NCBI RefSeq assembly: GCF_030345095.1 | Contig: NZ_CP128360.1 | Location: 3,658,001 to 3,722,000 of the forward strand | DNA length: 64,000 bases | Direction of reading: 5' to 3' | Source of the DNA: Solwaraspora sp. WMMA2056 | GTDB taxonomy: Bacteria > Actinomycetota > Actinomycetes > Mycobacteriales > Micromonosporaceae | Part shown: positions 1 through 64,000 of the stretch, in pieces | How positions within the stretch are numbered: position 1 is the stretch's first letter | Layout: each line of letters starts with the position of its first letter | Notes under the pieces: model-generated | The model's database searches: none | What the model saw: the letters and a program-made list of their open reading frames with translations, nothing else | Told to the model about the DNA's origin: nothing | Translations under genes and position numbers: made by a program

Positions 1-1
1 G

Positions 2-286
2 CGCAAACTCCACGCCCTGGCCCGGCGGATGCACGAGCGTATCGATGACTACCTGCGGTTCGCGTACGACCTGCGATGTCCGTTCGACAACAACGCGGCC
101 GAGCGTGAGGTCCGCATGGTCAAGGTCCGACAGAAGATATCCGGCGCCATGCGCACCTTCACCGGCGCGGAACACTTCTGCCATCTGCGGTCCTACCTCG
201 CCACCGCGGGCAAACACGGCGTCAATCTACTTGACGCACTCACGCAACTGACCTCCGGCCGACCATGGATCCCCGCCACCAACTGA
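2..286 (+). CDS. IS66-family transposase, C-terminal part (5' end outside window)
   Basis: The frame is already open at the left edge, so only the last 94 or so residues are visible. They contain the IS66 TnpC signature CPFDNNAAEREVRM followed by KISGAMRTFTGAEHFCHLRSY, the region around the last catalytic acidic residue of the DDE nuclease. The protein would cut and join ends of an IS66 element. It ends at 286, and eleven bases later a fragment of a GntR-type regulator begins abruptly, so the element probably inserted into that gene or was deleted up to it. Whether the element is intact depends on sequence left of the window. Family assignment is firm; activity is unknown. Confidence 0.88.
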   Translation, partial: RKLHALARRMHERIDDYLRFAYDLRCPFDNNAAEREVRMVKVRQKISGAMRTFTGAEHFCHLRSYLATAGKHGVNLLDALTQLTSGRPWIPATN

Positions 287-296
287 CCTGATTAGT

Positions 297-416
297 TACC
301 ACTCGACGACCTCGGCAACCGTACGCCGTGCCGTCGACTCGATGATCGAGTCCGGCGAACTCGTCGGCAGGCAGGGCCTCGGCGTGTTCGTCGCCGATCG
401 ATCGGACAACGCCTGA
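297..416 (+). pseudogene. GntR-type winged-helix fragment (3' remnant)
   Basis: Read in the frame ending at the TGA 414-416, this stretch gives a typical end of a GntR DNA-binding domain: STTSATVRRAVDSMIESGEL, then GRQGLGVFVAD. That is the recognition helix plus the beta-wing that closes the winged helix, followed directly by a stop. The first half of the domain and any effector domain are missing, cut off by the IS66 sequence. It has no start codon in context and is best read as a relic. Confidence 0.6.
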
Positions 417-568
417 TCTTTGGCCTGCTATAAGCCTGTCGCTCCTGCTCCTGCCGAGGAAGGAGCGCGCACCCTGGGTCGGCCAAGTCCTCGACGCGGC
501 CCGACACCAGGTTGTGCGTCCGGTACCTGAGCCGAGTTGGCGACAGTGCTGATTAGGGGGTATCGACG

Positions 569-820
569 GTGCCGCCGAGCGCCAGGTGGGTCGAGCTTGT
601 CGCCCACACCCGCAGGCTGATTGCGCCCGGCGACCTGCCGCCGAGCGCCGAGCTGCCGTCGACGTCGCAGCTCTGCCCTGAGCACAACGTATCGGCGAAC
701 GTCGTCCGCAACGCCATGATCGCGCTCAGGCCGGGGGCCTGGTCGTCGGCGTGCCCGGCGTTGTGTCTTCGTCACCGACCGGAACGAACGCTTCCTGCGT
801 GGAGGTCTGCCACGAGTGAG
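569..820 (+). pseudogene. GntR-type regulator, frameshifted
   Basis: From the GTG at 569 the product starts like a short GntR regulator: WVELVAHTRRLIAPGDLPPS, then LPSTSQLCPEHNVSANVVRNAM. After about residue 53 the frame is lost: the expected wing sequence GGLVVGVPGV lies in a second frame (about 730-760), and VFVTDRNERFLRGG in a third (from 765). The third frame runs on into the HEAT-repeat gene downstream. Two indels within 40 bp suggest decay, or errors in the sequence. A second GntR remnant lies 150 bp upstream, so this may be the leftover of a regulator pair of the kind often found in mobile plasmids and integrative elements; that context is inference. Confidence 0.55.
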
Positions 821-860
821 CCGCCCGCTCCGAAAGCCGGTAGGCGATAGTCTTCAGTGC

Positions 861-1199
861 GTGACGGCTCGATTTCGCCAGGCGATGCGGTTGATGCGTC
901 GTCGCGATCCGCAGGCTCGGGAAGAGGGCTTCCACCTTCTCCTGCAGCACGCTGCTGAGCATGTCGACGAGTTGATCGCTGAGTTTGTGGCCGAGCGGGA
1001 TGATCATGGTTTGCGATGTTGGCTCTTGGAGCTTATAGGGCAGGCGCGATCGGCGAAGGCGTTGCCGATCCTGGTGGATCAGATGTATGGGGATGATCCT
1101 TCGCTGCGCTCCTGGGCGGTTCGCGGACTAGAGTCCTTGGATACCAAGGAAGCACGCCAGGAGCTCTGGAAAGCGCGCGCTAACGGACGTTTCAACTGA
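861..1199 (+). CDS. small HEAT-repeat protein
   Basis: A protein of about 112 residues (127 if translation starts at the GTG at 816). It is made of helical pairs: RRRDPQAREEGFHLLLQHA, then GLRCWLLELIGQA, KALPILVDQMYGDD and SLRSWAVRGLESLD, the spacing expected of HEAT/PBS-lyase-type repeats. Such small proteins are commonly adaptor or immunity-like factors in actinobacteria; nothing here reveals a catalytic residue. I favour the GTG at 861 because sequence between 816 and 861 matches the tail of the broken GntR gene rather than this family. No clear ribosome site precedes either start. No partner gene is obvious. Confidence 0.65.
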   Translation: MTARFRQAMRLMRRRDPQAREEGFHLLLQHAAEHVDELIAEFVAERDDHGLRCWLLELIGQARSAKALPILVDQMYGDDPSLRSWAVRGLESLDTKEARQELWKARANGRFN

Positions 1200-1295
1200 G
1201 ATGTGTAGCAGGTTGGTCAGCGCATCCGCATCTGCTGTCCGTGCATAGCTCGGACGATACTCAAACGGGGTTGAGTATCGATGCGGCGGCAACCA

Positions 1296-2276
1296 TCATC
1301 GACGGCCGCGCCACGCGGGCCACCTCCAATTGATTCCGGGTGGTGTCGAGTTTTCGAGCAGCGGTTTGAGCTCGCGGTACCGATGAAACCGGACGCCAAG
1401 ATCGGGTTCTGAATCGGGGTCAGAGCGAAGGTCGGATTCACCGACAATCGGCACGACGAAGTAAATGCCATTGTCGGCTAGTGCCTCAATGAGCGATCTG
1501 AGGTAGAAATATCCCGGCATTAGACACGCGACGTGTCCCTCTTGTGTTGCAATGCCAATCAATTCGTCATAGTCGTAGACTGGATCGTAGGGTGCTGGGT
1601 AGAGGGCGCCGACGTGCCAGGGAATTCCTGCTTCGTCATGGCCGGGAGGCGTCCTTGCGAGAAGTCGATTGATACGTTGTCGATTGTGACATGCACCCAT
1701 CACTGGCGCATTGGGAGCGGCGAGGAGGGATGGCAGTGTGAAGAGTGAGTCAGTGGATCGGCCAGATCGGATAACCGTCGCCGCGACCGACCACGAGATG
1801 GGTGGAGCGGCTACTCGTTGGAAGCGGGCGTGGGGCGGATCGACTGCTCGATACAGCGCTGGCTCGGTCATGGGGTATTGATCGCCTTCTAGGAAGACCG
1901 CAGTGTGCGGCGGATCGCCCCCCTCTACATACTCGGCAATGATTTCGATTGGCACTTGCGCCTCGGAGTCGGCCAAAAGGCCCATCGCCCTAACGATTTC
2001 CCATGGATTTTGATTGGCCAACTGCGAACCGTGTGGAGCGATGGTTGCTGGCGACGCTTGGGCGTACTCGTATACCCGAATGTGTTCTGCTGGTATTCCC
2101 GCTTCGATCCATTCTTTGCAGCGGGCGGGGGTTGGCATGGCGGTGCCGACTGTGCGGTTCATTCTCCTGAATTCGGCTGGCGATATGCCCAGCCCTTCCC
2201 ATTCTGGGATCTCGTCCATTCTCACTAGGTTGGCTGCAACCAGTGCTGACCACTCTGGGGGATCATTTGAAGCCAC
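1296..2276 (-). CDS. hypothetical protein, 326 aa, atypical composition
   Basis: I do not recognise this protein. It begins with GTG and is less GC-biased at third codon positions than its neighbours, which suggests recent transfer. The N-terminal 110 residues contain repeated elements of the type W..LGISPAEFRRM and CKEWIEAGIPAEHIRVYEYA, resembling short helical W...GI..E...Y motifs seen in many actinobacterial accessory proteins. The C-terminal half is richer in aromatic residues and holds HVACLMPGYFYLRSLIEALA and NGIYFVVPIVGESD. There is no signal peptide or membrane helix. It stands alone between the HEAT gene and the three-gene operon, which lies on the same strand 117 bp upstream, so weak co-transcription with that operon is possible. 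Confidence 0.55.
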   Translation of the reverse strand: MASNDPPEWSALVAANLVRMDEIPEWEGLGISPAEFRRMNRTVGTAMPTPARCKEWIEAGIPAEHIRVYEYAQASPATIAPHGSQLANQNPWEIVRAMGLLADSEAQVPIEIIAEYVEGGDPPHTAVFLEGDQYPMTEPALYRAVDPPHARFQRVAAPPISWSVAATVIRSGRSTDSLFTLPSLLAAPNAPVMGACHNRQRINRLLARTPPGHDEAGIPWHVGALYPAPYDPVYDYDELIGIATQEGHVACLMPGYFYLRSLIEALADNGIYFVVPIVGESDLRSDPDSEPDLGVRFHRYRELKPLLENSTPPGINWRWPAWRGRR

Positions 2277-2392
2277 ATCGCGAGTTTACACACGCCTGAG
2301 ATCGGCTGCCTCCACCTGGGGCTCCTCTCTGCTGATATTGCCATGAGTTGCCATAGATTTGCCGCGCTCGGAGCACTGCTCGGTCCAGCAAG

Positions 2393-3094
2393 TTACAGGT
2401 TGGACAGATATCCCTTCAGACTCTCCTTGGCCTGGTGAGTGAGGACGGCGGCGTCTTCGATGTTGGCGCGGGACAGCTCGGCCCACGTGTAGATCTCCTG
2501 CGTGCGGTCCTGCCGTCCGCCGGCAAGCAGTTGCGCTAGGCCGAGCTGGCTGGCCCGCATCGCGTTCGCAACGTTTGCCAGCTTGGCCTGCTGGGTCTCG
2601 ATCTCGTCGAGGATCTGTCGGAGCCTCCCGATGTACCCGCCGGCCGACCCGGGCTCCGACCCGGCGCGAGGCTGGGTCAGCCGACGCGGCCGGTGTGGTG
2701 GTGCGCGTCGCGGCTCCTGTCTCGCCGGATCGACGGCTCGAAGGACCTGCTTCGGCTTACCCGTACCCAGGATCGGCGTTGGTGGCTTGCCGCCCGATGT
2801 CTCTTGCTTGCCCTCGTCGGCCTTCCGGCTCATCATGCGGTCGACGGCCGTACCAGCGGCGGACTTGCCCAGGATCCCGAGCATCGCGCCCGCGATCGCG
2901 CCACCGGTCGCTGCTGTCGACGGCGGCACGGGGAGACCGGCCTTCGTCGAGGCCAACCCCAGCAGCATGCCAACGGCTGCACCGCCAAGCTCGGCCAGCT
3001 TGCCAAGTGACTCCTTCGACAACTCCCGGCGGAACTGCTGGCCGAAGGTCTCGGCCTGCTGCTGGCCCTTGCGCTGCTTCCGGCCGTACCTCAT
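2393..3094 (-). CDS. hypothetical protein with Gly/Ala-rich membrane-like region and helical tail (operon gene 3)
   Basis: 233 residues. Residues 1-30 are charged; about 31-85 form an Ala/Gly-rich hydrophobic hairpin-like region (LGGAAVGMLLGLAST, then ATGGAIAGAMLGILGKSAAG); a Pro/Arg-rich linker follows; the last 85 residues are helical and end ...DAAVLTHQAKESLKGYLSNL. That tail aligns with the whole of the 86-aa product of gene 1 of the same operon, which ends AAALTQSAIESSRGYTASF. The start ATG overlaps the stop of the preceding gene by 4 bp, so translation is probably coupled. The fold suggests that it inserts into or associates with membrane and binds through the shared tail; function unknown. 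Confidence 0.6.
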   Translation of the reverse strand: MRYGRKQRKGQQQAETFGQQFRRELSKESLGKLAELGGAAVGMLLGLASTKAGLPVPPSTAATGGAIAGAMLGILGKSAAGTAVDRMMSRKADEGKQETSGGKPPTPILGTGKPKQVLRAVDPARQEPRRAPPHRPRRLTQPRAGSEPGSAGGYIGRLRQILDEIETQQAKLANVANAMRASQLGLAQLLAGGRQDRTQEIYTWAELSRANIEDAAVLTHQAKESLKGYLSNL

Positions 3095-3729
3095 GTCTGG
3101 ACGACCGGGTCAAAGAAGGCGCATCCGGTGACGACCATCATCGGGAGGTTGATCGCCACGTCGCGGGCTACCCCCGCCGCCGTCAGGTCCATCAGCTTCT
3201 CGCCGGCGGCTTCCTCCTCCGACTGGTCGGCGTAGAAGGCGCACGCATCCCACAAGTTGGCGTGCAGGAAGGCGTACGACCATTGGGTGTAGACCTGGAT
3301 GGGCACCGCGACCGCCGCCTTGTCGCCGACGCCGATGCGGTGCAGGTCGGGTTCCTCGGGCGTGGTGCCGAGGCCCTGGGCGAGGGGGAGCAGCTTGTGG
3401 CGGCTGAAGACCGGTTGCAGGTCGCCGTCGGGGTCGAACTCGACGAGCAGGCCACGGGCGATGAGGTCGTCGACGTAGCGTGCGGCGTGCGGCTCTGGCT
3501 TCGGGGCGGTTTCCAGCATGCGTACCAGGGAATCGCGGTTGACGGTGAGCTTCGCGTGCTGGTCCGGGTAGAGGAAGGCGGCGGCCCAGACGGCGGCCTC
3601 GGTTTCGGTCAGCTCCACGAGGTCGTCACCGAGATGCACCTCGTAGCACTCCGGCGTCGGGTCCGGCGGGCGGACGTACCGGTAGCGGGGACCCATGCTC
3701 AGCCCCGCGGGCACGATCACAGTCGACAT
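3091..3729 (-). CDS. hypothetical protein, 212 aa (operon gene 2)
   Basis: A soluble-looking protein with ATG start and a strong ribosome site (GGGAGGATC) before it. It opens with a beta-rich segment (about residues 1-37), followed by LTETEAAVWAAAFL and SLVRMLETAPKPEPHAARYVDDLIARGLLVEF, a pattern resembling a winged-helix fold, and ends with a helical part holding QWSYAFLHANLWDACAFYAD. There are no catalytic motifs I recognise. It sits between two genes that share a helical tail domain, 20 bp from gene 1 and overlapping gene 3 by 4 bp, so the three products very probably act together. The role could be a regulator or an adaptor for the tail-domain proteins; this is inference. Confidence 0.6.
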   Translation of the reverse strand: MSTVIVPAGLSMGPRYRYVRPPDPTPECYEVHLGDDLVELTETEAAVWAAAFLYPDQHAKLTVNRDSLVRMLETAPKPEPHAARYVDDLIARGLLVEFDPDGDLQPVFSRHKLLPLAQGLGTTPEEPDLHRIGVGDKAAVAVPIQVYTQWSYAFLHANLWDACAFYADQSEEEAAGEKLMDLTAAGVARDVAINLPMMVVTGCAFFDPVVQT

Positions 3730-3749
3730 CAGGTGATCCTCCCAGCCGG

Positions 3750-4010
3750 TCAGAAGCTCGCGGTGTAGCCACGGCTGGACTCGATCGCGCTCTGTGTCAG
3801 CGCCGCCGCCTCGGCCAGCTTCTGCTTCGCCTGCTCGACCTTGGCGATCGTCTCGGACACCTGCGAGTGGCTGGACCCGCTGGTGATGCCGCGCAGCGCC
3901 GCCGTACTGCGGTCGAGGGCTTCCGCGCTGGCCCGGATCGCGCCGACTTGCTGGCCGACCTCGTCACCGAACCGGGCGACCCCCGCCTTGACCTCTTCAA
4001 CCGAACTCAC
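3750..4010 (-). CDS. small helical coiled-coil protein (operon gene 1)
   Basis: 86 residues, GTG start with a good site GGGGAGG eight bases upstream. The sequence is almost wholly helical, with heptad-like spacing (VEEVKAGVARFGDEVGQQV, AIRASAEALDRSTAALRGI, then a Gly/Ser break, then SETIAKVEQAKQKLAEAAAL). In size and break position it looks somewhat like a WXG100-type secreted helical hairpin, but the WXG motif is absent and a Gly/Ser stretch takes its place. Its last 20 residues are closely matched by the C-terminus of gene 3 in the same operon. A four-helix dimer or a hetero-complex with gene 3 is a reasonable guess. No annotation of function is possible from sequence alone. Confidence 0.6.
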   Translation of the reverse strand: MSSVEEVKAGVARFGDEVGQQVGAIRASAEALDRSTAALRGITSGSSHSQVSETIAKVEQAKQKLAEAAALTQSAIESSRGYTASF

Positions 4011-4138
4011 GCCGACATCCTCCCCATCGGACCGTCTTGGCTACCCTGACCGTACAGCGAGTGAACAACGGGAGCCATGACCTCCGGTAGGCACCCGGTG
4101 CACGGACCATGGGACAGACTGCCGGGTGGGCTGCAGTG

Positions 4139-5068
4139 TCAGCGCTTGAAGACTGTGTCGGTGTGCCATTCGAGCAGGCCGTGGTCGGGGCGGCGGGCCT
4201 TCTGCTCGGGTACGGCGATCTGGGTGCCGGCGCGGGCGTAGAACTGTTCGCCGTTGCCGAAGTCGTCGCGCAGGCGTCGGCTGACGAGCAGTCGGTATTT
4301 CGGGTCGACGCCCAGGTAGCCCTGGTCGAAGAGGATGTGTACGTCGGCCCGCAGCAGCATGCCGTTGTCGATGCGGTGCTCGCCGCCGGCGGCCACCGGG
4401 CGGATGTGCGCGGCCTGCAGCGCCGGCCGCAGCTTGCTGTCGGTGATCGCGCAGCGCCGGGAGTATGTGTCGAGCACGACCGCCTTGAACGACTGCTGCC
4501 CGAGGCGCTGTGGCCGGAGCCGGGGGTCGCCGAACACCGGCCCCGGCCGGTGCCAGGCACCCTCCGGGTCGACGTGGACCTCCCCGCCGAGCAGCAGTTT
4601 CGTCAGGTGCTCGAAGTACTCGAAGTGCGTGCCCGACGACAGGTCGTACGTCTTGCCCTGGGTGAGGTTCGGCGAGAACTCCGGCGGCGGCTCCGGCTGC
4701 CGGCCCTCGGGGAAGAAGACCGTGTCGCGGATGAAGATGCAGCCGATGACCGGGTCCTCGCCAGGGCCGATCGGATCCTTGCGGTACTTGCCGATGTCGC
4801 GGGCCATGTCGGCGAGGGAGCCCGCGCCGTTGGCCTCGCCGAACAGTCCCCAGGCTTCCGAGAGCCGCAGCTTCGCGAACCCGCTGAAGAAGCCGCCGCC
4901 GACGATCCGGTTGTGCGGGTAGCGGCTCTTGAAGAAGAACGGCTCGCCGGGATTGAGGACCTTGAAACTGCCGCCGCCCGGCCGCCAGAAGTTGACCTCG
5001 TTGATCTGCGGCCGGGCGGCGAGGAAGCTGCGCCACTCGCCGTCGGTGACCCCCACGAACGCCTTCAC
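4139..5068 (-). CDS. HNH endonuclease with N-terminal reader-like domain
   Basis: 309 residues from GTG. The C-terminal third (about 205-275) carries an HNH nuclease core: CAITDSKLRPALQAAHIRPV, then GGEHRIDNGMLLRADVHILFD, in which the AAHI histidine, the DNG asparagine and the final histidine of ADVHILFD are the metal and catalytic positions. The N-terminal 130 residues hold FKVLNPGEPFFFKSRYPHN followed by IVGGGFFSGFA, an arrangement resembling PUA-like (EVE/ASCH/SRA-type) domains that bind modified bases. Known fusions of that kind are modification-dependent restriction nucleases of the McrA type. It stands 129 bp upstream of the three-gene operon on the same strand. Family of the HNH part is firm; the reader role is inferred. 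Confidence 0.8.
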   Translation of the reverse strand: MKAFVGVTDGEWRSFLAARPQINEVNFWRPGGGSFKVLNPGEPFFFKSRYPHNRIVGGGFFSGFAKLRLSEAWGLFGEANGAGSLADMARDIGKYRKDPIGPGEDPVIGCIFIRDTVFFPEGRQPEPPPEFSPNLTQGKTYDLSSGTHFEYFEHLTKLLLGGEVHVDPEGAWHRPGPVFGDPRLRPQRLGQQSFKAVVLDTYSRRCAITDSKLRPALQAAHIRPVAAGGEHRIDNGMLLRADVHILFDQGYLGVDPKYRLLVSRRLRDDFGNGEQFYARAGTQIAVPEQKARRPDHGLLEWHTDTVFKR

Positions 5069-5266
5069 CCGGCCATCTTGCTCGGCGGGCGGCGCGGCAC
5101 GATATGGGCCGACCGGCTGACAGTCGAGAGTGCACCGATCGGGGTGCGGCTGGCGCTGCTCGCCGGACGGGTCGCCTCGACGTTCACCAGGGAGCTTGTC
5201 GTCGGGTCATCGGCTGACCTGCGCGCAAGCGTTACGGAGCCGGCCTAGTACGGCAGCCGCCATTTG

Positions 5267-5990
5267 CTAGTTGACCAGGGCGTATTCGCGGTTGAGGCGG
5301 GTGCGTTGGTGGAACCAGCGGGCGCGGGCCTGGTGTCGTCGTCGCCAGGTCAGCCAGTTGAGGGCGTGGTCGGGTGGTTGTGGGTGGTGGAGGACGTCGG
5401 CGAGAAGCCGTCCGATCTCGGGCACGGTCAGTGGGATCAGTCCGGGCTCGGCCGGTGGCGGCTGGTCGGGTGTGGCCGGTGGGGGTGCCTGGCTGTCGGT
5501 GCGGTGGCGTAACCGCGCGGCGGTGACCGCGCAGACGGCGAGAGCGGCCATGACCAGTACGGTGTGCCGGGCGATCGCGTCGTGGAGGCGGGCCTGGCAC
5601 TGGTCCAGGCCGAAGTGGTCCTTGCCGAACTCGAAGCATTCCTCGACCGGCCACCGCAGCCCGGCGGCGCGGACCAGCCGCGACACGACCACCGGTTGCC
5701 CCTCGGGCACGAAGCAGTAGTGGAACGCCAGTTCGCCGGTGGCCAGGTGACGGCGCACGAGGAGGTGGTGGCGGGGTGAGGCGGTGGCGATCCACGCCCA
5801 CGCGTACCAGCGGTGTCCCTTCGACCCGGCACCGGCCGAGCGGACCTGCCAGCCACGACCGCGCCTGCCGGCGAGTTCCGTAACGGCTTGCGCGCAGGTC
5901 AGCCTGTCACCGGACGGCGTCTGGATCACGCACGTCGAGGCGACCCGCAGCACGTACGCCTGCTGCGGCGGCTGGCAGTTCGGCTGTGAG
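5267..5990 (-). pseudogene. IS701-like transposase remnant (C-terminal part)
   Basis: The frame encodes AGAGSKGHRWYAWAW and RWPVEECFEFGKDHFGLDQCQARLHDAIARH, both typical of the C-terminal half of IS701-type DDE transposases, with the catalytic glutamate in the VEECF motif. The open frame extends upstream to 6076, but residues before about PQQAYVLRVAST are not transposase-like, so the N-terminal half with the first catalytic aspartates is missing. The copy cannot be active on its own. No terminal inverted repeats were recognised. It separates the accessory patch on the left from ordinary chromosomal genes on the right. Confidence 0.75.
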
Positions 5991-6110
5991 CAGGGGGCTC
6001 GGTTCGTCTGCGGAGGCGTCGTACGGAAGAGTACGCTCACGGCGGGTCGTCGACACCCCTGGCCCGGCGGTTCCACCGATCAGCTGAGCGCGTCTCACAG
6101 AGGGATTCCT

Positions 6111-6956
6111 ATGAGTACGTCGACACCGTTGTTGTTCCTGCACGGATACTGGCACGGCTCCTGGTGCTGGAGTGAAGTCACCGCCCGCGTCGCGGCGACC
6201 GGGCGGGCCAGTGTCGCGGTGGACATGGCCGGACACGGCCTGCGGGCCCGGCGGCCCCGTTCGGTCTACGCGCGCCCGTTCGACCCGCAGGCGATCGCCA
6301 CCGAGGTCTCCCCGGTGGCCGCCGTCGACCTCGACCAGGCCGGGGACCTGCTCGTCGCGCAGCTCAAGCAGGTCGGCCGGGGCGGCCCGGTGACGGTGGT
6401 GGCGCACAGCATGGGCGGCACGGTGCTGACCCGGGTGGCCGAGCAGGCACCCGAGCTGGTCGCCCACGCCGTGTACCTGACGGCGTTCATGCCGGCGTCG
6501 GGCCTACCGGCGATCGCCTACATCGACATGCCGGAGAACGCCGGCGAACTCATCGGGCCGTCGCTGTGCGCGGACCCCGTCGCGGTCGGTGCGCTCAGGC
6601 TGGACGTCGGGTCCGTCGAGCCCGGCTACCGTCAGCAGCTTCGAAGCGTGTTCTTCGGCGACATCGATCCAGACTCTGCCGACGCGGCCATCGCACTGCT
6701 GACCCCCGACGCGCCGGCCGGTATCGCGCTCGGCGCCACCGCCCTGACCCGGTCCGGCTGGGGCTCCGTCCCCCGCACCTACGTCACCTGCGCCCAGGAC
6801 ATGGCGATCAGGCCCGCGCTCCAGCAGAAGTTCATCGTCGACGCGGACGCCGCGTTCCCCGACAACCCGACGTCCGTCGAGGCGCTCGACGCGTCCCACA
6901 CGCCCTTCCTGTCCATGCCCCAGCAGGTCGCCGACATCGTCACCGCAGTGGGCTGA
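6111..6956 (+). CDS. alpha/beta hydrolase
   Basis: 281 residues from the ATG at 6111, preceded by AGAGGGA. The N-terminus has the strand and oxyanion segment LLFLHGYWHGSWCWSEV; the nucleophile elbow is VVAHSMGGTVL (serine about residue 102); the catalytic histidine lies in DASHTPFLSMPQQV near the C-terminus. This pattern is that of esterase-like members of the family, such as plant-type methylesterases and bacterial salicylate or hydroxynitrile-lyase relatives. Substrate cannot be told. The frame is open far upstream, but that region reads through the antisense of the IS701 remnant. It appears monocistronic. Confidence 0.88.
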   Translation: MSTSTPLLFLHGYWHGSWCWSEVTARVAATGRASVAVDMAGHGLRARRPRSVYARPFDPQAIATEVSPVAAVDLDQAGDLLVAQLKQVGRGGPVTVVAHSMGGTVLTRVAEQAPELVAHAVYLTAFMPASGLPAIAYIDMPENAGELIGPSLCADPVAVGALRLDVGSVEPGYRQQLRSVFFGDIDPDSADAAIALLTPDAPAGIALGATALTRSGWGSVPRTYVTCAQDMAIRPALQQKFIVDADAAFPDNPTSVEALDASHTPFLSMPQQVADIVTAVG

Positions 6957-7043
6957 TCGGAATCGGTCCGTTGGGTCAGCCGGTCACCCGGGACGCGAGG
7001 TGACCGGCGCGGACGGTTGACGGCGGTGGTTAGCGTCGGGGCC

Positions 7044-8171
7044 ATGATCAGTGGGCTTCTCCGACGAATCGCGACCGTCCTCGGTGCTGCAGCGGTCGGC
7101 GCGGTCGCCACCGTCGCGGTGGCAGCGCCGGCTTCGGCGGCCGCAACCCCGGCCGTCACCGGCTACGTGTGGGTCAGCAGCCCCACCGTCGCCAGCTACA
7201 CGGTGCCGACGTGGACCTCCGGCGGCCACACCTACTACTCGTACGCCAAGAATCCCGGCGGCGGGCCGATCACCGTCACCAGGTCCGGTGCCGGCGCCTA
7301 CCAGGTGCGTTTCGGTGGGCTCGGCTCGCTGGTGACCGGCGGCGGGGGAGTGGTCCACGCCCAGGCGTACGGCGCGGCGGCCCGATTCTGCACCGTGGGC
7401 TCCTGGTATCCGTCCGGCGCCGATCTGCTGGTCAACGTCTACTGCTTCGGGGCCAGCGGCACCCGGCAGGACGCGTACTTCGTGGCGAACTTCGTCGAGG
7501 CCAGCGGCTCCACGCTCGCCGTCGACGGCGTGTCGTACCTCTGGTCCAACAATCCGACCTCGCCGATGTACACCCCGAGCGGCTGGTACCGCTACGACGC
7601 CGGCGGCGGCACCCCGTGGGTGGCGCGGGACGCGCCCGGCTCGTACGCGGTGGAGCTGCCCGCCTCGGCCGCCCAGACGCAGACCACGTTCTACCAGATC
7701 ACCGCCTACACGTCGGCGGCCGTGAAGTGCAAGGTGGACTCGTACCTCGCCGACGGGATCGCCCGGGTGCGGTGCCGGGACGCCTCCGGAGCCTTTGTCG
7801 ACTCCCGGTTCACCATCACCTGGACCGTGCACAACCTGCTGCAGCAGATCGCCCCGACGGCGCTGGCGACGGTCGACGACACGTACCCGTCGGGTGGGCC
7901 GGCACCGGCGATCACCTGGACCAACGACAGCTCGGTGAGCGGCGACTACGCCGTCACCCGCACCGGCACCGGACGGTACGAGATGGTCTTCCCGCAGATC
8001 ATCGACTACTCCGGGCACGCCGTGGCGTACGCGCTCGGCTATCAGGACGCGCACTGCCACGTGCAGTACTGGCACCCGGTCGGCACCACCGACATGAACG
8101 TCGGCGTGACCTGCCTGAACAGCGCTGGCAGCCCGGTCAACACCCCGTTCACGGTCGGCTTCACCTGGTAG
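7044..8171 (+). CDS. secreted protein with three imperfect beta-rich repeats
   Basis: 375 residues. The first 33 are a Sec signal peptide (RRIATVLGAAAVGAVATVAVA then APASAAA cleavage). The mature part consists of three imperfect repeats of about 105 residues, each ending with a pair of cysteines about 20 apart: FCTVGSWY...NVYCFG, VKCKVDSY...VRCRDA and CHVQYWH...GVTCLN. The spacing suggests one disulphide per repeat in a beta-sandwich. I do not recognise a catalytic motif. The stop codon overlaps the GTG start of the next gene by one base (TAGTG), so the two may be co-translated, although a secreted and a cytosolic product make an odd pair. Confidence 0.75.
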   Translation: MISGLLRRIATVLGAAAVGAVATVAVAAPASAAATPAVTGYVWVSSPTVASYTVPTWTSGGHTYYSYAKNPGGGPITVTRSGAGAYQVRFGGLGSLVTGGGGVVHAQAYGAAARFCTVGSWYPSGADLLVNVYCFGASGTRQDAYFVANFVEASGSTLAVDGVSYLWSNNPTSPMYTPSGWYRYDAGGGTPWVARDAPGSYAVELPASAAQTQTTFYQITAYTSAAVKCKVDSYLADGIARVRCRDASGAFVDSRFTITWTVHNLLQQIAPTALATVDDTYPSGGPAPAITWTNDSSVSGDYAVTRTGTGRYEMVFPQIIDYSGHAVAYALGYQDAHCHVQYWHPVGTTDMNVGVTCLNSAGSPVNTPFTVGFTW

Positions 8172-9052
8172 TGCGGACCTGGCAGGAGAGTTTGCCGTTC
8201 CGGTGGGATCTGGTCACACCGGACCAACTCGGAACGTTGCTCGACGGTGCCGCGCCGCCGGACCTGTGGTTCCTCGATGAGCTCGTCACCTGCACCGGGA
8301 AGGTGCTGGCCCGCAGCGGAAACGGTGACCTGTACTTCGTCGGCAGATCGTTGGACTCGATGTTCGACCTGCTCGGCGGAGTCCTCGCCGGACTCGTCGG
8401 CGTCCAGCGACTGCATCGGCTGCCGCTGTCGTTCCAGCGCCCGGCAGTGAGGTCCGGGAGCCGGTGGCGGCGGCGTCCGTTGACCCGCGCCGAGGTGGCC
8501 CAGGGGCGACGGTTCCTCGCCGCGGTCGGGCTGACGCCACACACGCTGGCCCGACGGGACCGGCCGGCGGTCCTGGTAGACGTCGTGCATCGGGGTGCGA
8601 CGTTCACCGAACTGTTCACCCTGCTGCGCGACTGGATCGACGCCGAACGCGAGCCATGGCCGGTCATCCGCCGCAAGCTGCGCTTCGTCGGCGTCACCCG
8701 CCGGACCAGGACCAGCCCGAAGACGTACCGCTGGCAGCAGCACGCCGACTGGACCCGGACGCTGCCCGCCGCAGCCGTGACCAACGTGTCGCTGGATCCG
8801 TGGGTGTGGTCGTACTTCGGTGACCATCAGGTGAAGCTGACCCGCTCGCTGTACCCCGACCGGTGGCTGGCCGAAGACACCGGACCCGGCCGTGACGAGC
8901 GTACCCGGCAGGCCCTTGCCGAGGCCGCCGCGCTGGTGGCGTACGGCCGTAGTCGGGCGGGCCGCCACGCCGTCGCCCGCGCCGTGGGACGCGACCACGC
9001 ACTCGCGCAGCCCTGGCTGCGCACCCTCGTCACGAACCTTACCAGGAGCTGA
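8171..9052 (+). CDS. hypothetical protein, phosphoribosyltransferase-like features
   Basis: 293 residues from a GTG that overlaps the stop of the upstream gene. No signal peptide. The segment DLYFVGRSLDSMFDLLGGVLAG resembles the first strand-loop of PRTase-type folds, and VLVDVVHRGATFTELFTLLRDW resembles the PRPP-binding loop (hydrophobic strand, Asp, small residue, Gly, Thr). The acidic pair DD or ED of true PRTases is reduced to a single Asp here, so catalytic activity is uncertain. The C-terminal 80 residues are helical and Arg-rich. I would call this an uncharacterised protein with a possible degenerate PRTase fold. Confidence 0.6.
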   Translation: MRTWQESLPFRWDLVTPDQLGTLLDGAAPPDLWFLDELVTCTGKVLARSGNGDLYFVGRSLDSMFDLLGGVLAGLVGVQRLHRLPLSFQRPAVRSGSRWRRRPLTRAEVAQGRRFLAAVGLTPHTLARRDRPAVLVDVVHRGATFTELFTLLRDWIDAEREPWPVIRRKLRFVGVTRRTRTSPKTYRWQQHADWTRTLPAAAVTNVSLDPWVWSYFGDHQVKLTRSLYPDRWLAEDTGPGRDERTRQALAEAAALVAYGRSRAGRHAVARAVGRDHALAQPWLRTLVTNLTRS

Positions 9053-9087
9053 CCGACTGCTACAGATCCTCGGCTAGGTTCCTGGGC

Positions 9088-9778
9088 ATGGGTCACGATC
9101 GTCGGGTGGGCACGGTGCGGCAGCTGTCGCGCTATCCGGTCAAGTCGATGCTGGGAGAGAACCTGGACCGGGCGTACGTCAACGAGGCCGGCATCGCCGG
9201 TGACCGCGCGTTCGCCGTGCTCGACTGTGTCACCGGCAAGGTGGCCAGCGCCAAGAACCCGCGGCTGTGGCGGGACATGCTGACCGTACGGTCCACGCTG
9301 CTGCCTCCCGACGCCGCCGGCACCCCGGCGGTCCGGCTGATCATGGCGGACGGTACGACCGGGACCGTGACGGTGACCGGCCGCCCCGATCCGGCGCTGT
9401 CCACGCTGCTGGGCCGGGACGTGCGGCTGCTCGACCGGGCCGCGCCGGGCACGACCATCGAACGGATGGACCCGGACCAGGTACGCACCGACGACGACCT
9501 GTCGCACGCGCAGACCGCCAGCTCCGTGCTGGCCGCCGGCTCCCCACCCGGCACGTTCTTCGACTTCGCGCCTCTGCATCTGATTACGACCGCGACGCTG
9601 GCCGGCCTCGCGGCCCACTCGGGTCGGCCGGTCGACAGCCGGCGTTTCCGGCCCAACATCGTCGTCGAGCTGCCGGCTGCGCCTGGCGGGCGTCGGCGTT
9701 CTGCCGTGCGCCGGGGTGTACGCCCGCCCACTGGAGGCCGGCGTCATCCACTCCGGTGACCCGGTCGAGTTCTGCTGA
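9088..9778 (+). pseudogene. MOSC-domain protein, internal deletion and frameshift
   Basis: From ATG 9088 the product begins as a MOSC beta-barrel plus MOSC protein: VGTVRQLSRYPVKSMLGE, GIAGDRAFAVLD and RRFRPNIVVELP, covering residues 1-200. Right after FRPNIVVELP the expected core with the conserved cysteine (around PRC in intact homologues) is absent, and the typical C-terminus GVYARPLEAGVIHSGDPVEF is found in another frame ending at TGA 9776-9778. So roughly 40 residues were deleted together with a frame change. Intact relatives (YcbX/YiiM type, and the mARC-like family) transfer sulfur or reduce N-hydroxylated compounds through a molybdenum cofactor. Loss of the cysteine region should inactivate it. 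Confidence 0.7.
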
Positions 9779-9792
9779 CCGTACCCGGTGAT

Positions 9793-10350
9793 TCAGCGGG
9801 CGCGGCGATAGTGCAGGGCCACCGCGCCGTTGCGCAGCGGCTGCGCCGAGAGCAGTTCGAGCTGGCGGGTGCCGGGCAGCCCACCCTGGTACAGCGTCGG
9901 GCTGTGGCCGGCGATCCTGGGATGGACCAGCAGCTGGTACTCGTCGATCAGGTCCAGCCGGTCCAGTTCGGTCGCGAGCGTGCCGCTGCCGACGAGGACC
10001 CCGGCCGGAGTCGCGTCCTTGAGCTTCTGCACGCCCGCACGCAGATCGCCGGCGATGTGGTGGCTGTTGGTCCACGGGAAGTCGGTACGGGTGGACGACA
10101 CCACGTACTTGGGTTTGGTCTCCAGCTTGACCGCCCACTCGCGCATGGCCGGCGGCGCGGCCTGGTCGCCGCGGGCGACGGCCGGCCAGTAGCCCTCCAT
10201 CATCTCGTAGGTGACGCGACCCCACAGCATGGCTCCGCACTCGTCCATGAGACGGGTGAAGAGGGTGCGCGTCTCGTCGTCAGCGATCCCTTCCTGGTGG
10301 TCGACGCAACCGTCCAGGGTGACGTTGAAGCTGAAGGTGAGCAGGCCCAT
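9793..10350 (-). CDS. dihydrofolate reductase family protein (RibD C-terminal type)
   Basis: 185 residues from ATG 10350. It has the fold markers of the RibD_C/DHFR-like family: FSFNVTLDGCVDHQ at the N-terminus, AMLWGRVTYEMMEGYWP, and GVLVGSGTLATELDRLDLIDEY with the NADPH-binding glycines. Members reduce small pteridine-like or other carbonyl substrates with NADPH, but most in actinobacteria are uncharacterised. The gene is divergent from the ECF41-type sigma factor, whose start lies 50 bp away, so the two share a short promoter region and may be co-regulated. Confidence 0.85.
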   Translation of the reverse strand: MGLLTFSFNVTLDGCVDHQEGIADDETRTLFTRLMDECGAMLWGRVTYEMMEGYWPAVARGDQAAPPAMREWAVKLETKPKYVVSSTRTDFPWTNSHHIAGDLRAGVQKLKDATPAGVLVGSGTLATELDRLDLIDEYQLLVHPRIAGHSPTLYQGGLPGTRQLELLSAQPLRNGAVALHYRRAR

Positions 10351-10399
10351 GGCCGGCGAGTCTAACGACCGGTCGACGGCCGGGCCTACGATCGGGGCC

Positions 10400-11344
10400 A
10401 TGGCCCTGACGGGGGACGACGTCGACCGGTTCGAGGCGGCCCGGCCGCGCCTGGGGGCGATCGCCTACCGCCTGCTCGGCTCCGCCAGCGAGGCCGAGGA
10501 CGCCGTACAGGAGACGTTCCTGCGCTGGCAGGCCGCCGACGTCGACCGGATCGACGTCCCCGAGGCCTGGCTGACGAAGGTCCTCACCAACCTGTGCCTC
10601 AACCAGTTGACCTCCGCGCGGGCCCGCCGCGAAACGTACGTCGGTCAGTGGCTGCCGGAGCCGCTGCTCGCCGGCGACCCGATGCTCGGCCCGGCCGACA
10701 CCGTCGAACAGCGCGAATCCGTGTCGTACGCCGTCCTGGCCCTGATGGAGCGGTTGTCGCCGCACGAGCGGGCCGTGTACGTCCTGCGGGAGGCGTTCGA
10801 CTACCCGCACCGCGACATCGCCGGCATCCTCGGCGTCTCCGAAGCCGCCAGCCAGCAGATCCTGCACCGGGCCCGGCGGCACCTCGCCGACGGCCGGGCC
10901 CGCACCGAGGTCGACCGGGCCGCGGCCCGGCGGGTCGTCGAAGAGTTCCTGGCCGCCGCCACCAGCGGCCGGGTCGAGCCGTTGGTTCAGTTGCTGACCG
11001 GCGACGCCGTCTCGATCGGCGACGGCGGCGGGCACGTCCCGGCCCGGGTCGCCCCGGTGGTCGGTGCCGTCGCGGTCGCGAAGTTCCTGCGTGGCCTGTT
11101 CACCCCGGGCCCGGCCAAACGCGCCCTGCTCGGCGGCACGCCCGAGCTGTACGCGTGGACCGCCAACGGTGACCCGGCTGTCGTGGTCGTCGTCGACGGC
11201 CGGGTCATCGGCGTCATCTGTCTGCAGGTCACCGCCGACGGTGTGGCCGCGATCCACAGCCAGGTCAACCCGGACAAGCTGCACCGGGCCACCGCGTCCT
11301 GGGCGGCCGTCGACCACGGGGAACCGCTGTTCACCGCCTTCTGA
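10400..11344 (+). CDS. ECF41-type RNA polymerase sigma factor (SigJ-like)
   Basis: 314 residues. Region 2 is LLGSASEAEDAVQETFLRWQ (about residues 28-50) and region 4 is LSPHERAVYVLREAF followed by YPHRDIAGILGVSEAASQQILHRARRHL. After sigma-4 comes a C-terminal extension of about 120 residues with a SnoaL/NTF2-like fold (EFLAAATSGRVEPLVQLL, GVAAIHSQVNPDKL), the hallmark of the ECF41 group, in which this domain replaces an anti-sigma factor as the activity switch. The helix ends with VNPDKL, matching the conserved NPDKL motif of that group. An FAD-dependent oxidoreductase follows 100 bp downstream, consistent with the usual link between ECF41 and oxidoreductase genes. Confidence 0.92.
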   Translation: MALTGDDVDRFEAARPRLGAIAYRLLGSASEAEDAVQETFLRWQAADVDRIDVPEAWLTKVLTNLCLNQLTSARARRETYVGQWLPEPLLAGDPMLGPADTVEQRESVSYAVLALMERLSPHERAVYVLREAFDYPHRDIAGILGVSEAASQQILHRARRHLADGRARTEVDRAAARRVVEEFLAAATSGRVEPLVQLLTGDAVSIGDGGGHVPARVAPVVGAVAVAKFLRGLFTPGPAKRALLGGTPELYAWTANGDPAVVVVVDGRVIGVICLQVTADGVAAIHSQVNPDKLHRATASWAAVDHGEPLFTAF

Positions 11345-11444
11345 CACAGCGTGTGAGGTGCTTCACGCCGCTGCCGCGTCAGCAATCGCGGGGCTGCCCG
11401 GTTCAGGTGCTGTCACACCCCGTGCAGACAGACAGGAGCAGGAC

Positions 11445-12653
11445 ATGCGACACCGCATCATCGTCCTCGGCGCCGGCTACTCCGGAGCCGTTGCCGCCGG
11501 CCGCCTCGCCCGGCGGCTGCACCGCGACGACGTCGCCGTCACCGTCGTCAACGCCGAGCCCGACTTCGTCGAGCGGGTACGGATGCACCAGCTGGCGACC
11601 GGCCAGGACCTCAAGCCCCGACCGCTGCGGGAAATGTTCGCCGGCACCGGCGTCGAGCTGCGGATCGCGAAGGTCACCGGTGTCGACGTCGACGCCGGAA
11701 CCGTCACGGTCACCGCCAGCGACGGCGACACAGCCGGCGGCAACGGCACCGGCGGCACCGATGTGCTCGGCTACGACACCCTCGTCTACGCCCTCGGCAG
11801 CGGCTGGAACCCGGGAGCCGTCCCCGGCGTCGCCGAACACGCCGCCGAGATCGCCAGCCGGCCCGGCGCGCTGCGGCTGCGGCAGCGCTTGGCCGGCCTC
11901 GCCGCCGGGCAACCCGTCATCGTGGTCGGCGGCGGCCTGACCGGCCTGGAAGCCGCGACCGAGATCGCCGAGGCCCGCCCCGACCTCGACGTCGCCCTCG
12001 CCGTGCGCGACGGCCTCGGCGGCACCCTCTCGCCGAAGGGCCGCGCGCATCTGCGCAAGGTCCTCGCCGGGCTCGACATCACCGTGCACGAGCACACCGC
12101 CGTCGTCAGCGTCGAGGCCGACCGGGTCACCACCGCCGACGGCGGTGCCGTCCCGGCTGCGGTCACCGTCTGGACCGCCGGGTTCGCCGTCCACCCGATC
12201 GCCCGTACCACCGGACTGACGCTCGCCGACAGCGGCCAGATCGTCGTCGACGACATGATGCGGTCGGTGTCGCACCCGGACGTCTCCGCCGTCGGCGACG
12301 CCGCCTTCGTGATCGGCCCGGGTGGTAAGCCGCTGCGGATGTCGTGCGCCTCCGGCGTGCCGACCGCGTGGCAGGCCGCCGACGCCATCGCCGCCCGACT
12401 GACCGGCGGGAAGCTGCCGACCGTCCCGATCCGCTACTACAACCAGTGCGTCTCGCTGGGCCGCCGCGACGGCCTGATCCAGTACGTCACCGCCGACGAC
12501 CGGGCCAGGCCGGCGGTGCTGACCGGCCGGCCCGCCGCAGCCTACAAGGAACTGGTCTGCCGGGGCGCCGCCTGGGGCGTGGCCAACCCGCTGCTCGGGC
12601 TGCCGACCCGCCACCGTCATGTCGACCCGGTCAGGGCTGGAGCAGGACTTTGA
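11445..12653 (+). CDS. FAD-dependent NAD(P)H oxidoreductase (NDH-2-like)
   Basis: 402 residues from ATG with site AGGAGCAGG. The N-terminal Rossmann fingerprint is IIVLGAGYSGAVAAGRLA; the second nucleotide-binding site is VIVVGGGLTGLEAATEIAE (about residues 160-180); the FAD-contacting C-terminal motif is SAVGDAAF. This is the pyridine nucleotide-disulphide oxidoreductase family, type II NADH dehydrogenase branch. There is no redox-active CxxxxC motif. It lies behind the ECF41 sigma factor and is its most likely target, because these sigma factors normally control a neighbouring oxidoreductase, epimerase or carboxymuconolactone-decarboxylase gene. Its 3' end overlaps the convergent alcohol dehydrogenase gene by 23 bp. 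Confidence 0.9.
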   Translation: MRHRIIVLGAGYSGAVAAGRLARRLHRDDVAVTVVNAEPDFVERVRMHQLATGQDLKPRPLREMFAGTGVELRIAKVTGVDVDAGTVTVTASDGDTAGGNGTGGTDVLGYDTLVYALGSGWNPGAVPGVAEHAAEIASRPGALRLRQRLAGLAAGQPVIVVGGGLTGLEAATEIAEARPDLDVALAVRDGLGGTLSPKGRAHLRKVLAGLDITVHEHTAVVSVEADRVTTADGGAVPAAVTVWTAGFAVHPIARTTGLTLADSGQIVVDDMMRSVSHPDVSAVGDAAFVIGPGGKPLRMSCASGVPTAWQAADAIAARLTGGKLPTVPIRYYNQCVSLGRRDGLIQYVTADDRARPAVLTGRPAAAYKELVCRGAAWGVANPLLGLPTRHRHVDPVRAGAGL

Positions 12654-13653
12654 TGGCGCGGCGTTCGTCCATCGCCCGGTAGCCGTCGGCGGCCCGCCGC
12701 AGCGGCAGCGTCAGGTCGAAGACCCTGCCCGGGTCGATCTCCCGGCGCAGGATCCGGTCGATCAGATCGGGCAGGAAGCGGCGCACCGGGGCGAGGCCGC
12801 CGTGCAGGTGTACGCCGGACTGGAACAGCTCCATCCCGGTCAGCCGCACGTCGTGGGCGACGCCGACGTAGCCGACGTGCCCACCGGCCCGGGCGGCGCG
12901 GATCGCCTGGATCAGCGACTCCCGGGTGCCGACGGCTTCGACGACCGAGTGCGCGCCGAGGCCGTCGGTCAGATCCTTGATCCGGGCGACACCGTCGTCG
13001 CCGCGTTCGGCGACGATGTCGGTCGCGCCGTACTCCAGGGCGAGTTTCTGCCGGTCCGGGTGCCGGCTCATCGCGATGATCCGGTCCGCGCCGAGCTGCC
13101 GGGCGGCCAGGACGCCGAGCAGGCCGACGGCGCCGTCACCGACGACGGCGACCGTCCGGCCCGGCCCGGCCTGGGCGGCTACCGCGCCGAACCAGCCGGT
13201 GCCCAGCACGTCGGAGGCGGCGAGCAGGCTCGGGAGCAGGTCGGGGTCCGGGGCGTCGCAGGTGGCGACGAGGGTGCCGTCGGCCAGCGGGATCCGCACG
13301 TACTGGGCCTGCGCGCCGGTCGGGGTGGCGAACTCCGACCGTACGCAGTGCGTCTGGTAGCCGGACCGGCAGATCTCGCAGGTGTTGTCGCTGGCGATGA
13401 ACGAGCCGACGACGAACTGCCCCGGCGCGACGCCGCGCACCTCGGCGCCGACCTCCTCGACGACGCCGACGTACTCGTGGCCCATCGGCCGTGGCCTGGT
13501 GATCTTCTCGATTCCCCGGTACGGCCACAGGTCGGATCCGCATACACAGGTGGCCGTCAGCCGCAGGATCGCGTCGGTGGGTGCGACGATCTGCGGATCC
13601 CTGCGCTGCTCCACCCGCACGTCACCGGGGGCATGGAGAACCGTTCCGAGCAT
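12631..13653 (-). CDS. zinc-dependent alcohol dehydrogenase (MDR family)
   Basis: 340 residues from ATG 13653. Catalytic zinc ligands are the cysteine of ATCVCGSDLWPYRG (about residue 38) and the GHE of MGHEYVGVVEEVG (about 58-60); the NAD(P)-binding motif is VAVVGDGAVGLLGV. The structural zinc lobe is reduced: only NTCEICRSGYQTHC is present, so the usual four-cysteine site is incomplete or altered. The closest types are threonine-dehydrogenase-like and Zn-binding quinone or alcohol dehydrogenases. It is convergent with the FAD oxidoreductase; 3' ends overlap by 23 bp. Substrate unknown. Confidence 0.88.
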   Translation of the reverse strand: MLGTVLHAPGDVRVEQRRDPQIVAPTDAILRLTATCVCGSDLWPYRGIEKITRPRPMGHEYVGVVEEVGAEVRGVAPGQFVVGSFIASDNTCEICRSGYQTHCVRSEFATPTGAQAQYVRIPLADGTLVATCDAPDPDLLPSLLAASDVLGTGWFGAVAAQAGPGRTVAVVGDGAVGLLGVLAARQLGADRIIAMSRHPDRQKLALEYGATDIVAERGDDGVARIKDLTDGLGAHSVVEAVGTRESLIQAIRAARAGGHVGYVGVAHDVRLTGMELFQSGVHLHGGLAPVRRFLPDLIDRILRREIDPGRVFDLTLPLRRAADGYRAMDERRAIKVLLQP

Positions 13654-13663
13654 GCCGCGTACG

Positions 13664-14173
13664 CTACCCGCCGCCGAGCGCCTGACGTAGCGCCTCCTCG
13701 CGGTCGGCGATCGTCGCCTCGGTCTGCGGTTGCAGCTCGTCGAGGATCGACTCCATCGGACCCTTGTCGAAGAACCCGGCGGCGTTGACCCACAGGATCT
13801 TGCCGGCCTCGACGGCGTTCGCCAGCTGGGTCGCGGCCTGTTCGGCGTCGGCGGGGAACTCGATGGCGGCCAGCGCCGTGCCGTACTCGTCGAACAGGTC
13901 GGCCAGGGCCCGGGCGTCCTGCTGCGCGGTCGCCAGTCCGGGGTCGAACATTCCGGCACCGGCCCGGTCCAGGTTGGTCTCGAGCTGGCGCGCCAACGGT
14001 TCGTAGCGGCTGTGGAACCGCTCGGCGGCCTGCTCGAACTCGTCGGCGGGTCCGCCGCCCCTGGTCACCGCCACCACCAGCACGACCGTGACCACGGCGA
14101 GTATCACGACCACTGCGCCGGCCACGAGGAGTGCCGTCACCGGCGAGCGGCGTTGTTCATTCGTGATCGTCAA
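13664..14173 (-). CDS. membrane-anchored helical protein (protease operon gene 3)
   Basis: 169 residues, probably from a TTG start one base after the stop of the preceding gene. Residues 12-36 are a transmembrane helix (TALLVAGAVVVILAVVTVVLVV), followed by an extracytoplasmic helical domain containing FHSRYEPLARQLETNLD, ALAAIEFPADAEQAATQLAN and SILDELQPQTEATIADREEA. I do not recognise the family. It is the third gene of an operon with a membrane-anchored HtrA-like protease and a second anchored coiled-coil protein, so it may be an accessory or substrate. A truncated relative of its C-terminal half lies on the minus strand at about 24479-24708, in a debris region. Confidence 0.65.
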   Translation of the reverse strand: MTITNEQRRSPVTALLVAGAVVVILAVVTVVLVVAVTRGGGPADEFEQAAERFHSRYEPLARQLETNLDRAGAGMFDPGLATAQQDARALADLFDEYGTALAAIEFPADAEQAATQLANAVEAGKILWVNAAGFFDKGPMESILDELQPQTEATIADREEALRQALGGG

Positions 14174-14174
14174 C

Positions 14175-14789
14175 TCAGGAGTCCACTCCGGCCTGGGCCC
14201 TGCTGCAGGCGGTGTCGGCCTGGCGCAGGGCGGTTTCGATCTTGCTCTCGTTGCCGGCCCGCGCGGCGTCGAACATCTCCTGCGCCCGTCGCATGCACGG
14301 CAGCAGCACGTCGCGTTCCTCGGTGACCCCGGCCAGGTTCTCCTTGGTGGTGTCGAGCTCGGTGGTCAGCTCGCCCACCCGCGCCTCGGTCTCAGCGATC
14401 TTCTCCTCCTGCTCGGTGACGATGTCGCGTTGTTCCTGCAGTTGGCTGGTCAGGTCGGACCGGGTGTCGCGCAGCTCACCGCGCTCGTCGACGTACAGGC
14501 CGAAGCCGACCGCGCCGAGGACGAGCAGCAGCACCGACACGACGGCCAGCGCGATGGTGGCGCGCCCCTTCGGGGCGGCCGGCGGTGGTGCCGGCGCGTA
14601 CGACTGGGCCGGCGCGGCTGCCGGCGCGGCTGCCGGCGTGTACGGCGGCACCGGCGGCGAGACCGGCGCGTACGACGGCTGCACCGGGAAGGGCTGGGTT
14701 GGCGGGGCGGAGATCGGTGGGGCCGGGGCAGGGGCGGGGGCCGTCGGGGGACGGTACGGCGTGTCGTCCGGCCCGTACGGGTACGACAT
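14175..14789 (-). CDS. Pro-rich N-terminus, TM, coiled-coil protein (protease operon gene 2)
   Basis: 204 residues from ATG 14789. Residues 1-75 are a proline/alanine/tyrosine-rich cytoplasmic tail (PTAPAPAPAPPISAPP, repeated AAAPAAAPAQSYAPAP); about 78-100 is a transmembrane helix (IALAVVSVLLLVLGAVGFGLY); the rest is a coiled coil (ELRDTRSDLTSQLQEQRDIV, EQEEKIAETEARVGELTTEL) ending with two cysteines (LLPCMRRA, ADTACSRA) that could form a disulphide. This architecture is common in actinobacterial envelope proteins. It sits 21 bp after the protease gene and one base before the next gene, so the three form one operon. Confidence 0.65.
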   Translation of the reverse strand: MSYPYGPDDTPYRPPTAPAPAPAPPISAPPTQPFPVQPSYAPVSPPVPPYTPAAAPAAAPAQSYAPAPPPAAPKGRATIALAVVSVLLLVLGAVGFGLYVDERGELRDTRSDLTSQLQEQRDIVTEQEEKIAETEARVGELTTELDTTKENLAGVTEERDVLLPCMRRAQEMFDAARAGNESKIETALRQADTACSRAQAGVDS

Positions 14790-14810
14790 TGGTTCCTCCG
14801 ATGAGATCGA

Positions 14811-15632
14811 TCAGCAGACGTGGAAGGTCTCGCAGGCGGTCCGGATCGGTACGGCGAGCCCGATGCCCTCCGCGTCCCGCGCCTTCGCGTTGGCGATCCC
14901 CACGACCTCCTTGCGGGTGTTGATGACCGGACCGCCGGAGTTGCCGGGGTTGACCGGCGCGTCGAACTGGATCACCGACCCGGGGCCGTCGGTGCGGTCC
15001 CGGACGGCGCTGACCACGCCGGTCGTGATGGTCTGGGTGAGTCCGAGCGGTGCGCCGACGACCAGGACGCTCTCGCCGGGGCCGGGCGGACCGACGGCGG
15101 CGGGCAGACCGGCGTAGACGGCGTCGACCCTCAGCAGGGCGATGTCCTGTGACGGGTCCACGTCGGCGATCACCGCCGTGTACCGCTTGCCGTCCTGTTC
15201 CAGCTGTACCGACCTGTCGTCGGCCGTCCACACCGACTCGATCACGTGGAAGGCGGTCAGGACGTTGGTCCGGCCGGTGCCTCCGGACGCGCTCTCACCG
15301 GACGCTGCCTCCCCAGGTCGGGCGACGGCGAACGCGCTGCCGGAGAAGTCGTCGGCGATCACCTGGAAGACGCTGGGCAGCACGGCGGCCGCGACCGCCG
15401 GCGGGTCGAAGGCCTGCTGGTTGTCGTCCTCGACCGCGGCGAGCCGGCCGTCCAGGCTGTCCAGCCGCTCGTCGGTGCCGTCGGCGGACTCCTGTGCGGT
15501 CCGCTGCGCCCCGACAAGATCGTCCCGTAGCTGATCGATCTGCCCCGCCTGGACGGCGACGGTCACCGTGAGCGCGATCAGTACGACCGTGACTCCTGTC
15601 GCGGCCGCCCAGCGCAGCATCCCCGTTGCCAT
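14811..15632 (-). CDS. membrane-anchored trypsin-like serine protease (HtrA/S1C-like)
   Basis: 273 residues. Residues 8-30 form an N-terminal transmembrane anchor, followed by a short coiled coil (IDQLRDDLVGAQRTAQE...). The protease domain covers about 75-268 with the catalytic triad His129 (LTAFHVIE), Asp163 (SQDIALLRVD) and Ser232 (VNPGNSGGPVINTRKEVVG). There is no PDZ domain, unlike DegP, so this is a minimal S1C-type peptidase that faces the outside of the cell. It heads an operon with two other membrane-anchored proteins, 21 bp and 1 bp apart. Homologous proteins serve in envelope protein quality control; specificity here is unknown. Confidence 0.85.
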   Translation of the reverse strand: MATGMLRWAAATGVTVVLIALTVTVAVQAGQIDQLRDDLVGAQRTAQESADGTDERLDSLDGRLAAVEDDNQQAFDPPAVAAAVLPSVFQVIADDFSGSAFAVARPGEAASGESASGGTGRTNVLTAFHVIESVWTADDRSVQLEQDGKRYTAVIADVDPSQDIALLRVDAVYAGLPAAVGPPGPGESVLVVGAPLGLTQTITTGVVSAVRDRTDGPGSVIQFDAPVNPGNSGGPVINTRKEVVGIANAKARDAEGIGLAVPIRTACETFHVC

Positions 15633-15764
15633 GACACCCCCATGCGACTACTCACCGTCCCGCCCGTGTCATTGAGAGTAGTTGTGCTGGTGGTGGGTCG
15701 GTGATGGTCGTTCGACCCCCGTCGGCGCTGCGGAGCGTGGCGCGGCGTCGATACGATCAGGGCC

Positions 15765-18005
15765 GTGCCGGGCGCGGTGGAACAGCGGCTTCTCCGTCAC
15801 GGGCTGCGGTACGCGCTCGGTCTGCGTACCGTCGTGATCGGACTGTCCAGCGCGGTCTACCTGGCCCTCGGCACCGCGCCCGACCGGGCGATGGCCGTGG
15901 CCGTGGTGCTGACGCTCAACGCCTGGAGCCTGGGCTACGCCGTCGCCCTGGCCCGCGGCTCCCGGCGGGCCCGTCGCTGGCTGCCGCTGGTCGACGTCGC
16001 GGTGGTCTGCGGCGCCTGCCTCACCCAGAGCTGGACCGTCGTGTCCGATCCGCGCGGCGGATCCACCTGGGTCCTCGTCGTCGTGAATCTGGTCGTCGTC
16101 ACCTACCCGTGGCAGGTCGACTGGCCGCTGCTCGCCAGCGGCACCGCCGCGATCGTGGCCGCGTACTTCGTCGGCGCGACCCTGGCCGACCCCGGTGGCT
16201 GGCTCGCCGACCCGGCGATCGGGCCGTGGACGGCGGCGCAGGCGGCGCTCTCCTGGGGGCTGTACCGGTTCGTCCGGCGCGGTGCCCGCGCCGCCGACCG
16301 GGCCGTCGACCGCGCCGCGCAGCTGCGCCGGGCGGCGGCGATCGCGGCGGCCCGCCGCCGCGACGAACGGGAGTACCTCGCGGCGCTGCACGACACCGCC
16401 GCCGCGACCCTGCTGATGGTCGGCAACGGCGTACTGACCGGCAACTCGCCGTGGCTCGCCGCACAGGCCCACCGCGACCTGCGGGAACTGCGACGCTCGG
16501 CGGACGCCGCCCAGGGCGAGACCGAGCTGGTCCCGCTGCTGCACGACGCCGCCGCCACCGCCGCGGTGCAGGTCACCTGGCACACCCCCGACCGACTGTC
16601 GCTGCCGGCCGCCGACGCGGTGGCGCTCAGCCGCAGCGTCCGTGAGGCGCTGACCAACGTGGCCCGGCACGCCGGCACCGACCGGGCCGAGATCCGGATC
16701 GACCGCGACCCCGACCAGGTCACCGTGTCGATCGTCGACCGGGGCGTCGGCTTCGACCCGGCCCGGGTCCGCCCCGACCGGTACGGGGTGACCCGCTCCC
16801 TGGTCGAGCGGATGACCCGCGTCGGCGGTCAGGCCCGGATCGACGCCCGCCCCGGCCACGGCACCACCGTCACCCTGACCTGCCCCCGGTCGGCGTCCGA
16901 GGTCGTCGGCAGCGACCAGGACGTCATAGCCGCCTCGTTCCAACGGGGACTGCGCTGGGCCGTCGTCGTGCTGAGCCTGGCGATCCTGCTGCTGCTCGAC
17001 CTGCCCCGGCTGCTGGCCAGCCGCGAGGCGTACGTCTCGCTCTGGCCGCAGCTGCTCACCTGGGCCGGCCTGGCGGCGGTGACCCTGGTCGTCGGTGTCG
17101 CCACCTGGCGTGACCGCCCACTCGGCCGGTGGCGGCTGCCGCTGCTCGCGCTGGTCTTCGGGCTGTCCGCGCTGGCGACGTCGTCGGTACACCCGGAGTA
17201 CCTGCTCGGCCCGGCGCACTGGTCGGAGGGCGACGCCGGCTGGCAGGTCGTGCTGCTGATGATGGACACCCGGGTCGCCGCCTTCGCCGCCGTCCTCGCC
17301 GCCCAGTATCTGATGACGTTCGGGCAGGCCGTCGGAGCCGGCGAGGCTGCGCTGAGCGTCGCCGGCGCGGTCAGCGCCACCTGGGCGGTGCTCGCCTTCC
17401 AACTCGCGATCGCGATGATCGCCGCCGTGCTGCGCTCCATGGCGGCCTCGTCGGCGAAGGCGCTGGCCGCCGCCGAACGGGTACGCACCGCCGAGGCGGT
17501 CGCCCGGCACCTGCACGCCGACCGGGCCGACCGGATGGCGGCGCTGGCGACCACCGCCGTACCGCTGCTCGACGGCCTGGCCCGCGACGAGCTTGACCCC
17601 GGCGACGAGGCGGTCCGCCGGTCCTGCGCCGCCGAAGCCGCCCGGATGCGCCGGCTCATCGCCGAGGACACCGGCACGGCCGACTCCCTCGCCCACGAGC
17701 TGCGGGCCTGCATCGAACTGGCCGAACGCAACGGTGTCACGGTCACCTTCGCCGACCGGGGCACCCGGCCCGAGCTGCCGCCGCCGGTGCGCCGCCGACT
17801 CGTCGAACCGGCGATCGCCGCCCTCGCCACCGCCCGCAGCGGCACGGCGGCCCGGCTCACCGTGGCCAGCACCGGCCGGTCGGTGACCGTCAGCGTCGTC
17901 GCCGTCTGCCCGCCGCCGCCGCCCGCCGCCGACGGGGTACAGCTGTCCACCATGGTCACCGGCGGTCGGTGCTGGATCCAGGCCACCTGGCAAGGAGAAC
18001 AATGA
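15765..18005 (+). CDS. NarL-type sensor histidine kinase with a second, degenerate kinase half
   Basis: 746 residues from GTG. First half: about five membrane helices (residues 20-175), then the dimerisation helix EYLAALHDTAAATLLMVGN with the phosphoacceptor His (about 209), and an HATPase core with NVARHAG (N box), DRGVGFDP (G1) and GHGTTVTL (G2). Second half, from about 385: five more membrane helices and a further helix ARHLHADRADRMAALATTAV with a second candidate His, but the following domain lacks recognisable N and G boxes (GVTVTFADRGTRPELP only). So the gene looks like an internal duplication in which the second ATPase has decayed. The next gene, its response regulator, overlaps by 4 bp (ATGA). 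Confidence 0.85.
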   Translation: MPGAVEQRLLRHGLRYALGLRTVVIGLSSAVYLALGTAPDRAMAVAVVLTLNAWSLGYAVALARGSRRARRWLPLVDVAVVCGACLTQSWTVVSDPRGGSTWVLVVVNLVVVTYPWQVDWPLLASGTAAIVAAYFVGATLADPGGWLADPAIGPWTAAQAALSWGLYRFVRRGARAADRAVDRAAQLRRAAAIAAARRRDEREYLAALHDTAAATLLMVGNGVLTGNSPWLAAQAHRDLRELRRSADAAQGETELVPLLHDAAATAAVQVTWHTPDRLSLPAADAVALSRSVREALTNVARHAGTDRAEIRIDRDPDQVTVSIVDRGVGFDPARVRPDRYGVTRSLVERMTRVGGQARIDARPGHGTTVTLTCPRSASEVVGSDQDVIAASFQRGLRWAVVVLSLAILLLLDLPRLLASREAYVSLWPQLLTWAGLAAVTLVVGVATWRDRPLGRWRLPLLALVFGLSALATSSVHPEYLLGPAHWSEGDAGWQVVLLMMDTRVAAFAAVLAAQYLMTFGQAVGAGEAALSVAGAVSATWAVLAFQLAIAMIAAVLRSMAASSAKALAAAERVRTAEAVARHLHADRADRMAALATTAVPLLDGLARDELDPGDEAVRRSCAAEAARMRRLIAEDTGTADSLAHELRACIELAERNGVTVTFADRGTRPELPPPVRRRLVEPAIAALATARSGTAARLTVASTGRSVTVSVVAVCPPPPPAADGVQLSTMVTGGRCWIQATWQGEQ

Positions 18006-18643
18006 TCACAGCGGTAGTCGTGGACGACCACCCCGTCGTCGTCGCCGGGGTGCGTGCCTGGTGCGCACTGGCCGATCCGCCGATCGAGGTCGTCGACGCC
18101 GGCCCCACCGTCGCCGTCGCCTGGCTCGACCCCGGCGCGAGCGCCGACGTCGTCGTCCTCGACCTGCAGCTCGACGTCACCGGACCGGCGTACGGCGATC
18201 TGAAACGGCTCGTCGACGCCGGCCGTCAGGTCGTCGTCTACAGCATGCGCGACGACCGGGACAGCGCCCTGACCGCCCTCGACATCGGTGCGTTCACCTA
18301 CCTCACCAAGGCCGAGGGCGCCGATCACCTGGTCGCCGCGATCACCGCCGCCGCGGCCGGTACGCCGTACACCCCGCCGGCGCTGGCCGGCGCGTTCGGC
18401 ACCGACGAACGCCCGCAACGTCCCCGGTTGTCGCCACGTGAACATCAGGTGCTGATCGAATGGTTCCACTCCGAGTCGAAGGAGATGGTCGCCCATCGGC
18501 TGCGTCTGACCGTGCACCGGGTCAACTCCTGCCTGGAACGGGTCCGCGTCAAGTACGCCAACGTCGGCCGCGAGGCACCGACCAAGGCCGCGCTGGTGGC
18601 CCGGGCCCTGCAGGACGGGCTGATCACCACCGACGAACTCTGA
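18002..18643 (+). CDS. LuxR/NarL-family response regulator
   Basis: 213 residues, start ATG overlapping the kinase stop. Receiver domain: acidic pocket VVVDDHP (residues 5-11), phosphoacceptor Asp in DVVVLDLQLD (about 58), Ser/Thr in VVVYSMRDD, and Lys in TYLTKAEGADH. The C-terminal HTH is RLSPREHQVLIEWF, then SKEMVAHRLRLTVHRVNSCLERVRVKYA; the usual GLSNKEIA start of the LuxR recognition unit is replaced by ESKEMVAHRL, so DNA specificity may be unusual. It is the cognate partner of the double-headed kinase upstream. A secreted beta-rich protein gene follows 113 bp downstream and may be a target. Confidence 0.88.
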   Translation: MITAVVVDDHPVVVAGVRAWCALADPPIEVVDAGPTVAVAWLDPGASADVVVLDLQLDVTGPAYGDLKRLVDAGRQVVVYSMRDDRDSALTALDIGAFTYLTKAEGADHLVAAITAAAAGTPYTPPALAGAFGTDERPQRPRLSPREHQVLIEWFHSESKEMVAHRLRLTVHRVNSCLERVRVKYANVGREAPTKAALVARALQDGLITTDEL

Positions 18644-18756
18644 CCGGAATCGATCGCCGCCGGCCGGTGTGACGTGACCGGCAGGTGCGCGCTGAACTGG
18701 ATGACCCGACCGGGCGTTACTCGCAGGTAGGTAACTCCTATGTGTGAAGGAGCGTC

Positions 18757-20487
18757 GTGCGACTTTCCTCTGTAGTACCCCGGTCGACGGCCGCGAGAAG
18801 CATCGCCTCCGTGGCGGCGGTGTCCCTGGTCGCCGGGGTCGCGCTGATCGCCGCCGGGATCGGTGTTGGTGGCCCGACCGGTCCGGCGGTGCCCGACGCG
18901 GCACCGGCCCCCGTGACGGTGGCCCGGACCACCCCCGACAGCGGCGACGGCACGCCCGAGCAGACCAGCTACGCCAGCGCCGTGCAATTGACCGGCTACG
19001 ACCCGGCAGCCGGCACCGCCGTACTCACCCCGGACGACCGGATCGAAGCGGCTCCGGTGGACATCCGACCCGGCGATGTGATCGCCAGCCCGCCGACGGC
19101 GGCGGCCCCGTACGGGGCGCTGTTCACAGTCGACGAGGTCGAGGAGGTCGACGAGCGGATCGAGGTGTCGTTCGGCGAGGCGACCCTCTCCGACGCGCTC
19201 GGCGTCGCCGAGGTCCGCGAGACCGTCGAGGCCGACGACATCGACATCACCGTCACACCCTTGGTCGCCGGGGTCGAATCGGCCACGGTCGTCTACGATC
19301 CGACCACCGGCGACAGCGGCGACCAGCCGTCGACGGACCCACCGGCGACGTCACCCGCGACGTCACAGGCACCGACCGACTCGGCACCGACCGGGCCGGC
19401 ACCGACCGACGGGGCGCCCATCGGACCGGACCAGACACCCGGCGGCGACCCGGCCCCAGCCGACCCACCGGAGCCCAGCACACCCACACCCACACCCACA
19501 TCCGGCCCGGTTGGCCCGGACCCCGCGACAGCCACCCCCGGGTCGGGGGAGGCGTCGCAACCGGACCCACCCGCCGGGCAGACCCCGCCGGCCCCACCCG
19601 TACCAGCGACCGATCAGAGCACGGACATCGTCGTCGACGTCCCGACCCTGCCACCCGGCCAGGTGTTCAGCCCGGTCCGCACCGAGGACGGCGGGCTGAT
19701 GCTGGTGATGGACATCCCACTGCCCGGGGTGCCGGGCATCACCGGCGTCGACTCGGCGACTCCCGTACTCAAGGGCTGGGTCGGCTTCACCCCCGAGCTG
19801 ATCTTCTCGTACGGCCGGAAGAACGTCGACGGACAGCGGCCCTACCAGGCCGAGGTCGGCGTCGGCGGCACCTACCGGTACGGCTGGCAGGTCCAGGCGA
19901 AGCTCGACGGGCTGACCGACACCGGCAAGCAGGCCCTGCGGCTGCCCTTCGCCGAGGTGCGGCTCAACCACACCCTGTGGATCGGGCCGGTGCCGGTCGT
20001 GCTGACGGTCGAGTTGACCTACTTCTACCGGCTGACCGCCGCCGGCGACCTGAGCATCGACGCCGTCCAGTCGACCGTGGGCGAGGTCGCGCTCGGCGCG
20101 GCCTACGACTCGCGGACCGGCTGGAAGACGTTGAACCGCCACGAATCCACGACCCAGGGCAACCTCGTGCCGGCCATCGCCGGCCGGGGCGACTTCCGGG
20201 CCACCATCGGCGCCGACCTCACCGTGCTGCTGTACGACGCCGCCGGCGTCACCGGACAGTTCGCCCCGTACCTGCGGGCGGCCGTCGACGCCACCGTGGC
20301 GCCACCACAGTGGGGCCTCTACGCCGGATTCGACCTGACCGGGGCGCTGTCGCTGCGCCTGAAGATCTTCGGCATCACGATCCTCAAGGCAGACCTGGCT
20401 CTGCCGCCGATCAACGGCGACTGGCGCATCGTCGGCAGTGACCCGCCGCCGACCGGGCCGGGCGACGCCGCGCAGCTCACCGGGTAG
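18757..20487 (+). CDS. secreted protein with Pro/Thr linker and beta-rich C-terminal domain
   Basis: 576 residues from GTG with GAAGGAG upstream. A signal peptide or anchor occupies about 12-40 (ARSIASVAAVSLVAGVALIAAG). Residues 60-180 form a beta-rich domain with VQLTGYDPAAGTAVLTPDD and RPGDVIASPPTAAAPYGALF, reminiscent of surface domains that present a boundary value to the wall. A 110-residue Pro/Thr/Ser linker follows (about 185-300), then a C-terminal domain of alternating beta strands (GWVGFTPELIFSYGRK, AEVGVGGTYRYGWQV, FAPYLRAAVDATVAPPQWGLY). No enzymatic motif is seen. Position behind a two-component system suggests an envelope role. It is followed by a strong bidirectional hairpin terminator. 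Confidence 0.7.
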   Translation: MRLSSVVPRSTAARSIASVAAVSLVAGVALIAAGIGVGGPTGPAVPDAAPAPVTVARTTPDSGDGTPEQTSYASAVQLTGYDPAAGTAVLTPDDRIEAAPVDIRPGDVIASPPTAAAPYGALFTVDEVEEVDERIEVSFGEATLSDALGVAEVRETVEADDIDITVTPLVAGVESATVVYDPTTGDSGDQPSTDPPATSPATSQAPTDSAPTGPAPTDGAPIGPDQTPGGDPAPADPPEPSTPTPTPTSGPVGPDPATATPGSGEASQPDPPAGQTPPAPPVPATDQSTDIVVDVPTLPPGQVFSPVRTEDGGLMLVMDIPLPGVPGITGVDSATPVLKGWVGFTPELIFSYGRKNVDGQRPYQAEVGVGGTYRYGWQVQAKLDGLTDTGKQALRLPFAEVRLNHTLWIGPVPVVLTVELTYFYRLTAAGDLSIDAVQSTVGEVALGAAYDSRTGWKTLNRHESTTQGNLVPAIAGRGDFRATIGADLTVLLYDAAGVTGQFAPYLRAAVDATVAPPQWGLYAGFDLTGALSLRLKIFGITILKADLALPPINGDWRIVGSDPPPTGPGDAAQLTG

Positions 20488-20530
20488 CCGTGCATCAGCC
20501 GTCGGGTCCGTGTCACCGTACGCCGGACTT

Positions 20531-20555
20531 GTCCGGCGGACCTGGTCCGCCGGAC
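20531..20555. terminator. bidirectional hairpin terminator
   Basis: An 11-bp perfect inverted repeat (GTCCGGCGGAC / GTCCGCCGGAC) with a 3-base loop sits between the convergent ends of the secreted protein gene (20487) and the SDR gene (20582). No U-tract follows, as is usual in high-GC actinobacteria. Confidence 0.7.
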
Positions 20556-20581
20556 CCGGCGGCTGAGTCACCTCGGTGACG

Positions 20582-21523
20582 TCAGGCAGCCGGGATCCTG
20601 GTCCGGGTGAGCTGCTCCGAGACCTGCCACACCCGGGTGGCGTCCTCGGTGAGCAGCGGGGAGTAGGTCCGGTGCTCCACGGGCGGGCCGCCCAGGTTGC
20701 CCAGGCCGCTCGGCCCGTACAGCACACCGCCTTTCGCGGTGGGCGACGTCGCGGCGAGCAGCGCGGGCAGGGCCGCGGTCTCGACGGTGCCGAGCAGGAT
20801 GCCCCGGGCCGACAGGGCACGGATCAGCCGTACCTGCGGGGTGTCCTTGGCGCGACCGACCTCCGGGCGGGCGGCGAGCAGGCTGGTCGGAGCCACCCCG
20901 GGGTGGGACAGGTTGCTGGTGATGCCCCAGCCCTCGGCCTGGCTGCGGCGGTCCAGCTCCAGCCCGAACAACCCGAACGCGATCTTGGATTGGCTGTAGG
21001 CGCGCTGCCCGTGGTAGGTGCGCTCCCAGTCCAGATCGTCCCAGTTGATCGTGCCGCTGCGGGCCGCGATGCTGACCTGCGAGGTCACCCGGGCCCGCCC
21101 CGCCCGCAGCAGCGGCAGCAGGTTGCCGACCAGCGCGAAGTGGCCGAGGTGGTTGCTGCCGAACTGCAGCTCGAACCCGTCCGCCGTCGTCTGCCGGTGC
21201 GGCGGGGTCATCACCCCGGCGTTGTTGATCATGATGTGGATCGGTCGGTCCTCCGCGAGCAGGGTCTCGCTGAGGGCGGTGACCGACGCCAGCGACGACA
21301 GGTCGAGGTCGCGCAGCGAGACGTCGGCGCGCGGGGCCGTCAACCGGATCACCGACATCGCCGCCTCACCCTTGCGGCGATTCCGCACCGGCATGATCAC
21401 CTCTGCGCCGGCGGCGGCCAGCCGGGTGGCGATCACCAGACCCATCCCGTCACTCGCGCCGGTGACCAGCGCCCGCTTCCCGGACAGGTCGGGAATCGTG
21501 ATGTCGATCGTTCGCCGTGCCAT
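20582..21523 (-). CDS. short-chain dehydrogenase/reductase
   Basis: 313 residues from ATG 21523 with AAGGAGA upstream. The NAD(P)-binding motif is [19 protein letters not shown] (TGxxxGxG); the NNAG motif is [12 protein letters not shown]; the catalytic region is [18 protein letters not shown] with [13 protein letters not shown] supplying the YxxxK pair. Length and pattern match the WW-oxidoreductase/retinol-dehydrogenase-like classical SDRs common in actinobacteria. It is divergent from an MmyB-type regulator (start 21751), the usual arrangement in which that regulator controls the neighbouring SDR. Confidence 0.92.
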
Positions 21524-21750
21524 GGTGCGTCTCCTTCGTCGGGTACCCACCGATCCTCAGGCGTCGCCGGCACCGCAACCACGGCCTGCCGATCCCCGGC
21601 TCCGGCCGCCCCCCACCGGCCGGCGGCCCCCTGCCGCCGCTGTGTCGGCCGGCGGCCCGTCGGTCCCGCCGCAGGGGCGGATCGGCGATCCGTGGTTCCC
21701 GCCGGCCACGGACGGTAGAAACGAGGCAGAACAGCGAAGGAGGCACTCTG

Positions 21751-22596
21751 ATGATCGACCGCGCCGGGCTGGCCGAGTTTCTCCGCAGTCGCCGCGAGGC
21801 GCTGCAACCGGAGGACGTCGGCCTGCCGCGCGGCCCCCGCCGACGCACCAGCGGGCTGCGGCGGGAGGAGGTCGCGGCCCTGTGTCACATGTCGACCGAC
21901 TACTGCTCCCGGCTGGAGCGCGAACGCGGGCCGCAGCCGTCGGGCCAGATGCTCGCCTCGATCGCCCAGGGTCTGCACCTGTCACTCGACGAACGGGACC
22001 ACCTGTTCCGCCTCGCCGGACACCAACCACCGGCCCGTGGCGGCGGCGGGATCAACGAACACATCAGCCCCGGCCTGCTGCGGGTCCTCGACCGGCTGGC
22101 CGACACCCCGGCGGAGATCGTCACCGAGCTCGGCGAGACGCTGCGGCAGACCCCGCTGGGGGTCGCCCTCACCGGCGACACCACCCGGTTCACCGGTCCG
22201 GCCCGCAGCTCGGGCTACCGGTGGTTCACCGACCCGACCGCCCGGGACCGCTACGCGCCGGAGGAACACCCGTTCCTGACCCGGATGTACGCCTCGGGCC
22301 TGCGGCAGATCGTCACGCTGCGCGGCCCCGACTCCCAGGCCGCGCACCTGGCCGGGCTGCTCCTGGACAGCAACGAGGAGTTCCGCCAGGCATGGGACGC
22401 CTACGAGATCGGCGTCCGCCCGCACGACGTCAAACACTTCGTCCACCCGCAGGTCGGCGCACTGGAGTTGACCTGCCAGCGGCTGGTCGACCCCGGTCAG
22501 GCCCACTCGCTGATGGTCTACACCGCCATCCCCGGCAGCGAAAGCCACGACAAGCTGCACCTGCTGTCCGTCATCGGCGCCCAGTCGCTCAGCTGA
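21751..22596 (+). CDS. XRE-type regulator, MmyB-like
   Basis: 281 residues from ATG with GAAGGAGG upstream. The N-terminal HTH is RTSGLRREEVAALCHMSTDYCSRLE followed by RGPQPSGQMLASIAQGL, the standard signature of the MmyB-like family. The C-terminal domain has GLLRVLDRLADTPAEIVTELGETLRQTP and the closing Hx pattern VGALELTCQRLVDPGQAHSLMVYTA; in this family it is a PAS-like pocket that binds fatty-acid-type ligands. The gene is transcribed away from the SDR gene and probably regulates it. Confidence 0.92.
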   Translation: MIDRAGLAEFLRSRREALQPEDVGLPRGPRRRTSGLRREEVAALCHMSTDYCSRLERERGPQPSGQMLASIAQGLHLSLDERDHLFRLAGHQPPARGGGGINEHISPGLLRVLDRLADTPAEIVTELGETLRQTPLGVALTGDTTRFTGPARSSGYRWFTDPTARDRYAPEEHPFLTRMYASGLRQIVTLRGPDSQAAHLAGLLLDSNEEFRQAWDAYEIGVRPHDVKHFVHPQVGALELTCQRLVDPGQAHSLMVYTAIPGSESHDKLHLLSVIGAQSLS

Positions 22597-22740
22597 GCGA
22601 CCTGGCCGGCTGCGCCAGGCGGGTGCCGGCCGGGTCGTGGGCGGGTCGTGGGCGTCCGGCAGGATCGGGCCCTGGTGCGGGTCGGCAATCGGATTGCAGC
22701 GTCCGGGCTGTCGGATCGACGCAAGTGTCCCCAAGTTTCC

Positions 22741-22776
22741 GCTCGTCAATGAACGAGCTTTGTTGACTCATATAGT
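22741..22776 (+). promoter_or_regulatory. hairpin/operator-like repeat and AT-rich promoter region of the island genes
   Basis: A 6-bp inverted repeat (GCTCGT / ACGAGC, 22741-22758) is followed by an unusually AT-rich stretch including TATAGT (22771-22776), about 80 bp before the start of the helical protein gene. No good -35 hexamer is seen at standard spacing. The low GC marks the left edge of a transferred segment. Confidence 0.35.
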
Positions 22777-22852
22777 GTTAATTGTCGGCCGGAATAGAAC
22801 TCCTGGGGGCGTCGCGTTGGCCGGTCACGCGAGTCCGTGACGGAAGGTGGGC

Positions 22853-23536
22853 GTGGTGGGTGCAATTCGTGCTGCCGCCAACAGGATTGTCGGAAACGAT
22901 GACGAGGTCGCCAAAGAACGGGCGCTACTGGATGCGCTCGCATCGCTGGCTGAGGAGAAAGGGCGGGCCATGACCCAGCAGATCCTGGCGGATCTGCGTA
23001 CGGCTGGCACCGCCGAGAATCGGACCGTGCCGATCGAATCGATCCTCGCCATCGCGGAGCAACATCATGCGTACGCCAAGGAGGGATTGGATGCCAACAT
23101 CTCGGAAAATGTGTCGAGCGCGCTGCGCGGCTTCTGCTCCGGCAGTGCCGACAGCATCATCAACGGCGTGACATCCCTGATCTCCACTGCGCTCAGTGCT
23201 TTCCTGGGTGCGGGCGAGGCATCGGAGGACTCGCTGCACCAGTACTATCTGCTCACCGAGGGAATGTCGATCATCCGCATCGACCTGCGGTCGTGGCGCC
23301 GCAAAATCGCCGTTGCAGGATTGAAGAGCAACGTTGAGTCGGTGAGTGCGTTCTCTGCCGTCAAGTCGACAGTCGACCTCAGCAAGGTGCACCTGAACAC
23401 CTTCCTGTACATGTACGAGCGACAGCTCGCCGCCGTGTTCGACACCAATAGCATGCCGTTCATTCAGCAGATCGAGACCACCAAGCAAATCTACATGAAG
23501 TTCGCGGAGACGCTCGGATCGCCGGCCTCGGCCTGA
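22853..23536 (+). CDS. hypothetical helical protein with amphipathic central segment
   Basis: About 227 residues; GTGs at 22847, 22853 and 22856 compete, and GGAAGG at 22842-22847 fits the latter two best. I do not recognise it. The protein is nearly all helical: N-terminal half with DEVAKERALLDALASLAEE and ILAIAEQHHAYAKEGLDANI, then a Gly/Ser-rich moderately hydrophobic stretch SADSIINGVTSLISTALSAF (about 102-121) that could be an amphipathic or membrane-active helix, then LRSWRRKIAVAGLKSNVES and a helical tail. Third-position GC is clearly lower than around it. The Nudix-like gene follows in the same direction after 23 bp, so the two form one transcription unit. It may belong to a defence or toxin-type module; inference only. 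Confidence 0.6.
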   Translation: MVGAIRAAANRIVGNDDEVAKERALLDALASLAEEKGRAMTQQILADLRTAGTAENRTVPIESILAIAEQHHAYAKEGLDANISENVSSALRGFCSGSADSIINGVTSLISTALSAFLGAGEASEDSLHQYYLLTEGMSIIRIDLRSWRRKIAVAGLKSNVESVSAFSAVKSTVDLSKVHLNTFLYMYERQLAAVFDTNSMPFIQQIETTKQIYMKFAETLGSPASA

Positions 23537-23559
23537 GCGAAAGAAAGGACGGAGAGGGC

Positions 23560-24147
23560 ATGCAGGTGTATGTGCTAATAAACGCGCTTGCGGAAGATCG
23601 GAAAAGTATCTATCTGCTGGTGGTCAAGAAGAGGGACAAAGGATACTTTTTTGAAGGAAAACTGATTCCTGACGGTGCCAAGCTCAATGGGGCTGGACTG
23701 TATGCGCTGCCAGGTGGGTTGCGTGATGCCAGCGATAGCGGACAGGGTCTCGTGGCGGCGGGGATACGGGAATTCCGTGAGGAAACCGGTGTTGACTTGG
23801 AAAAGAGCGCTGATCAGTTTTTCGCGGAGAAGTACGGGAAGGTTCGAGCGTTTCTGACGTTGGAGGTGTCAGATCATGCGGAGCTGGAGCGGATGAGGGC
23901 AGAGATCGCCGAAAACCTGGGGCAGGCCGCCTCTGCTGTCGAAAAGGTCAAAAATCGTACCATCACCAGCTGGTCGGCGCTGGTCGCGACATACCCGAAG
24001 TGTCCATCGACCAACGAGCTGGCCTCGGTCGAGATCTGGAACAGCTCTGACCAGGCCGAGCTGATCAAATCGTGGAAGCAGGATAAGCAGACCGACTGGT
24101 TCTACGGTTTCTTCTGTCAACAGTACAAGCAGTTCGCGCCGGAGTAG
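23560..24147 (+). CDS. Nudix-domain protein, atypical Nudix box
   Basis: 195 residues from ATG with GGAGAGGG upstream. Strands VYVLINALAEDRKSIYLLVVKKR and GLYALPGGLRD lead into the Nudix helix IREFREETGVDLE, matching REUxEExGU. The upstream part of the box is not standard: the segment between the glycines and the helix is lengthened (DASDSGQGLVAAG) and the first glutamate of Gx5E is missing. The helix glutamates that bind metal are intact, so hydrolysis of a nucleoside-diphosphate-linked compound is still possible, but a binding-only role cannot be excluded. The C-terminal 70 residues, with FYGFFCQQYKQF at the end, are not part of the Nudix fold. Low-GC codon use matches the upstream partner gene. 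Confidence 0.75.
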   Translation: MQVYVLINALAEDRKSIYLLVVKKRDKGYFFEGKLIPDGAKLNGAGLYALPGGLRDASDSGQGLVAAGIREFREETGVDLEKSADQFFAEKYGKVRAFLTLEVSDHAELERMRAEIAENLGQAASAVEKVKNRTITSWSALVATYPKCPSTNELASVEIWNSSDQAELIKSWKQDKQTDWFYGFFCQQYKQFAPE

Positions 24148-24256
24148 TGGGCGGGTGGCCCGGAGATCGACCCTCCGAGCCGTACGCGCGTGGTGACTGG
24201 CTGAGCTTGCCATCCGCGCACCGCGACCGATGGGAATTCGGCGGCGTCTAAAGTCA

Positions 24257-24355
24257 ATGCTGACCCGACGATCGCCTCGACTGGCAGTTCCCCTGCTGGT
24301 CGGGGCGAGGGTTGCGCTGAGTGCCTGCGGCTCGCCGGCCGAGTCCAGCGGCTGA
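24257..24355 (+). pseudogene. lipoprotein signal-peptide remnant
   Basis: A 32-codon frame from ATG 24257 reads as a near-complete lipoprotein signal (RRSPRLAVPLLVGARV followed by lipobox LSAC) and then stops after GSPAESSG. Lipoproteins do not end there, so this is the 5' remnant of a broken gene. A C-terminal fragment of a possibly related protein lies at 24751-24948. Confidence 0.45.
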
Positions 24356-24478
24356 CGATCCGATCGGCGATCCTGGGCCCGCCCGAGATCCGAGCGGACC
24401 CAGGGTCGCCACCGGCGGACGGCAGCGCTGTCCGGACTCCCAGTCGGCCGTACGCCAGTTGGCGTCCCACGGCGTGGC

Positions 24479-24708
24479 GTGCGCGCTACGGGGCTGCCCA
24501 ACGCCTCGCGCAACGCCTGTTCGCGTTCGGCTGTTGCGGCCTCGATCCTGGGCCGCAGATCGTCGAGGATGGACGCCATGGGGGCATCTCGTGAAATACC
24601 CGGCCGGTTCACCATCAGGTTCTTGCCGGCCCCGACGGCGTTCGCCAACTGTGTCGCGGCCTGCTCGGCCTCCGCCGGGAACTCGATGGCGGCCAGCGCC
24701 TCGCCTCA
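24479..24708 (-). pseudogene. truncated copy of the membrane-anchored helical protein at 13.7-14.2 kb
   Basis: On the minus strand the frame encodes ALAAIEFPAEAEQAATQLAN, AVGAGKNLMVN and ASILDDLRPRIEAATAEREQ, which matches residues 95-167 of the product of 13664-14173 almost position by position (ALAAIEFPADAEQAATQLAN, AVEAGKILWVN, ESILDELQPQTEATIADREE). The N-terminal half with the transmembrane helix is absent and the frame opens without a usable start. It is therefore a decayed paralogue cut off at about 24708. Confidence 0.7.
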
Positions 24709-24720
24709 GCCGGGTGGTCA

Positions 24721-24948
24721 GGAACCCACGTACCACCTCGGCCGGCTCCGGTGCGGCGCGCCGGGCCGAGCTACTCCTGTGCCTCCAGCACCGGGAAGGT
24801 GCACTCGGTCGGCGGGTCGACCGAACCGGGTGCCGCCGGGCAGACCTTCCTGAGCTCGCTGTACCCGGACGCCGGGCTCACCTCGGTCCGTCTGTCGCTG
24901 ACCGGTGTTCCCACCGACGGCCTGGCGATCCAGGCGATCTGCGCCTGA
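24721..24948 (+). pseudogene. C-terminal fragment of an exported protein
   Basis: An open frame ending at TGA 24946-24948 encodes SYSCASSTGKVHSVGGSTEP, AGQTFLSSLYPDAGLTSVRL and GVPTDGLAIQAICA. The two cysteines and beta-rich pattern look like the end of an exported or lipoprotein domain. It begins exactly where the truncated minus-strand paralogue fragment breaks off, so an insertion or deletion junction lies near 24708-24721. It may be the other end of the lipoprotein remnant at 24257. Confidence 0.4.
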
Positions 24949-24966
24949 CCCGACGGCCACGATGAT

Positions 24967-25011
24967 CCGGCGGGCCCGGTGACTGCTCGAGCAAGTCACC
25001 GGGCCCGCCGG
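24967..25011 (+). terminator. long perfect hairpin terminator
   Basis: An 18-bp perfect inverted repeat (arms 24967-24984 and 24994-25011, starting CCGGCGGGCCCGGTGACT) with a 9-base loop that is itself close to a palindrome (GCTCGAGC). It lies 18 bp after the stop of the debris reading frame, ending the 22.7-25 kb island. Such stems terminate transcription in actinobacteria without a U-tract. Confidence 0.8.
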
Positions 25012-25096
25012 TGTGTGGCGTCCACCGCCTGCGGGCTGTTGACGGGGTGACCGACGGCCGCCAGCGGACTGCGGGGACCAACTTCGTCCCAGTCTT

Positions 25097-25132
25097 ATCC
25101 TCCTGGAGGATCAAAATCCCACAGGAGGATCA
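25097..25132. promoter_or_regulatory. GGAGGAT inverted and direct repeats upstream of the glycosyltransferase gene
   Basis: ATCCTCC T GGAGGAT (25097-25111) is a perfect inverted repeat around a central base, and GGAGGATCA is repeated directly at 25124-25132. The position, about 120 bp before the GT-C gene, suits an operator or leader element. No regulator can be assigned. Confidence 0.35.
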
Positions 25133-25249
25133 CGCCGGAACAGGATCAAGGGTCCGGAGGCCCCTTCGGCGCGACAGCACCGGCAGGACGGTCTCTGGCC
25201 GGTCCGCGCAGGACGGTCGCAGCAGAGTCGCCGGGTAGGCTGGCTGCCC

Positions 25250-26971
25250 GTGAGTCTTTTGCGCAAGCCGGGAGTCCTCGACCAGGATGTACCCATCGTC
25301 TCGGATGACCGTCCAGCGCCAGCGAAGCAGGACTCGGACCGGACCGGGTGGCTGCGGCGGCACCGGCGCTGGTGGTATCCGCTGGTCGTGGTCGTGCTGC
25401 TGGGCCAGATGGCGTTCGCGATGGTGACCACCGCACTGGCGCAGGCACCGACCATCGACGAGCCGGTGTACGTGGGCGCGGCCGCGCTGTACCAGCAGGG
25501 CGGCGGCCTGCAGGTCAACCCGGAGCATCCACCGCTGGGCAAGCTGATCATCGGGGCCGGCCTGGTGTTCGCCGACCCGCACATCGACTCCACCTTCCGG
25601 GGCAACCAGTCCGACCTCGGCCGGCACGTGCTGTACGAGGCCGGCAACGACGCCGACCGGTTGCTGTTGCTGGCCCGGCTGCCGATGATCCTGCTCACCC
25701 TCGGCTTCGGGCTGGTGGTCTTCGCGTTCGCCCGGGACCTGACCGGCCGGGCTGGTGCCCTGGTGGCCCTGGCGGTGTACGCCTTCACCCCCGACGTGAT
25801 CGCGCACGGCTCCCTGGCCACCCTCGACGTGCCGGCCGCCGGGTTCCTGCTCACCTCGGCCTGGCTGCTGTGGCGGTCCCGGCGACGGCCCTGGGTGTAT
25901 CTGCCAGCCGCCGGCCTGACACTCGGGGCGGCGCTGGCCACCAAGATGAGCGCGCTGGCGGCGGTGCCCGTACTCCTGGCTCTGGCCGCCTGGTCGGCCT
26001 GGCACGCCCGGCCGACGCTGCCCCGGGTCCGCCGGCTCGCCGACGCCGGCGCGGGCGCCGGCGGGACCGGGCTGCTCGCGGTGGCGACCGTGTGGGCCAG
26101 CTACCTGGTCGTCGACCCCCGGCTGCAGCGGCCAGCACCCGACACGCTGCCGACAGTGGACGGGTTACGTGCCACGGTCGTCGACTGGCTGCCGTTTCCC
26201 GGCTCGTTCCGCGACGGCATGCTGATCCAGTTCGGCTTCGAGGACTGGGCGTGGGGCGGCTATCTGTTTGGCGAGACGTACTCCGGCCACCTCTGGTACT
26301 ACCTGCCGGCCGCGTTGCTGGTGAAGACGCCGCTCGCCGCGCTGGTGCTGTGGCTGGTCGGTGCGGCCGCGCTGCTGGCGGTGCCCCGGCTGCGCCCGGC
26401 AGCCGCGTACCTGCTGGTGCCGGCGGCCGTGCTGATGGCGGCCGCGATGACCGGCTCGCGCGACCTCGGTGTGCGGTACGCGATCTTCATCCCGGTCTTC
26501 CTGGCCGTCGCCGCTGCCGCCGTGACGGCCGTACGGTGGCCGACCGTCGCCGCCCGGGTCGCCCGGCCGGTGGCGGCGGTGCTGGTCGTGCTGGTCGCGG
26601 TCAGTTCGGTGCGTGCGTTCCCGTTCTATCTGCCCTACGCCAACGAGGCGTTCGGCGGCCCGGCCCGGACGTACCAGCACCTGCATGACTCGAATGTGGA
26701 CTGGGGGCAGGACCTGGGCCGGCTGGCGGACCGGCTGCGCCAGCGCTACCCGGACGAGCAGGTGTGGCTGGCCTACAAGGGTGCCGGCGTGCCGGAGTAC
26801 TACGGCATCACCGCATCCGATCCACGGGAGGCGGCACCCGATGAGGTACGCGGCCTGCTGGTGGTGTCGAACACCTGGGTGGCGACGGCCGGCGGGCAGC
26901 TGCGCGAGCTGATCGATAGCAGTGAGCCGATCGACCAGGTCGGTCACTCGATGACGATCTACCGCCGCTGA
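25250..26971 (+). CDS. GT-C family glycosyltransferase (GT39/PMT-like membrane protein)
   Basis: 573 residues from GTG. After a charged cytoplasmic N-terminus there are about ten membrane helices. The first extracellular loop holds the GT-C motif: APTIDEPVYVGAAALY, in which the Asp-Glu pair (about residues 69-70) is the expected metal/lipid-phosphate site, followed by NPEHPPLGKLI. TYQHLHDSNVDWGQDL near residue 480 is the DxNxDWGQ-type motif of the 'phospholipid carrier-dependent glycosyltransferase' family. These enzymes transfer a sugar from a polyprenyl-phosphate carrier to an outside acceptor, often protein Ser/Thr. The gene stands alone. Acceptor unknown. Confidence 0.85.
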   Translation: MSLLRKPGVLDQDVPIVSDDRPAPAKQDSDRTGWLRRHRRWWYPLVVVVLLGQMAFAMVTTALAQAPTIDEPVYVGAAALYQQGGGLQVNPEHPPLGKLIIGAGLVFADPHIDSTFRGNQSDLGRHVLYEAGNDADRLLLLARLPMILLTLGFGLVVFAFARDLTGRAGALVALAVYAFTPDVIAHGSLATLDVPAAGFLLTSAWLLWRSRRRPWVYLPAAGLTLGAALATKMSALAAVPVLLALAAWSAWHARPTLPRVRRLADAGAGAGGTGLLAVATVWASYLVVDPRLQRPAPDTLPTVDGLRATVVDWLPFPGSFRDGMLIQFGFEDWAWGGYLFGETYSGHLWYYLPAALLVKTPLAALVLWLVGAAALLAVPRLRPAAAYLLVPAAVLMAAAMTGSRDLGVRYAIFIPVFLAVAAAAVTAVRWPTVAARVARPVAAVLVVLVAVSSVRAFPFYLPYANEAFGGPARTYQHLHDSNVDWGQDLGRLADRLRQRYPDEQVWLAYKGAGVPEYYGITASDPREAAPDEVRGLLVVSNTWVATAGGQLRELIDSSEPIDQVGHSMTIYRR

Positions 26972-27009
26972 CCCCGGAGCATCGTCGTGGCCGGTCCGCA
27001 CCCGCGTGG

Positions 27010-29847
27010 TCAGGTCGTCGTGCAGGTGATGTTGGTCGGTGGGTTGTTCGTCCCGCTGACGCTGGCGAGGAAGCCGAAGGTGGCGGAGCCGCCGGCGGGC
27101 AGCGACCCGTTGTAGGACACGTTGGTGACCCGCACGTTCCCGCCGCTCTGGGTGTGGGTGCCGTTCCAGAGCTGGTTGATCGCCTGACCGTTGGTGAAGG
27201 TCCAGGTGACGGCCCAGCCCTGGATCGGTGCGGTCCCGGCGGTCACGGTGACCTCGCCCTGGAAGCCGCCGGGCCACGAGCCGGTGACCGCGTACGTCGC
27301 CCGCGCTCCGGACGACGGGGGAGAGCTGCTCGGACTCGGGGTCGGCGTCGGGGAGAGGGACGGGCTGGGCGAGACCGACGGGGACGGGCTGGGCGACAGG
27401 GTCGGCGTCGGTGACGGCGACGCGCCGGGGCGGGCGAGCCGGTAGGTGTGTCCGGCGCGGACGGCGAACGCGACCACGTCGGTCTCGGGCCGGGTGCTGC
27501 CCGGGGTGCTGCCGTCGTCGACGTCGGTGAGGGTGAAGCTGCCGGTGAACAGCCGGGCCCGCAGCCGTACGGTGCCGTCGCGGTCGGCGCGGACGTGAAA
27601 CTCGTCGGCCTGGCCGGCGCGCCACGCCATCGCGACCGTGTAACCGCCCCGGCCCCGTAGCCCGGCCACCTGCCCGGTCGGCCAGGCGGTCGGCAGCGCC
27701 GGCAGCAGGTGCAGTTCGCCGTTGTGGCTCTGCAGCAGCATCTCGGCGATCCCGGAGGTCGCCCCGAAGTTCCCGTCGATCTGGAACGGCGGGTGCAGGT
27801 CGAACATGTTCGGCGCCAGCCGGTCGGTGCGGACCAGGTCACGCAGCAGCTTGTGGGACCGGGCGGCGTCCTCCAGCCGGGCCCAGAAGTTGATTTTCCA
27901 AGCCAGTGACCAGCCAGTGCCGTCGTCGCCCCGGATTTCCAGGGTCCGGCGGGCGGCCTCGAACAGCTGGGGCGTGCCCCGCCGGGTGATCTGGTTGCCG
28001 GGGTGCAGCCCGTAGAGGTGGGAGACGTGCCGGTGGTTGCGTTCCGGCTCGACCCAGTCGGCCAGCCACTCCTGAATGTTGCCCCGGGAGCCGATCCGCA
28101 TCGGCGCCAGCCTGTCCCGGGCCGCCCGTACCTGGGTCCGCAACGTCGGGTCCACGCCGAGGACCTCGCTGGCCCGGGCGACCCCGTCGAACAGGTCCCG
28201 CAGGATCTGGTTGTCCATGGTGGGCCCGGCGCAGACGCTGGCGTCGCCGTGGTGGGCGATCTCGGGGGAGTTCGACGGATTGGTGACCAGGTATCCCAGC
28301 GTCGGATGGGTGACCAGGGTGTCGAGGAAGAACTGGGCCGCGCCCTTCATCGCCGGGTAGTTGGTGCGCAGGAACGTGACGTCACCGGTGAACTGGTAGT
28401 GCTCCCAGACGAGGGTGGCCAGCCACGCGCCGCCGGTGGGCCACATGCCCCAGAACGCGCCGTCGACCACCGAGGAGCCCCGCCACCCGTCGGTGTTGTG
28501 GTGGGTCACCCAGCCGCCCGCGCCGTACTGTGCCTGCGCGGTCCGCGCGCCGCTGATCGCCAGGTCCCGGACCAGGTCGAAGACCGGCAGGAAACACTCG
28601 GACAGGTTCGTCGTGTCGGCGGGCCAGTAGTTCATCGGCAGGTTCGCGTTGATCGTGTACTTCGAGTCCCACGGCGGGGTCATCGAGTCGTTCCAGATGC
28701 CCTGCAGGTTGGCCGGCTGGGTGCCGGGCCGTGACGAGGAGATCAGCAGGTACCGGCCGTACTGGAACAGCAGCGCGGAGAACTGCGGGTCGTCGACGCT
28801 CGCGTGCTGGGCGATCCGGACGTCGGTCGGCTGGTCGGCCGCCGCCGTACGGCCCAGGTCGATCGACACCCGGTTGAACAACGCCTGGTAGTCGGCCAGG
28901 TGCCGGCTGCGCAGCTGGTCGTGCCCGACGGTACGGGCGGCGGCCAGCCGGTTGCGGGCGCTGCCCTGATAGTCGCCGTCGACGGTGCGGAAGTCGACGT
29001 AGCTGGAGCCGATCGACACGAGCACCGTGACGCTGGTGGCGCCGGACACCCGCAGGGTGCCGCCGGAGCTGCTGACCGTGCCGCCGGTGGCGACGACGTT
29101 CGCCAGGGCGAGGAACCGCACCCTGCCGGTGACGCCCTTCATGGTGCCGGAGGTGCCGTCGAGCGCGATGGTGCTGGAGTCCGGGCTGGAGACGGTGGTC
29201 CGCTGTGGGCTGTCGAAGGTGGCGGTGAAGGTGATCGCGTTGGCCCGGTCGGCGGTGAGGCGGGCGACGATCACCTGGTCGGGGGCGCTGGCGAACACGT
29301 CCCGCTGGTACCGCACACCGTTCTGGACGTAGCTGGTGGTGACGACCGCCGTGGTGAGGTCGAGGGCGCGGTGGTACTGCGACACCCCGCTGGCGTTGCC
29401 GAAGGCGAGCCGCAGGTTGCCGACCGGCTGGTAGGCCAGCTGTCCGCCGGGGGTGCCCATCATGGTCTGGTTGATCAGGTTCTGTGCCTGGCTCCACTGG
29501 TCGGCGAAGACCAGCCGGCGGATCTCGGCCAGCGCGCCGGCACCGCGCGGGTTGGCCGAGTCGTACGGGCCGCCCGCCCAGATGGTGTCCTCGTTGAGCT
29601 GCAGCCGGTCGGTGTCGACGTTGCCGAAGACCATCGCGCCGAGTCGGCCGTTGCCGACGGGCAACGCGCGCAGCCAGTCGGTGCCGGCGGGCTCGTCGTA
29701 CCAGAGCGCCATGTCACCGGCGGCGAGCACCTGTGCCGGCGTCGCCGGATCGGCGCGGGCGAGGGCCGTCCATCCCGTCGGCAGCAGCATGGCCCCCGCG
29801 CCGGCCGCGCCGGCGGTGAGGAGTCTCCGTCGGGTGACGTCAGGCAT
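27010..29847 (-). CDS. secreted GH95 alpha-L-fucosidase with C-terminal CBM2
   Basis: 945 residues from ATG 29847. A Tat signal (TRRRLLTAGAAGAGAMLL) comes first. The GH95 catalytic domain runs to about residue 780: ALPVGNGRLGAMVFG, then Asn400 and Asn402 in INANLPMNYWPA, Glu529 in NSPEIAHHGD and Asp691 in FQIDGNFGATSGIAEM, the positions equivalent to the known catalytic set of the bifidobacterial 1,2-alpha-L-fucosidase. A Pro/Ser/Thr linker (about 800-845) leads to a cellulose-binding CBM2 domain with GFQGEVTVTAG and WAVTWTFTNGQAINQLWNG. A fucosidase carried on a cellulose-binding module points to plant cell wall, most simply fucosylated xyloglucan. A LacI-type operator lies upstream. Confidence 0.93.
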   Translation of the reverse strand: MPDVTRRRLLTAGAAGAGAMLLPTGWTALARADPATPAQVLAAGDMALWYDEPAGTDWLRALPVGNGRLGAMVFGNVDTDRLQLNEDTIWAGGPYDSANPRGAGALAEIRRLVFADQWSQAQNLINQTMMGTPGGQLAYQPVGNLRLAFGNASGVSQYHRALDLTTAVVTTSYVQNGVRYQRDVFASAPDQVIVARLTADRANAITFTATFDSPQRTTVSSPDSSTIALDGTSGTMKGVTGRVRFLALANVVATGGTVSSSGGTLRVSGATSVTVLVSIGSSYVDFRTVDGDYQGSARNRLAAARTVGHDQLRSRHLADYQALFNRVSIDLGRTAAADQPTDVRIAQHASVDDPQFSALLFQYGRYLLISSSRPGTQPANLQGIWNDSMTPPWDSKYTINANLPMNYWPADTTNLSECFLPVFDLVRDLAISGARTAQAQYGAGGWVTHHNTDGWRGSSVVDGAFWGMWPTGGAWLATLVWEHYQFTGDVTFLRTNYPAMKGAAQFFLDTLVTHPTLGYLVTNPSNSPEIAHHGDASVCAGPTMDNQILRDLFDGVARASEVLGVDPTLRTQVRAARDRLAPMRIGSRGNIQEWLADWVEPERNHRHVSHLYGLHPGNQITRRGTPQLFEAARRTLEIRGDDGTGWSLAWKINFWARLEDAARSHKLLRDLVRTDRLAPNMFDLHPPFQIDGNFGATSGIAEMLLQSHNGELHLLPALPTAWPTGQVAGLRGRGGYTVAMAWRAGQADEFHVRADRDGTVRLRARLFTGSFTLTDVDDGSTPGSTRPETDVVAFAVRAGHTYRLARPGASPSPTPTLSPSPSPSVSPSPSLSPTPTPSPSSSPPSSGARATYAVTGSWPGGFQGEVTVTAGTAPIQGWAVTWTFTNGQAINQLWNGTHTQSGGNVRVTNVSYNGSLPAGGSATFGFLASVSGTNNPPTNITCTTT

Positions 29848-30035
29848 CGTGGTCTCCAGGGGTGCGGGTGCCAAGGACGGTCAGACGGGCCGTCGCGGGC
29901 CCGCGCGAGGAGGCGGGCCCGCGACGACACCGGCCGGACAGCCCGTGTGCGCGCTCTCACCGACCGACCCCTGCCCGAGGCCGTACGGCGGAGACCGGGC
30001 CGACCGATCCCTCATTCCCCAATGAAGTCCGTCGT

Positions 30036-30049
30036 TGTTAACGCTAACG
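30036..30049. promoter_or_regulatory. LacI-type operator upstream of the GH95 fucosidase
   Basis: TGTTAACGCTAACG is an almost perfect palindrome around a central CG (GTTAnCGnTAAC), the usual shape of LacI-family operators in actinobacteria. It lies about 190 bp upstream of the fucosidase start. It differs from the two sites in front of the GH3 gene, so a LacI protein encoded elsewhere is probable. Confidence 0.5.
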
Positions 30050-30080
30050 AAATAGATCGATGGGTGTCAACGGCTTCGGG

Positions 30081-32310
30081 TCAGATGGTGAGCCGCCAGC
30101 CGTCGATGTACGCCGGGCCCGACTCGCCCCAGTAGTGGTCGGCGACCCGCAACTTCCAGGTGCCGTTGGCGCTCGGGTACCCGGACAGATCAACCACGAA
30201 GGTCCGGAACATGTTCGGAATCCCCATCCCGTTGACACCCTGCAGCCCGAACACCTGCCCGTCCGGGCCGACCAGGTCGAAACTGAGATGCCGTGACCAG
30301 GGGTGCACCACGCGGACGTCCACGTAGCTGTTGCGGCTCGCGGCCCGGGAACATCCGGTCACCGTGATCGGGCTCTCGACGGTGCTGAGCTCCCCGATCG
30401 GCACGTCGGCGGTGGCCTGGCCGCCGCAGACCGGGACGGGCAGGTCGGCTCCGGCGAGGTCGAGCGTCCAGGAATCGAAGAACCCGGTGCCCATCGGGCC
30501 TCCGTCGATGACCCGCAGGATCCAGGTCCCGTTGGCGGTGGAGCCGGACAGGTCGTAGGTGAACGTGTGGTCCACGTCCGGACCTGTCCCCAGACCGGTG
30601 CGGGACAGCAGGAAGTGCCGGGTGCCGTCCGGGGCGTACAGGTCCACCTGCAGATCATGGATTCCGCTGTGCACGATCTTGACCGCGACGGTGCTGTTGT
30701 GGGCTGCGGTGCCGGCGCAGCCGGCGATGGTGATCGGCACGTCGACGGTCCCGCCGAACAACGGCAGCGGCATGTCGGTGTCGTTCGACCCGACGCAACC
30801 CGGGAGCGCCTCGACGGTGAGGGTGAACCTGACCATCCGGGTGGCGGTGGCGCCGGTGCCGAAGACCACGACCGGGTACGTGCCGGCGGCGGTGATGGCA
30901 GTCGTGGAGACGGTCAGCGTGGTGGTGCCGGTCGAGTCGATGGTGGACGGGGTGAAGGTGGCGGTGGCACCCCGAGGCAGCCCGGCGGCGCTCAGGGCGA
31001 CAGGTTGCGCCGTGCCGGCGGTGACGGTCGCGGTGATGGTGGTGGCGGCGGTGCCGCCGGCGGTGACGGTGGCCTGGGCCGGGCCGGCGGCGAGGGTGAA
31101 GTCGTGGCCGGGGGTGGTGTCGTTGACGTAGAGGAGCCGGTCGGTCGTGCCGGCACCGGGGTTGCCGACCACGCCGGGGGTGGCGCGGTCGAGCAGCGCG
31201 GCGGTGACCTGGGCCGGGGTGTGGTCGGGGTGTTCGGCGAGGATCAGCGCGGCCGCGCCGGCGACGTGCGGAGCGGCCATCGAGGTGCCGCTGGCCGGAC
31301 GGGCGGCGGTGTCGTCGGTGATGCCGGCGGAGACGATGTCGACACCGGGGGCGAAGATGTCGACGCAGCCGCCGATGTTGGAGAACGCCGCGCGGGTGTC
31401 GTCCGGGCCGGTGGCGGCGACGGTGATCGCCTGCGGGGCCCGGGCGGGGGAGTAGCCGCAGGCGTCGGCGCCGCTGTCGTTGCCGGCGGACACGACGTAG
31501 GTGACGCCGTCAGCGGTGGAGCGGGCGATCGCCTCGTCCATCGGGGCGTAGGCGGGCCCACCGAGGCTCATGTTCGCCACCGCCGGCTCACCCGGATCGT
31601 GATCGGCAGTGACCCAGTCGATGCCGGTGATCACGGTGGCGACGTTGCCGTTGCCGTTGCAGTCGAGCACCCGTACGGCGACCAGCTCCACGTTCTTGGC
31701 CACACCGTACGTCGTGCCGCCGACCGTACCGGCGACGTGCGTGCCGTGCCCGCGACAGTCGGTCGGGTCGTCGTCGTTGTCGATGGTGTCGCGCCCGGCC
31801 CGGACCCGGCCGGTGAACTCGGTGTGCGACATCCGGATCCCGGTGTCGATGACGTACGCCCGGACGACCGGCGCGACCCGTGGGTAGCTGAAGCTACCGT
31901 CGAGTGGCTGGCTGCGTTGGTCGATGCGGTCCAGCCCCCAGGAGGGTGCGGGCGTCTGCACGTCGGCGGCGGTCACGGTGTGGTTCTGGGTGACCGAGTC
32001 GACACGGGGATCGGCGGCGAGCCGGCGGGCCTGGCGCGGCGTCAGGTGCGCTTCGAAGCCGTGCAGGGCGTGGCGCCAGGTTGCGGGCGACGGTGCCGCC
32101 GTGCCGGTCGGCGACCGCCCGGGCGGTACGGTCCACCGTGCTGGTGGCGGCGGCCGTGTCGGCCAGGACGACGATGTAGGAGTTGGCGACCGCGGTCGGG
32201 CCGCCGACCGCGTGGACCGTCGCTTCGGGTACGGCGGCGACCGCCGGTACGGCCGGTGCCAGGGCCAGCAGCGTCGCCGCCACCAGCACCCCGGCTCGTT
32301 TCGACACCAT
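30081..32310 (-). pseudogene. subtilisin-like S8 serine protease with two P-domains, frameshifted in the propeptide
   Basis: The true start is ATG 32310 (GGAGGAG eight bases before). It gives a signal peptide (AGVLVAATLLALAPAVPAVAA) and the beginning of an I9 inhibitor propeptide (NSYIVVLADTAAATSTVDRT). At 32081-32082 an extra base shifts the frame; the propeptide continues in the other frame as WRHALHGFEAHLTPRQARRL. The protease domain is complete: Asp in AYVIDTGIRMSH, His in GHGTHVAGT, Ser in GTSMAAPHVAG. After a linker follow two P-type (proprotein-convertase) beta-sandwich domains, each ending in NGTW.LRV. Only one base prevents a normal 740-residue enzyme, so sequence error is as likely as true loss. 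Confidence 0.82.
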
Positions 32311-32409
32311 TCGAGTTGCTCCTCCCCAGGATTCGATCCGTTCTGGACAGGAAAACATCGACGATCCACGATGAGAACGCTCCTCGCCGAACTTGGGGCG
32401 GTTGCCGGG

Positions 32410-33360
32410 TCACGCCAGCGATGTCGTGGCGGCCCGCCGTTTCCGGCGCTGGTCGCGGGTGAGCCGTCCGACGACCGTGGCGAGTGCCAGCCCGGCCGGC
32501 GGCGTCGCGTCCCGCCGCCACACCAGCTCCAGGTCCGGGGCGGCCACCTCGTCGGTCAACGGGAGGACCACGCCGTCCATGGTGGGCAGTGTGGCGAGGG
32601 ACCGGGGTACCAGCGCGAAACTGTTCTCGTCGGCCAGCCCGACCCGCCGCCACCCCAGCTGTGCGCAGTCGGCGATCTCGACGACCACCCCGGCCCGGAC
32701 GCAGGCGGCCAGGACGGCGGACCGGTATCCCGGTGCCAACTCCTCCGGGGGCAGACTGAGCCGACCGCCGGCCAGGTCGGCCAACCCGACGCCGTCCGGT
32801 CCGGTGTCGTCCGGTCCGGCATCTGTCCGCAGGGCGAGCCGATGCCCGGCGTCGACGACGGCGACCAACGGTTCCCGGCGTACGGTGCACCTGTCTACAT
32901 CGGATCGAGCCGGTAGCCCCCGGGTCAGCACCAGGTCGAACCGGCCGGCCCGCAGCCCGGCATCCAGCTCGGCCGGCCACGCCTCCTGCGTCCGTACGGT
33001 GATCTGCGGATGCGTCACCCGCAGCGCCGCCAGCAGACGGGGCAGCACCTCGGCGGCGGCGCTGGCGACCACCCCGAGCCGTACCGTCCCGGTCTGCCCG
33101 CTGCCGGCGGCCCGGGTCACCCGTACCACCGACTCGGCGTCGTCGAGCACCCGGCGGGCGGACGCCACGAAGGCCGCGCCCGCGTCGGTGAGCCGGGTCG
33201 GCCGCCGGTCGAACAGCGGTACGCCGAGTTGCCGTTCCAGGTCGCGGATCTGCCGGCTCAACGGCGGCTGCGCCATGTGCAACCGCCGTGCCGCGCCCTC
33301 GAAGCTGCCCTCCTCGGCGACGGCGACGACGTAGCGCATGACCCGCAGATCGACCGACAT
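32410..33360 (-). CDS. LysR-type transcriptional regulator
   Basis: 316 residues from ATG 33360. The N-terminal HTH is YVVAVAEEGSFEGAARRLHM followed by AQPPLSRQIRDLERQLGVPLFDR; the effector domain begins GTVRLGVVASAAAEVLPRLL. It is divergent from a secreted beta-propeller gene whose start is 92 bp away, the classical layout for a LysR protein and its target. The stop lies 100 bp before the start of the protease gene on the same strand. Ligand unknown. Confidence 0.9.
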   Translation of the reverse strand: MSVDLRVMRYVVAVAEEGSFEGAARRLHMAQPPLSRQIRDLERQLGVPLFDRRPTRLTDAGAAFVASARRVLDDAESVVRVTRAAGSGQTGTVRLGVVASAAAEVLPRLLAALRVTHPQITVRTQEAWPAELDAGLRAGRFDLVLTRGLPARSDVDRCTVRREPLVAVVDAGHRLALRTDAGPDDTGPDGVGLADLAGGRLSLPPEELAPGYRSAVLAACVRAGVVVEIADCAQLGWRRVGLADENSFALVPRSLATLPTMDGVVLPLTDEVAAPDLELVWRRDATPPAGLALATVVGRLTRDQRRKRRAATTSLA

Positions 33361-33451
33361 ACCAGCACGGTATCCCGCCATACCCAGGCGATCTTGTTGT
33401 GGGTGTTTCCGCCGGTGAGGCTCGAATCGACCGACAACCGGAAGGACCACA

Positions 33452-34471
33452 GTGCACACCACTCGACTGCTCGCCGCCGCCACCGCCGTCGCCGCGACGG
33501 CCGGCGTACTCGCCGCCGGGCCGACGACCCCGGCGGTGGCCGCACCGATCGCCGACGGCATCGCCTCGGCGGCATCCCACCACCAGCACCAGCACCACCG
33601 GCCCGGAAGCTACGTGCTGGCCGGCGACGACGCCTACCCCGAAGGTATCGCCCGCGACCCGCGTGGGCCGTACTTCTACGTCAGCAGCCTGACCGACGGC
33701 CGGATCTACCGGGGCGACGTCCGTTCGTCGCGGACCTCGGTCTGGCTGCCCGGCAACGCCGCCGACGGCCGCACCACGGCCGGCGGCATGAAGGTCGACG
33801 CCGCCGGGCGGCTCATCGTCGCCGGCGGTGGCACCGGCTACGTCTGGGTCTACGACACCCGCAGCGGCGCCCTGCTGCACCGCTTCGCCACCGGCACCGC
33901 GAACCCGATGCTCAACGACGTGGCGTTGGCCGCCAACGGCGACGTCTACGTCACCGACTCGTTCCAGCCCACCCTCTACCGGATCACCGCCCGGCAGTTG
34001 CGTGGCGGTGGCGGGATGACCGTACCGCTGCGGCCGTTCCTCGACCTGCGGGGCACCAGCATCGACTACGACGACGGGTTCAACCTCAACGGGCTGGTGG
34101 TCACCCCCGACCAGCGGTACCTGATCGTGGCCGACTACAACGACGGTGCGCTGCACCGCGTCGACCTGCGGCGACGTACCGTCTCCGCGATCGACCTTGG
34201 CGGCGCGACGGTGCACGGCGACGGCCTGCTGATGCGCGGCGACCTGCTGTACGCGGTCAGCAACCTCGACGGCGACGGCAACACGGTCAACGTGCTGCGG
34301 CTGCACCCGTCCGCCGGTCGGGCGACGCTGCTGGCCCGGGTCACCGACCCCCGGCTGCACGGCCCGTCGACGGCGGCGTTCGACGGCCGGGACCTGCTGG
34401 TGGTCAACTTCCAGTACGGGGCGAGCGACCCGGTGCTGCCGTACACGGTGGTCCGGCTGACGATCCGCTGA
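33452..34471 (+). CDS. secreted SMP-30/gluconolactonase-like beta-propeller
   Basis: 339 residues from GTG. The first 30 residues are a signal peptide (LLAAATAVAATAGVLAAG ... AVAA). A His-rich stretch (SHHQHQHHRPG) follows at about 45-53 and may bind metal. The rest shows six-fold repeated strands: YPEGIARDPRGPYFYVSSLT, GGMKVDAAGRLIVAGG, LNDVALAANGDVYVTDSF, LNGLVVTPDQRYLIVADY. The glycine-aspartate pattern and the Glu in YPEGIA match SMP-30/superoxide-induced-type propellers that hydrolyse lactones; the acidic metal ligands are only partly recognisable. It is divergent from the LysR gene, probably its target. Confidence 0.78.
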   Translation: MHTTRLLAAATAVAATAGVLAAGPTTPAVAAPIADGIASAASHHQHQHHRPGSYVLAGDDAYPEGIARDPRGPYFYVSSLTDGRIYRGDVRSSRTSVWLPGNAADGRTTAGGMKVDAAGRLIVAGGGTGYVWVYDTRSGALLHRFATGTANPMLNDVALAANGDVYVTDSFQPTLYRITARQLRGGGGMTVPLRPFLDLRGTSIDYDDGFNLNGLVVTPDQRYLIVADYNDGALHRVDLRRRTVSAIDLGGATVHGDGLLMRGDLLYAVSNLDGDGNTVNVLRLHPSAGRATLLARVTDPRLHGPSTAAFDGRDLLVVNFQYGASDPVLPYTVVRLTIR

Positions 34472-34495
34472 TCAGGCGGTCGCCGGCAGGGCTGA

Positions 34496-34918
34496 TCAGG
34501 CGGTCGGCGGCAGCGCGGCGGCGATCCGCTCGGCGTACAACTGGGCCTCGGCGTCGTCGGCGTAGCGGCTGCGCGGCCAGAAGAAGCCGCGCAGCCCGTC
34601 GCCCTTGGTTCGCGGTACGACGTGGGTGTGCAGATGTGGCACCGACTGCGACACCCGGTTGTTGATCGCCACGAAGGTGCCGCCCGCACCGAGACCGGCC
34701 TCGACCGCCGCCGCCACCCGCTGCACCAGCGCGAAGTAGTCCGGCAGCGCGGCCGGCGGCAGATCGGTCAGCGTGACCACGTGCGGACGCGGGCTGACCA
34801 GCACGTGTCCACGGAACACCGGACGGGTGTCCAGGAACGCCACGCCGGCGGCGGAGTCGACGACCCGCCAGGCGGGGGAGTCCCCGGCGACGATCCGGCA
34901 GAACACGCAGGTGGTCAT
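34496..34918 (-). CDS. HIT-family hydrolase
   Basis: 140 residues. The histidine triad HLHTHVVPR (about residues 95-103) with the upstream RGHVLVSPRPHV strand identifies a HIT-branch nucleotide hydrolase or transferase, which cleaves AMP from adenylated substrates such as AMP-NH2 or aminoacyl-AMP. An N-terminal CVFCRIVAGDSP gives two of the zinc-type cysteines seen in this branch. It is 17 bp downstream of a lipoprotein gene on the same strand and convergent with the propeller gene. Confidence 0.92.
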   Translation of the reverse strand: MTTCVFCRIVAGDSPAWRVVDSAAGVAFLDTRPVFRGHVLVSPRPHVVTLTDLPPAALPDYFALVQRVAAAVEAGLGAGGTFVAINNRVSQSVPHLHTHVVPRTKGDGLRGFFWPRSRYADDAEAQLYAERIAAALPPTA

Positions 34919-34935
34919 CGTCGCAGGCTAGCCGG

Positions 34936-35445
34936 TCACTGCTCGATCAGCAGGTTCCACCGCACGTCGGGGCCGGCCTCGACCCGGATGCCGGTCGGCC
35001 CGCCGGGGTGGTCCTGATCGAGGTTGCGGGTCAGGTACACCTCGTCGCCGGGGCAGTCGATGTCCATCCGCGACCCCGACTCCAGGATCACCGCCAGCTG
35101 GCCGGGGCCGTCGTCGGCGACGCAGTCGAGACTGATCCACAGCTGCCCGGGGTGCAGTTCGACGGTGCCGAGCGTCGCCGGCCCCCGGGTGGCGGTGACG
35201 GCGACCACCGGCCGGGCGCTGGTGGCCGGGTCCGGCAGCGCGGCCAGCGTCGGCGCCGGGGCGGCGGTGACCGATGGCCGCACCGGCGGTGCCGGGACCG
35301 CCCCGGGCGCCGCTGCGCCGGTCGGCACCGACGTGCACGCGCCGAGCGCCAGCAGGCAGCCGAGGGCCAGCAGGGCGGGCCCGTGCGTCCCGGCAGCAGT
35401 GGACGGCGTCCCTCGACCTCGCCTTCTACTCTGAAGCCCGGCCAC
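34936..35445 (-). CDS. small lipoprotein
   Basis: About 169 residues if translation starts at GTG 35445; an upstream start at 35478 would run into the divergent gene. The lipobox is LALGACTS, followed by a Pro/Ala linker and a beta-rich domain (GTVELHPGQLWISLDCVADD, GQLAVILESGSRMDIDC, GDEVYLTRNLDQDH, VRWNLLIEQ) with two cysteines. The domain is not one I recognise; similar small exported domains measure or bind surface ligands. It lies just upstream of the HIT gene and may share its transcript. Confidence 0.65.
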   Translation of the reverse strand: MAGLQSRRRGRGTPSTAAGTHGPALLALGCLLALGACTSVPTGAAAPGAVPAPPVRPSVTAAPAPTLAALPDPATSARPVVAVTATRGPATLGTVELHPGQLWISLDCVADDGPGQLAVILESGSRMDIDCPGDEVYLTRNLDQDHPGGPTGIRVEAGPDVRWNLLIEQ

Positions 35446-35460
35446 CGGGGAAGGACCAGG

Positions 35461-36030
35461 ATGTCGCTCGTGGAGCATCTACCGACGATACTCGCGGTGG
35501 TCGTCGGCGGGGTGCTGACCTACGTCGGCACCGGGCTGACCGAGCGCAGCCGCTGGCAACGGGAGCAGGCCGTACGGTGGGACGAACGCCGACTCGCCGG
35601 CTACGTCGAGTTCGCCGCCACCGCCAAACGGATCGCGCTGCTCTCCTCCCGGGTGCTGGCCAGCCGGGGCGTGGTGACCGCCATCAGCCCGATCGGGCGG
35701 GACGAGGGTCTGGCCCTGCTCGGGCAGGCCGAGTCGGACCGTTCGGTGCAGTTCGAGTCGGTCCTGCTGCTCGCCGACGAACCGACGATCACCGCCGCGC
35801 AGACGCTGACCGAGACCCTGTGGCGGCTGGAGGCCTTCGCCACCGGTGACGAGCCCGTCGACGAGCAGGCCTGGCGGGAGGGCTTCGCCGACTACCGGCA
35901 GGCCCGTGCCGAGTTCTACCGGTGGGCGCGCCGCGACATGGGGGTGCGGCCGGCGCGGATCCCGACGTCGGCGATCGCGTCCCGCGACGTCCGGCCGCCG
36001 GGCTCGTTGGCGGCCACCGGCACCGACTGA
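35461..36030 (+). CDS. small membrane protein, function unknown
   Basis: 189 residues from ATG, with AAGGACCAGG upstream. Residues 8-25 are a single N-terminal transmembrane helix (PTILAVVVGGVLTYVGTGL), followed immediately by TERSRWQREQAVRWDERRLAGYVEFAATA, a charged helix typical of a widespread actinobacterial family with this anchor plus a cytoplasmic helical domain. No catalytic residues are evident. It is transcribed divergently from the lipoprotein gene. Confidence 0.7.
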   Translation: MSLVEHLPTILAVVVGGVLTYVGTGLTERSRWQREQAVRWDERRLAGYVEFAATAKRIALLSSRVLASRGVVTAISPIGRDEGLALLGQAESDRSVQFESVLLLADEPTITAAQTLTETLWRLEAFATGDEPVDEQAWREGFADYRQARAEFYRWARRDMGVRPARIPTSAIASRDVRPPGSLAATGTD

Positions 36031-36219
36031 GTCGGCGGCACCGACCGGCCCCCCGGCTGCCACGACACCGACCGCGTCGGGATCTATCACACCGGACGAC
36101 CGAACGCCAAGCACCAGAGCTCCGTGACGTCGCGGATTACCCGCCTGCCGGATCGCTGCGAGCCTTCCACCGTCCACCCGCCCACCACCGGGCCGGGACG
36201 TCGAGAAGGGATGCTCACC

Positions 36220-36749
36220 ATGAGACATCGGATCAGGCGGGCGGCCATCGGCCTGCTCGCCGCCGTCGCCGTGGCCGTCGGCATGGGAGTCGTCGCCGCG
36301 CCGGCCAACGCGGCGGCGCAGAGCTGGTACGCCTACAAGTCTTCAAGTCCGGGGCCCGCGGCTACGTCGTCACCGGCGGCACGGTCGACTTCCAGTCGAA
36401 GCGACTCGTCGTCGGCAACAACTGGGGCCAGGCACACTCCTACACATGCAGCGGCACCAGCCCGGTGACGATCAGCAACATCCGGGTGTCCGTATCCTGG
36501 CAGCTCACCGGCACGAGCCTCACCAGCTGCACCATCTCCTGGCCGCCCGGCTGCACGGTCAGCGGTGGTGTCATGAACGGCAAGGCTTACCACTCCGGTT
36601 CCGGGTCGGGCAGCTACCGCAGGGTGAGTCAGGCCGGCTGGATCTATGTCGGTTCCGGCAGCGACAAGTTCTACTACAACGCCGAGGCCCGGTTCATCAA
36701 CGGCAACAACACCCGATACACCGTGGCGTACGCCAGCAAGTCGAGCTAG
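36220..36749 (+). pseudogene. small secreted protein, frameshifted after the signal peptide
   Basis: ATG 36220 (GAAGGG nine bases upstream) gives a clear signal peptide (AAIGLLAAVAVAVGMGVVAA ending NAAAQ) and the first mature residues SWYAYK. At about 36339-36341 one base is missing, and the mature protein continues in another frame as VFKSGARGYVVTGGTVDFQ and so on to YTVAYASKSS with stop at 36747-36749. The mature part is about 140 residues, beta-rich, with cysteines at SYTCSGT, TSCTIS and PGCTVSG. One base added back would restore a normal 175-residue secreted protein, so decay and error are equally possible. Confidence 0.7.
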
Positions 36750-36817
36750 AAGTCCGCGCGCGGGTGCGGCCGGGGTGCGCGTCACCTCGGCCGTCGCCGA
36801 TCGGTGAAGGGATCCCC

Positions 36818-38551
36818 ATGTCGCGTACGTCCCGGGTGTCGGGCCGCCTGGCGTCGGCCCCACTGGTCGTCGCCCTGGCCGTGGCGGCGGCGCTGGTCGC
36901 CACGGCCGCCGTACTCACCGTCCACCACTCCGCCAGCGCGCCGGCGGCCCCGCCAGGCCCGCCTGACATCGCGCAGGCCTTCGAGGCACTGGTGGTCCGC
37001 CAGCCGGACACGGCGGAGGTCCTCTACCCGCAGGGCGGCCCACAGCTGCGGCACGTGATGACCGCCGCCGGGGCGCTGCAGCGCCGGGGCCAGCTCCATC
37101 CCGGTCTGCTCGCCCGGGTACGCGGCCTCACCACCGCCGACTGGGCCGCCTACCTGGACCGGTACCCCTCGGTCGCCAGCGACGAGAGCGCCGACTATCC
37201 GGCGTACTTCGCCATCTGGCAGTGGGACCGGCTCAACCGGGACCTGGCCGCCGCCGGTCACGAGCCGCTGCCGACCCCACCGCCGGTGGCGGCCAGGGTC
37301 GCGGCGCTGGCCCGGTCGCCGCAGCTGACCGGGGTGCACCGGCTGTGGGCGATGCGCCTCGGGCACCTGGCCGGTGACCGGACGCTGGCACCGCCGCGCG
37401 GCAGCTGCGCCGAACTGGCCGCGCGGCTGGCCGATCCCGTCCGGCTCGGCGAGGACACCACCTTCGGCTGGCTGCCGGCGACGCCGGCCCGGCCGTTGTG
37501 CCAGGGCGACCCAGGCCTGGTGACCGGCGCGGCCGACACCGCCGTCGGCAGCTACCTCGGTGCCATCCGCTCCCGAGGCGAGATCGGCGGCGGCGACCTG
37601 CGGACATTGGCGCTGCTCGTCGAGGTCGCGACGGTGGCCGACGCCGGTCACCGCCCGCCCGGCGACCTGACGGCGCTGCACCGGCGGGCGGTCGAAACAC
37701 TGCAGCAGCAGGCCGACGCCGGTGCCCTGCGGCTCGACCCCGACGATCTGGCCTTCTTCGACCTGCTGCATCCCGCACCGCCGCGCTATCCGCCGGCACT
37801 GCTGCGACGGGTGCAGATGGCCCTGCTGACCGTCGGCCGGGTGCCGTACGCGGTGGACAGTGCCGGGCTCACCACGGTGCTCGCCCCGGCGACCGGCGCG
37901 CTGCTCGGTGTCGACCTGTCGGTGACGCCGCGACCGGCTCCGTCGGACGGACTCGCGGTCGACGCGGTGATCGAAGCGCTCGGGCTGCGTACCCCCGGTG
38001 CGGTGCCGCAGCTGTCGGCGCGGCTGCTCGACGACGTGACGTTCGACGGGCTGCACCACGCGGCGGTCACGATGCACGCCTACGCGGTGACCGGCGACTG
38101 TGCCCGGGCGCAGCGACGCGCGGAGCACCTGCGGGAGCTGACCGGCGGGGTCGTCGACGACCTCGCCGACGGGGTCGGCATCGACTACGCGGCGCTGCTG
38201 CACGTCGCGGCCGCCGCCTGCCAGGTGCCGACCGGACTGCCGCAGCCGGACCAGCTGATCGACGCGGCGCGGCGGGGCATCGCCACCGGTCGGGCCACCG
38301 AGGTCTGGCGCGGTGCCGAAGTCGTCTGCCTGCTCGATGACGCGGCGGGTACGGCACCGTCGACGGATCCGGTCCGGCGGCGGCTGGCCGCCGTCGCCGA
38401 ATCCGCGCTCGCCGGCTACGCCAGCGGAGCCGCCTGGTCCGTGCCGGAGTACGGGCTCATCGACCTGTACGCGGGACTGCGACTACGGCAGATCGCCGCG
38501 ACCGGCTGCGCCGGGGCCTGGTGGGACGGGGTGCGCGGGGCCGCGACGTGA
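36818..38551 (+). CDS. hypothetical membrane-anchored helical protein
   Basis: 577 residues from ATG, GAAGGG upstream. Residues 13-36 form an N-terminal anchor or signal (APLVVALAVAAALVATAAVLTV). The rest is an all-helical, Ala/Leu-rich domain with pairs of helices resembling a superhelical repeat (for instance AGALQRRGQLHPGLLARVRG, RLGHLAGDRTLA, TALHRRAVETLQQQADAGAL) and scattered cysteines (RGSCAEL, RPLCQGD, TGDCARA, AACQVP). I do not recognise a family. It is 68 bp after the small secreted protein gene and on the same strand. Confidence 0.6.
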   Translation: MSRTSRVSGRLASAPLVVALAVAAALVATAAVLTVHHSASAPAAPPGPPDIAQAFEALVVRQPDTAEVLYPQGGPQLRHVMTAAGALQRRGQLHPGLLARVRGLTTADWAAYLDRYPSVASDESADYPAYFAIWQWDRLNRDLAAAGHEPLPTPPPVAARVAALARSPQLTGVHRLWAMRLGHLAGDRTLAPPRGSCAELAARLADPVRLGEDTTFGWLPATPARPLCQGDPGLVTGAADTAVGSYLGAIRSRGEIGGGDLRTLALLVEVATVADAGHRPPGDLTALHRRAVETLQQQADAGALRLDPDDLAFFDLLHPAPPRYPPALLRRVQMALLTVGRVPYAVDSAGLTTVLAPATGALLGVDLSVTPRPAPSDGLAVDAVIEALGLRTPGAVPQLSARLLDDVTFDGLHHAAVTMHAYAVTGDCARAQRRAEHLRELTGGVVDDLADGVGIDYAALLHVAAAACQVPTGLPQPDQLIDAARRGIATGRATEVWRGAEVVCLLDDAAGTAPSTDPVRRRLAAVAESALAGYASGAAWSVPEYGLIDLYAGLRLRQIAATGCAGAWWDGVRGAAT

Positions 38552-38580
38552 CAACCGGGCAACGGTACGGCATCGGCTGT

Positions 38581-39288
38581 TCACGGCAGGTGCTGCGGGC
38601 CGACCAGCCCCCACCGCAGCGCGGCGCTGACCAGGGCCTCCTTACGCCAGCTCCGGTGCGCACGCAGCCCGTCGTGGACACCGGCGAGTCCCAGCTTGCC
38701 GACCAGGTAGCAGATGTGCGCGTCGACGGCCCGGGCGCTGATCGGGCTGCCCCGGCCGGTGAGGGTCGCGGCGATCTCCGCCGAGGTGGCCAGGGGACGG
38801 TGGAACTCGCCACGCAGCCGGGGTTCGCACAGCACCCGCAACACCTCGAAGTAGCCGGTACCGGGGGTCAGGTCACCGGCGTCCCGCGCGCCATCGGACG
38901 GGCAGGCCGGCACCGTCGAGACGTCGACGGCCGCCGGTTCCGGCCCGAACACGGTCAGCAGTGCGACGGCACCGGCCCGTACCCGGCCCAGTTCGAAGGG
39001 GATGACCACGGCGGCCCGGCCGGCGACGACGGTGATCGTGTTGTGCGGCTGTTCCAGGTCCTCCACGAGGAAGCTGGTCGGGCCCGGGTTGTCGACCCGC
39101 CAGTGGTCCAGATGGGCGACGATGCGCCCCCGCAGTGCGGCCGGGCCCGGCACGTACACGGTCACCGTGCGACGGCAGCCGCCGCACCGGCAGGTGCCGA
39201 AGTCGAGTGTCTCGCCGTTGTCGAGGTCCCAGACCTCGTTGCTGCCCACGCCTGGTGCGACGGTCAGCACGCTGACCACGTGTGCCAT
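38581..39288 (-). CDS. FHA-like N-terminal domain with C-terminal winged-helix
   Basis: 235 residues. The N-terminal half resembles an FHA-type beta-sandwich: VVSVLTVAPGVGSNEVWDLD, NPGPTSFLVEDLEQPHNTIT, GRAAVVIPFELGRV; an insert CRCGGCRRT near residue 33 could hold a metal. The C-terminal half is a helical, winged-helix-like domain (LATSAEIAATLTGRGSPISA, RAVDAHICYLVGKLGLA). Such FHA-plus-HTH proteins occur in actinobacteria as targets of Ser/Thr kinases. The gene is divergent, 382 bp apart, from a LuxR-type regulator. Fold assignment is by eye only. Confidence 0.6.
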   Translation of the reverse strand: MAHVVSVLTVAPGVGSNEVWDLDNGETLDFGTCRCGGCRRTVTVYVPGPAALRGRIVAHLDHWRVDNPGPTSFLVEDLEQPHNTITVVAGRAAVVIPFELGRVRAGAVALLTVFGPEPAAVDVSTVPACPSDGARDAGDLTPGTGYFEVLRVLCEPRLRGEFHRPLATSAEIAATLTGRGSPISARAVDAHICYLVGKLGLAGVHDGLRAHRSWRKEALVSAALRWGLVGPQHLP

Positions 39289-39670
39289 CGAGGATCTCCT
39301 CTGCCGGCGGTTGCCAACGGCACGCGCGGTCCCGTCGGTCGTCCACTGCCTGGTCTACCGGTGCGCCGTGGCGCGGCTCAAGGAAATGGCGTCGGTAGAT
39401 CAGTCGAGGCCGAAACCTTCGTGATCGCGAAGGTGTCCGTTGCGGACGGACGCACCGTGCGTCGCCGGGTACCCTTCGGCATCGGGGGCCGGGCGCGCCG
39501 GGCACCACGGCCCGACTCGGTCACGGCGACGGTGCGCGCGGCGGTCGGGTCGCGGCCGGTATCCGCCGGGCTGCGGGATCCCGCAAGCTCCGGGCACGGT
39601 CAGGTCACGATCTTGTCGCCCTGACGATCTGCTGATTGCATGGTCAGGCACATGGGGGAGGTGGAAGACC
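39289..39670. other. intergenic region between two divergent regulator genes
   Basis: This 382-bp stretch separates the FHA-like gene and the LuxR-type gene and must contain both promoters. GGGGGAGGTGG at 39654-39664 is the ribosome site of the LuxR gene. I see no convincing long inverted repeat, coding frame or RNA gene in it. Confidence 0.5.
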
Positions 39671-40723
39671 ATGCCGCAGTCACGCTGGCCCTCGGCGGTC
39701 GGGACCGCCGTACCGTCACTGACCTGTCGTGGGCGTTCCCCGGACGCCGACCTGATCTACCGGCACCTGCTCGGGTCCGGCCCGGCGCTGGTCTCCGAGG
39801 TGGCCGGCGAGCTCGGCATGGCGCGTCGCCGGGTCGGTGCCGCACTCGACGAACTCGCCGCGATCGGCGCGGTGGCCCGTCGGCCGTCCGCCACCTCGGC
39901 AGACCCGCGATGGGCGGCCAGGCCGCCGTCGGCGCTGGCCGAACCGGTGCGCCGACCGACGACGACCATCCCGCCCGGCCCGACACGTCCCGCGCCGGTC
40001 CGCCGGCTCGCCGACACCCTCGGGGTCGACGTGCACCAACTCGGCGACGGCGTACGACATCTGGCCAGCCGGGCGGCGACCCGGGCCCGGCTCGCCGAAC
40101 TCGTCGCGGTGGCCCGCCACGAGCATGTCGCGATGCACCCGGAGCAGACGTTCGACGCCGAGGCGCTGCGCTCGGCCGCGCCGATGGACCGCACCCTGCT
40201 GGACCGGGGCGTGCGGATGCGGATCCTCGGGGTGCAGCCACCCGAGCCCGGACCGGTGGTGCGGCACCGGTCGGAGCCGGCCCAGTGCCTGCCCGAGTAC
40301 CGCATGGCGGCGACGTTGCCGGTCAAGCTGCTCGTCGTCGACCGCAGGTACGCCTTCTTCCCCGTCGCGCCCGACGACGTCGAACGCGGCTACCTCGAGG
40401 TGGCGCAACCCCCGATCGTCGCCGCGCTCGTGGCGCTGTTCGAGCAGCACTGGAACGACGCCGAGAGCCTGCAGGAGTGCGCTGTGCCGCAGATCGACCT
40501 CAACCCCCGGGAGCGCGCGCTGGTCGCTTTGCTCGCGCAGGGGCACACCGACGTCACCGCCGCGCGGGAGCTGCGGATCAGCCCCCGGTCGGTGTCGAAC
40601 GTGCTCCGGTCGCTGATGGAGCGGCTCGGCGTGACGAACCGGTTCCAACTCGGGCTGGCCCTGGGTGCGGCCCACACCGCGGCACCGCATCGCCGTACCG
40701 ACACCGAGGAGAGTCCCCAATGA
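39671..40723 (+). CDS. LuxR-type regulator with TrmB-like N-terminal helix-turn-helix
   Basis: 350 residues from ATG with GGAGGTGG eight bases upstream. The N-terminal 80 residues contain a winged-helix resembling TrmB (ADLIYRHLLGSGPALVSEVAGELGMARRRVGAALDELAAIGAV). The middle part (RTLLDRGVRMRILGVQPPEP, LPVKLLVVDRRYAFFPV) resembles the effector or phospholipase-D-like sensor region that accompanies TrmB-type HTH domains in actinobacteria. The C-terminal LuxR HTH is LNPRERALVALLAQG, then VTAARELRISPRSVSNVLRSLMERLGV. The downstream secreted-protein gene overlaps by 4 bp, so both are one unit. Confidence 0.85.
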   Translation: MPQSRWPSAVGTAVPSLTCRGRSPDADLIYRHLLGSGPALVSEVAGELGMARRRVGAALDELAAIGAVARRPSATSADPRWAARPPSALAEPVRRPTTTIPPGPTRPAPVRRLADTLGVDVHQLGDGVRHLASRAATRARLAELVAVARHEHVAMHPEQTFDAEALRSAAPMDRTLLDRGVRMRILGVQPPEPGPVVRHRSEPAQCLPEYRMAATLPVKLLVVDRRYAFFPVAPDDVERGYLEVAQPPIVAALVALFEQHWNDAESLQECAVPQIDLNPRERALVALLAQGHTDVTAARELRISPRSVSNVLRSLMERLGVTNRFQLGLALGAAHTAAPHRRTDTEESPQ

Positions 40724-41331
40724 CCCCGACTGTGGCCGATCGGCCCGGACCTCGCCGTACGGTCGGGCGCCGTACGGTCCGCGGCACCGCGTTCGTCGTC
40801 GTGCTGGCCGCGCTGCTGGCCTGCCTGCCGGGGATGCCGGCCGGCGCGAGCACGGTGACCTGGATCCCGGCGTCGTGCGCCACCGCCGCCTTCACCGGCC
40901 ACGCCGTCGAGCCGGTCGGCGGACCGTTCCCGGTGAACCGGGTGCGGTTGACCGGGTGGATCGAGCCCTGCGCCGAGCTGCCGGCCGGTGCCCGGTTCGC
41001 CACGCTCACCTACACCGGTCGTCAGGCGACCTTCAACACGGTGAATCCGCCGCTGCGTGCCTACGGTGCCGCCACCGGGCCGACGTGGTTCACCACCACC
41101 GTCGACGTGCGGACCGACACCCTGTCGGAGTCCGACCATCCGCAGGCGCACTGCGTACTGCTCGACGGGCGGGTCCGGCTGGCCTGCGTCGGGCTCGACA
41201 CGGCAGGGCTGCCCCGGGTGACCACGGTCGTCCCGATCGGCACCGACGACGTACGGGTCCGCGACATCCCGGTGGTGATGGTCCCGACGCGTAACCACAC
41301 GCCCGACCCGGTCTGCGGCACCTGCGTCTGA
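40720..41331 (+). CDS. small secreted protein, function unknown
   Basis: 203 residues; start ATG overlaps the LuxR stop (ATGA). Signal peptide at about 20-42 (GTAFVVVLAALLACLPGMPAGA). The mature domain is a beta-sandwich of about 160 residues with six cysteines (PASCATA, EPCAEL, AHCVLLDG, LACVGL, DPVCGTC). I do not know the family. Translational coupling to a LuxR-type regulator is unusual for an exported product, and may mean that the regulator controls its own operon in response to an envelope condition. Followed by a strong hairpin. Confidence 0.65.
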   Translation: MTPTVADRPGPRRTVGRRTVRGTAFVVVLAALLACLPGMPAGASTVTWIPASCATAAFTGHAVEPVGGPFPVNRVRLTGWIEPCAELPAGARFATLTYTGRQATFNTVNPPLRAYGAATGPTWFTTTVDVRTDTLSESDHPQAHCVLLDGRVRLACVGLDTAGLPRVTTVVPIGTDDVRVRDIPVVMVPTRNHTPDPVCGTCV

Positions 41332-41342
41332 CCTGGGCGGTC

Positions 41343-41372
41343 GGCCGCGCGTGCGCAGCGGCACGCGCGGCC
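41343..41372. terminator. bidirectional hairpin terminator
   Basis: A 12-bp perfect inverted repeat (GGCCGCGCGTGC / GCACGCGCGGCC) with a 6-base loop lies between the convergent ends of the small secreted protein gene and the endonuclease/phosphatase-family gene. Confidence 0.75.
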
Positions 41373-41396
41373 CGGTCAGCGGCGCACCTGACCCGG

Positions 41397-42677
41397 TCAG
41401 CGGCGTACGTCGAGCCAGACCAGGCGGTGGTCCGAGGTGGGGAACCCGCCGGGCAGCGCCGGGTCGTAGTCGCCGACCAGCCGGAACAGCGGGTCGTCCG
41501 GTGTCGGCCAGAACACCCCGGCACCGCGTACCGGCAGGCCCCGGGCGGGCAGCAGGTAGTCGACCCGCAGGTTGCCCGGCGTGCCGTCGGCGAAGTCGGC
41601 GGTGTCGAAGCGTGGGTCGCCGACGTGGGTCAGGTTCGCGCCGCCCTGGCGCTGCGCCGCCGCCGGGCCGCCCGCGCTGGCCGGCGGCCGCCGGTCGTCG
41701 ATGAGCGGGTGTCCGGTGAGCTGCCGGGCCGCGCCGGGCAGGCTGTCGCCGTCGTACGGGTCGGAGTTGAGGTCGCCGGCGATCACGAACCGGGCCCCCG
41801 GTCGGAGTCCGCCCCGGCGGCCCCGGTCGTCGTAGATGTAGCCGGACCGGGCCGGCCGGACGTAGTCGGCCCAGAACCGGATCTCGTCGTGGTTGCGGCG
41901 GCCGTTGCGGTCCTCCGGGCCGTCGAACACCGGCGGGGTGGGGTGGCTGGCCAGCAGGTGCACGGTCTGCCGGCCGACGCGCACCGGCACGTCCCAGTGG
42001 CTCTTCGACGACAGCCGCAGATCGGCCAGGGCGGCGGGGGAGTACCAGTCGCCCGGTTCGTCGGTGGCCGGGTCGTCGGGCAGCAGCGCGCCCGGCATGT
42101 CCCGCCAGCGGAACGTCTGGAAGGTGCGCACCGACCGCAGGTCGATCGGGTGCCGCGAGTACACCGCCATGCCGTACTGGCCGGGGAAGGCGCCGAAGCC
42201 GTACGCGTCGTCCGGGCCGCCGACCGTACCGTCGCGGTTGAGGTCGTGCCCGGAGGGCACGCCGGTGTTCGACGGTGCGCTGAACCGGTACGGGTAGTGG
42301 ATCGGCGCGGCACCGCCCTGCCCCCGGGACAGGTAGTTGCGCTGGAACAGGTCCACGGCCCGGCCCTGCGGGTCGTGGTCGAACTCGTTGATCAGCAGGA
42401 CGTCGGGGCGGACCCGCTGGATCACCTCGGCGACGTTGGCTGCCTGCCGGTCGCCGGGGGTGGACAGGTCGGCCACGAGGGCACCGGCGGCGGCCCGGTT
42501 GAGCGAGGCGTTGAAGGTGGCGAACCGGACGTCGTCCGGCCCGCCGGCACTGACCGGCCGGGGTGCCATGGTCGGCCGACCGGCGCTCGCCGGCCCAGGC
42601 GCCAGCCCGGTCGCAAGGACCGCGGCGAGCACCGCCGCCAGCCCGGTCACCGTCGGTGTGTGTCGCCGCTGAGTCAC
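41397..42677 (-). CDS. secreted endonuclease/exonuclease/phosphatase-family protein
   Basis: 426 residues from GTG 42677 (GGAAGG nine bases upstream). Signal peptide at about 8-33 (VTGLAAVLAAVLATGLAPGPASAG). The EEP fold is marked by VRFATFNASLNRA (first metal Asn), LLINEFDHD with the catalytic Glu, YGMAVYSRHPI, VHLLASHPTPP with a His, FVIAGDLNSDPYDGD (the Asp-Asn pair) and TSDHRLVWLDV (final Asp-His). These enzymes cut phosphoesters with Mg2+; secreted forms of this type act on extracellular DNA or phospho-organics and occasionally sphingomyelin. A Pro/Gly/Asp segment (SGHDLNRDGTVGGPDDAYG) in the middle resembles a dockerin-like calcium loop. Confidence 0.85.
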   Translation of the reverse strand: MTQRRHTPTVTGLAAVLAAVLATGLAPGPASAGRPTMAPRPVSAGGPDDVRFATFNASLNRAAAGALVADLSTPGDRQAANVAEVIQRVRPDVLLINEFDHDPQGRAVDLFQRNYLSRGQGGAAPIHYPYRFSAPSNTGVPSGHDLNRDGTVGGPDDAYGFGAFPGQYGMAVYSRHPIDLRSVRTFQTFRWRDMPGALLPDDPATDEPGDWYSPAALADLRLSSKSHWDVPVRVGRQTVHLLASHPTPPVFDGPEDRNGRRNHDEIRFWADYVRPARSGYIYDDRGRRGGLRPGARFVIAGDLNSDPYDGDSLPGAARQLTGHPLIDDRRPPASAGGPAAAQRQGGANLTHVGDPRFDTADFADGTPGNLRVDYLLPARGLPVRGAGVFWPTPDDPLFRLVGDYDPALPGGFPTSDHRLVWLDVRR

Positions 42678-42958
42678 CGTGCCAGCCTTCCGGTCGAGGT
42701 GGCGACCAGTCAACCGGATCAATGTGACGGGGGCGAGAACGACCGCCGAACGGATGCCGCGTCGCCCGGCCGGGCGTACCGCGATGGTCAACAGGCGCGC
42801 TACCCTGATGACGCGGTCGTCGATGCCCGCCGGTCCACCGCTGCCGCCGCGCCCGTCCCAGTACGATGTCCCGCGGAGCGCCGGGCGCTGGTGGGCACTT
42901 TCGTTCGGACATCTGACAGGGTCGGCCGATCGGTCGATCAAGGGGAGAGACTAGCCTC

Positions 42959-44407
42959 ATGGGCGTGACACGCCGCGCAAAGATCGTTTGTACGCTTGGC
43001 CCCGCGACTGCGTCCCCGGAGCGGATCCGTGGGCTGGTGGAAGCGGGCATGGACGTGGCCCGGCTGAATTTCAGCCACGGCAGCCACGACGACCACCAGC
43101 AGGTGTACCGCCTGGTCCGGGAGGCCGCCCAGGCCGCCGGTCGGGCCGTCGCCGTCCTCGCCGACCTGCAGGGGCCCAAGATCCGCCTCGGCCGGTTCGC
43201 CGACGGGCCGCACGAGTGGCGGACCGGTGACTCGGTCGTCATCACCAGCGACGACATCCTCGGTAGCCGGGAGCGGGTCTCCTGCACCTACCGCAAGCTG
43301 CCCCAGGAGGTCCGCCCCGGTGACCGGCTGCTGATCGACGACGGCAAGGTCGCCGTCGAGGTCAGCGCGGTCGACGGCCCCGACATCCGGGTGCTGGTCG
43401 TCGAGGGTGGGCCGGTCAGCAACAACAAGGGTGTCTCGCTGCCGAACGTCGCGGTCAGCGTGCCCGCTCTGTCGGACAAGGACGCCGCGGACCTGCGGTT
43501 CGCGCTCGGGCTGGGCGCCGACATGATCGCGTTGTCCTTCGTGCGCTCGCCGGAGGACATCAAGCTGGTCCACTCGATCATGGACGAGGAGGGCATCCGT
43601 CGCCCGGTCCTTGCCAAGGTCGAGAAGCCGGAGGCGGTCACCCACCTGGAGGCCATCGTCGACGCGTTCGACGGGGTCATGGTCGCCCGTGGCGACCTGG
43701 GCGTCGAGTTGCCGCTCGACGAGGTCCCGTTGGTGCAGAAGCGGGCCGTGCAGCTGTGCCGGGAGAACGCCAAGCCGGTCATCGTGGCCACCCAGATGCT
43801 CGACTCGATGATCGAGAACTCGCGGCCGACCCGGGCGGAGGCCTCTGACGTGGCCAACGCGGTGCTCGACGGCACCGACGCGGTGATGCTCTCCGGGGAG
43901 ACCAGCGTCGGCAAGTACCCGGTGCTCACCGTCAGCACCATGGCCAAGATCGTCACGACGACGGAGAACGGCTCGATCTCGGTGCCCCGGCTGCAGCACG
44001 ACCCCCGTACCCACGGGGGTGCGCTCACCTCGGCGGCGTCGCAGATCGCGCGGGCGATCGGCGCTCGGGCGATGGTCGCCTTCACCCAGACCGGTGACAC
44101 GGTGCGTCGGCTGTCCCGGCTGCACTGCGAACTGCCGCTGCTGGCCTTCACGCCGGTCGCCGAGGTGCGCGACCAGCTCGCCCTCTCCTGGGGCGTGGAG
44201 ACCTTCCTGATGCCGTTCGTGCAGCACACCGATGACATGTTCCGCCAGGTCGACCAGGCCATGCTCGGCCTGGGCCGGGCCAACCCCGGCGAGTACGTGG
44301 TGATCGTCGCCGGTAGTCCGGTCGGCACGCCCGGCTCGACGAACACGCTGCGGGTGCACCAGCTCGGCACCCTGGTCGACGCCGCGGCGGCCCGGGCGTT
44401 GCAGTGA
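42959..44407 (+). CDS. pyk: pyruvate kinase
   Basis: 482 residues from ATG. It turns phosphoenolpyruvate and ADP into pyruvate and ATP in the last step of glycolysis. The signature is VDVARLNFSHGSHDDH at the start, the active-site motif HLEAIVDAFDGVMVARGDLGVELPL with catalytic Glu/Asp, PVIVATQMLDSMIENSRPTRAEASDVANAVLDG, and VMLSGETSVGKYPV. The AB and C domains are complete, and the length fits the bacterial form. The stop overlaps the GTG of the thioesterase gene by 3 bp, so the two are coupled. Housekeeping gene. Confidence 0.97.
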   Translation: MGVTRRAKIVCTLGPATASPERIRGLVEAGMDVARLNFSHGSHDDHQQVYRLVREAAQAAGRAVAVLADLQGPKIRLGRFADGPHEWRTGDSVVITSDDILGSRERVSCTYRKLPQEVRPGDRLLIDDGKVAVEVSAVDGPDIRVLVVEGGPVSNNKGVSLPNVAVSVPALSDKDAADLRFALGLGADMIALSFVRSPEDIKLVHSIMDEEGIRRPVLAKVEKPEAVTHLEAIVDAFDGVMVARGDLGVELPLDEVPLVQKRAVQLCRENAKPVIVATQMLDSMIENSRPTRAEASDVANAVLDGTDAVMLSGETSVGKYPVLTVSTMAKIVTTTENGSISVPRLQHDPRTHGGALTSAASQIARAIGARAMVAFTQTGDTVRRLSRLHCELPLLAFTPVAEVRDQLALSWGVETFLMPFVQHTDDMFRQVDQAMLGLGRANPGEYVVIVAGSPVGTPGSTNTLRVHQLGTLVDAAAARALQ

Positions 44408-45369
44408 CCATGGGCGACCAGCCGGCCGGGCAGGTCCCGGCCGGCTCAGCTCCGCAGGTCCCGGCCGGCTCCGCACCGTCGGACGCGGGGCAGGTCGGCC
44501 CGGTCAGCGGTCAGGCGGCCGTCGACCACCTGCTCGAAGTGCTCGACCTGGCCCCGACCGGTCCGGCCACGTTCCGGGGGATCAGCCCGAAGGTCGGTCC
44601 GCAGCGGGTCTTCGGTGGGCAGGTCGCCGGGCAGGCGCTGGTCGCCGCCGGTCGCACCGTCGATCCGCAGCGGCTGGTCCACTCCTTGCACGGCTACTTC
44701 GTCCGTCCCGGCGACAGTTCCCAGCCGATCGACTACGAGGTGGAGAACATCCGCGACGGCCGATCGTTCTCGGTCCGCCGCTCGGTGGCCTACCAGCATG
44801 GCAAGCCGATCTTCTTCATGTCGGCGTCGTTCCACCATGTCGAGGAAGGGCTGGAGCACCAGGCGCCGCAGCCGCCGGACGTACCGCCGCCGGACGCGGT
44901 GCCGACCATGGCGGAGCGGCTCGCCCGCTACCCCGAACGGCTCGGTGTCTGGGCGGTGATCCCGCGTCCGATGGACGTGCGCTACGTCGGTGAGCCGGGG
45001 CTGGTCGCGCCCGGTGACCGTCCGGCCGACCCGTACCAGCGGGTCTGGATCCGGGTCGACGGCAAGCTGCCCGACGACCCGCTGCTGCACGCCTGCGTGC
45101 TCACCTACGCCTCCGACCTGACGCTGCTCGACTCGGTGCTGTCGGTGCACGGCGAGGTGTGGGGTCCGGGCGGGGTGGTCGGTGCCAGCCTGGACCACGC
45201 CCTGTGGTTCCACCGGTCGTTCCGTGCCGACGAGTGGTTCCTCTACGACTGCTGGAGCCCGTCGGCGGCGGGCGGGCGTGGCCTGGCCACCGGCCGGATG
45301 TTCACTCGCGACGGCCGGCACATCGCCACCGCCGTACAGGAAGGGTTGCTCCGCCGGGTCGGCGGGTGA
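44404..45369 (+). CDS. tesB: acyl-CoA thioesterase II
   Basis: 321 residues from the GTG at 44404 (ATG 44410 is an alternative). It hydrolyses acyl-CoA to free fatty acid and CoA. The double hot-dog fold shows RVFGGQVAGQALVAAGRTV and HSLHGYFVRPGDSSQPIDYEV in the first half, and GASLDHALWFHRSFRADEW with FLYDCWSPSAAGGRGLATGR in the second, including the catalytic Asp of the DHALWFH region typical of TesB. The first 35 residues hold a 24-bp tandem duplication (QVPAGSAP twice). Coupled to pyk. Confidence 0.92.
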   Translation: MTMGDQPAGQVPAGSAPQVPAGSAPSDAGQVGPVSGQAAVDHLLEVLDLAPTGPATFRGISPKVGPQRVFGGQVAGQALVAAGRTVDPQRLVHSLHGYFVRPGDSSQPIDYEVENIRDGRSFSVRRSVAYQHGKPIFFMSASFHHVEEGLEHQAPQPPDVPPPDAVPTMAERLARYPERLGVWAVIPRPMDVRYVGEPGLVAPGDRPADPYQRVWIRVDGKLPDDPLLHACVLTYASDLTLLDSVLSVHGEVWGPGGVVGASLDHALWFHRSFRADEWFLYDCWSPSAAGGRGLATGRMFTRDGRHIATAVQEGLLRRVGG

Positions 45370-45448
45370 CGCCCCGCGTGCGCCGCTGCCCGGGTTGGGC
45401 CGCCCGGCGTGGGCCGTGATCCGGAAACAGTGCCGTAACCTGAGAGGT

Positions 45449-45910
45449 ATGCGTCTCTCCGCCCGGGTCGACTACGCGTTGCGCGCCATCGCCGAGTTGG
45501 CGTTCGTCGCCGGCACCCCGACCCGGACGGTGCTCACCGCCGAGCAGGTGGCCCGGTCCCAGGGGATTCCCGCGAAGTTTCTCGAGAGCATCCTGCTGCA
45601 GCTGCGCCGGTCCGGTGTGGTGCAGGCGCAGCGCGGGCCCGACGGCGGGTACTGGCTGGCCCGGCCGGCCGAGGAGATCAGCCTCGCGGAGATCATCCGG
45701 GTGATCGACGGCCCGTTGGCCCACGTGCGGGGTCACCGGCCGGAGGATCTGGGCTACCAGGGCGCGGCCGCGGCGCTGCAGGAGGTCTGGATCGCGTTGC
45801 GGGCCAGCGAACGGGAGATCCTCGAATCGGTCTCGGTCGCCGACGTCGCCACCGGCACCCTGCCGGACCGGGTGCGTGACCTCGCCGCCGACCCGCGCGC
45901 CTGGATCTGA
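45449..45910 (+). CDS. Rrf2-family transcriptional regulator
   Basis: 153 residues from ATG with GAGAGG upstream. The winged helix is LSARVDYALRAIAELAFVAG, VLTAEQVARSQGIPAKFLESILLQLRRSGVVQAQRGPDGGYWLA. The cysteines that ligate an Fe-S cluster in IscR/NsrR members are absent, so it is of the cluster-free type (CymR-like), which senses cysteine metabolism. The neighbouring TSUP gene, in the same direction 163 bp downstream, is a plausible target and fits a sulfur theme. Confidence 0.88.
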   Translation: MRLSARVDYALRAIAELAFVAGTPTRTVLTAEQVARSQGIPAKFLESILLQLRRSGVVQAQRGPDGGYWLARPAEEISLAEIIRVIDGPLAHVRGHRPEDLGYQGAAAALQEVWIALRASEREILESVSVADVATGTLPDRVRDLAADPRAWI

Positions 45911-46002
45911 CGGCTCACCTGCGGCCACCGCTGCCGCGCCCAAAGCCACCCCGGTCGCTGCGCGGCTGACCGTCGCGGGTCGGGCTGACCAGATATTGCC
46001 GG

Positions 46003-46048
46003 TTGACAGGAGCACGCCGTGGGGCGCATTCTCTACTAACTCGGTAGG
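46003..46048 (+). promoter_or_regulatory. promoter of the TSUP gene with an Rrf2-like operator
   Basis: TTGACA (46003-46008) and CATTCT (46027-46032) are spaced by 18 bp, a good sigma-70-type promoter. Directly after it lies CTAC-TAACTCG-GTAG (46033-46047), an inverted repeat well placed to block transcription. With an Rrf2-family regulator gene next door, this is a candidate binding site. Confidence 0.45.
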
Positions 46049-46072
46049 TTTGATCGCTGAAGTAGGTGTGCC

Positions 46073-46978
46073 GTGCGTAAACTGCTGGTCCTCGCCCTGG
46101 TCGGACTCCTCGCGCAACTGGTCGATGGCGCGCTCGGGATGGCGTACGGGGTCACCTCCACCACGCTGCTACTGCTCGCCGGCATCGCACCGGCATCGGC
46201 CAGCGCCTCGGTGCACCTGGCCGAGATCGGCACCACCCTGGCCTCCGGTACCGCCCACTGGCGCTTCGGCAACGTCGACTGGCGGGTGGTGGCGCGGATC
46301 GCCGTACCCGGGGCGATCGGTGCCTTCGCCGGTGCCACCCTGCTCAGCTCGATCTCCACCGAGGCAGCCGGCCCGTGGATGGCCGGCATCCTGCTCGCCC
46401 TCGGTACGTACCTGCTTGTCCGCTTCGCCCGACCGGTCACCGCCCGCCGCGAACGCCCGCCGCTGCGCAGCCGGTTCCTCGCCCCACTCGGCCTGACCGC
46501 CGGCTTCATCGACGCCACCGGCGGCGGTGGCTGGGGGCCGGTGGCCACCCCGGCGCTGCTGGTCTCCGGCCGGATGGAGCCCCGCAAGGTGATCGGCTCG
46601 GTCGACACCTCCGAGTTCCTCGTCGCGGCGGCCGCCAGCATCGGCTTCCTGATCGGCCTCGGCTCGCAGGGTTTCGTCCTGCCGATCGTCGGCGCGCTGC
46701 TGGTCGGCGGCCTGATCGCCGCACCGATCGCCGCCTACCTGGTCCGGATCGTGCCCGCCCAACTGCTCGGCGCGGCGGTCGGCGGACTCATCGTGCTGAC
46801 CAACTCGCGGACCCTGCTACGCGCGTTCGACGCCCCCGACGCCGTCCGCTACACCGTGTACGGTGCCGTCCTCGTCGCCTGGGTGGTCGCCATCCGGCTG
46901 GCTCTGCGGGTGCTACGACGCACCGACCAGGCCGTCGCCACGCACCCGGATCACGACGAGCCCGTACCGGTGCGCTGA
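46073..46978 (+). CDS. TSUP-family membrane permease (sulfite exporter TauE/SafE type)
   Basis: 301 residues from GTG. Eight or so membrane helices with the internal repeat typical of the family: LAQLVDGALGMAYGVTSTTL and GLTAGFIDATGGGGWGPVAT are the conserved loops of the two halves. TSUP proteins export sulfite, sulfoacetate or related sulfonates. Its partner is the Rrf2 regulator upstream. The 3' end abuts the convergent PLP decarboxylase gene with no gap. Confidence 0.9.
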   Translation: MRKLLVLALVGLLAQLVDGALGMAYGVTSTTLLLLAGIAPASASASVHLAEIGTTLASGTAHWRFGNVDWRVVARIAVPGAIGAFAGATLLSSISTEAAGPWMAGILLALGTYLLVRFARPVTARRERPPLRSRFLAPLGLTAGFIDATGGGGWGPVATPALLVSGRMEPRKVIGSVDTSEFLVAAAASIGFLIGLGSQGFVLPIVGALLVGGLIAAPIAAYLVRIVPAQLLGAAVGGLIVLTNSRTLLRAFDAPDAVRYTVYGAVLVAWVVAIRLALRVLRRTDQAVATHPDHDEPVPVR

Positions 46979-48460
46979 CTACCTCGCCTCGGCGGAATCG
47001 GAGATCAACTGCCAGGCGGTGGCGACGTGCCGGCGTTCGGTACGCGGCCCACCCACCGCCAACCGCAGGGTGAACCGGCCCGCCACCCGGGTGTGGGTCA
47101 GCAGCACCCGCCCGTCGGCGTTGACCCGCCGCAGCAGTGCCTCGGCGGCCTCGTCCGGCTGGTCCCGCAGCTGGAAGCAGACCAACCCGAACGGGCCGGC
47201 GGTCACCAGGTCGAACCGGTCGTCGGCCCGCACCTGGTCGGCGAACCAGGCGGCGTGGGCCACCCCGGCCCGCACATGCGCCCGCAGGCCCTCGGCGCCG
47301 TACCAGCGCAGCACGAACCACAGCTTGAGGGCCCGGAACCGGCGACCCAACGGCACCTGCCAGTCCCGGTAGTCGAGGACCGCTCCCGACTCGGTGAGCG
47401 CGTTGCGCAGATACTCCGGCATCACCGTCAACGCCTCGACCAGCCCGGCCCGGTCGGCCACCCAGAACGCGTCACAGTCGAAGCCGGTCAGCAGCCACTT
47501 GTGCGGATCGAAACAGTAGGAGTCGGCCCACTCCAGGCCGGCATGCGTCCAGCGCAGCTCCGGGCAGACCGCCGCCGCACCGGCGTAGGCGGCGTCCACG
47601 TGCAGCCAGACCCCGTACTCGGCGCAGATCCGCCCGATCTCCGTCACCGGGTCGATCGCGGTGGTCGAGGTGGTGCCGATGGTGGCGACCACGATCGCCG
47701 GCCGGTGGCCGGCGGCCAGATCGGCGGCAATCGCCGTACGCAGCGCGTCGGGGCGCATCGCCAGGGTCACCGGGTCGACGTCGACCAGCCGGACGCCCCG
47801 GTCGCCGACGCCGGCGATCCGGGCCGCCTTCTCGATCGAGGAGTGCCCCTGGGTCGAGGTGTAGACGGTGTAACCGCCGGTGCCGGGCGCGGTGCTGGTC
47901 GCGGTGCCGACGGCGCGCCAGTCGCCGCCGCTGGCCCGGTGCAGCGCGGCCAGGGTGGCCACCAGCGTCGCCGACGAGGCCGAGTCCTGGATGACCCCGC
48001 CGCCGGCGGAGTCCGACCGGAACCGCTGCGGCAGCTCCAGCAACTGCGCCAGCCAGTCCATGACCACCGTCTCCAACTCGGTGCAGGCGGGACTGGTCGC
48101 CCAGAGCATGCCCTGGACACCGAGCCCGGCGCTGACCAGGTCGCCGAGCACGCTCGGTGCGGAGGTGTTCGCCGGGAAGTAGCCGAAGAAGCCCGGATGC
48201 TGCCAGTGGGTCAGGCCGGGTACCACCACCCGGTCGAGGTCGGCGAGGATCGCGTCGAACCGCTCGCCCCGCTCCGGCGGGGCGGCCGGCAGCGCCCCGG
48301 CCACCGCACCGGGTGCGGCGGTCGACTGGACCGGGTGTCGCTCCACCGTCTGCCAGTAGTCGGCGATCCAGTCGACGACCGCGTGCCCGTACCGCCGGAA
48401 GTCGTCGGCGGCCATCTGCGGTGCCGTAGGGGTCGTCGGGTTCTCGGTGTCGTCCGCCAC
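46979..48460 (-). CDS. pyridoxal-dependent aromatic-L-amino-acid decarboxylase family
   Basis: 493 residues from GTG 48460 (ATG 48415 possible). Group II decarboxylase signature: THWQHPGFFGYFPANTSAPS, VQGMLWATSPACTELE, HVDAAYAGAAAVCPE (PLP Asp) and SYCFDPHKWLLTGFDCDAFW with the Schiff-base lysine. The pattern matches aromatic-L-amino-acid decarboxylases (tryptophan, phenylalanine, tyrosine or Dopa), rather than the glutamate type. An amine exporter or pathway partner is not seen next to it; the convergent TSUP gene is probably unrelated. Substrate cannot be chosen from sequence. Confidence 0.9.
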   Translation of the reverse strand: MADDTENPTTPTAPQMAADDFRRYGHAVVDWIADYWQTVERHPVQSTAAPGAVAGALPAAPPERGERFDAILADLDRVVVPGLTHWQHPGFFGYFPANTSAPSVLGDLVSAGLGVQGMLWATSPACTELETVVMDWLAQLLELPQRFRSDSAGGGVIQDSASSATLVATLAALHRASGGDWRAVGTATSTAPGTGGYTVYTSTQGHSSIEKAARIAGVGDRGVRLVDVDPVTLAMRPDALRTAIAADLAAGHRPAIVVATIGTTSTTAIDPVTEIGRICAEYGVWLHVDAAYAGAAAVCPELRWTHAGLEWADSYCFDPHKWLLTGFDCDAFWVADRAGLVEALTVMPEYLRNALTESGAVLDYRDWQVPLGRRFRALKLWFVLRWYGAEGLRAHVRAGVAHAAWFADQVRADDRFDLVTAGPFGLVCFQLRDQPDEAAEALLRRVNADGRVLLTHTRVAGRFTLRLAVGGPRTERRHVATAWQLISDSAEAR

Positions 48461-48525
48461 GACGTCGAGTCGATCAAGAATCGGCCCGGTAGACAAGCCG
48501 GTCCGCACAGATCGACCCGGTCGGC

Positions 48526-49698
48526 TCAGCCGGTGCCGGTGCCGGCACCAGCCGCCCGCCGGGTCGACGGGGCGCCCCGCCCCGGCCGGGCCGCCGGTCG
48601 GCGGGCCCCCGGCAGGGGCACCTCGGCCCGCGCCTCGACGGCCGGGCCGGTGCTGGCCCGTACGGTCAGCCGTGGGTCGAGCAGGGTGGCGGCGGGGACG
48701 GACTCGCCGTCGACCTTGCGCATCAGCAGGGCCACCGCCTGCCGACCGACCTCCTCGGCCGGCACCAGCACCGAGGTCAGCGCCGGACCGGAGCGCTCGG
48801 CCACCTCGTCTGGGCAGATCGCCACCACCGAGATGTCGTCCGGCACCTGCCGGCCCAACGTCGGCAACGCGGCCAGCACGTGGCCCACCGCCGCCTCGTT
48901 GTGCACCACCAGCGCGGTCAGCCCGGGGTTGCGGTGCAGCAGCCCGGCCAGCTCCCGGCGGACGGCGTCGTAGTTCTCCTCGCAGGGCTGGGCGACGGCG
49001 TCGACGCCGTACCGGGCGGCGCTCTCGGTGACCCCGGCCCGGGTCCGGTGGGCGAACCCGGTCTCCCGTTCGTAGACCACCGACGGGGCGCCGAGCAGGG
49101 CGATCCGCCGGTGACCGAGGGCGGCCAGGTGCCCGACGCACACCTCACCGGCCCGATAGAAGTCCAGGTCGACGCAGGTCAGACCCGACGCCTCGGCCGG
49201 GAAACCGATCAGCACGCTGGGCCGTTCCAGCTCGCGCAGCAACGGCACCCGGGGGTCGCGCATCTCGACGTCCATCACCACGATGCCGTCGACCATCGCG
49301 CTGGCCGCGATCCGCCGTAGGCCGGCCGGGCCCTCGTCGGCGGTGACCAGCAGTACGTCGTGGTCGAACTGCCGGGCGGTGGTGACCACGCTGGTGGCGA
49401 ACTGCATCAGGACCGGTAGGTGCATGCCGGAGCGCAACGGCAGCACCAGGGCGATCACGTTGGCCCGTCGGCTGGCGAGCGCGCGGGCCCCGGCATGCGG
49501 GTGGTAGCCGAGCGCGTGGATGCTGGCCAGCACCCGTTCCCGGGTCGACGCCGAGATCGCCCGCTTGCCGCTGAGCACATAGGACACGGTGCTGACCGCG
49601 ACCCCGGCGTGCCGGGCGACGTCGGCGATCGTCACCATGTCGGGCCGCTTGCCGGTGCCGGCCGGTCCACCGTCCGGTGGTAGTGACCGCGTGGACAC
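48526..49698 (-). CDS. LacI-family repressor of the GH3 operon
   Basis: 390 residues. The GTG at 49698 overlaps the GH3 stop by one base (TAGTG) with GGGGGAG upstream; ATG 49638 is an alternative. HTH: VTIADVARHAGVAVSTVSYV plus LSGKRAISASTRERV. The hinge helix ARALASRRANVIALVLPL joins a periplasmic-binding-protein-like sugar domain (VDGIVVMDVEMRDPRVPLL, ALVVHNEAAVGHVLAAL). The last 30 residues are a Pro/Arg-rich tail, longer than usual. It is co-transcribed with the GH3 gene, and two palindromic operators in front of that gene fit autoregulation of this pair. Confidence 0.9.
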   Translation of the reverse strand: MSTRSLPPDGGPAGTGKRPDMVTIADVARHAGVAVSTVSYVLSGKRAISASTRERVLASIHALGYHPHAGARALASRRANVIALVLPLRSGMHLPVLMQFATSVVTTARQFDHDVLLVTADEGPAGLRRIAASAMVDGIVVMDVEMRDPRVPLLRELERPSVLIGFPAEASGLTCVDLDFYRAGEVCVGHLAALGHRRIALLGAPSVVYERETGFAHRTRAGVTESAARYGVDAVAQPCEENYDAVRRELAGLLHRNPGLTALVVHNEAAVGHVLAALPTLGRQVPDDISVVAICPDEVAERSGPALTSVLVPAEEVGRQAVALLMRKVDGESVPAATLLDPRLTVRASTGPAVEARAEVPLPGARRPAARPGRGAPSTRRAAGAGTGTG

Positions 49699-52646
49699 TA
49701 AGCTCCCCCTTCGTCCCCGGCGCGGCCGCTGGGCGGGGCACCGACGAAGTTCAGGTAGCTCACCGTAGCGCCTGCCGTACTGAACAGCAGATACAGATCT
49801 CGAACTCCGGACACACCGTGCAGCGGCGTGTCGACGTCCGCCCAGTCGTGCCGGCCTCCCGTCACGGGTACCCGCAGCGTACCGGCGATCGGACCGGTCA
49901 GCGGGTCGTCCAGCCGCAACGTCACGGTCGAGGCGTCGACGGCCCGGCCGGTCGTGGCGTCGTCGGTGCCGCCGCGACAGAGCACGTTGCGCTGGGCCAC
50001 CCGGGCCGTCACCGTGGTCGGGCCAGGTCCGAAGTCGACATCGGTGAAGGCGAGCCAGCCGCCGTCCTGTGTCGCGCTGACCGCCACCCGGCCGTCGACC
50101 TGGTCGGTCGGTGCCACCGCGGCGTAGTCGTCGTTGTCCACCGCCCACAGCGGGCCGGCGAGCGGGTCGCGGGGGCCGATCCGCTCGCCCCGTACGGTCA
50201 GCGTCGCGGTGGCCATCAGGTCGGTGCAGGACCGGCCGACCGCCACCGTGTGCCGGGCCGACTCCACCACCCGTCGCCCCTGGGTGACGTCCCAGGTCGC
50301 CAGGTCGGCGGTGGCCAGCCGGAACCGTACCCGCTCCCGCTGGCCCGGCTCCAGCCGGACCTTGCGGAAGGCCCGCAGCTGGCGCAGCGGCTGCTTGACC
50401 CGCGAGGTGCGCTGCCGGGTGTAGAGCTGGACGACCTCGGTGCCGGTACGCCCGCCGGTGTTGGTGACGGTGACGGTCACCTCGACCTCCTCGGCGGGCC
50501 CCGCCTGCGCGGCGGACAGTCGCAGGTCGTCGTAGGCGAACGTGGTGTAGCTCAGGCCGTGGCCGAACGGGTACAGCGGTTCGCCCCGGAAGTACAGGTA
50601 GGTCGCGTCGGCGGCGATGATGTCGTAGTCGAGCAGGTCGGGCAGGTCCGCCGTGGCGCGGTACCAGGTCTGGGTGAGCCGGCCACCGGGATCGGCGTCG
50701 CCGCAGAGCACCTCGGCCAGCCCGGTGCCGTGCTCCTGCCCGCCGTGGGCCGACCAGACGATCGCCGCGACGTGCTGGTCGGCCCAGTCGACGGCGTACG
50801 GGTAGCTGCTGGTCAGCACCAGCACGGTCTGCGCGTTCGCGGCGTGCACCGCGCGCAGCAGTGCCGCCTGGGCGGTGGGCAGCGCCAGGTCGGTGCGGTC
50901 CTCGGTCTCCCGCCCGCAGACCATCGGATGGTTGCCCAGCACCACCACCGCCACGTCGCACTCGCGGGCCAGCGTCGCGGCCTCCCGGGCACCGTCGCTG
51001 ATCAGCTCGACGGTGAACGCCGCCGCCGCGTCGGCACTGGTGGCGTCGGCCCGCAGCAACCCGTCCGGGTCGATCATCACGTACCGGTCGCGGGCCAGGT
51101 GATGCAGCGCCGTACGGCCGTCGTCGGTGCGGACCAGCCGGAACGTCTCGTTGACCACCCAGCCGCCGGGGCCGGTACGGTCGTCGACCAGGACCCCGTC
51201 GTCGTCTGCGGCCAGATAGCGGCCGTTGGCGACGCCGCGCAGCGCGATCACCCCGTCGCCCCAGTTGAACACGTCGAACCAGCTGTCCGGGACCGCCTCC
51301 GGCGCGGTGGCGGTGACCGGTCCCCCGTCGGCCCGGCCGCTGGCGCGCAGGTACGTGGTGCCGGCACCGACCCGCAGCGCGATCCGGTCGACCCCTTCGT
51401 GGTGGAGTACGGTCGCGCCGGCCAGCCGGGTGGCGAGCCCGGCGCGAGGCGTCACCGCGTACGGCAGCGTTCCCGAGTACCAGTCGGTCTGCACGGTGTC
51501 CGCCAGCGGCCCGATCACGGCGACCCGCCGGATCCGGTCGGCGTCGAGCGGCAGCAGCGGCTGCCCGGCCGGACCGACCGGGGCGTTGCGCAGCAGCACG
51601 ACCGACTCGCGGACCGCGATCCGGGCGAACTCCTGGTGGGCCGGACAGTTGATCATGTCGGTGCCGGCGGCCGTGTACGGGTTCGCCTCCGCCGGGTCCA
51701 GGTCGCCGAGCCGGATCCGTACGGCGAGGACGCGCCGCGCGGCCCGGTCGATGTCGGCCTCGGTCAGCAGACCCTGCGCCAGCGCGGCGCTGATCCGCCC
51801 GATCGTCGGCGCGGCGTCGGTGTCGTCCTCGGTGAAACTGTCGATGCCGGCCCGCAGGGCGGCGGCGTAGCCGGCGACGTGGTCGGGGCGGAACCCCTGG
51901 ACGCCGGCGATGTTGGTGGCGGCGCCGGCGTCGCCGACCACCAGCACGTCGTCGGCGCTCCAGCGGCGCAGCTCGCCGTCGATCAGTGGGCTCAGGTGCG
52001 CCGGAGCGCCGTTGACCAGGTTGTACGAGGCCATGACGGCCACTGCCGCGCCGGCGGCCAGCGGTGCCCGGAAGGCGGGCAGTTCGTACTCGTGCAGCAC
52101 CCGGGGCGGCAGGTTGCTGCTGGTGGTGGCCCGGTCGGTCTCGTTGTTGTAGCCGAGGAAGTGCTTCAGGGTGGGCGCGGTCCGCAGGTAGCGGGGGTGG
52201 TCGCCGCGCAACCCCCGGGCGTACGCGGTGGCCAGTTCGCCGGTGAGCCAGGGGTCCTCGGCGTACCCTTCCTCGTTGCGCCCCCAGCGCGGGTCGCGCA
52301 GCGGGTTGACCACCGGGGCCCACACGTTCAGGCCGATACCGACGGGATCCTTGTGGTGCAGCGCGCGGACCTCCTCACCGACCGCTTCGCCGATCTCCCG
52401 CAGCAGGTCCGGATCCCAGGTCGCGCCGAGCCCGATCGCCTGCGGGAACACCGTCGCGGGGCCGAGCCAGGCCACGCCGTGCAGGGCCTCGGTGCCGGTC
52501 CGGAAGGCGGGCAGGCCGAGTCGGGGCACCGCCGCCTGGTGCTGGTGCAGCAGGGCGATCTTCTCGTCGAGGGTGAGCTGGCCGAGCAGATCGGTGACCC
52601 GGGCGGTGACCGGCAGTTCGGGGTCGCGGAACATGCTGTCGCTCAT
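49698..52646 (-). CDS. GH3 beta-glucosidase with fascin-like insertion and C-terminal CBM6-like domain
   Basis: 982 residues from ATG 52646, no signal peptide, so intracellular. The catalytic domain has LTLDEKIALLHQHQAAVPRL, WGRNEEGYAEDPWL, KHFLGYNN and the nucleophile Asp239 in VVGDAGAATN. An insertion at about 410-560 (DVFNWGDGVIALRGVANGRY and so on) has the repeating pattern of a fascin-type beta-trefoil, like an accessory sugar-binding module placed where other GH3 enzymes carry PA14. The fibronectin-III-like domain follows (LYPFGHGLSYTTF, VTVTNTGGRTGTEVVQLY), then a CBM6-like C-terminus (LAFTDVDFGPGPTTVTARV, VRDLYLLFS). Probable substrates are beta-glucosides such as cello- or xyloglucan-derived oligosaccharides. 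Confidence 0.92.
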   Translation of the reverse strand: MSDSMFRDPELPVTARVTDLLGQLTLDEKIALLHQHQAAVPRLGLPAFRTGTEALHGVAWLGPATVFPQAIGLGATWDPDLLREIGEAVGEEVRALHHKDPVGIGLNVWAPVVNPLRDPRWGRNEEGYAEDPWLTGELATAYARGLRGDHPRYLRTAPTLKHFLGYNNETDRATTSSNLPPRVLHEYELPAFRAPLAAGAAVAVMASYNLVNGAPAHLSPLIDGELRRWSADDVLVVGDAGAATNIAGVQGFRPDHVAGYAAALRAGIDSFTEDDTDAAPTIGRISAALAQGLLTEADIDRAARRVLAVRIRLGDLDPAEANPYTAAGTDMINCPAHQEFARIAVRESVVLLRNAPVGPAGQPLLPLDADRIRRVAVIGPLADTVQTDWYSGTLPYAVTPRAGLATRLAGATVLHHEGVDRIALRVGAGTTYLRASGRADGGPVTATAPEAVPDSWFDVFNWGDGVIALRGVANGRYLAADDDGVLVDDRTGPGGWVVNETFRLVRTDDGRTALHHLARDRYVMIDPDGLLRADATSADAAAAFTVELISDGAREAATLARECDVAVVVLGNHPMVCGRETEDRTDLALPTAQAALLRAVHAANAQTVLVLTSSYPYAVDWADQHVAAIVWSAHGGQEHGTGLAEVLCGDADPGGRLTQTWYRATADLPDLLDYDIIAADATYLYFRGEPLYPFGHGLSYTTFAYDDLRLSAAQAGPAEEVEVTVTVTNTGGRTGTEVVQLYTRQRTSRVKQPLRQLRAFRKVRLEPGQRERVRFRLATADLATWDVTQGRRVVESARHTVAVGRSCTDLMATATLTVRGERIGPRDPLAGPLWAVDNDDYAAVAPTDQVDGRVAVSATQDGGWLAFTDVDFGPGPTTVTARVAQRNVLCRGGTDDATTGRAVDASTVTLRLDDPLTGPIAGTLRVPVTGGRHDWADVDTPLHGVSGVRDLYLLFSTAGATVSYLNFVGAPPSGRAGDEGGA

Positions 52647-52702
52647 GGTGGAACGCCTTCCGGGATCGGCGAGGGCGCCCGCGTCGGGACGGAAGTGGTC
52701 CG

Positions 52703-52716
52703 GCGAACCGCTTCGT
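52703..52716. promoter_or_regulatory. LacI-type operator 1 upstream of GH3
   Basis: GCGAACCGCTTCGT, a palindrome with arms CGAA/TTCG, 57 bp before the GH3 start. It shares its core shape with the stronger site at 52783-52796. Confidence 0.5.
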
Positions 52717-52782
52717 GGGCCCGGGGTGCGGGCAGGCGTCAGTACGAAGTGGAGGGTAGCCGCCTGCCCGGGAAGCGTTGGC

Positions 52783-52796
52783 TCGAAGCGCTTCGA
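52783..52796. promoter_or_regulatory. LacI-type operator 2 upstream of GH3
   Basis: TCGAAGCGCTTCGA is a perfect 14-bp palindrome with a central CG, the classical LacI-family operator form, 137 bp upstream of the GH3 start. The adjacent LacI gene in the same operon is the natural ligand. Confidence 0.72.
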
Positions 52797-52951
52797 CGAC
52801 CGTCCTGAAAAACGCCCCACCGCTGACCGCGTTTCGCACGTGTTAACCGTGGAGCCCTTTGAGGTTGACATCCATCAGCGTCGGCGGTCAAGAGCCGGCC
52901 CGCCACGAATTGATGTCGGTGACGGGCCGCGGTCGACGGCCGATCAGCGGC

Positions 52952-53002
52952 GCTCCGCCGGCGAATGTGCTCCGCCGGCGAATGTGCTCCGCCGGCGGCT
53001 GT
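52952..53002. repeat. 17-bp tandem repeat, three units
   Basis: Three head-to-tail copies of GCTCCGCCGGCGAATGT; the first two are identical and the third has two changes in the last four bases. They lie between the GH3 promoter and the end of the convergent-side ROK gene. The total is too short and lacks variable spacers, so it is not a CRISPR array. Function unknown; it may be slippage-derived. Confidence 0.85.
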
Positions 53003-53042
53003 TCTTCGCCGGCTGAGCGGCGCCGACCCGGGCAGTCGCGGA

Positions 53043-54272
53043 TCAGCCGGCGGACTTGCCCACCGGGGTCGGCATCCGGCCGTTGTCGATAGCCGCGATG
53101 GCCCGCGCCGCGCCACCGACGGCCGCCGCGCCACCGGCCAGCGTGGACGCCGCGAGCACGGTGCCCCCCGCCTGCGGCGCCACGGTACGCGCGGTGAGCT
53201 GCTCCTGCGCGGCCGGCAACAGCCACGGCGTGAGCGGCACGAAGTACCCACCGAGGAGTACCACCTCGGGGTTGATCAGGTTCGCCAGGATGGACACGCC
53301 GGTGCCGAGATGCCGGCCGATCTCGGCCAGCGCGGCCAGGGCCGGTGCCTGGCCGGCGCGGGCCGCCGCCCGGACCCGCTCGATCTCCGGCGCGAAGTCG
53401 GTGACCGGACCGTCGATCTCGGCGTCGGGCAGCACCCGACGGATCAGGGCGGGAATGCCGGCGAGCGCCTCCAGGCAGCCGTTCGCCCCGCAGCGGCAGG
53501 GCGGCCCGGTCGGGTCGAGCTGCAGGTGGCCGATCTCGCCGGTGAAGCCCCGGCCGCCGTGCAGCAGCCGGCCGTCGACCACCAGCCCGGCGCCGATACC
53601 GGCCCCGCCGGTCAGGTGCACCAGGTTCGCGGTGCCGGCGTACGGTCCGTGCCGGTGCTCGGCCAACGCGGCGAGCTGGGCGTCGTTGTCCACGATCACC
53701 TCGTACGTCGGCCCGCGCAGCGCCCGCACGAGGTCGGCGCGCAGGTCCACGTCGCGCCAGCCGAGCTCGGGGGAGAGGCAGACCCGGCCGTCGTGATCGA
53801 CCAGACCGGGCACCCCGACGGTCAGCCCGAGCACCTGCCGGCCCTGCCGGGTGACCCGGGCGACAGCCCGGCCGGCCAGCGCGGCCACCGTGCTGGCCGC
53901 CCGACCCGGGGTGGCGGCCAGACCGGTGAAGGCCCGCCGCCAGGAGAGCACCTCGCCGCCGGCCAGGTCGAGTGCCACGGCGGTGAGGTGGTCGGCGTTG
54001 ATCTCGATGCCGATCGCGGCGTACGCGTCGCCGTCGATCACCAGCATGGTCGCCGGCCGGCCGATCCGGTGCTCGGTCAGCCCGGTCTCGCGAACCAGCC
54101 GCCGGTCGATCAGGTCGGCCACCAGGCTGGAGACGGTGGCCTTGTTGAGCCCGGTGGCGCCGGCGATGTCCGCCCGGGAGCAGGGCGCGTGGGTGCGGAC
54201 GTAGCGCAGCACGACGGCGAGGTTGGTGGCGCGTACGTCAGTGAGGTCCGCCGGCTGCGGGCCGCTCTGCAT
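53043..54272 (-). CDS. ROK-family transcriptional repressor
   Basis: 409 residues from ATG 54272. The N-terminal winged helix is NLAVVLRYVRTHAPCSRADI plus AGATGLNKATVSSLVADLID. The ROK sugar-kinase-like core has TVGVPGLVDHDG, DNDAQLAALAEHRHG, the glycine-rich GGAGIGAGLVVDGRL and the zinc motif GEIGHLQLDPTGPPCRCGANGCLE (first half GEIGHLQLD, then CRCGANGCLE). Such proteins repress sugar-uptake genes and release DNA on binding the sugar. It is divergent from an ABC importer operon, with a candidate operator in the 335-bp space between them, and a matching site occurs 7.8 kb downstream in front of GH31/GH42. Confidence 0.92.
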   Translation of the reverse strand: MQSGPQPADLTDVRATNLAVVLRYVRTHAPCSRADIAGATGLNKATVSSLVADLIDRRLVRETGLTEHRIGRPATMLVIDGDAYAAIGIEINADHLTAVALDLAGGEVLSWRRAFTGLAATPGRAASTVAALAGRAVARVTRQGRQVLGLTVGVPGLVDHDGRVCLSPELGWRDVDLRADLVRALRGPTYEVIVDNDAQLAALAEHRHGPYAGTANLVHLTGGAGIGAGLVVDGRLLHGGRGFTGEIGHLQLDPTGPPCRCGANGCLEALAGIPALIRRVLPDAEIDGPVTDFAPEIERVRAAARAGQAPALAALAEIGRHLGTGVSILANLINPEVVLLGGYFVPLTPWLLPAAQEQLTARTVAPQAGGTVLAASTLAGGAAAVGGAARAIAAIDNGRMPTPVGKSAG

Positions 54273-54485
54273 GGTGATCACGTTACGCCCCGGCCGCCAC
54301 GGCAAGGCCGCTGCCCGTGCGGACGCGCCGAGGTGCCGCACGTCGGGCCGGGTGCCGGCGAGCGATCCGCCGGCCGCCGGGTCGGCGCCGAGGTGCCGGA
54401 CGCGGGCCGGCGTCGGGTGCGCCGCCGTCGCTGCTTCCCGTCATGTCGGTCTCCCTTGTGGCACCTGTCACCGTCGGCTACTTTG

Positions 54486-54504
54486 TTTAGTCACCAGACG
54501 AACT
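54486..54504. promoter_or_regulatory. ROK operator A (importer/repressor intergenic)
   Basis: TTTAGTCACCAGACGAACT, part of a longer imperfect inverted repeat (TTAGT ... ACTAA). It shares 14 of 19 bases with the site at 62253-62271. It lies about 104 bp upstream of the binding-protein start and 214 bp upstream of the ROK gene start. Confidence 0.6.
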
Positions 54505-54607
54505 AACTCTAGCGTGCGAATCGCACCCACACATCCCCCCACTCCGAGCGGAATCGTCCCTGTTTCTCGCGGGCGACCGTTCGCCCGATCACCGAAGGGA
54601 GCGCGCC

Positions 54608-56290
54608 GTGGATCCATCCCTCGCGGGCGCGGCCACCAATCGACGTCGATTCCTGGGCCTGCTCGGCCTGGGTGCCACCGCCGTCGCCGGCGGCGGATTG
54701 TTCACCGGTTGCAGCCGGCCGGCCGGCACCCAGGGCACGGCCACCAACGTCGACTCGATCAGCGCCGTACTGCCCAAGTACCAGCCGGTCGACCTGATCA
54801 CCCCCGACATCGCCGGGGTCCGGCCGATCGCCGACGGCTACCTGACGTACCCCACGAACCTGGTCAAGGCGGTCACCGAGACGCCCGCCAGCAGCGGCCA
54901 GCAGCTCACCGCGATGACCCCCTGGTGGGGCCCGACCCCGCCCGGCCTGGACCGCAACGCGTACCTGCAGGCCGTCAACGCCCAACTCGGCGTGCCGATC
55001 GACTTCAGCGTCCAGGACGGCAACACGTACGCCGACAAACTCAGCGCCGCGCTCGGCGCCCGCGACGTACCGGACCTGCTCTGCGCCCCCAACTGGGAGA
55101 TCGACAAGATCCCGCGCTTCTCCGACGCGGTGAGCGCGCTGTTCGAGGACCTCACCGAGCACCTCGCCGGGGACGCCGCGCTGGCGTACCCGCACCTGGC
55201 GAGCTTCCCCACCGGAGCCTGGCAGTACGCGGTCTGGGGCGGCCGGCTCGCGGCGGTGCCGTGGCCCACCGACGGCCCGTTCCCGTACGCACTGTTCTAC
55301 CGCAAGGACCTCACCGACGCCGCCGGCGTGCAGGCCCCGAAAAGCATCGAGGAACTGTACGAGTTCGGCAAGGCGATGACCGACCCTGCGAAGGGCGTCT
55401 GGGCGTTCGGCTCGGTGTTCAACATGGTGCAGATGTTCTACGGCGTACCCGGCGCGCAGGGCGGCTGGCGGCGTACCGACGGCGGTGGCCTGGAGTTCAA
55501 GTACGAGACCGAGGAGTACCGCGAGGCGCTGGAGTTCACCACCCGGCTGTTCGCCGAGGGCCTGGTGCACCCGGACATCGTCGAGAGCCGTGGCTCCGCC
55601 GACGCCAAGCAGCTGTTCAACAGCGGCCGGATGATCTGCTACGAGGACGGTGTCGGCGCCTGGCGCGGCATGTACTCCGAGCAGCGGCAGATCACCCCCA
55701 CGTTCGACATGCGGCCGGTGCCGATCTTCCACGCCGACGGCCAGAGCGACCCGGTCGCCTGGGGCGAGGAGAAGCCGGTCTTCTACACGTTCGTCAAGAA
55801 GGGCCTGGGCAAGGAACGGGTCGAGGAGATCCTGCGGGTGCTGAACTGGTGCGCCGCCCCGTTCGGCACCGAGGAGTACCACCTGCGCCAGTACGGCGTC
55901 GCCGGCCAGCACCACACCACCGGCGCCGACGGCAGCCCGGAGCTGACCGAGCTGGGCCGCCAGGAGATCGCCGACCAGTACACCTTCCTGGTCGGACGGT
56001 ACCCGGCGATCGTGCAGACCGCCGACGTCCCTGGCTTCGTCGAGGCGCTGCTCGCGTACTCCAACGAGACGGTCAAGTGGCTCGAACCCAACCAGTGGGC
56101 GGGGATCAAGCTGGAGCTGCCGGCCAACTACTCCCGCGTCGGCCAGCCGACCGAGGACAAGATCCTCGACGTACTGCGGGGCCGGCGGCCGACCAGCGAC
56201 CTCGAGCAGATCACCCAGGAGTGGCGCAGCGGCGGCGGTGACGAGGGGCGCGACTTCTTCCGCAAGGCGCTCGAAGACAATAATCGTTGA
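54608..56290 (+). CDS. ABC sugar importer, extracellular solute-binding lipoprotein
   Basis: 560 residues from GTG with GAAGGGAG upstream. A Tat-type lipoprotein signal (NRRRFLGLLGLGATAVAGGG, lipobox LFTGC) anchors it to the membrane. The rest is a family 1 binding protein of the LplA size class (longer than typical 420-aa maltose-type proteins): YADKLSAALGARDVPDLLCA, GPFPYALFYRKDLTDAAGV, LFNSGRMICYEDGVGAWRGM. The two permeases follow 1.38 kb downstream, separated only by an inverted tnpB element, so this was one operon. No ATPase is encoded here; such importers use a shared MsiK-type ATPase. The extreme end is at the transposon junction. Confidence 0.9.
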   Translation: MDPSLAGAATNRRRFLGLLGLGATAVAGGGLFTGCSRPAGTQGTATNVDSISAVLPKYQPVDLITPDIAGVRPIADGYLTYPTNLVKAVTETPASSGQQLTAMTPWWGPTPPGLDRNAYLQAVNAQLGVPIDFSVQDGNTYADKLSAALGARDVPDLLCAPNWEIDKIPRFSDAVSALFEDLTEHLAGDAALAYPHLASFPTGAWQYAVWGGRLAAVPWPTDGPFPYALFYRKDLTDAAGVQAPKSIEELYEFGKAMTDPAKGVWAFGSVFNMVQMFYGVPGAQGGWRRTDGGGLEFKYETEEYREALEFTTRLFAEGLVHPDIVESRGSADAKQLFNSGRMICYEDGVGAWRGMYSEQRQITPTFDMRPVPIFHADGQSDPVAWGEEKPVFYTFVKKGLGKERVEEILRVLNWCAAPFGTEEYHLRQYGVAGQHHTTGADGSPELTELGRQEIADQYTFLVGRYPAIVQTADVPGFVEALLAYSNETVKWLEPNQWAGIKLELPANYSRVGQPTEDKILDVLRGRRPTSDLEQITQEWRSGGGDEGRDFFRKALEDNNR

Positions 56291-56440
56291 CAATCCTCCC
56301 CGCCCTAACCGACGGGGATTCCCTGGGTCGCCCCAGGGGGTTCCTGCTTCGCCGACGACCGCCCCGTCCGAGAGGAGGACTCCCGGTGAGGTCTTACACC
56401 GCCTCCACAGGCAATCACGGAGAGCCCCTCCGCGAGGATG
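56291..56440 (-). ncRNA. probable omega (re)RNA at the tnpB 3' end
   Basis: In TnpB elements the guide RNA overlaps the 3' end of tnpB and runs to the right end of the element. Two stems fit: CCCTGGG/CCCAGGG (56321-56338, 7 bp, 4-base loop) and CCCCG/CGGGG (56298-56317). The guide would then be copied from the flanking host DNA. Its 5' limit is not defined. Confidence 0.4.
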
Positions 56441-57516
56441 TTGCGGGCCGCGTTGACGTCCCGGTCGTGGGTCTGCCCGCATCGGCAGGTCCACGACCGG
56501 ACGGTCAACGGCATCCGCTCGGCCAGTTCGCCGCAGGCGGAGCACAGCCGGGTCGACGGGAACCAGCGGTCGACTACCACCAGGTCCCGGCCGTACCAGT
56601 CGGCCTTGTAGGCCAGCATGGTGCGGAACTGCCGCCAGGCCGCGTCGGAGATGGCGCGGGCCAGACGGTGATTGGCCATCATGTTACGGACGGTCAGGTC
56701 CTCGATCACGATCGTTTGGGTGTCACGAACGAGCCGAGTGGTGAGTTTGTGCAGGTGGTCGCGGCGGCGGTCGGCGATCCGGGCATGAATCCGGGCCACC
56801 TTCAGCCGTGCTCTGGCCCGGTTCGCCGAGCCTTTGACCTTACGGGCGAGGTTTCGCTGGGCGCGGGCCAGCCGATCGCGGTCGCGGCGTTCGTGCCTCG
56901 GGTTGGCGACCTTCTCCCCTGTGGAGAGAGTGAACAGGCTGTCGAGGCCGGCGTCGACCCCGACCGCGTCGGAGGAAGCCGGGGCCGGTTCGATCCGGTC
57001 GTCGCAGAGCAGGGAGACGAACCAGCGGCCCGCCGGGTCCTGCGACACCGTCACCGTCGACGGCGACACACCAGCGGGCAGGGGCCGGGACCACACAATG
57101 TCCAACGGTGCGGTCATCTTCGCCAGGGTCAGCCGGCCGTCCCGCCAGCGGAACGCGCTGGCGGTGTACTCCGCCGACCGCCGCGACCGCTTCCTCGACT
57201 TGAACGTCGGGTACCGGGCCCGTTTCGCCCAGAAGTTGGTGAACGCGGTCTGCAGGTGCCGCAGCGCCTGCTGCAACGGCACCGACGACACCTCGGCGAG
57301 GAACGCGAACTCGTCGGTCTTCTTCCACGACGTGAGCATCGCCGAGGTGTCGTGGTAGGTGACCCGTTCCCGGCGTTGAGTCCACGCCTGCGTGCGGGCG
57401 GCCAGGGCCTTGTTGTAGACCAGCCGGACACAGCCGAACGTCCGGGCGAGCTCGGTGGCCTGCTCCGGCGTGGGGTAGAAGCGGTACCTGAACGCCCGCT
57501 TCACGGTCCTGGACAC
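56305..57516 (-). CDS. tnpB: TnpB RNA-guided nuclease (IS605 family)
   Basis: 403 residues from GTG 57516. The N-terminus is KRAFRYRFYPTPEQATELAR; the RuvC triad is Asp188 (VGVDAGLDSL), Glu272 (VIEDLTVRNM) and Asp353 (HDRDVNAARNILAEG). The zinc ribbon is complete: CSACG and CRCG between Glu272 and Asp353. All catalytic residues are in place, so the nuclease could be active. TnpB cuts the empty donor site guided by its reRNA and so helps the element persist. It is embedded in the ABC importer operon in reverse direction and starts only 156 bp from the permease gene. Confidence 0.92.
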   Translation of the reverse strand: MSRTVKRAFRYRFYPTPEQATELARTFGCVRLVYNKALAARTQAWTQRRERVTYHDTSAMLTSWKKTDEFAFLAEVSSVPLQQALRHLQTAFTNFWAKRARYPTFKSRKRSRRSAEYTASAFRWRDGRLTLAKMTAPLDIVWSRPLPAGVSPSTVTVSQDPAGRWFVSLLCDDRIEPAPASSDAVGVDAGLDSLFTLSTGEKVANPRHERRDRDRLARAQRNLARKVKGSANRARARLKVARIHARIADRRRDHLHKLTTRLVRDTQTIVIEDLTVRNMMANHRLARAISDAAWRQFRTMLAYKADWYGRDLVVVDRWFPSTRLCSACGELAERMPLTVRSWTCRCGQTHDRDVNAARNILAEGLSVIACGGGVRPHRESSSRTGRSSAKQEPPGATQGIPVG

Positions 57517-57671
57517 AGTCCACAGTCTAGCGATTCGATCGGCGAGGCTTGGGGCGGCGGGTGGATGGACGCCGATCCGCCCCGGCAGCGGACCGGCGAT
57601 CCCGGTCACGCTGCGCGGGAGTTCCGTTTCCTGCCCGGCCTGAAGACCGGAGTATCCACGGAAGGAATCCG

Positions 57672-58730
57672 ATGACCTCGGTCGAGACGTCCGTGACCGC
57701 CGGCTCCGGTGACGACCGGAGCCGGCGGTCGCCGGACCAGCCCACCCCGGCCGGCGACCGTCGCTCCCGCCGTACCCCGAACAGCCGCCGCACCCGCCGA
57801 CGGACGGTGCCGCTGCGGGCCCGGCTGCGCCGCGACTGGCCGCTGCTGGCGATGGCGGCCCCGGCCGCGCTGCTGCTCCTGGTCTTCCACTACCTGCCGA
57901 CCCTCGGCAACGTCATCGCCTTCCAGGACTACAACCCCTGGGTCGGCGACAACGCCTTCGAGGCGTTCGTCTACAGCGAGTGGATCGGCTTCGGCAACTT
58001 CGAGACCCTGTTCCGGGACCCGGCGTTCTGGGACGCGGTGCGCAACACGCTGACCATCACCGCGTTCCAGTTGGTCTTCTTCTTCCCACTGCCGATCCTG
58101 CTGGCGATCCTGCTGCACAGCATCCTGTCGCGCCGCATCCGCGGCATCGTCCAGAGCGTCGTCTACCTGCCGCACTTCTTCAGCTGGGTGCTGGTGGTCA
58201 CCTTCTTCATGCAGATGCTCGGCGGTGCCGGTCTGCTCGCCCAGCGGATGCGCGAGGCGGGCCTGCAGCCACTCAACATCATGAGCAACCCGGACACCTT
58301 CATCGTCCTGGTCACCGCCGAGTCGGTGTGGAAGGACGTCGGCTGGGGCGCGATCATCTTCCTCGCGGCGCTGAGCGCCATCGACCAGAACCTGTACGAG
58401 GCGGCGGCCGCCGACGGGGCCGGCCGCTGGCGTCGGCTGTGGCACATCACCCTGCCCGGCCTGCGGCCGGTCATCGTCCTGCTGCTGATCCTGCGGCTCG
58501 GTGACGCGCTCAGCGTCGGCTTCGAGCAGTTCATCCTGCAACGTGAGGCGGTCGGCCGGCAGGCCGCCGAGGTGCTCGACACCTACGTCTACTACCAGGC
58601 GATCATCCCGCAGCAGTGGGGGATGGGCGCGGCCGCCGGCCTGTTCAAGGGCGTCATCGGTCTGGTCCTGATCATCGCCGCGAACAAGTTCGCGCACCGC
58701 CTCGGCGAGCAGGGAGTGTATTCCAGGTGA
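57672..58730 (+). CDS. ABC sugar importer, permease 1 (LplB-type)
   Basis: 352 residues from ATG with GGAAGGA upstream. An Arg/Pro-rich cytoplasmic N-terminus of about 65 residues leads to six membrane helices. The EAA loop for ATPase contact is LYEAAAADGAGRWRRLWHITLPGL (second half AADGAGRWRRLWHITLPGL). HFFSWVLVVTFFMQML is typical of the LplB/polysaccharide-import branch. The stop overlaps the GTG of permease 2 (GTGA). Since the tnpB element sits upstream, transcription from the binding-protein promoter must cross it, or a local promoter must exist. Confidence 0.92.
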   Translation: MTSVETSVTAGSGDDRSRRSPDQPTPAGDRRSRRTPNSRRTRRRTVPLRARLRRDWPLLAMAAPAALLLLVFHYLPTLGNVIAFQDYNPWVGDNAFEAFVYSEWIGFGNFETLFRDPAFWDAVRNTLTITAFQLVFFFPLPILLAILLHSILSRRIRGIVQSVVYLPHFFSWVLVVTFFMQMLGGAGLLAQRMREAGLQPLNIMSNPDTFIVLVTAESVWKDVGWGAIIFLAALSAIDQNLYEAAAADGAGRWRRLWHITLPGLRPVIVLLLILRLGDALSVGFEQFILQREAVGRQAAEVLDTYVYYQAIIPQQWGMGAAAGLFKGVIGLVLIIAANKFAHRLGEQGVYSR

Positions 58731-59710
58731 GCATCGCCAACCAGTTGATCCGCGGCCGTCGGCCGGGACCCGACCCGGCCGGTACGCCGCCGGGGCGCCG
58801 CCGCCGGGGTGCCCCGGCCCGCCCGGTCTGGGAGGAACCGCCGAGCGTCGTCGGCCAGGGCGTCAAGGCTGTCGTGCTGACCGCCATGGTGCTGGCGGTG
58901 CTCTTTCCGATGTGGTCGGTCCTGGTGACCAGTCTCGCCTCCCGCGACACCATCAACGCCGCCGGCGGCATGGTGGTGGTGCCGCGCGAGATCGACCTGT
59001 CGGCGTACGTGAACATCTTCTCCGGCGGCCAGATCAGCCGGGCGGTCTGGGTCAGCACCCTGGTCACCGTCGTCGGCACGACCTTCAGCCTGGTGCTGAC
59101 CGTGCTGGCGGCGTACGGGATGTCCCGCCGTGACTCCCTCGCGCACCGCCCGCTGCTGTTCCTGTTCCTCCTGACCTTCCTCATCTATCCCGGCATGGTG
59201 CCGAGTTACCTGGTGGTGACCGGTCTGGGGCTCAAGAACAGCCTCTGGGCGCTGATCCTGCCGACCGCCATCAGCGTGTTCAACCTGGTCGTCATCCGGG
59301 CGTTCTTCATGAACGTGCCGGGAGAGCTGATCGACGCGGCCCGCATCGACGGCGCCGGCGAGTTCCGCATCCTCTGGCAGATCATGCTGCCGCTGTCGAG
59401 GGCGGTGATCGCGGTGGTCGGCCTGTTCTACGCCGTCGGCTACTGGAACGCCTACTTCAACGCGGTGCTCTACATCGACGACAACGACAAGTGGCCGATC
59501 CAGCGGGTGCTGCAGAGCTACATCCTGGCCGGGCAGTCGCCCTCGGTGACCGGTGCGCCGGTGAACATCCCCGGGGTCAGCGCCTACCCGCCAACCCTGG
59601 CGGTCAAGATGGCGGTGGTGGTGATCACCGTACTGCCGGCGATCATCATCTTCCCGTTCGTGCAGCGGCACTTCACCAAGGGTGTCATCACCGGTGCCGT
59701 CAAAGGCTGA
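58727..59710 (+). CDS. ABC sugar importer, permease 2 (YtcP-type)
   Basis: 327 residues from GTG overlapping the previous stop. It has a Pro/Arg-rich N-terminus, six membrane helices and the EAA loop ELIDAARIDGAGEFRILWQI with MLPLSRAVIA. The segment YAVGYWNAYFNAVLYIDD is characteristic of the second permease of LplB/YtcP importers, which take up complex oligosaccharides. Together with permease 1 and the binding protein it makes a three-component importer. The operon ends here at a REP-like palindrome. Confidence 0.92.
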   Translation: MSIANQLIRGRRPGPDPAGTPPGRRRRGAPARPVWEEPPSVVGQGVKAVVLTAMVLAVLFPMWSVLVTSLASRDTINAAGGMVVVPREIDLSAYVNIFSGGQISRAVWVSTLVTVVGTTFSLVLTVLAAYGMSRRDSLAHRPLLFLFLLTFLIYPGMVPSYLVVTGLGLKNSLWALILPTAISVFNLVVIRAFFMNVPGELIDAARIDGAGEFRILWQIMLPLSRAVIAVVGLFYAVGYWNAYFNAVLYIDDNDKWPIQRVLQSYILAGQSPSVTGAPVNIPGVSAYPPTLAVKMAVVVITVLPAIIIFPFVQRHFTKGVITGAVKG

Positions 59711-59732
59711 CCGTCACCCCGCCCACCCCCTT

Positions 59733-59812
59733 CATGATCCCGACGATCTTGCAGTTATCGATGGACAACTCGGACAAATCCTCGCGATGAGCGCAAGATC
59801 GTCGGGATCATG
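59733..59812. repeat. REP-like palindrome, probable bidirectional terminator
   Basis: Two perfect 20-bp arms, CATGATCCCGACGATCTTGC (59733-59752) and its reverse complement (59793-59812), surround a 40-base centre. A partial copy of the right arm (GTCGGGATCATGGGGGT) is repeated at 59822-59838. It lies between the convergent permease and GH31 genes. The form is that of a short interspersed palindromic element and it can also end transcripts. Confidence 0.75.
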
Positions 59813-59855
59813 GGGGTTGGCGTCGGGATCATGGGGGTCGGGGTCGGCGTCGGTC

Positions 59856-62162
59856 TCAGTCGGTGACGCCGTCGAGCACGATGGTGGTGGGGGCGTCGGT
59901 GCCGGCGACCGCGACGACCTCCACCCGGCGTACCGCCAACGGTCCGTCCACCGTGACCCGCAGCGTGTCGCCGTCGCGGACCGCCCGCACCGTCGTGTCG
60001 CCGTCGACGTCGCTGACCACCGTCTCGGCGTCGACGCCGCCCCAGCTGACCAGCGTCACGTCGGTGAACGGGCCGTCTCCGACCACGTCACCGACCTCGG
60101 TGGTGGCGATCAGCGCGCCCCGGCGTACGTACAGCGGAATCCGCTCCCGGGGCACCCGCACCGCCAGGTACCGCCCACCGGAGTGGGTCTCACCGGTCCA
60201 GTAGTCGACCCACTCGCCGGCCGGCAGGTACACCTGCCGCTGGCCGTCCGGGTTGATCATCGGGGCGACCAGCAGGTCGGTGCCGAGCCGGTACTCCAAC
60301 TCGGCCCCCCACGCGGCCGGGTCGGCCGGCGTGTCGACCAGCAGGGCCCGCAGCATCGGCGCGCCGGTGCGCGACGCCGCGACCGCCGCCGAGTAGAGGT
60401 AGGGCATCAACCGGTACCGCAGCCGGATCGCCTCGACCGCCTCGTGCGCGGCGTCGTCGGGGAAGTCCCACGGCAGCCGGCTGGTGGTGCCGTGGAAGCG
60501 CACCAGCGGCGACAGCGCACCGAACTGCGCCCACCGTACGTACAGGTCCGGGGTCGGGGTGCCGTGGAAGCCGCCGGCGTCGTGGCTCCAGAACGGTACG
60601 CCGGACAACCCGTGCGACAACCCGCCGCGCAGCGTGCTGGCCATCCCCGGGTACGTGGCGTTGACGTCGCCGCTCCACTGCGCCGGGTGCCGTTGCCCGC
60701 CGAGGAACGACGAACGCGCCCAGACCATGCCGTGCCCGGCGACCTCCCGGGTGACCGCCGCGACCGCGTCGTTGAACAGCAGGGTGTAGACGTTGTGCAG
60801 CTCGACGCCGGTCATCCCGTTGTGCGCCAACGCGTCGGCCGGCACCCCTTCGGCGAAGTCGGTCTTGAACACCATCGCGCCCTGGCGCAGCAGGTCACGC
60901 AGCAGCCCGGTGAACCACTCGGTGGCCGCCGGGTTGGTGAAGTCCACGATCCCGCAGACCGGGTAGGAGCCGTGCCAGACGTCGGCGATGTAGGTCGACC
61001 CGTCGGCGCGGCGCAGGAAGTAGCCGGCCGCGTCGGCCTGCGCGAAGACCGGGCTGCCGGTCATGATGTACGGGTTCATCCAGAGGCTGACCTTGAACCC
61101 CTGCTCGGCGAGGGTGGCGAGCATGCCGGCCGGGTCCGGGAAGTTCGTCGCGTCCCAGGCCAGGTCGGACCAGGCGCCGTCGGCCTGCCAGTAGCAGTCC
61201 AGGTGCAGCACGTCGCAGGGGATGCCGTCGGCGCGGATCCGACGGGCCCGCTCCAGGACCAGCTCCTGGGTGTCCACGTAGAACCCGGAGGAGATCCAGG
61301 TGCCGAACGCCCACTTGGGTGGCAGCACCGGTCGGCCGGTCAGCCCGTCGTAGCGGTCCAGGATCTGCGCGGGGGTGGGTCCGGCGATCACGTAGTAGTC
61401 GATCAGGTCGTCCGGCACCAGGATCTGTACGCAGCTGTGCGTCGACGCGCAGATGTCGAACTCGACCGGCATCCCGCTGTCGACCAGCACGCCGTAGCCC
61501 CGGTCGGACAGGTAGAGCGGAATGTTCTTGTGCGAGCGGTCCGACTCCGCGCCGAAGGCGTCGAAGTTCCACATCAGCGCCCGCTGGCCGCGCTTGTCCA
61601 GCCGGGTGAACTTCTCGCCGAGTCCGACGAAGCGTTCGTCGCCGGGGGCGTCGAAGCATTCGTGGTACGCCGCGACGGCCCCGTCCACCAGGGACCGCCC
61701 GAACGGCAGGGTACGCAACCGGCCGCTGATGTCGCGCTCGCCCCGGTTCTGGTTCAGCAGCACCCGGCCCTGCGGGTCGAGGAACCGCAGGTGCCAGGGG
61801 TCGAGCCGGATCTCGGCGACGACCGCGCCGGCGTCGACGCGGACCATGTCGTCGCTGGCGGTGATCGTCGCCGGGTGCGGTCGGGCGTCGACCAGTGGGA
61901 TCGCCCGGGCGGAGCGGCTGCGGGCGTCGGGGGTGGCGCTGAGCCGGACCCGGACCACCCCGTCGCCGGCGGCGCTGACGGAGACCGTCACCGAGTCGCC
62001 GTCGGCGGTGGCGCCCTTGAAGGTGACCCCGCAGCCGTCGGTGCCGACCACCTCGGCGCGTACCAGCGCGGACAGGCCCTGCTCGCCGGGTGCGCGGACC
62101 GGCAGGTCGGGCGGGTCGGCGACGAAGGTCTCGTGGGGGACCAGAGGTGGACGGTACGGCAT
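59856..62162 (-). CDS. GH31 alpha-xylosidase (YicI-like)
   Basis: 768 residues from ATG 62162 with AAGGAGA upstream; no signal peptide, so cytosolic. The catalytic nucleophile is Asp435 in VFKTDFAEGVP, with the KTDFxE motif typical of alpha-xylosidases, and the acid/base is Asp499 in QWSGDVNATY. Other conserved blocks are PPKWAFGTWISSGFYVD, DVLHLDCYWQ, GVPFWSHDAGGF and RLMPYLYSAA. It would remove alpha-1,6-xylose from the non-reducing end of xyloglucan oligosaccharides, although isoprimeverose or other alpha-glycosides cannot be excluded. Divergent from GH42, with ROK operator B between. Confidence 0.92.
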   Translation of the reverse strand: MPYRPPLVPHETFVADPPDLPVRAPGEQGLSALVRAEVVGTDGCGVTFKGATADGDSVTVSVSAAGDGVVRVRLSATPDARSRSARAIPLVDARPHPATITASDDMVRVDAGAVVAEIRLDPWHLRFLDPQGRVLLNQNRGERDISGRLRTLPFGRSLVDGAVAAYHECFDAPGDERFVGLGEKFTRLDKRGQRALMWNFDAFGAESDRSHKNIPLYLSDRGYGVLVDSGMPVEFDICASTHSCVQILVPDDLIDYYVIAGPTPAQILDRYDGLTGRPVLPPKWAFGTWISSGFYVDTQELVLERARRIRADGIPCDVLHLDCYWQADGAWSDLAWDATNFPDPAGMLATLAEQGFKVSLWMNPYIMTGSPVFAQADAAGYFLRRADGSTYIADVWHGSYPVCGIVDFTNPAATEWFTGLLRDLLRQGAMVFKTDFAEGVPADALAHNGMTGVELHNVYTLLFNDAVAAVTREVAGHGMVWARSSFLGGQRHPAQWSGDVNATYPGMASTLRGGLSHGLSGVPFWSHDAGGFHGTPTPDLYVRWAQFGALSPLVRFHGTTSRLPWDFPDDAAHEAVEAIRLRYRLMPYLYSAAVAASRTGAPMLRALLVDTPADPAAWGAELEYRLGTDLLVAPMINPDGQRQVYLPAGEWVDYWTGETHSGGRYLAVRVPRERIPLYVRRGALIATTEVGDVVGDGPFTDVTLVSWGGVDAETVVSDVDGDTTVRAVRDGDTLRVTVDGPLAVRRVEVVAVAGTDAPTTIVLDGVTD

Positions 62163-62252
62163 GCGGTCTCCTTTTCCGGCACCCGAGGGCGCTGCGAGCG
62201 CGCGACGCTCCCTGATGGAGCGGCCGGCAGCGGCGGCGGCTAAATTAGTTTC

Positions 62253-62271
62253 TTTGGTAACCCAACAAACT
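62253..62271. promoter_or_regulatory. ROK operator B (GH31/GH42 intergenic)
   Basis: TTTGGTAACCCAACAAACT, within a longer inverted repeat AGTTTcTTtGG ... CCaACaAACT (62247-62271). It shares 14 of 19 bases with operator A at 54486-54504 and lies 91 bp upstream of the GH31 start and 23 bp upstream of the GH42 start. Confidence 0.65.
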
Positions 62272-62293
62272 GTCAACGCCGGAGGGAGCGCCG

Positions 62294-64000
62294 ATGCGCT
62301 GGCCGAAAGGACTCGACGGACTCTGCTACGGCGGGGACTACAACCCGGAGCAGTGGCCGGAGTCCACCTGGGTCGAGGACGTGTCGCTGATGCGCAAGGC
62401 CCAGGTCAACCTGGTGACCGTCGGCGTGTTCGCCTGGTCCCGGCTGGAGCCACAGCCTGGCCGGTACGTCGTGGACTGGCTGGACCGGGTACTGGACCTG
62501 CTGCACGACGGCGGCGTCAAGGTCGTGCTGGCCACCCCCACCGCCGCGCCGCCACCCTGGTTCTCCCTGGCCCACCCCGACGCGCTGCCGGTCACCGCCG
62601 AGGGCGTACGGCTGCACCACGGCAGCCGCGACACCTACTGCGCGGCGGCCCCGGCGTACCGGGACGCGGCCCGCGCCGTCGCGACGATGCTCGCCGAGCG
62701 CTACCGCGACCACCCGGCGTTGGCGATGTGGCACGTGCACAACGAGTACGGCACCATCTGCCACTGCCCGCACGCCGCCGCGGCGTTCCGGCGCTGGCTG
62801 CGGGAGCGCTACGGCGACCTCGACGGCCTCAACCAGGCGTGGACCGGCTCGTTCTGGAGCCAGAGCTACTCCGACTGGGCGCAGGTCGACGTACCCCGCG
62901 CCACCCAGTACCTGGCCAACCCCACCCAGGTGCTGGACTTCCGACGGTTCTGGTCCGACGAACTGCTCGCCGCCTACGTCGAGCAGCGTGACGTGCTGCG
63001 CCGGGCCACCCCGGACGTGCCGGTGACCACCAACTACGTCCTGGCCGACTGGGTGCCGGTGGACCACGCCCGATGGTCGAGCGAGGTCGACCTGGTCGCC
63101 ATCGACCACTACCCGGGCGAGACCGACGGGCGCGCCGAGGAGCAGACCGCGTTCGCCGCCGACCTGGCCCGGTCCTGGGCCGGCCGCCGGCCGTGGCTGC
63201 TGATGGAGAGCGCCCCGAACCTGATCTACCGGTACGCCGAGGGCGTCTACGCCGGCAAGGAACCGGACCGGATGCTGCGGCACAGTCTCGCCCACGTCGC
63301 CCGGGGTTCCCGGGGCGCGATGTTCTTCCAGTGGCGGGCCCCGCGCGGCGGCGCGGAGGTGTTCCACTCGGCGATGGTCCCGCACGCCGGTGCCGACAGC
63401 CGGACCTTCCAGGCGACGACCCGCCTCGGCGAACTGCTGACCGGGCTGGCCGAGACCGACGCCGGCACCGTGGCGGCCCACGCCGCGATCAGCTGGGACG
63501 CCGCCAGCGGGTGGGCACTGCAGCATCCCGGCATGCCGTCGCGGCACATCTCGTACGCCGACGAGGTGGCCGCCGCGTACCGGGCCCTGTGGCGGTGCGG
63601 CGTCACCACCGACGTGGTCTGCCCGACGGCGGCCACCTTCGATCTGACCGGCTACCGGATGCTGGTGCTGCCCGCCCTGTACCTGATGAGCGACGCCGTC
63701 GCCGATGCCGTCGCCGCGTGGGTGCACGACGGTGGACATCTGGTGGTGAGCTACCTGTCCGGGGTGGCCGATCCGGCGGCCCAGGTGCGCCTCGGCGGCT
63801 ACCCCGGGGCGCTGCGTGACCTGCTCGGCGTACGGGCCGAACAGTTCCTGCCGTTGGAGCCTGCGGCGACGGTACGGCTGACCGGCGGACGGACCGGTCG
63901 GCTCTGGCAGGAACGGCTCACCGCGCCCGACGCCGACCCGGTGCTGCGCTACGCCGCCGGGGTGCTGGCCGGCCAGCCGGCGGTCACCCGCCGCCGGGTC
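62294..64000 (+). CDS. GH42 beta-galactosidase (3' end outside window)
   Basis: ATG 62294 with GGAGGGAG upstream; the frame is open to the end of the window (569 codons), lacking only the last part of the trimer-interface and beta-sandwich domains. The TIM barrel has GLCYGGDYNPEQWPESTW, LVTVGVFAWSRLEPQPGRY, the acid/base Glu151 in WHVHNEYGT and the nucleophile Glu305 in WLLMESAPN. Zinc cysteines TICHCPH follow the acid/base. It removes terminal beta-galactose; no signal peptide is present, so it works inside the cell on imported oligosaccharides. Divergent from the GH31 gene. Confidence 0.92.
   Translation, partial: MRWPKGLDGLCYGGDYNPEQWPESTWVEDVSLMRKAQVNLVTVGVFAWSRLEPQPGRYVVDWLDRVLDLLHDGGVKVVLATPTAAPPPWFSLAHPDALPVTAEGVRLHHGSRDTYCAAAPAYRDAARAVATMLAERYRDHPALAMWHVHNEYGTICHCPHAAAAFRRWLRERYGDLDGLNQAWTGSFWSQSYSDWAQVDVPRATQYLANPTQVLDFRRFWSDELLAAYVEQRDVLRRATPDVPVTTNYVLADWVPVDHARWSSEVDLVAIDHYPGETDGRAEEQTAFAADLARSWAGRRPWLLMESAPNLIYRYAEGVYAGKEPDRMLRHSLAHVARGSRGAMFFQWRAPRGGAEVFHSAMVPHAGADSRTFQATTRLGELLTGLAETDAGTVAAHAAISWDAASGWALQHPGMPSRHISYADEVAAAYRALWRCGVTTDVVCPTAATFDLTGYRMLVLPALYLMSDAVADAVAAWVHDGGHLVVSYLSGVADPAAQVRLGGYPGALRDLLGVRAEQFLPLEPAATVRLTGGRTGRLWQERLTAPDADPVLRYAAGVLAGQPAVTRRRV

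Follow-up and report, generated by a model that had tools for sequence, protein, structure and literature searches.

Layout of the locus

Does a single repressor govern both the importer genes and the glycosidase genes of one locus in Solwaraspora sp. WMMA2056, through operators placed 8 kb apart? The question comes from an earlier note on the 64,000-nucleotide stretch analyzed here, which as a whole is called the window and lies in a genome assembled as a single contig of 7,010,427 bases (7.01 Mb). That note had pointed to a 19-bp motif occurring at two places and had named the ROK-family gene beside the first of them as the binder. The genes of the locus follow one another in the order LacI-family regulator, GH3 enzyme, and ROK-family regulator (all on the minus strand), solute-binding protein (SBP) of an importer (plus), TnpB element (minus), two ABC permeases (plus), GH31 (minus), and GH42 (plus).

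The ROK gene (positions 53043 to 54272, minus strand) likely starts at the ATG at 54272, with the reading frame open up to 54341, and its product combines an N-terminal HTH with a C-terminal ROK domain (ROK, 1e-43; MarR_2, 1.3e-6), the arrangement by which it is placed among ROK regulators. It is divergent from the SBP gene (54608 to 56290, plus strand; SBP_bac_1, 1.4e-19), and operator site 1 (TACTTTGTTTAGTCACCAGACGAACTAAC; 54479 to 54507, plus strand; profile E value of 3.4e-7) lies in the region between them. The first ABC permease (57672 to 58730, plus strand, start read from the sequence; BPD_transp_1, 1.6e-18) and the second (58703 to 59710, plus strand, start approximate; BPD_transp_1, 1.7e-9) precede the GH31 gene (59856 to 62159, minus strand), whose YicI-like product is a probable alpha-xylosidase (best PDB match, YicI, 2.1e-135). 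Operator site 2 (TAGTTTCTTTGGTAACCCAACAAACTGTC; 62246 to 62274, plus strand; profile E value of 2.2e-5) occupies the divergent region between GH31 and GH42, the latter a member of the beta-galactosidase family (62294 to 64000, plus strand) that extends past the end of the window; 19 bp separate the end of site 2 from the GH42 ATG. The placement of both sites between divergent genes, ROK and SBP in one case and GH31 and GH42 in the other, was therefore described correctly in the earlier note. On the far side of the ROK gene lie the GH3 enzyme with its CBM6 domain (49698 to 52649, minus strand), which is without a ROK operator, and the adjoining LacI-family regulator (48526 to 49638, minus strand, start estimated; domain scan from 49521, without its HTH).

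A promoter scan detected no consensus sigma-70 promoter at site 1 or site 2, and we therefore gave up the idea that an operator lies on a particular promoter. On the minus strand, one terminator-like stem was seen at 62294 to 62273, against a mean of 0.1 in shuffles.

Comparison of the two sites

The 19-mers at 54486 to 54504 (TTTAGTCACCAGACGAACT) and 62253 to 62271 (TTTGGTAACCCAACAAACT) agree at 14 of 19 positions, a figure that a recount bore out. As an argument, this match did not hold up: when the two intergenic stretches were dinucleotide-shuffled to give 300 pairs, 208 of the pairs reached it, which puts it within chance. The best 19-bp match observed was 15, equaled by 49 of the 300 shuffle pairs. 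Extended in the same register, the sites agree at 20 of 29 positions (reached in 24 of 300 pairs), and when both orientations are allowed, the best match over 29 bp is 21, a value reached in 5 of 300 pairs.

Both sites had also been assigned to inverted repeats. For site 2 this stood, as it is self-complementary at 20 of 25 positions, a palindrome beyond chance (4 of 300 shuffles); for site 1 taken by itself within the window it did not, since its 16 of 25 self-complementary positions were reached in 250 of 300 shuffles. The proposed operator length of 19 bp gave way to an imperfect palindrome of 25 to 29 bp. The ideal operator reads AGTTTGTTTGG-N3-CCAAACAAACT, and the four half-sites of the window match AGTTTGTTTGG at 9, 9, 10, and 10 of 11 bases; both sites would therefore be degenerate copies of this palindrome. 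One symmetrised matrix scored them at 36.0 and 35.3, with 11.7 as the next best score in the window. Because the 19-bp match is within chance, the case rests on conservation, and it is on the strength of conservation across relatives that both sites are judged to be real.

Conservation and uniqueness of the sites

From each of 20 genomes of the family, we took a 20-kb stretch surrounding the ROK orthologue for comparison. Site 1 was found before the importer, in register, in all 20 relatives (21 of 21 loci with the window), and site 2, also in register, in 19 of 20. The fixed bases of site 2 were kept at 14 of 20 positions in L052 to L054 and at 17 to 20 in the other relatives that have the site. 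The one exception for site 2, L043, has no GH31 gene in its stretch and carries GH42 directly after the permeases.

The same 7.01-Mb genome was then scanned for further copies. With as many as 3 mismatches allowed, a pattern made of the 20 shared bases matched sites 1 and 2 only, and its reversed control matched nowhere in this genome. A degenerate 30-base pattern returned the same two sites alone, and a search for the ideal palindrome that tolerated 3 mismatches or fewer returned site 2 only. With a 32-position profile built from 24 distinct sites, a search at an E value of ≤10 gave only site 1, site 2, and the reverse strand of site 2 (in a first look, 150 of 816 candidates were scored). The earlier note had held that a motif common at unrelated genes would speak against its proposal; the genome scan turned up none at such genes, and only two sites in 7.01 Mb.

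Genes that carry the operator

To describe the distribution of the operator, about 330 bp 5' of each gene was scored with the symmetrised half-site matrix at a cutoff of ≥20, and a site between divergent genes was counted for both. In the 21 matrix-source loci, the cutoff was reached at SBP (21/21), ROK (21/21), GH31 (17/17), and GH42 (19/20), and not once at GH3, LacI, PermB, or PermC (each 0/21). A held-out set comprised 34 further stretches, a nonrandom selection made by ROK, GH31, or profile matches. In this set, sites scoring ≥20 preceded SBP in 21 of 22, GH31 in 19 of 20, GH42 in 16 of 19, and ROK in 19 of 27 cases, and the controls had none (GH3, 0/26; LacI, 0/18; PermB, 0/22; PermC, 0/22). 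Of five matrices with shuffled positions, the best attained a score of 20 at one ROK gene and one SBP gene among the source loci and at no held-out gene.

The held-out misses were SBP in L063 (18.9), GH31 in L091, GH42 in L066, L067, and L091, and ROK in eight of the 27 loci (L059, L061, L063, L072, L076, L082, L085, and L086). In L091 (genome G017), GH31 and GH42 stand after the permeases, read in one direction with them, and have no operators of their own; they may share the importer promoter there, as if joined to the importer operon. A GH42 gene with its own operator near its start was observed in L047, L050, L052, L053, L074, L075, L087, and L089. These operators mostly begin with TACTTTGG, TAATTTGG, or TAGTTTGG, and that of L047 starts 17 bases past a TTGACA.

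The motif stays with the importer, GH31, and GH42 genes when they lie away from ROK. In G107, the importer is on another contig with an operator scoring 36.1, and the GH31/GH42 operator at the ROK locus scores 32.2; the contigs measure 522 and 673 kb, and both places are >200 kb from the contig ends. The same split is seen in G130, where the contigs are smaller (32.3 and 36.0). In G085, GH31 is on another contig (25.7) and GH42 is about 120 kb from ROK (27.6), and in G123, GH31 and its operator are on another contig, close to its end. G107, G130, G085, and G138 were fetched after a profile match at these places, so that the distant genes are not a random sample, several having been fetched for a site already found; the GH31 sites of G117 (26.0) and G123 (24.0) come from genomes chosen without a prior profile match.

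Co-occurrence of the operator with the ROK gene

We next surveyed 150 Micromonosporaceae genomes, defining a ROK orthologue as a match of at least 440 bits. An orthologue was present in 70 of the 150 genomes (in one, G091, it was joined from two pieces). Leaving out the 21 profile-source genomes gave 49 held-out genomes with the orthologue and 80 without. A site at an E value of ≤0.01 was found in 34 of the 49, whereas only 1 of the 80 had one; the genomes are related and the counts are not independent trials, and a Fisher value for this co-occurrence therefore overstates its significance. The 1 genome among the 80, G035, has a 51%-identical ROK protein with the site beside its gene.

Fifteen orthologue genomes were missed at an E value of ≤0.01. 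Thirteen were fetched, and 12 of these had a site scoring ≥20; the thirteenth, G062 (L076), has a ROK gene without importer or enzyme neighbors and a best site score of 15.6. Among those missed at this threshold, G033 and G122 gave profile matches at E values of 0.05 and 0.1. Relaxing the threshold to ≤0.1 added four genomes without a 440-bit orthologue. Two of them, G069 and G085, have ROK proteins about 50% identical and sites at GH31, in G085 at GH42 as well. In the third, G138 (98% complete; L079, contig C26, near 3829), the GH31 operator is kept and no close ROK was found; this site is either an orphan operator or a sign of an assembly gap. The fourth, G036, has a weak site (E value of 0.0475; score of 17.6), and the query genes were absent from the 18 kb fetched. 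Viewed from the enzyme side, GH31 was matched at an E value of ≤1e-150 in 71 genomes, and in 69 of these a ROK match scored 350 bits or more (lists compared by eye); the two exceptions were G094 (87% complete) and G138.

The ROK protein as candidate binder

The best PDB matches of the window's ROK protein include ROK regulators, e.g., Mlc, over most of their length. ROK regulators carry a cysteine zinc motif and a GEIGH-type sugar-binding motif, and the window's protein has CRCGANGCLEAL and GFTGEIGHLQLD at these two; the cysteines are missing in the distant relative L078. The DNA-reading helix GLNKATVSSLV is invariant among 14 aligned sequences, the window's included, the others being 51 to 91% identical to it.

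Two other sources of a binder were considered within the same genome. Nine other ROK-like loci exist, and the helix differs in the six of the nine in which the alignment covers it; no site above 9.4 occurs within 1.5 kb of any of the nine, and these genes were rejected as binders for want of sites nearby. The LacI-type box TCGAAGCGCTTCGA (52783 to 52796), 5' of GH3 and distinct from the ROK operator, has no second exact copy in the genome; at one mismatch it occurs at four places, versus two for a reversed control, and similar boxes stand before GH3 in several relatives. As its box at GH3 is unlike the operator, the LacI regulator was likewise rejected as the binder. GH3, with a LacI-type box and no ROK site, therefore falls outside the ROK regulon, which points to a division of labor between ROK and LacI inside one conserved locus.

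The proposal that one repressor links import and breakdown genes over 8 kb gains support from these comparisons, in that distant genes keep the motif, sites occur nearly only in genomes with ROK, and other ROK loci are without sites. What computation has shown is a motif that relatives conserve, that is confined to these genes, and that goes together with ROK, and in view of this the two sites are very probably the operators of one local ROK regulon, in which the importer and GH31/GH42 would be repressed until a sugar binds. The ROK protein would bind, probably as a dimer, the palindrome between its own gene and the importer, and would bind again between GH31 and GH42, keeping all of these genes off; a sugar from the imported oligosaccharide, the putative effector, would then bind the ROK domain and release the protein. 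The importer and two exo-enzymes would thus be switched together, and GH3 would answer to the adjacent LacI regulator.

Two operator classes and alternative explanations

The sites at the importer and at the enzymes differ in a consistent way. We compared distinct sites scoring ≥20, 65 from importers and 53 from enzymes, picked by the matrix from both classes; one L090 site is in both lists, as it lies in a region common to GH31 and SBP. The outer dyad TT...C.AA is invariant in the importer list and departed from once in the enzyme list. GTC-N4-GAC is present in 27 of 65 importer sites versus 0 of 53 enzyme sites, and importer sites tend toward the continuation CTAACT, enzyme sites often having CTGTCA. 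The class letters are exchanged in some loci: GH31 of L067 has an importer-type site, and the importers of L074, L075, and L087 to L089 have GG/CC-type sites. We read the two classes as one specificity with what appears to be class-specific tuning. Since site 1 is not palindromic alone and the sites differ at conserved positions, they may differ in affinity, or a second factor may be involved.

These class differences, conserved as they are, together with the G138 GH31 site that has no close ROK, are what would be expected if two regulators were at work, with ROK reading the importer site and a ROK paralogue or the adjacent LacI reading the GH31/GH42 site. We regard this as unlikely, because a single symmetrised matrix scores both window sites far above the next best, letters swap between the classes in some genera, the nine other ROK-like loci lack sites, and the LacI neighbor has its own, unlike box at GH3.

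An activating ROK protein at one or both sites would agree with the failure to find a consensus promoter at either. Site 2, however, lies immediately before the GH42 start, and where sugar ROK regulators such as CsnR and XylR of C. bescii have their sites in 5' regions, they are read as repressors; the sites of C. bescii XylR, located there or overlying promoter elements, are read as repressor sites (PMC8579813). Activation is accordingly improbable in our estimation, and we infer sugar-released repression by analogy with CsnR, XylR, and RokB. That two AT-rich patches of a GC-rich genome resemble each other by chance, which the 14/19 match alone would allow, is scarcely credible for a motif conserved at the same genes in many relatives, limited to them, and unique in the genome.

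Predicted substrate and comparison with known systems

If the two sites are operators of one ROK regulon, the importer is tied to the GH31 and GH42 enzymes, which narrows the range of its substrate. GH31 scored 596.8 bits against the NCBIfam alpha-xylosidase model, 9 bits under the cutoff of 606; GH42 matches beta-galactosidases, and GH3 matches beta-xylosidases and beta-glucosidases with no cutoff reached. Ruminiclostridium-type xyloglucan use offers the closest parallel: R. cellulolyticum takes up xyloglucan oligosaccharides by way of an ABC importer, and Gal42A, Xyl31A, and Glu3A then digest them (PMC8576529). The parts of such a pathway, an ABC importer with GH42, GH31, and GH3, are all in the window, although the stretches of some relatives are without GH31 or without GH42. 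Because the gene set is the same as in the R. cellulolyticum pathway, xyloglucan oligosaccharides are the likeliest substrate, a reading by analogy that we favor with some reserve. In trimming them, GH42 would remove galactose, GH31 alpha-xylose, and GH3 glucose. The likeness to R. cellulolyticum extends to importer, beta-galactosidase, alpha-xylosidase, and beta-glucosidase, with GH42/GH31/GH3 taken from the enzyme names rather than from sequences; unlike the present locus, with its ROK operators and a LacI-type box at GH3, that pathway is described as positively controlled by the two-component system XygS/XygR (PMC8576529). The C. bescii axuABC/xylS locus likewise joins a CUT1 importer to a cytoplasmic alpha-xylosidase and differs in its predicted AraC-family control (PMC8579813).

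Among ROK regulons, those of Firmicutes XylR resemble this one in their ROK protein with an HTH and their inverted-repeat operators, which are 25 bp long in one group of clostridia, in sites 5' of xylR in many species, and in the co-regulation of the alpha-xylosidase gene xylS and transporters; they differ in centering on xylA/xylB and xylose transport, where here the sites are at importer/ROK and GH31/GH42 (PMC2873477). The name XylR was rejected for the present protein because no site was found in the genome besides those at importer/ROK and GH31/GH42. RokB and CsnR of Streptomyces are, like the present protein, actinobacterial ROK regulators, with sites of 28 to 30 bp (PMC4856308, PMC3048496). 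RokB binds AGTTTGTTCAACACACGTGCGAACAAAG in vitro, and its site at novH begins with the same AGTTTGTT as the operator here, but its targets are novobiocin genes and possibly amino-acid metabolism (PMC4856308); the target of CsnR is a chitosanase, and its site sequence differs (PMC3048496). A description of this ROK regulon was not found in open-licence papers, and the present data give it a testable operator, regulator, and gene set.

Genes inserted between permease and GH31 or between GH31 and GH42 in relatives were also inspected, and the 10 frames scanned gave no clue to the substrate. Matches among the inserted frames were to a STAND/NACHT-like ATPase (below the cutoff), MFS, SelA, TPR, and DUF222/HNH.

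The operator beyond the family

To look beyond the family, named genomes were searched with the ROK alignment, and the best 80 of 573 matching stretches were taken. Of these best 80, 47 lie in genera that we take to be Streptosporangiaceae (Nonomuraea, Microbispora, Sphaerisporangium, and others). In these 47 of the best 80 of 573 loci, sites scoring ≥20 were found at ROK (42/47) and SBP (33/33) and at none of GH3 (0/59), LacI (0/43), PermB (0/39), and PermC (0/38). Three GH31 genes were scored there, at 17.4, 17.4, and 19.9, and no GH42 gene was among those scored. The importer operator therefore crosses families, and the GH31 scores of 17.4 to 19.9 do not establish an enzyme operator in Streptosporangiaceae. 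The other 33 of the best 80 of 573 loci, which partly overlap the genomes of the family survey, reached ≥20 at ROK (25/33), SBP (21/25), GH31 (17/19), and GH42 (17/22).

A more elaborate scheme can be put forward tentatively, and we think it rather doubtful as a whole: one ROK repressor might read two conserved operator classes, with a common outer dyad and a differing center and flank, so that the importer and the enzymes are switched at different inducer levels, and GH3 might be gated separately by LacI. The use of xyloglucan oligosaccharides in Micromonosporaceae would then be under an ordered, two-key control, of which Streptosporangiaceae would share at least the importer operator.

The TnpB element

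In the window, the first gene of the importer operon, SBP, is separated from the permeases by a TnpB element of the IS200/IS605 type, a member of an RNA-guided nuclease family (about 56291 to 57671, minus strand). At the closely related locus L035 (G034), there is no insert, and the SBP stop and the permease start overlap (ATGA). Locus L040 (G105) has a shortened TnpB remnant, with both junctions as in the window.
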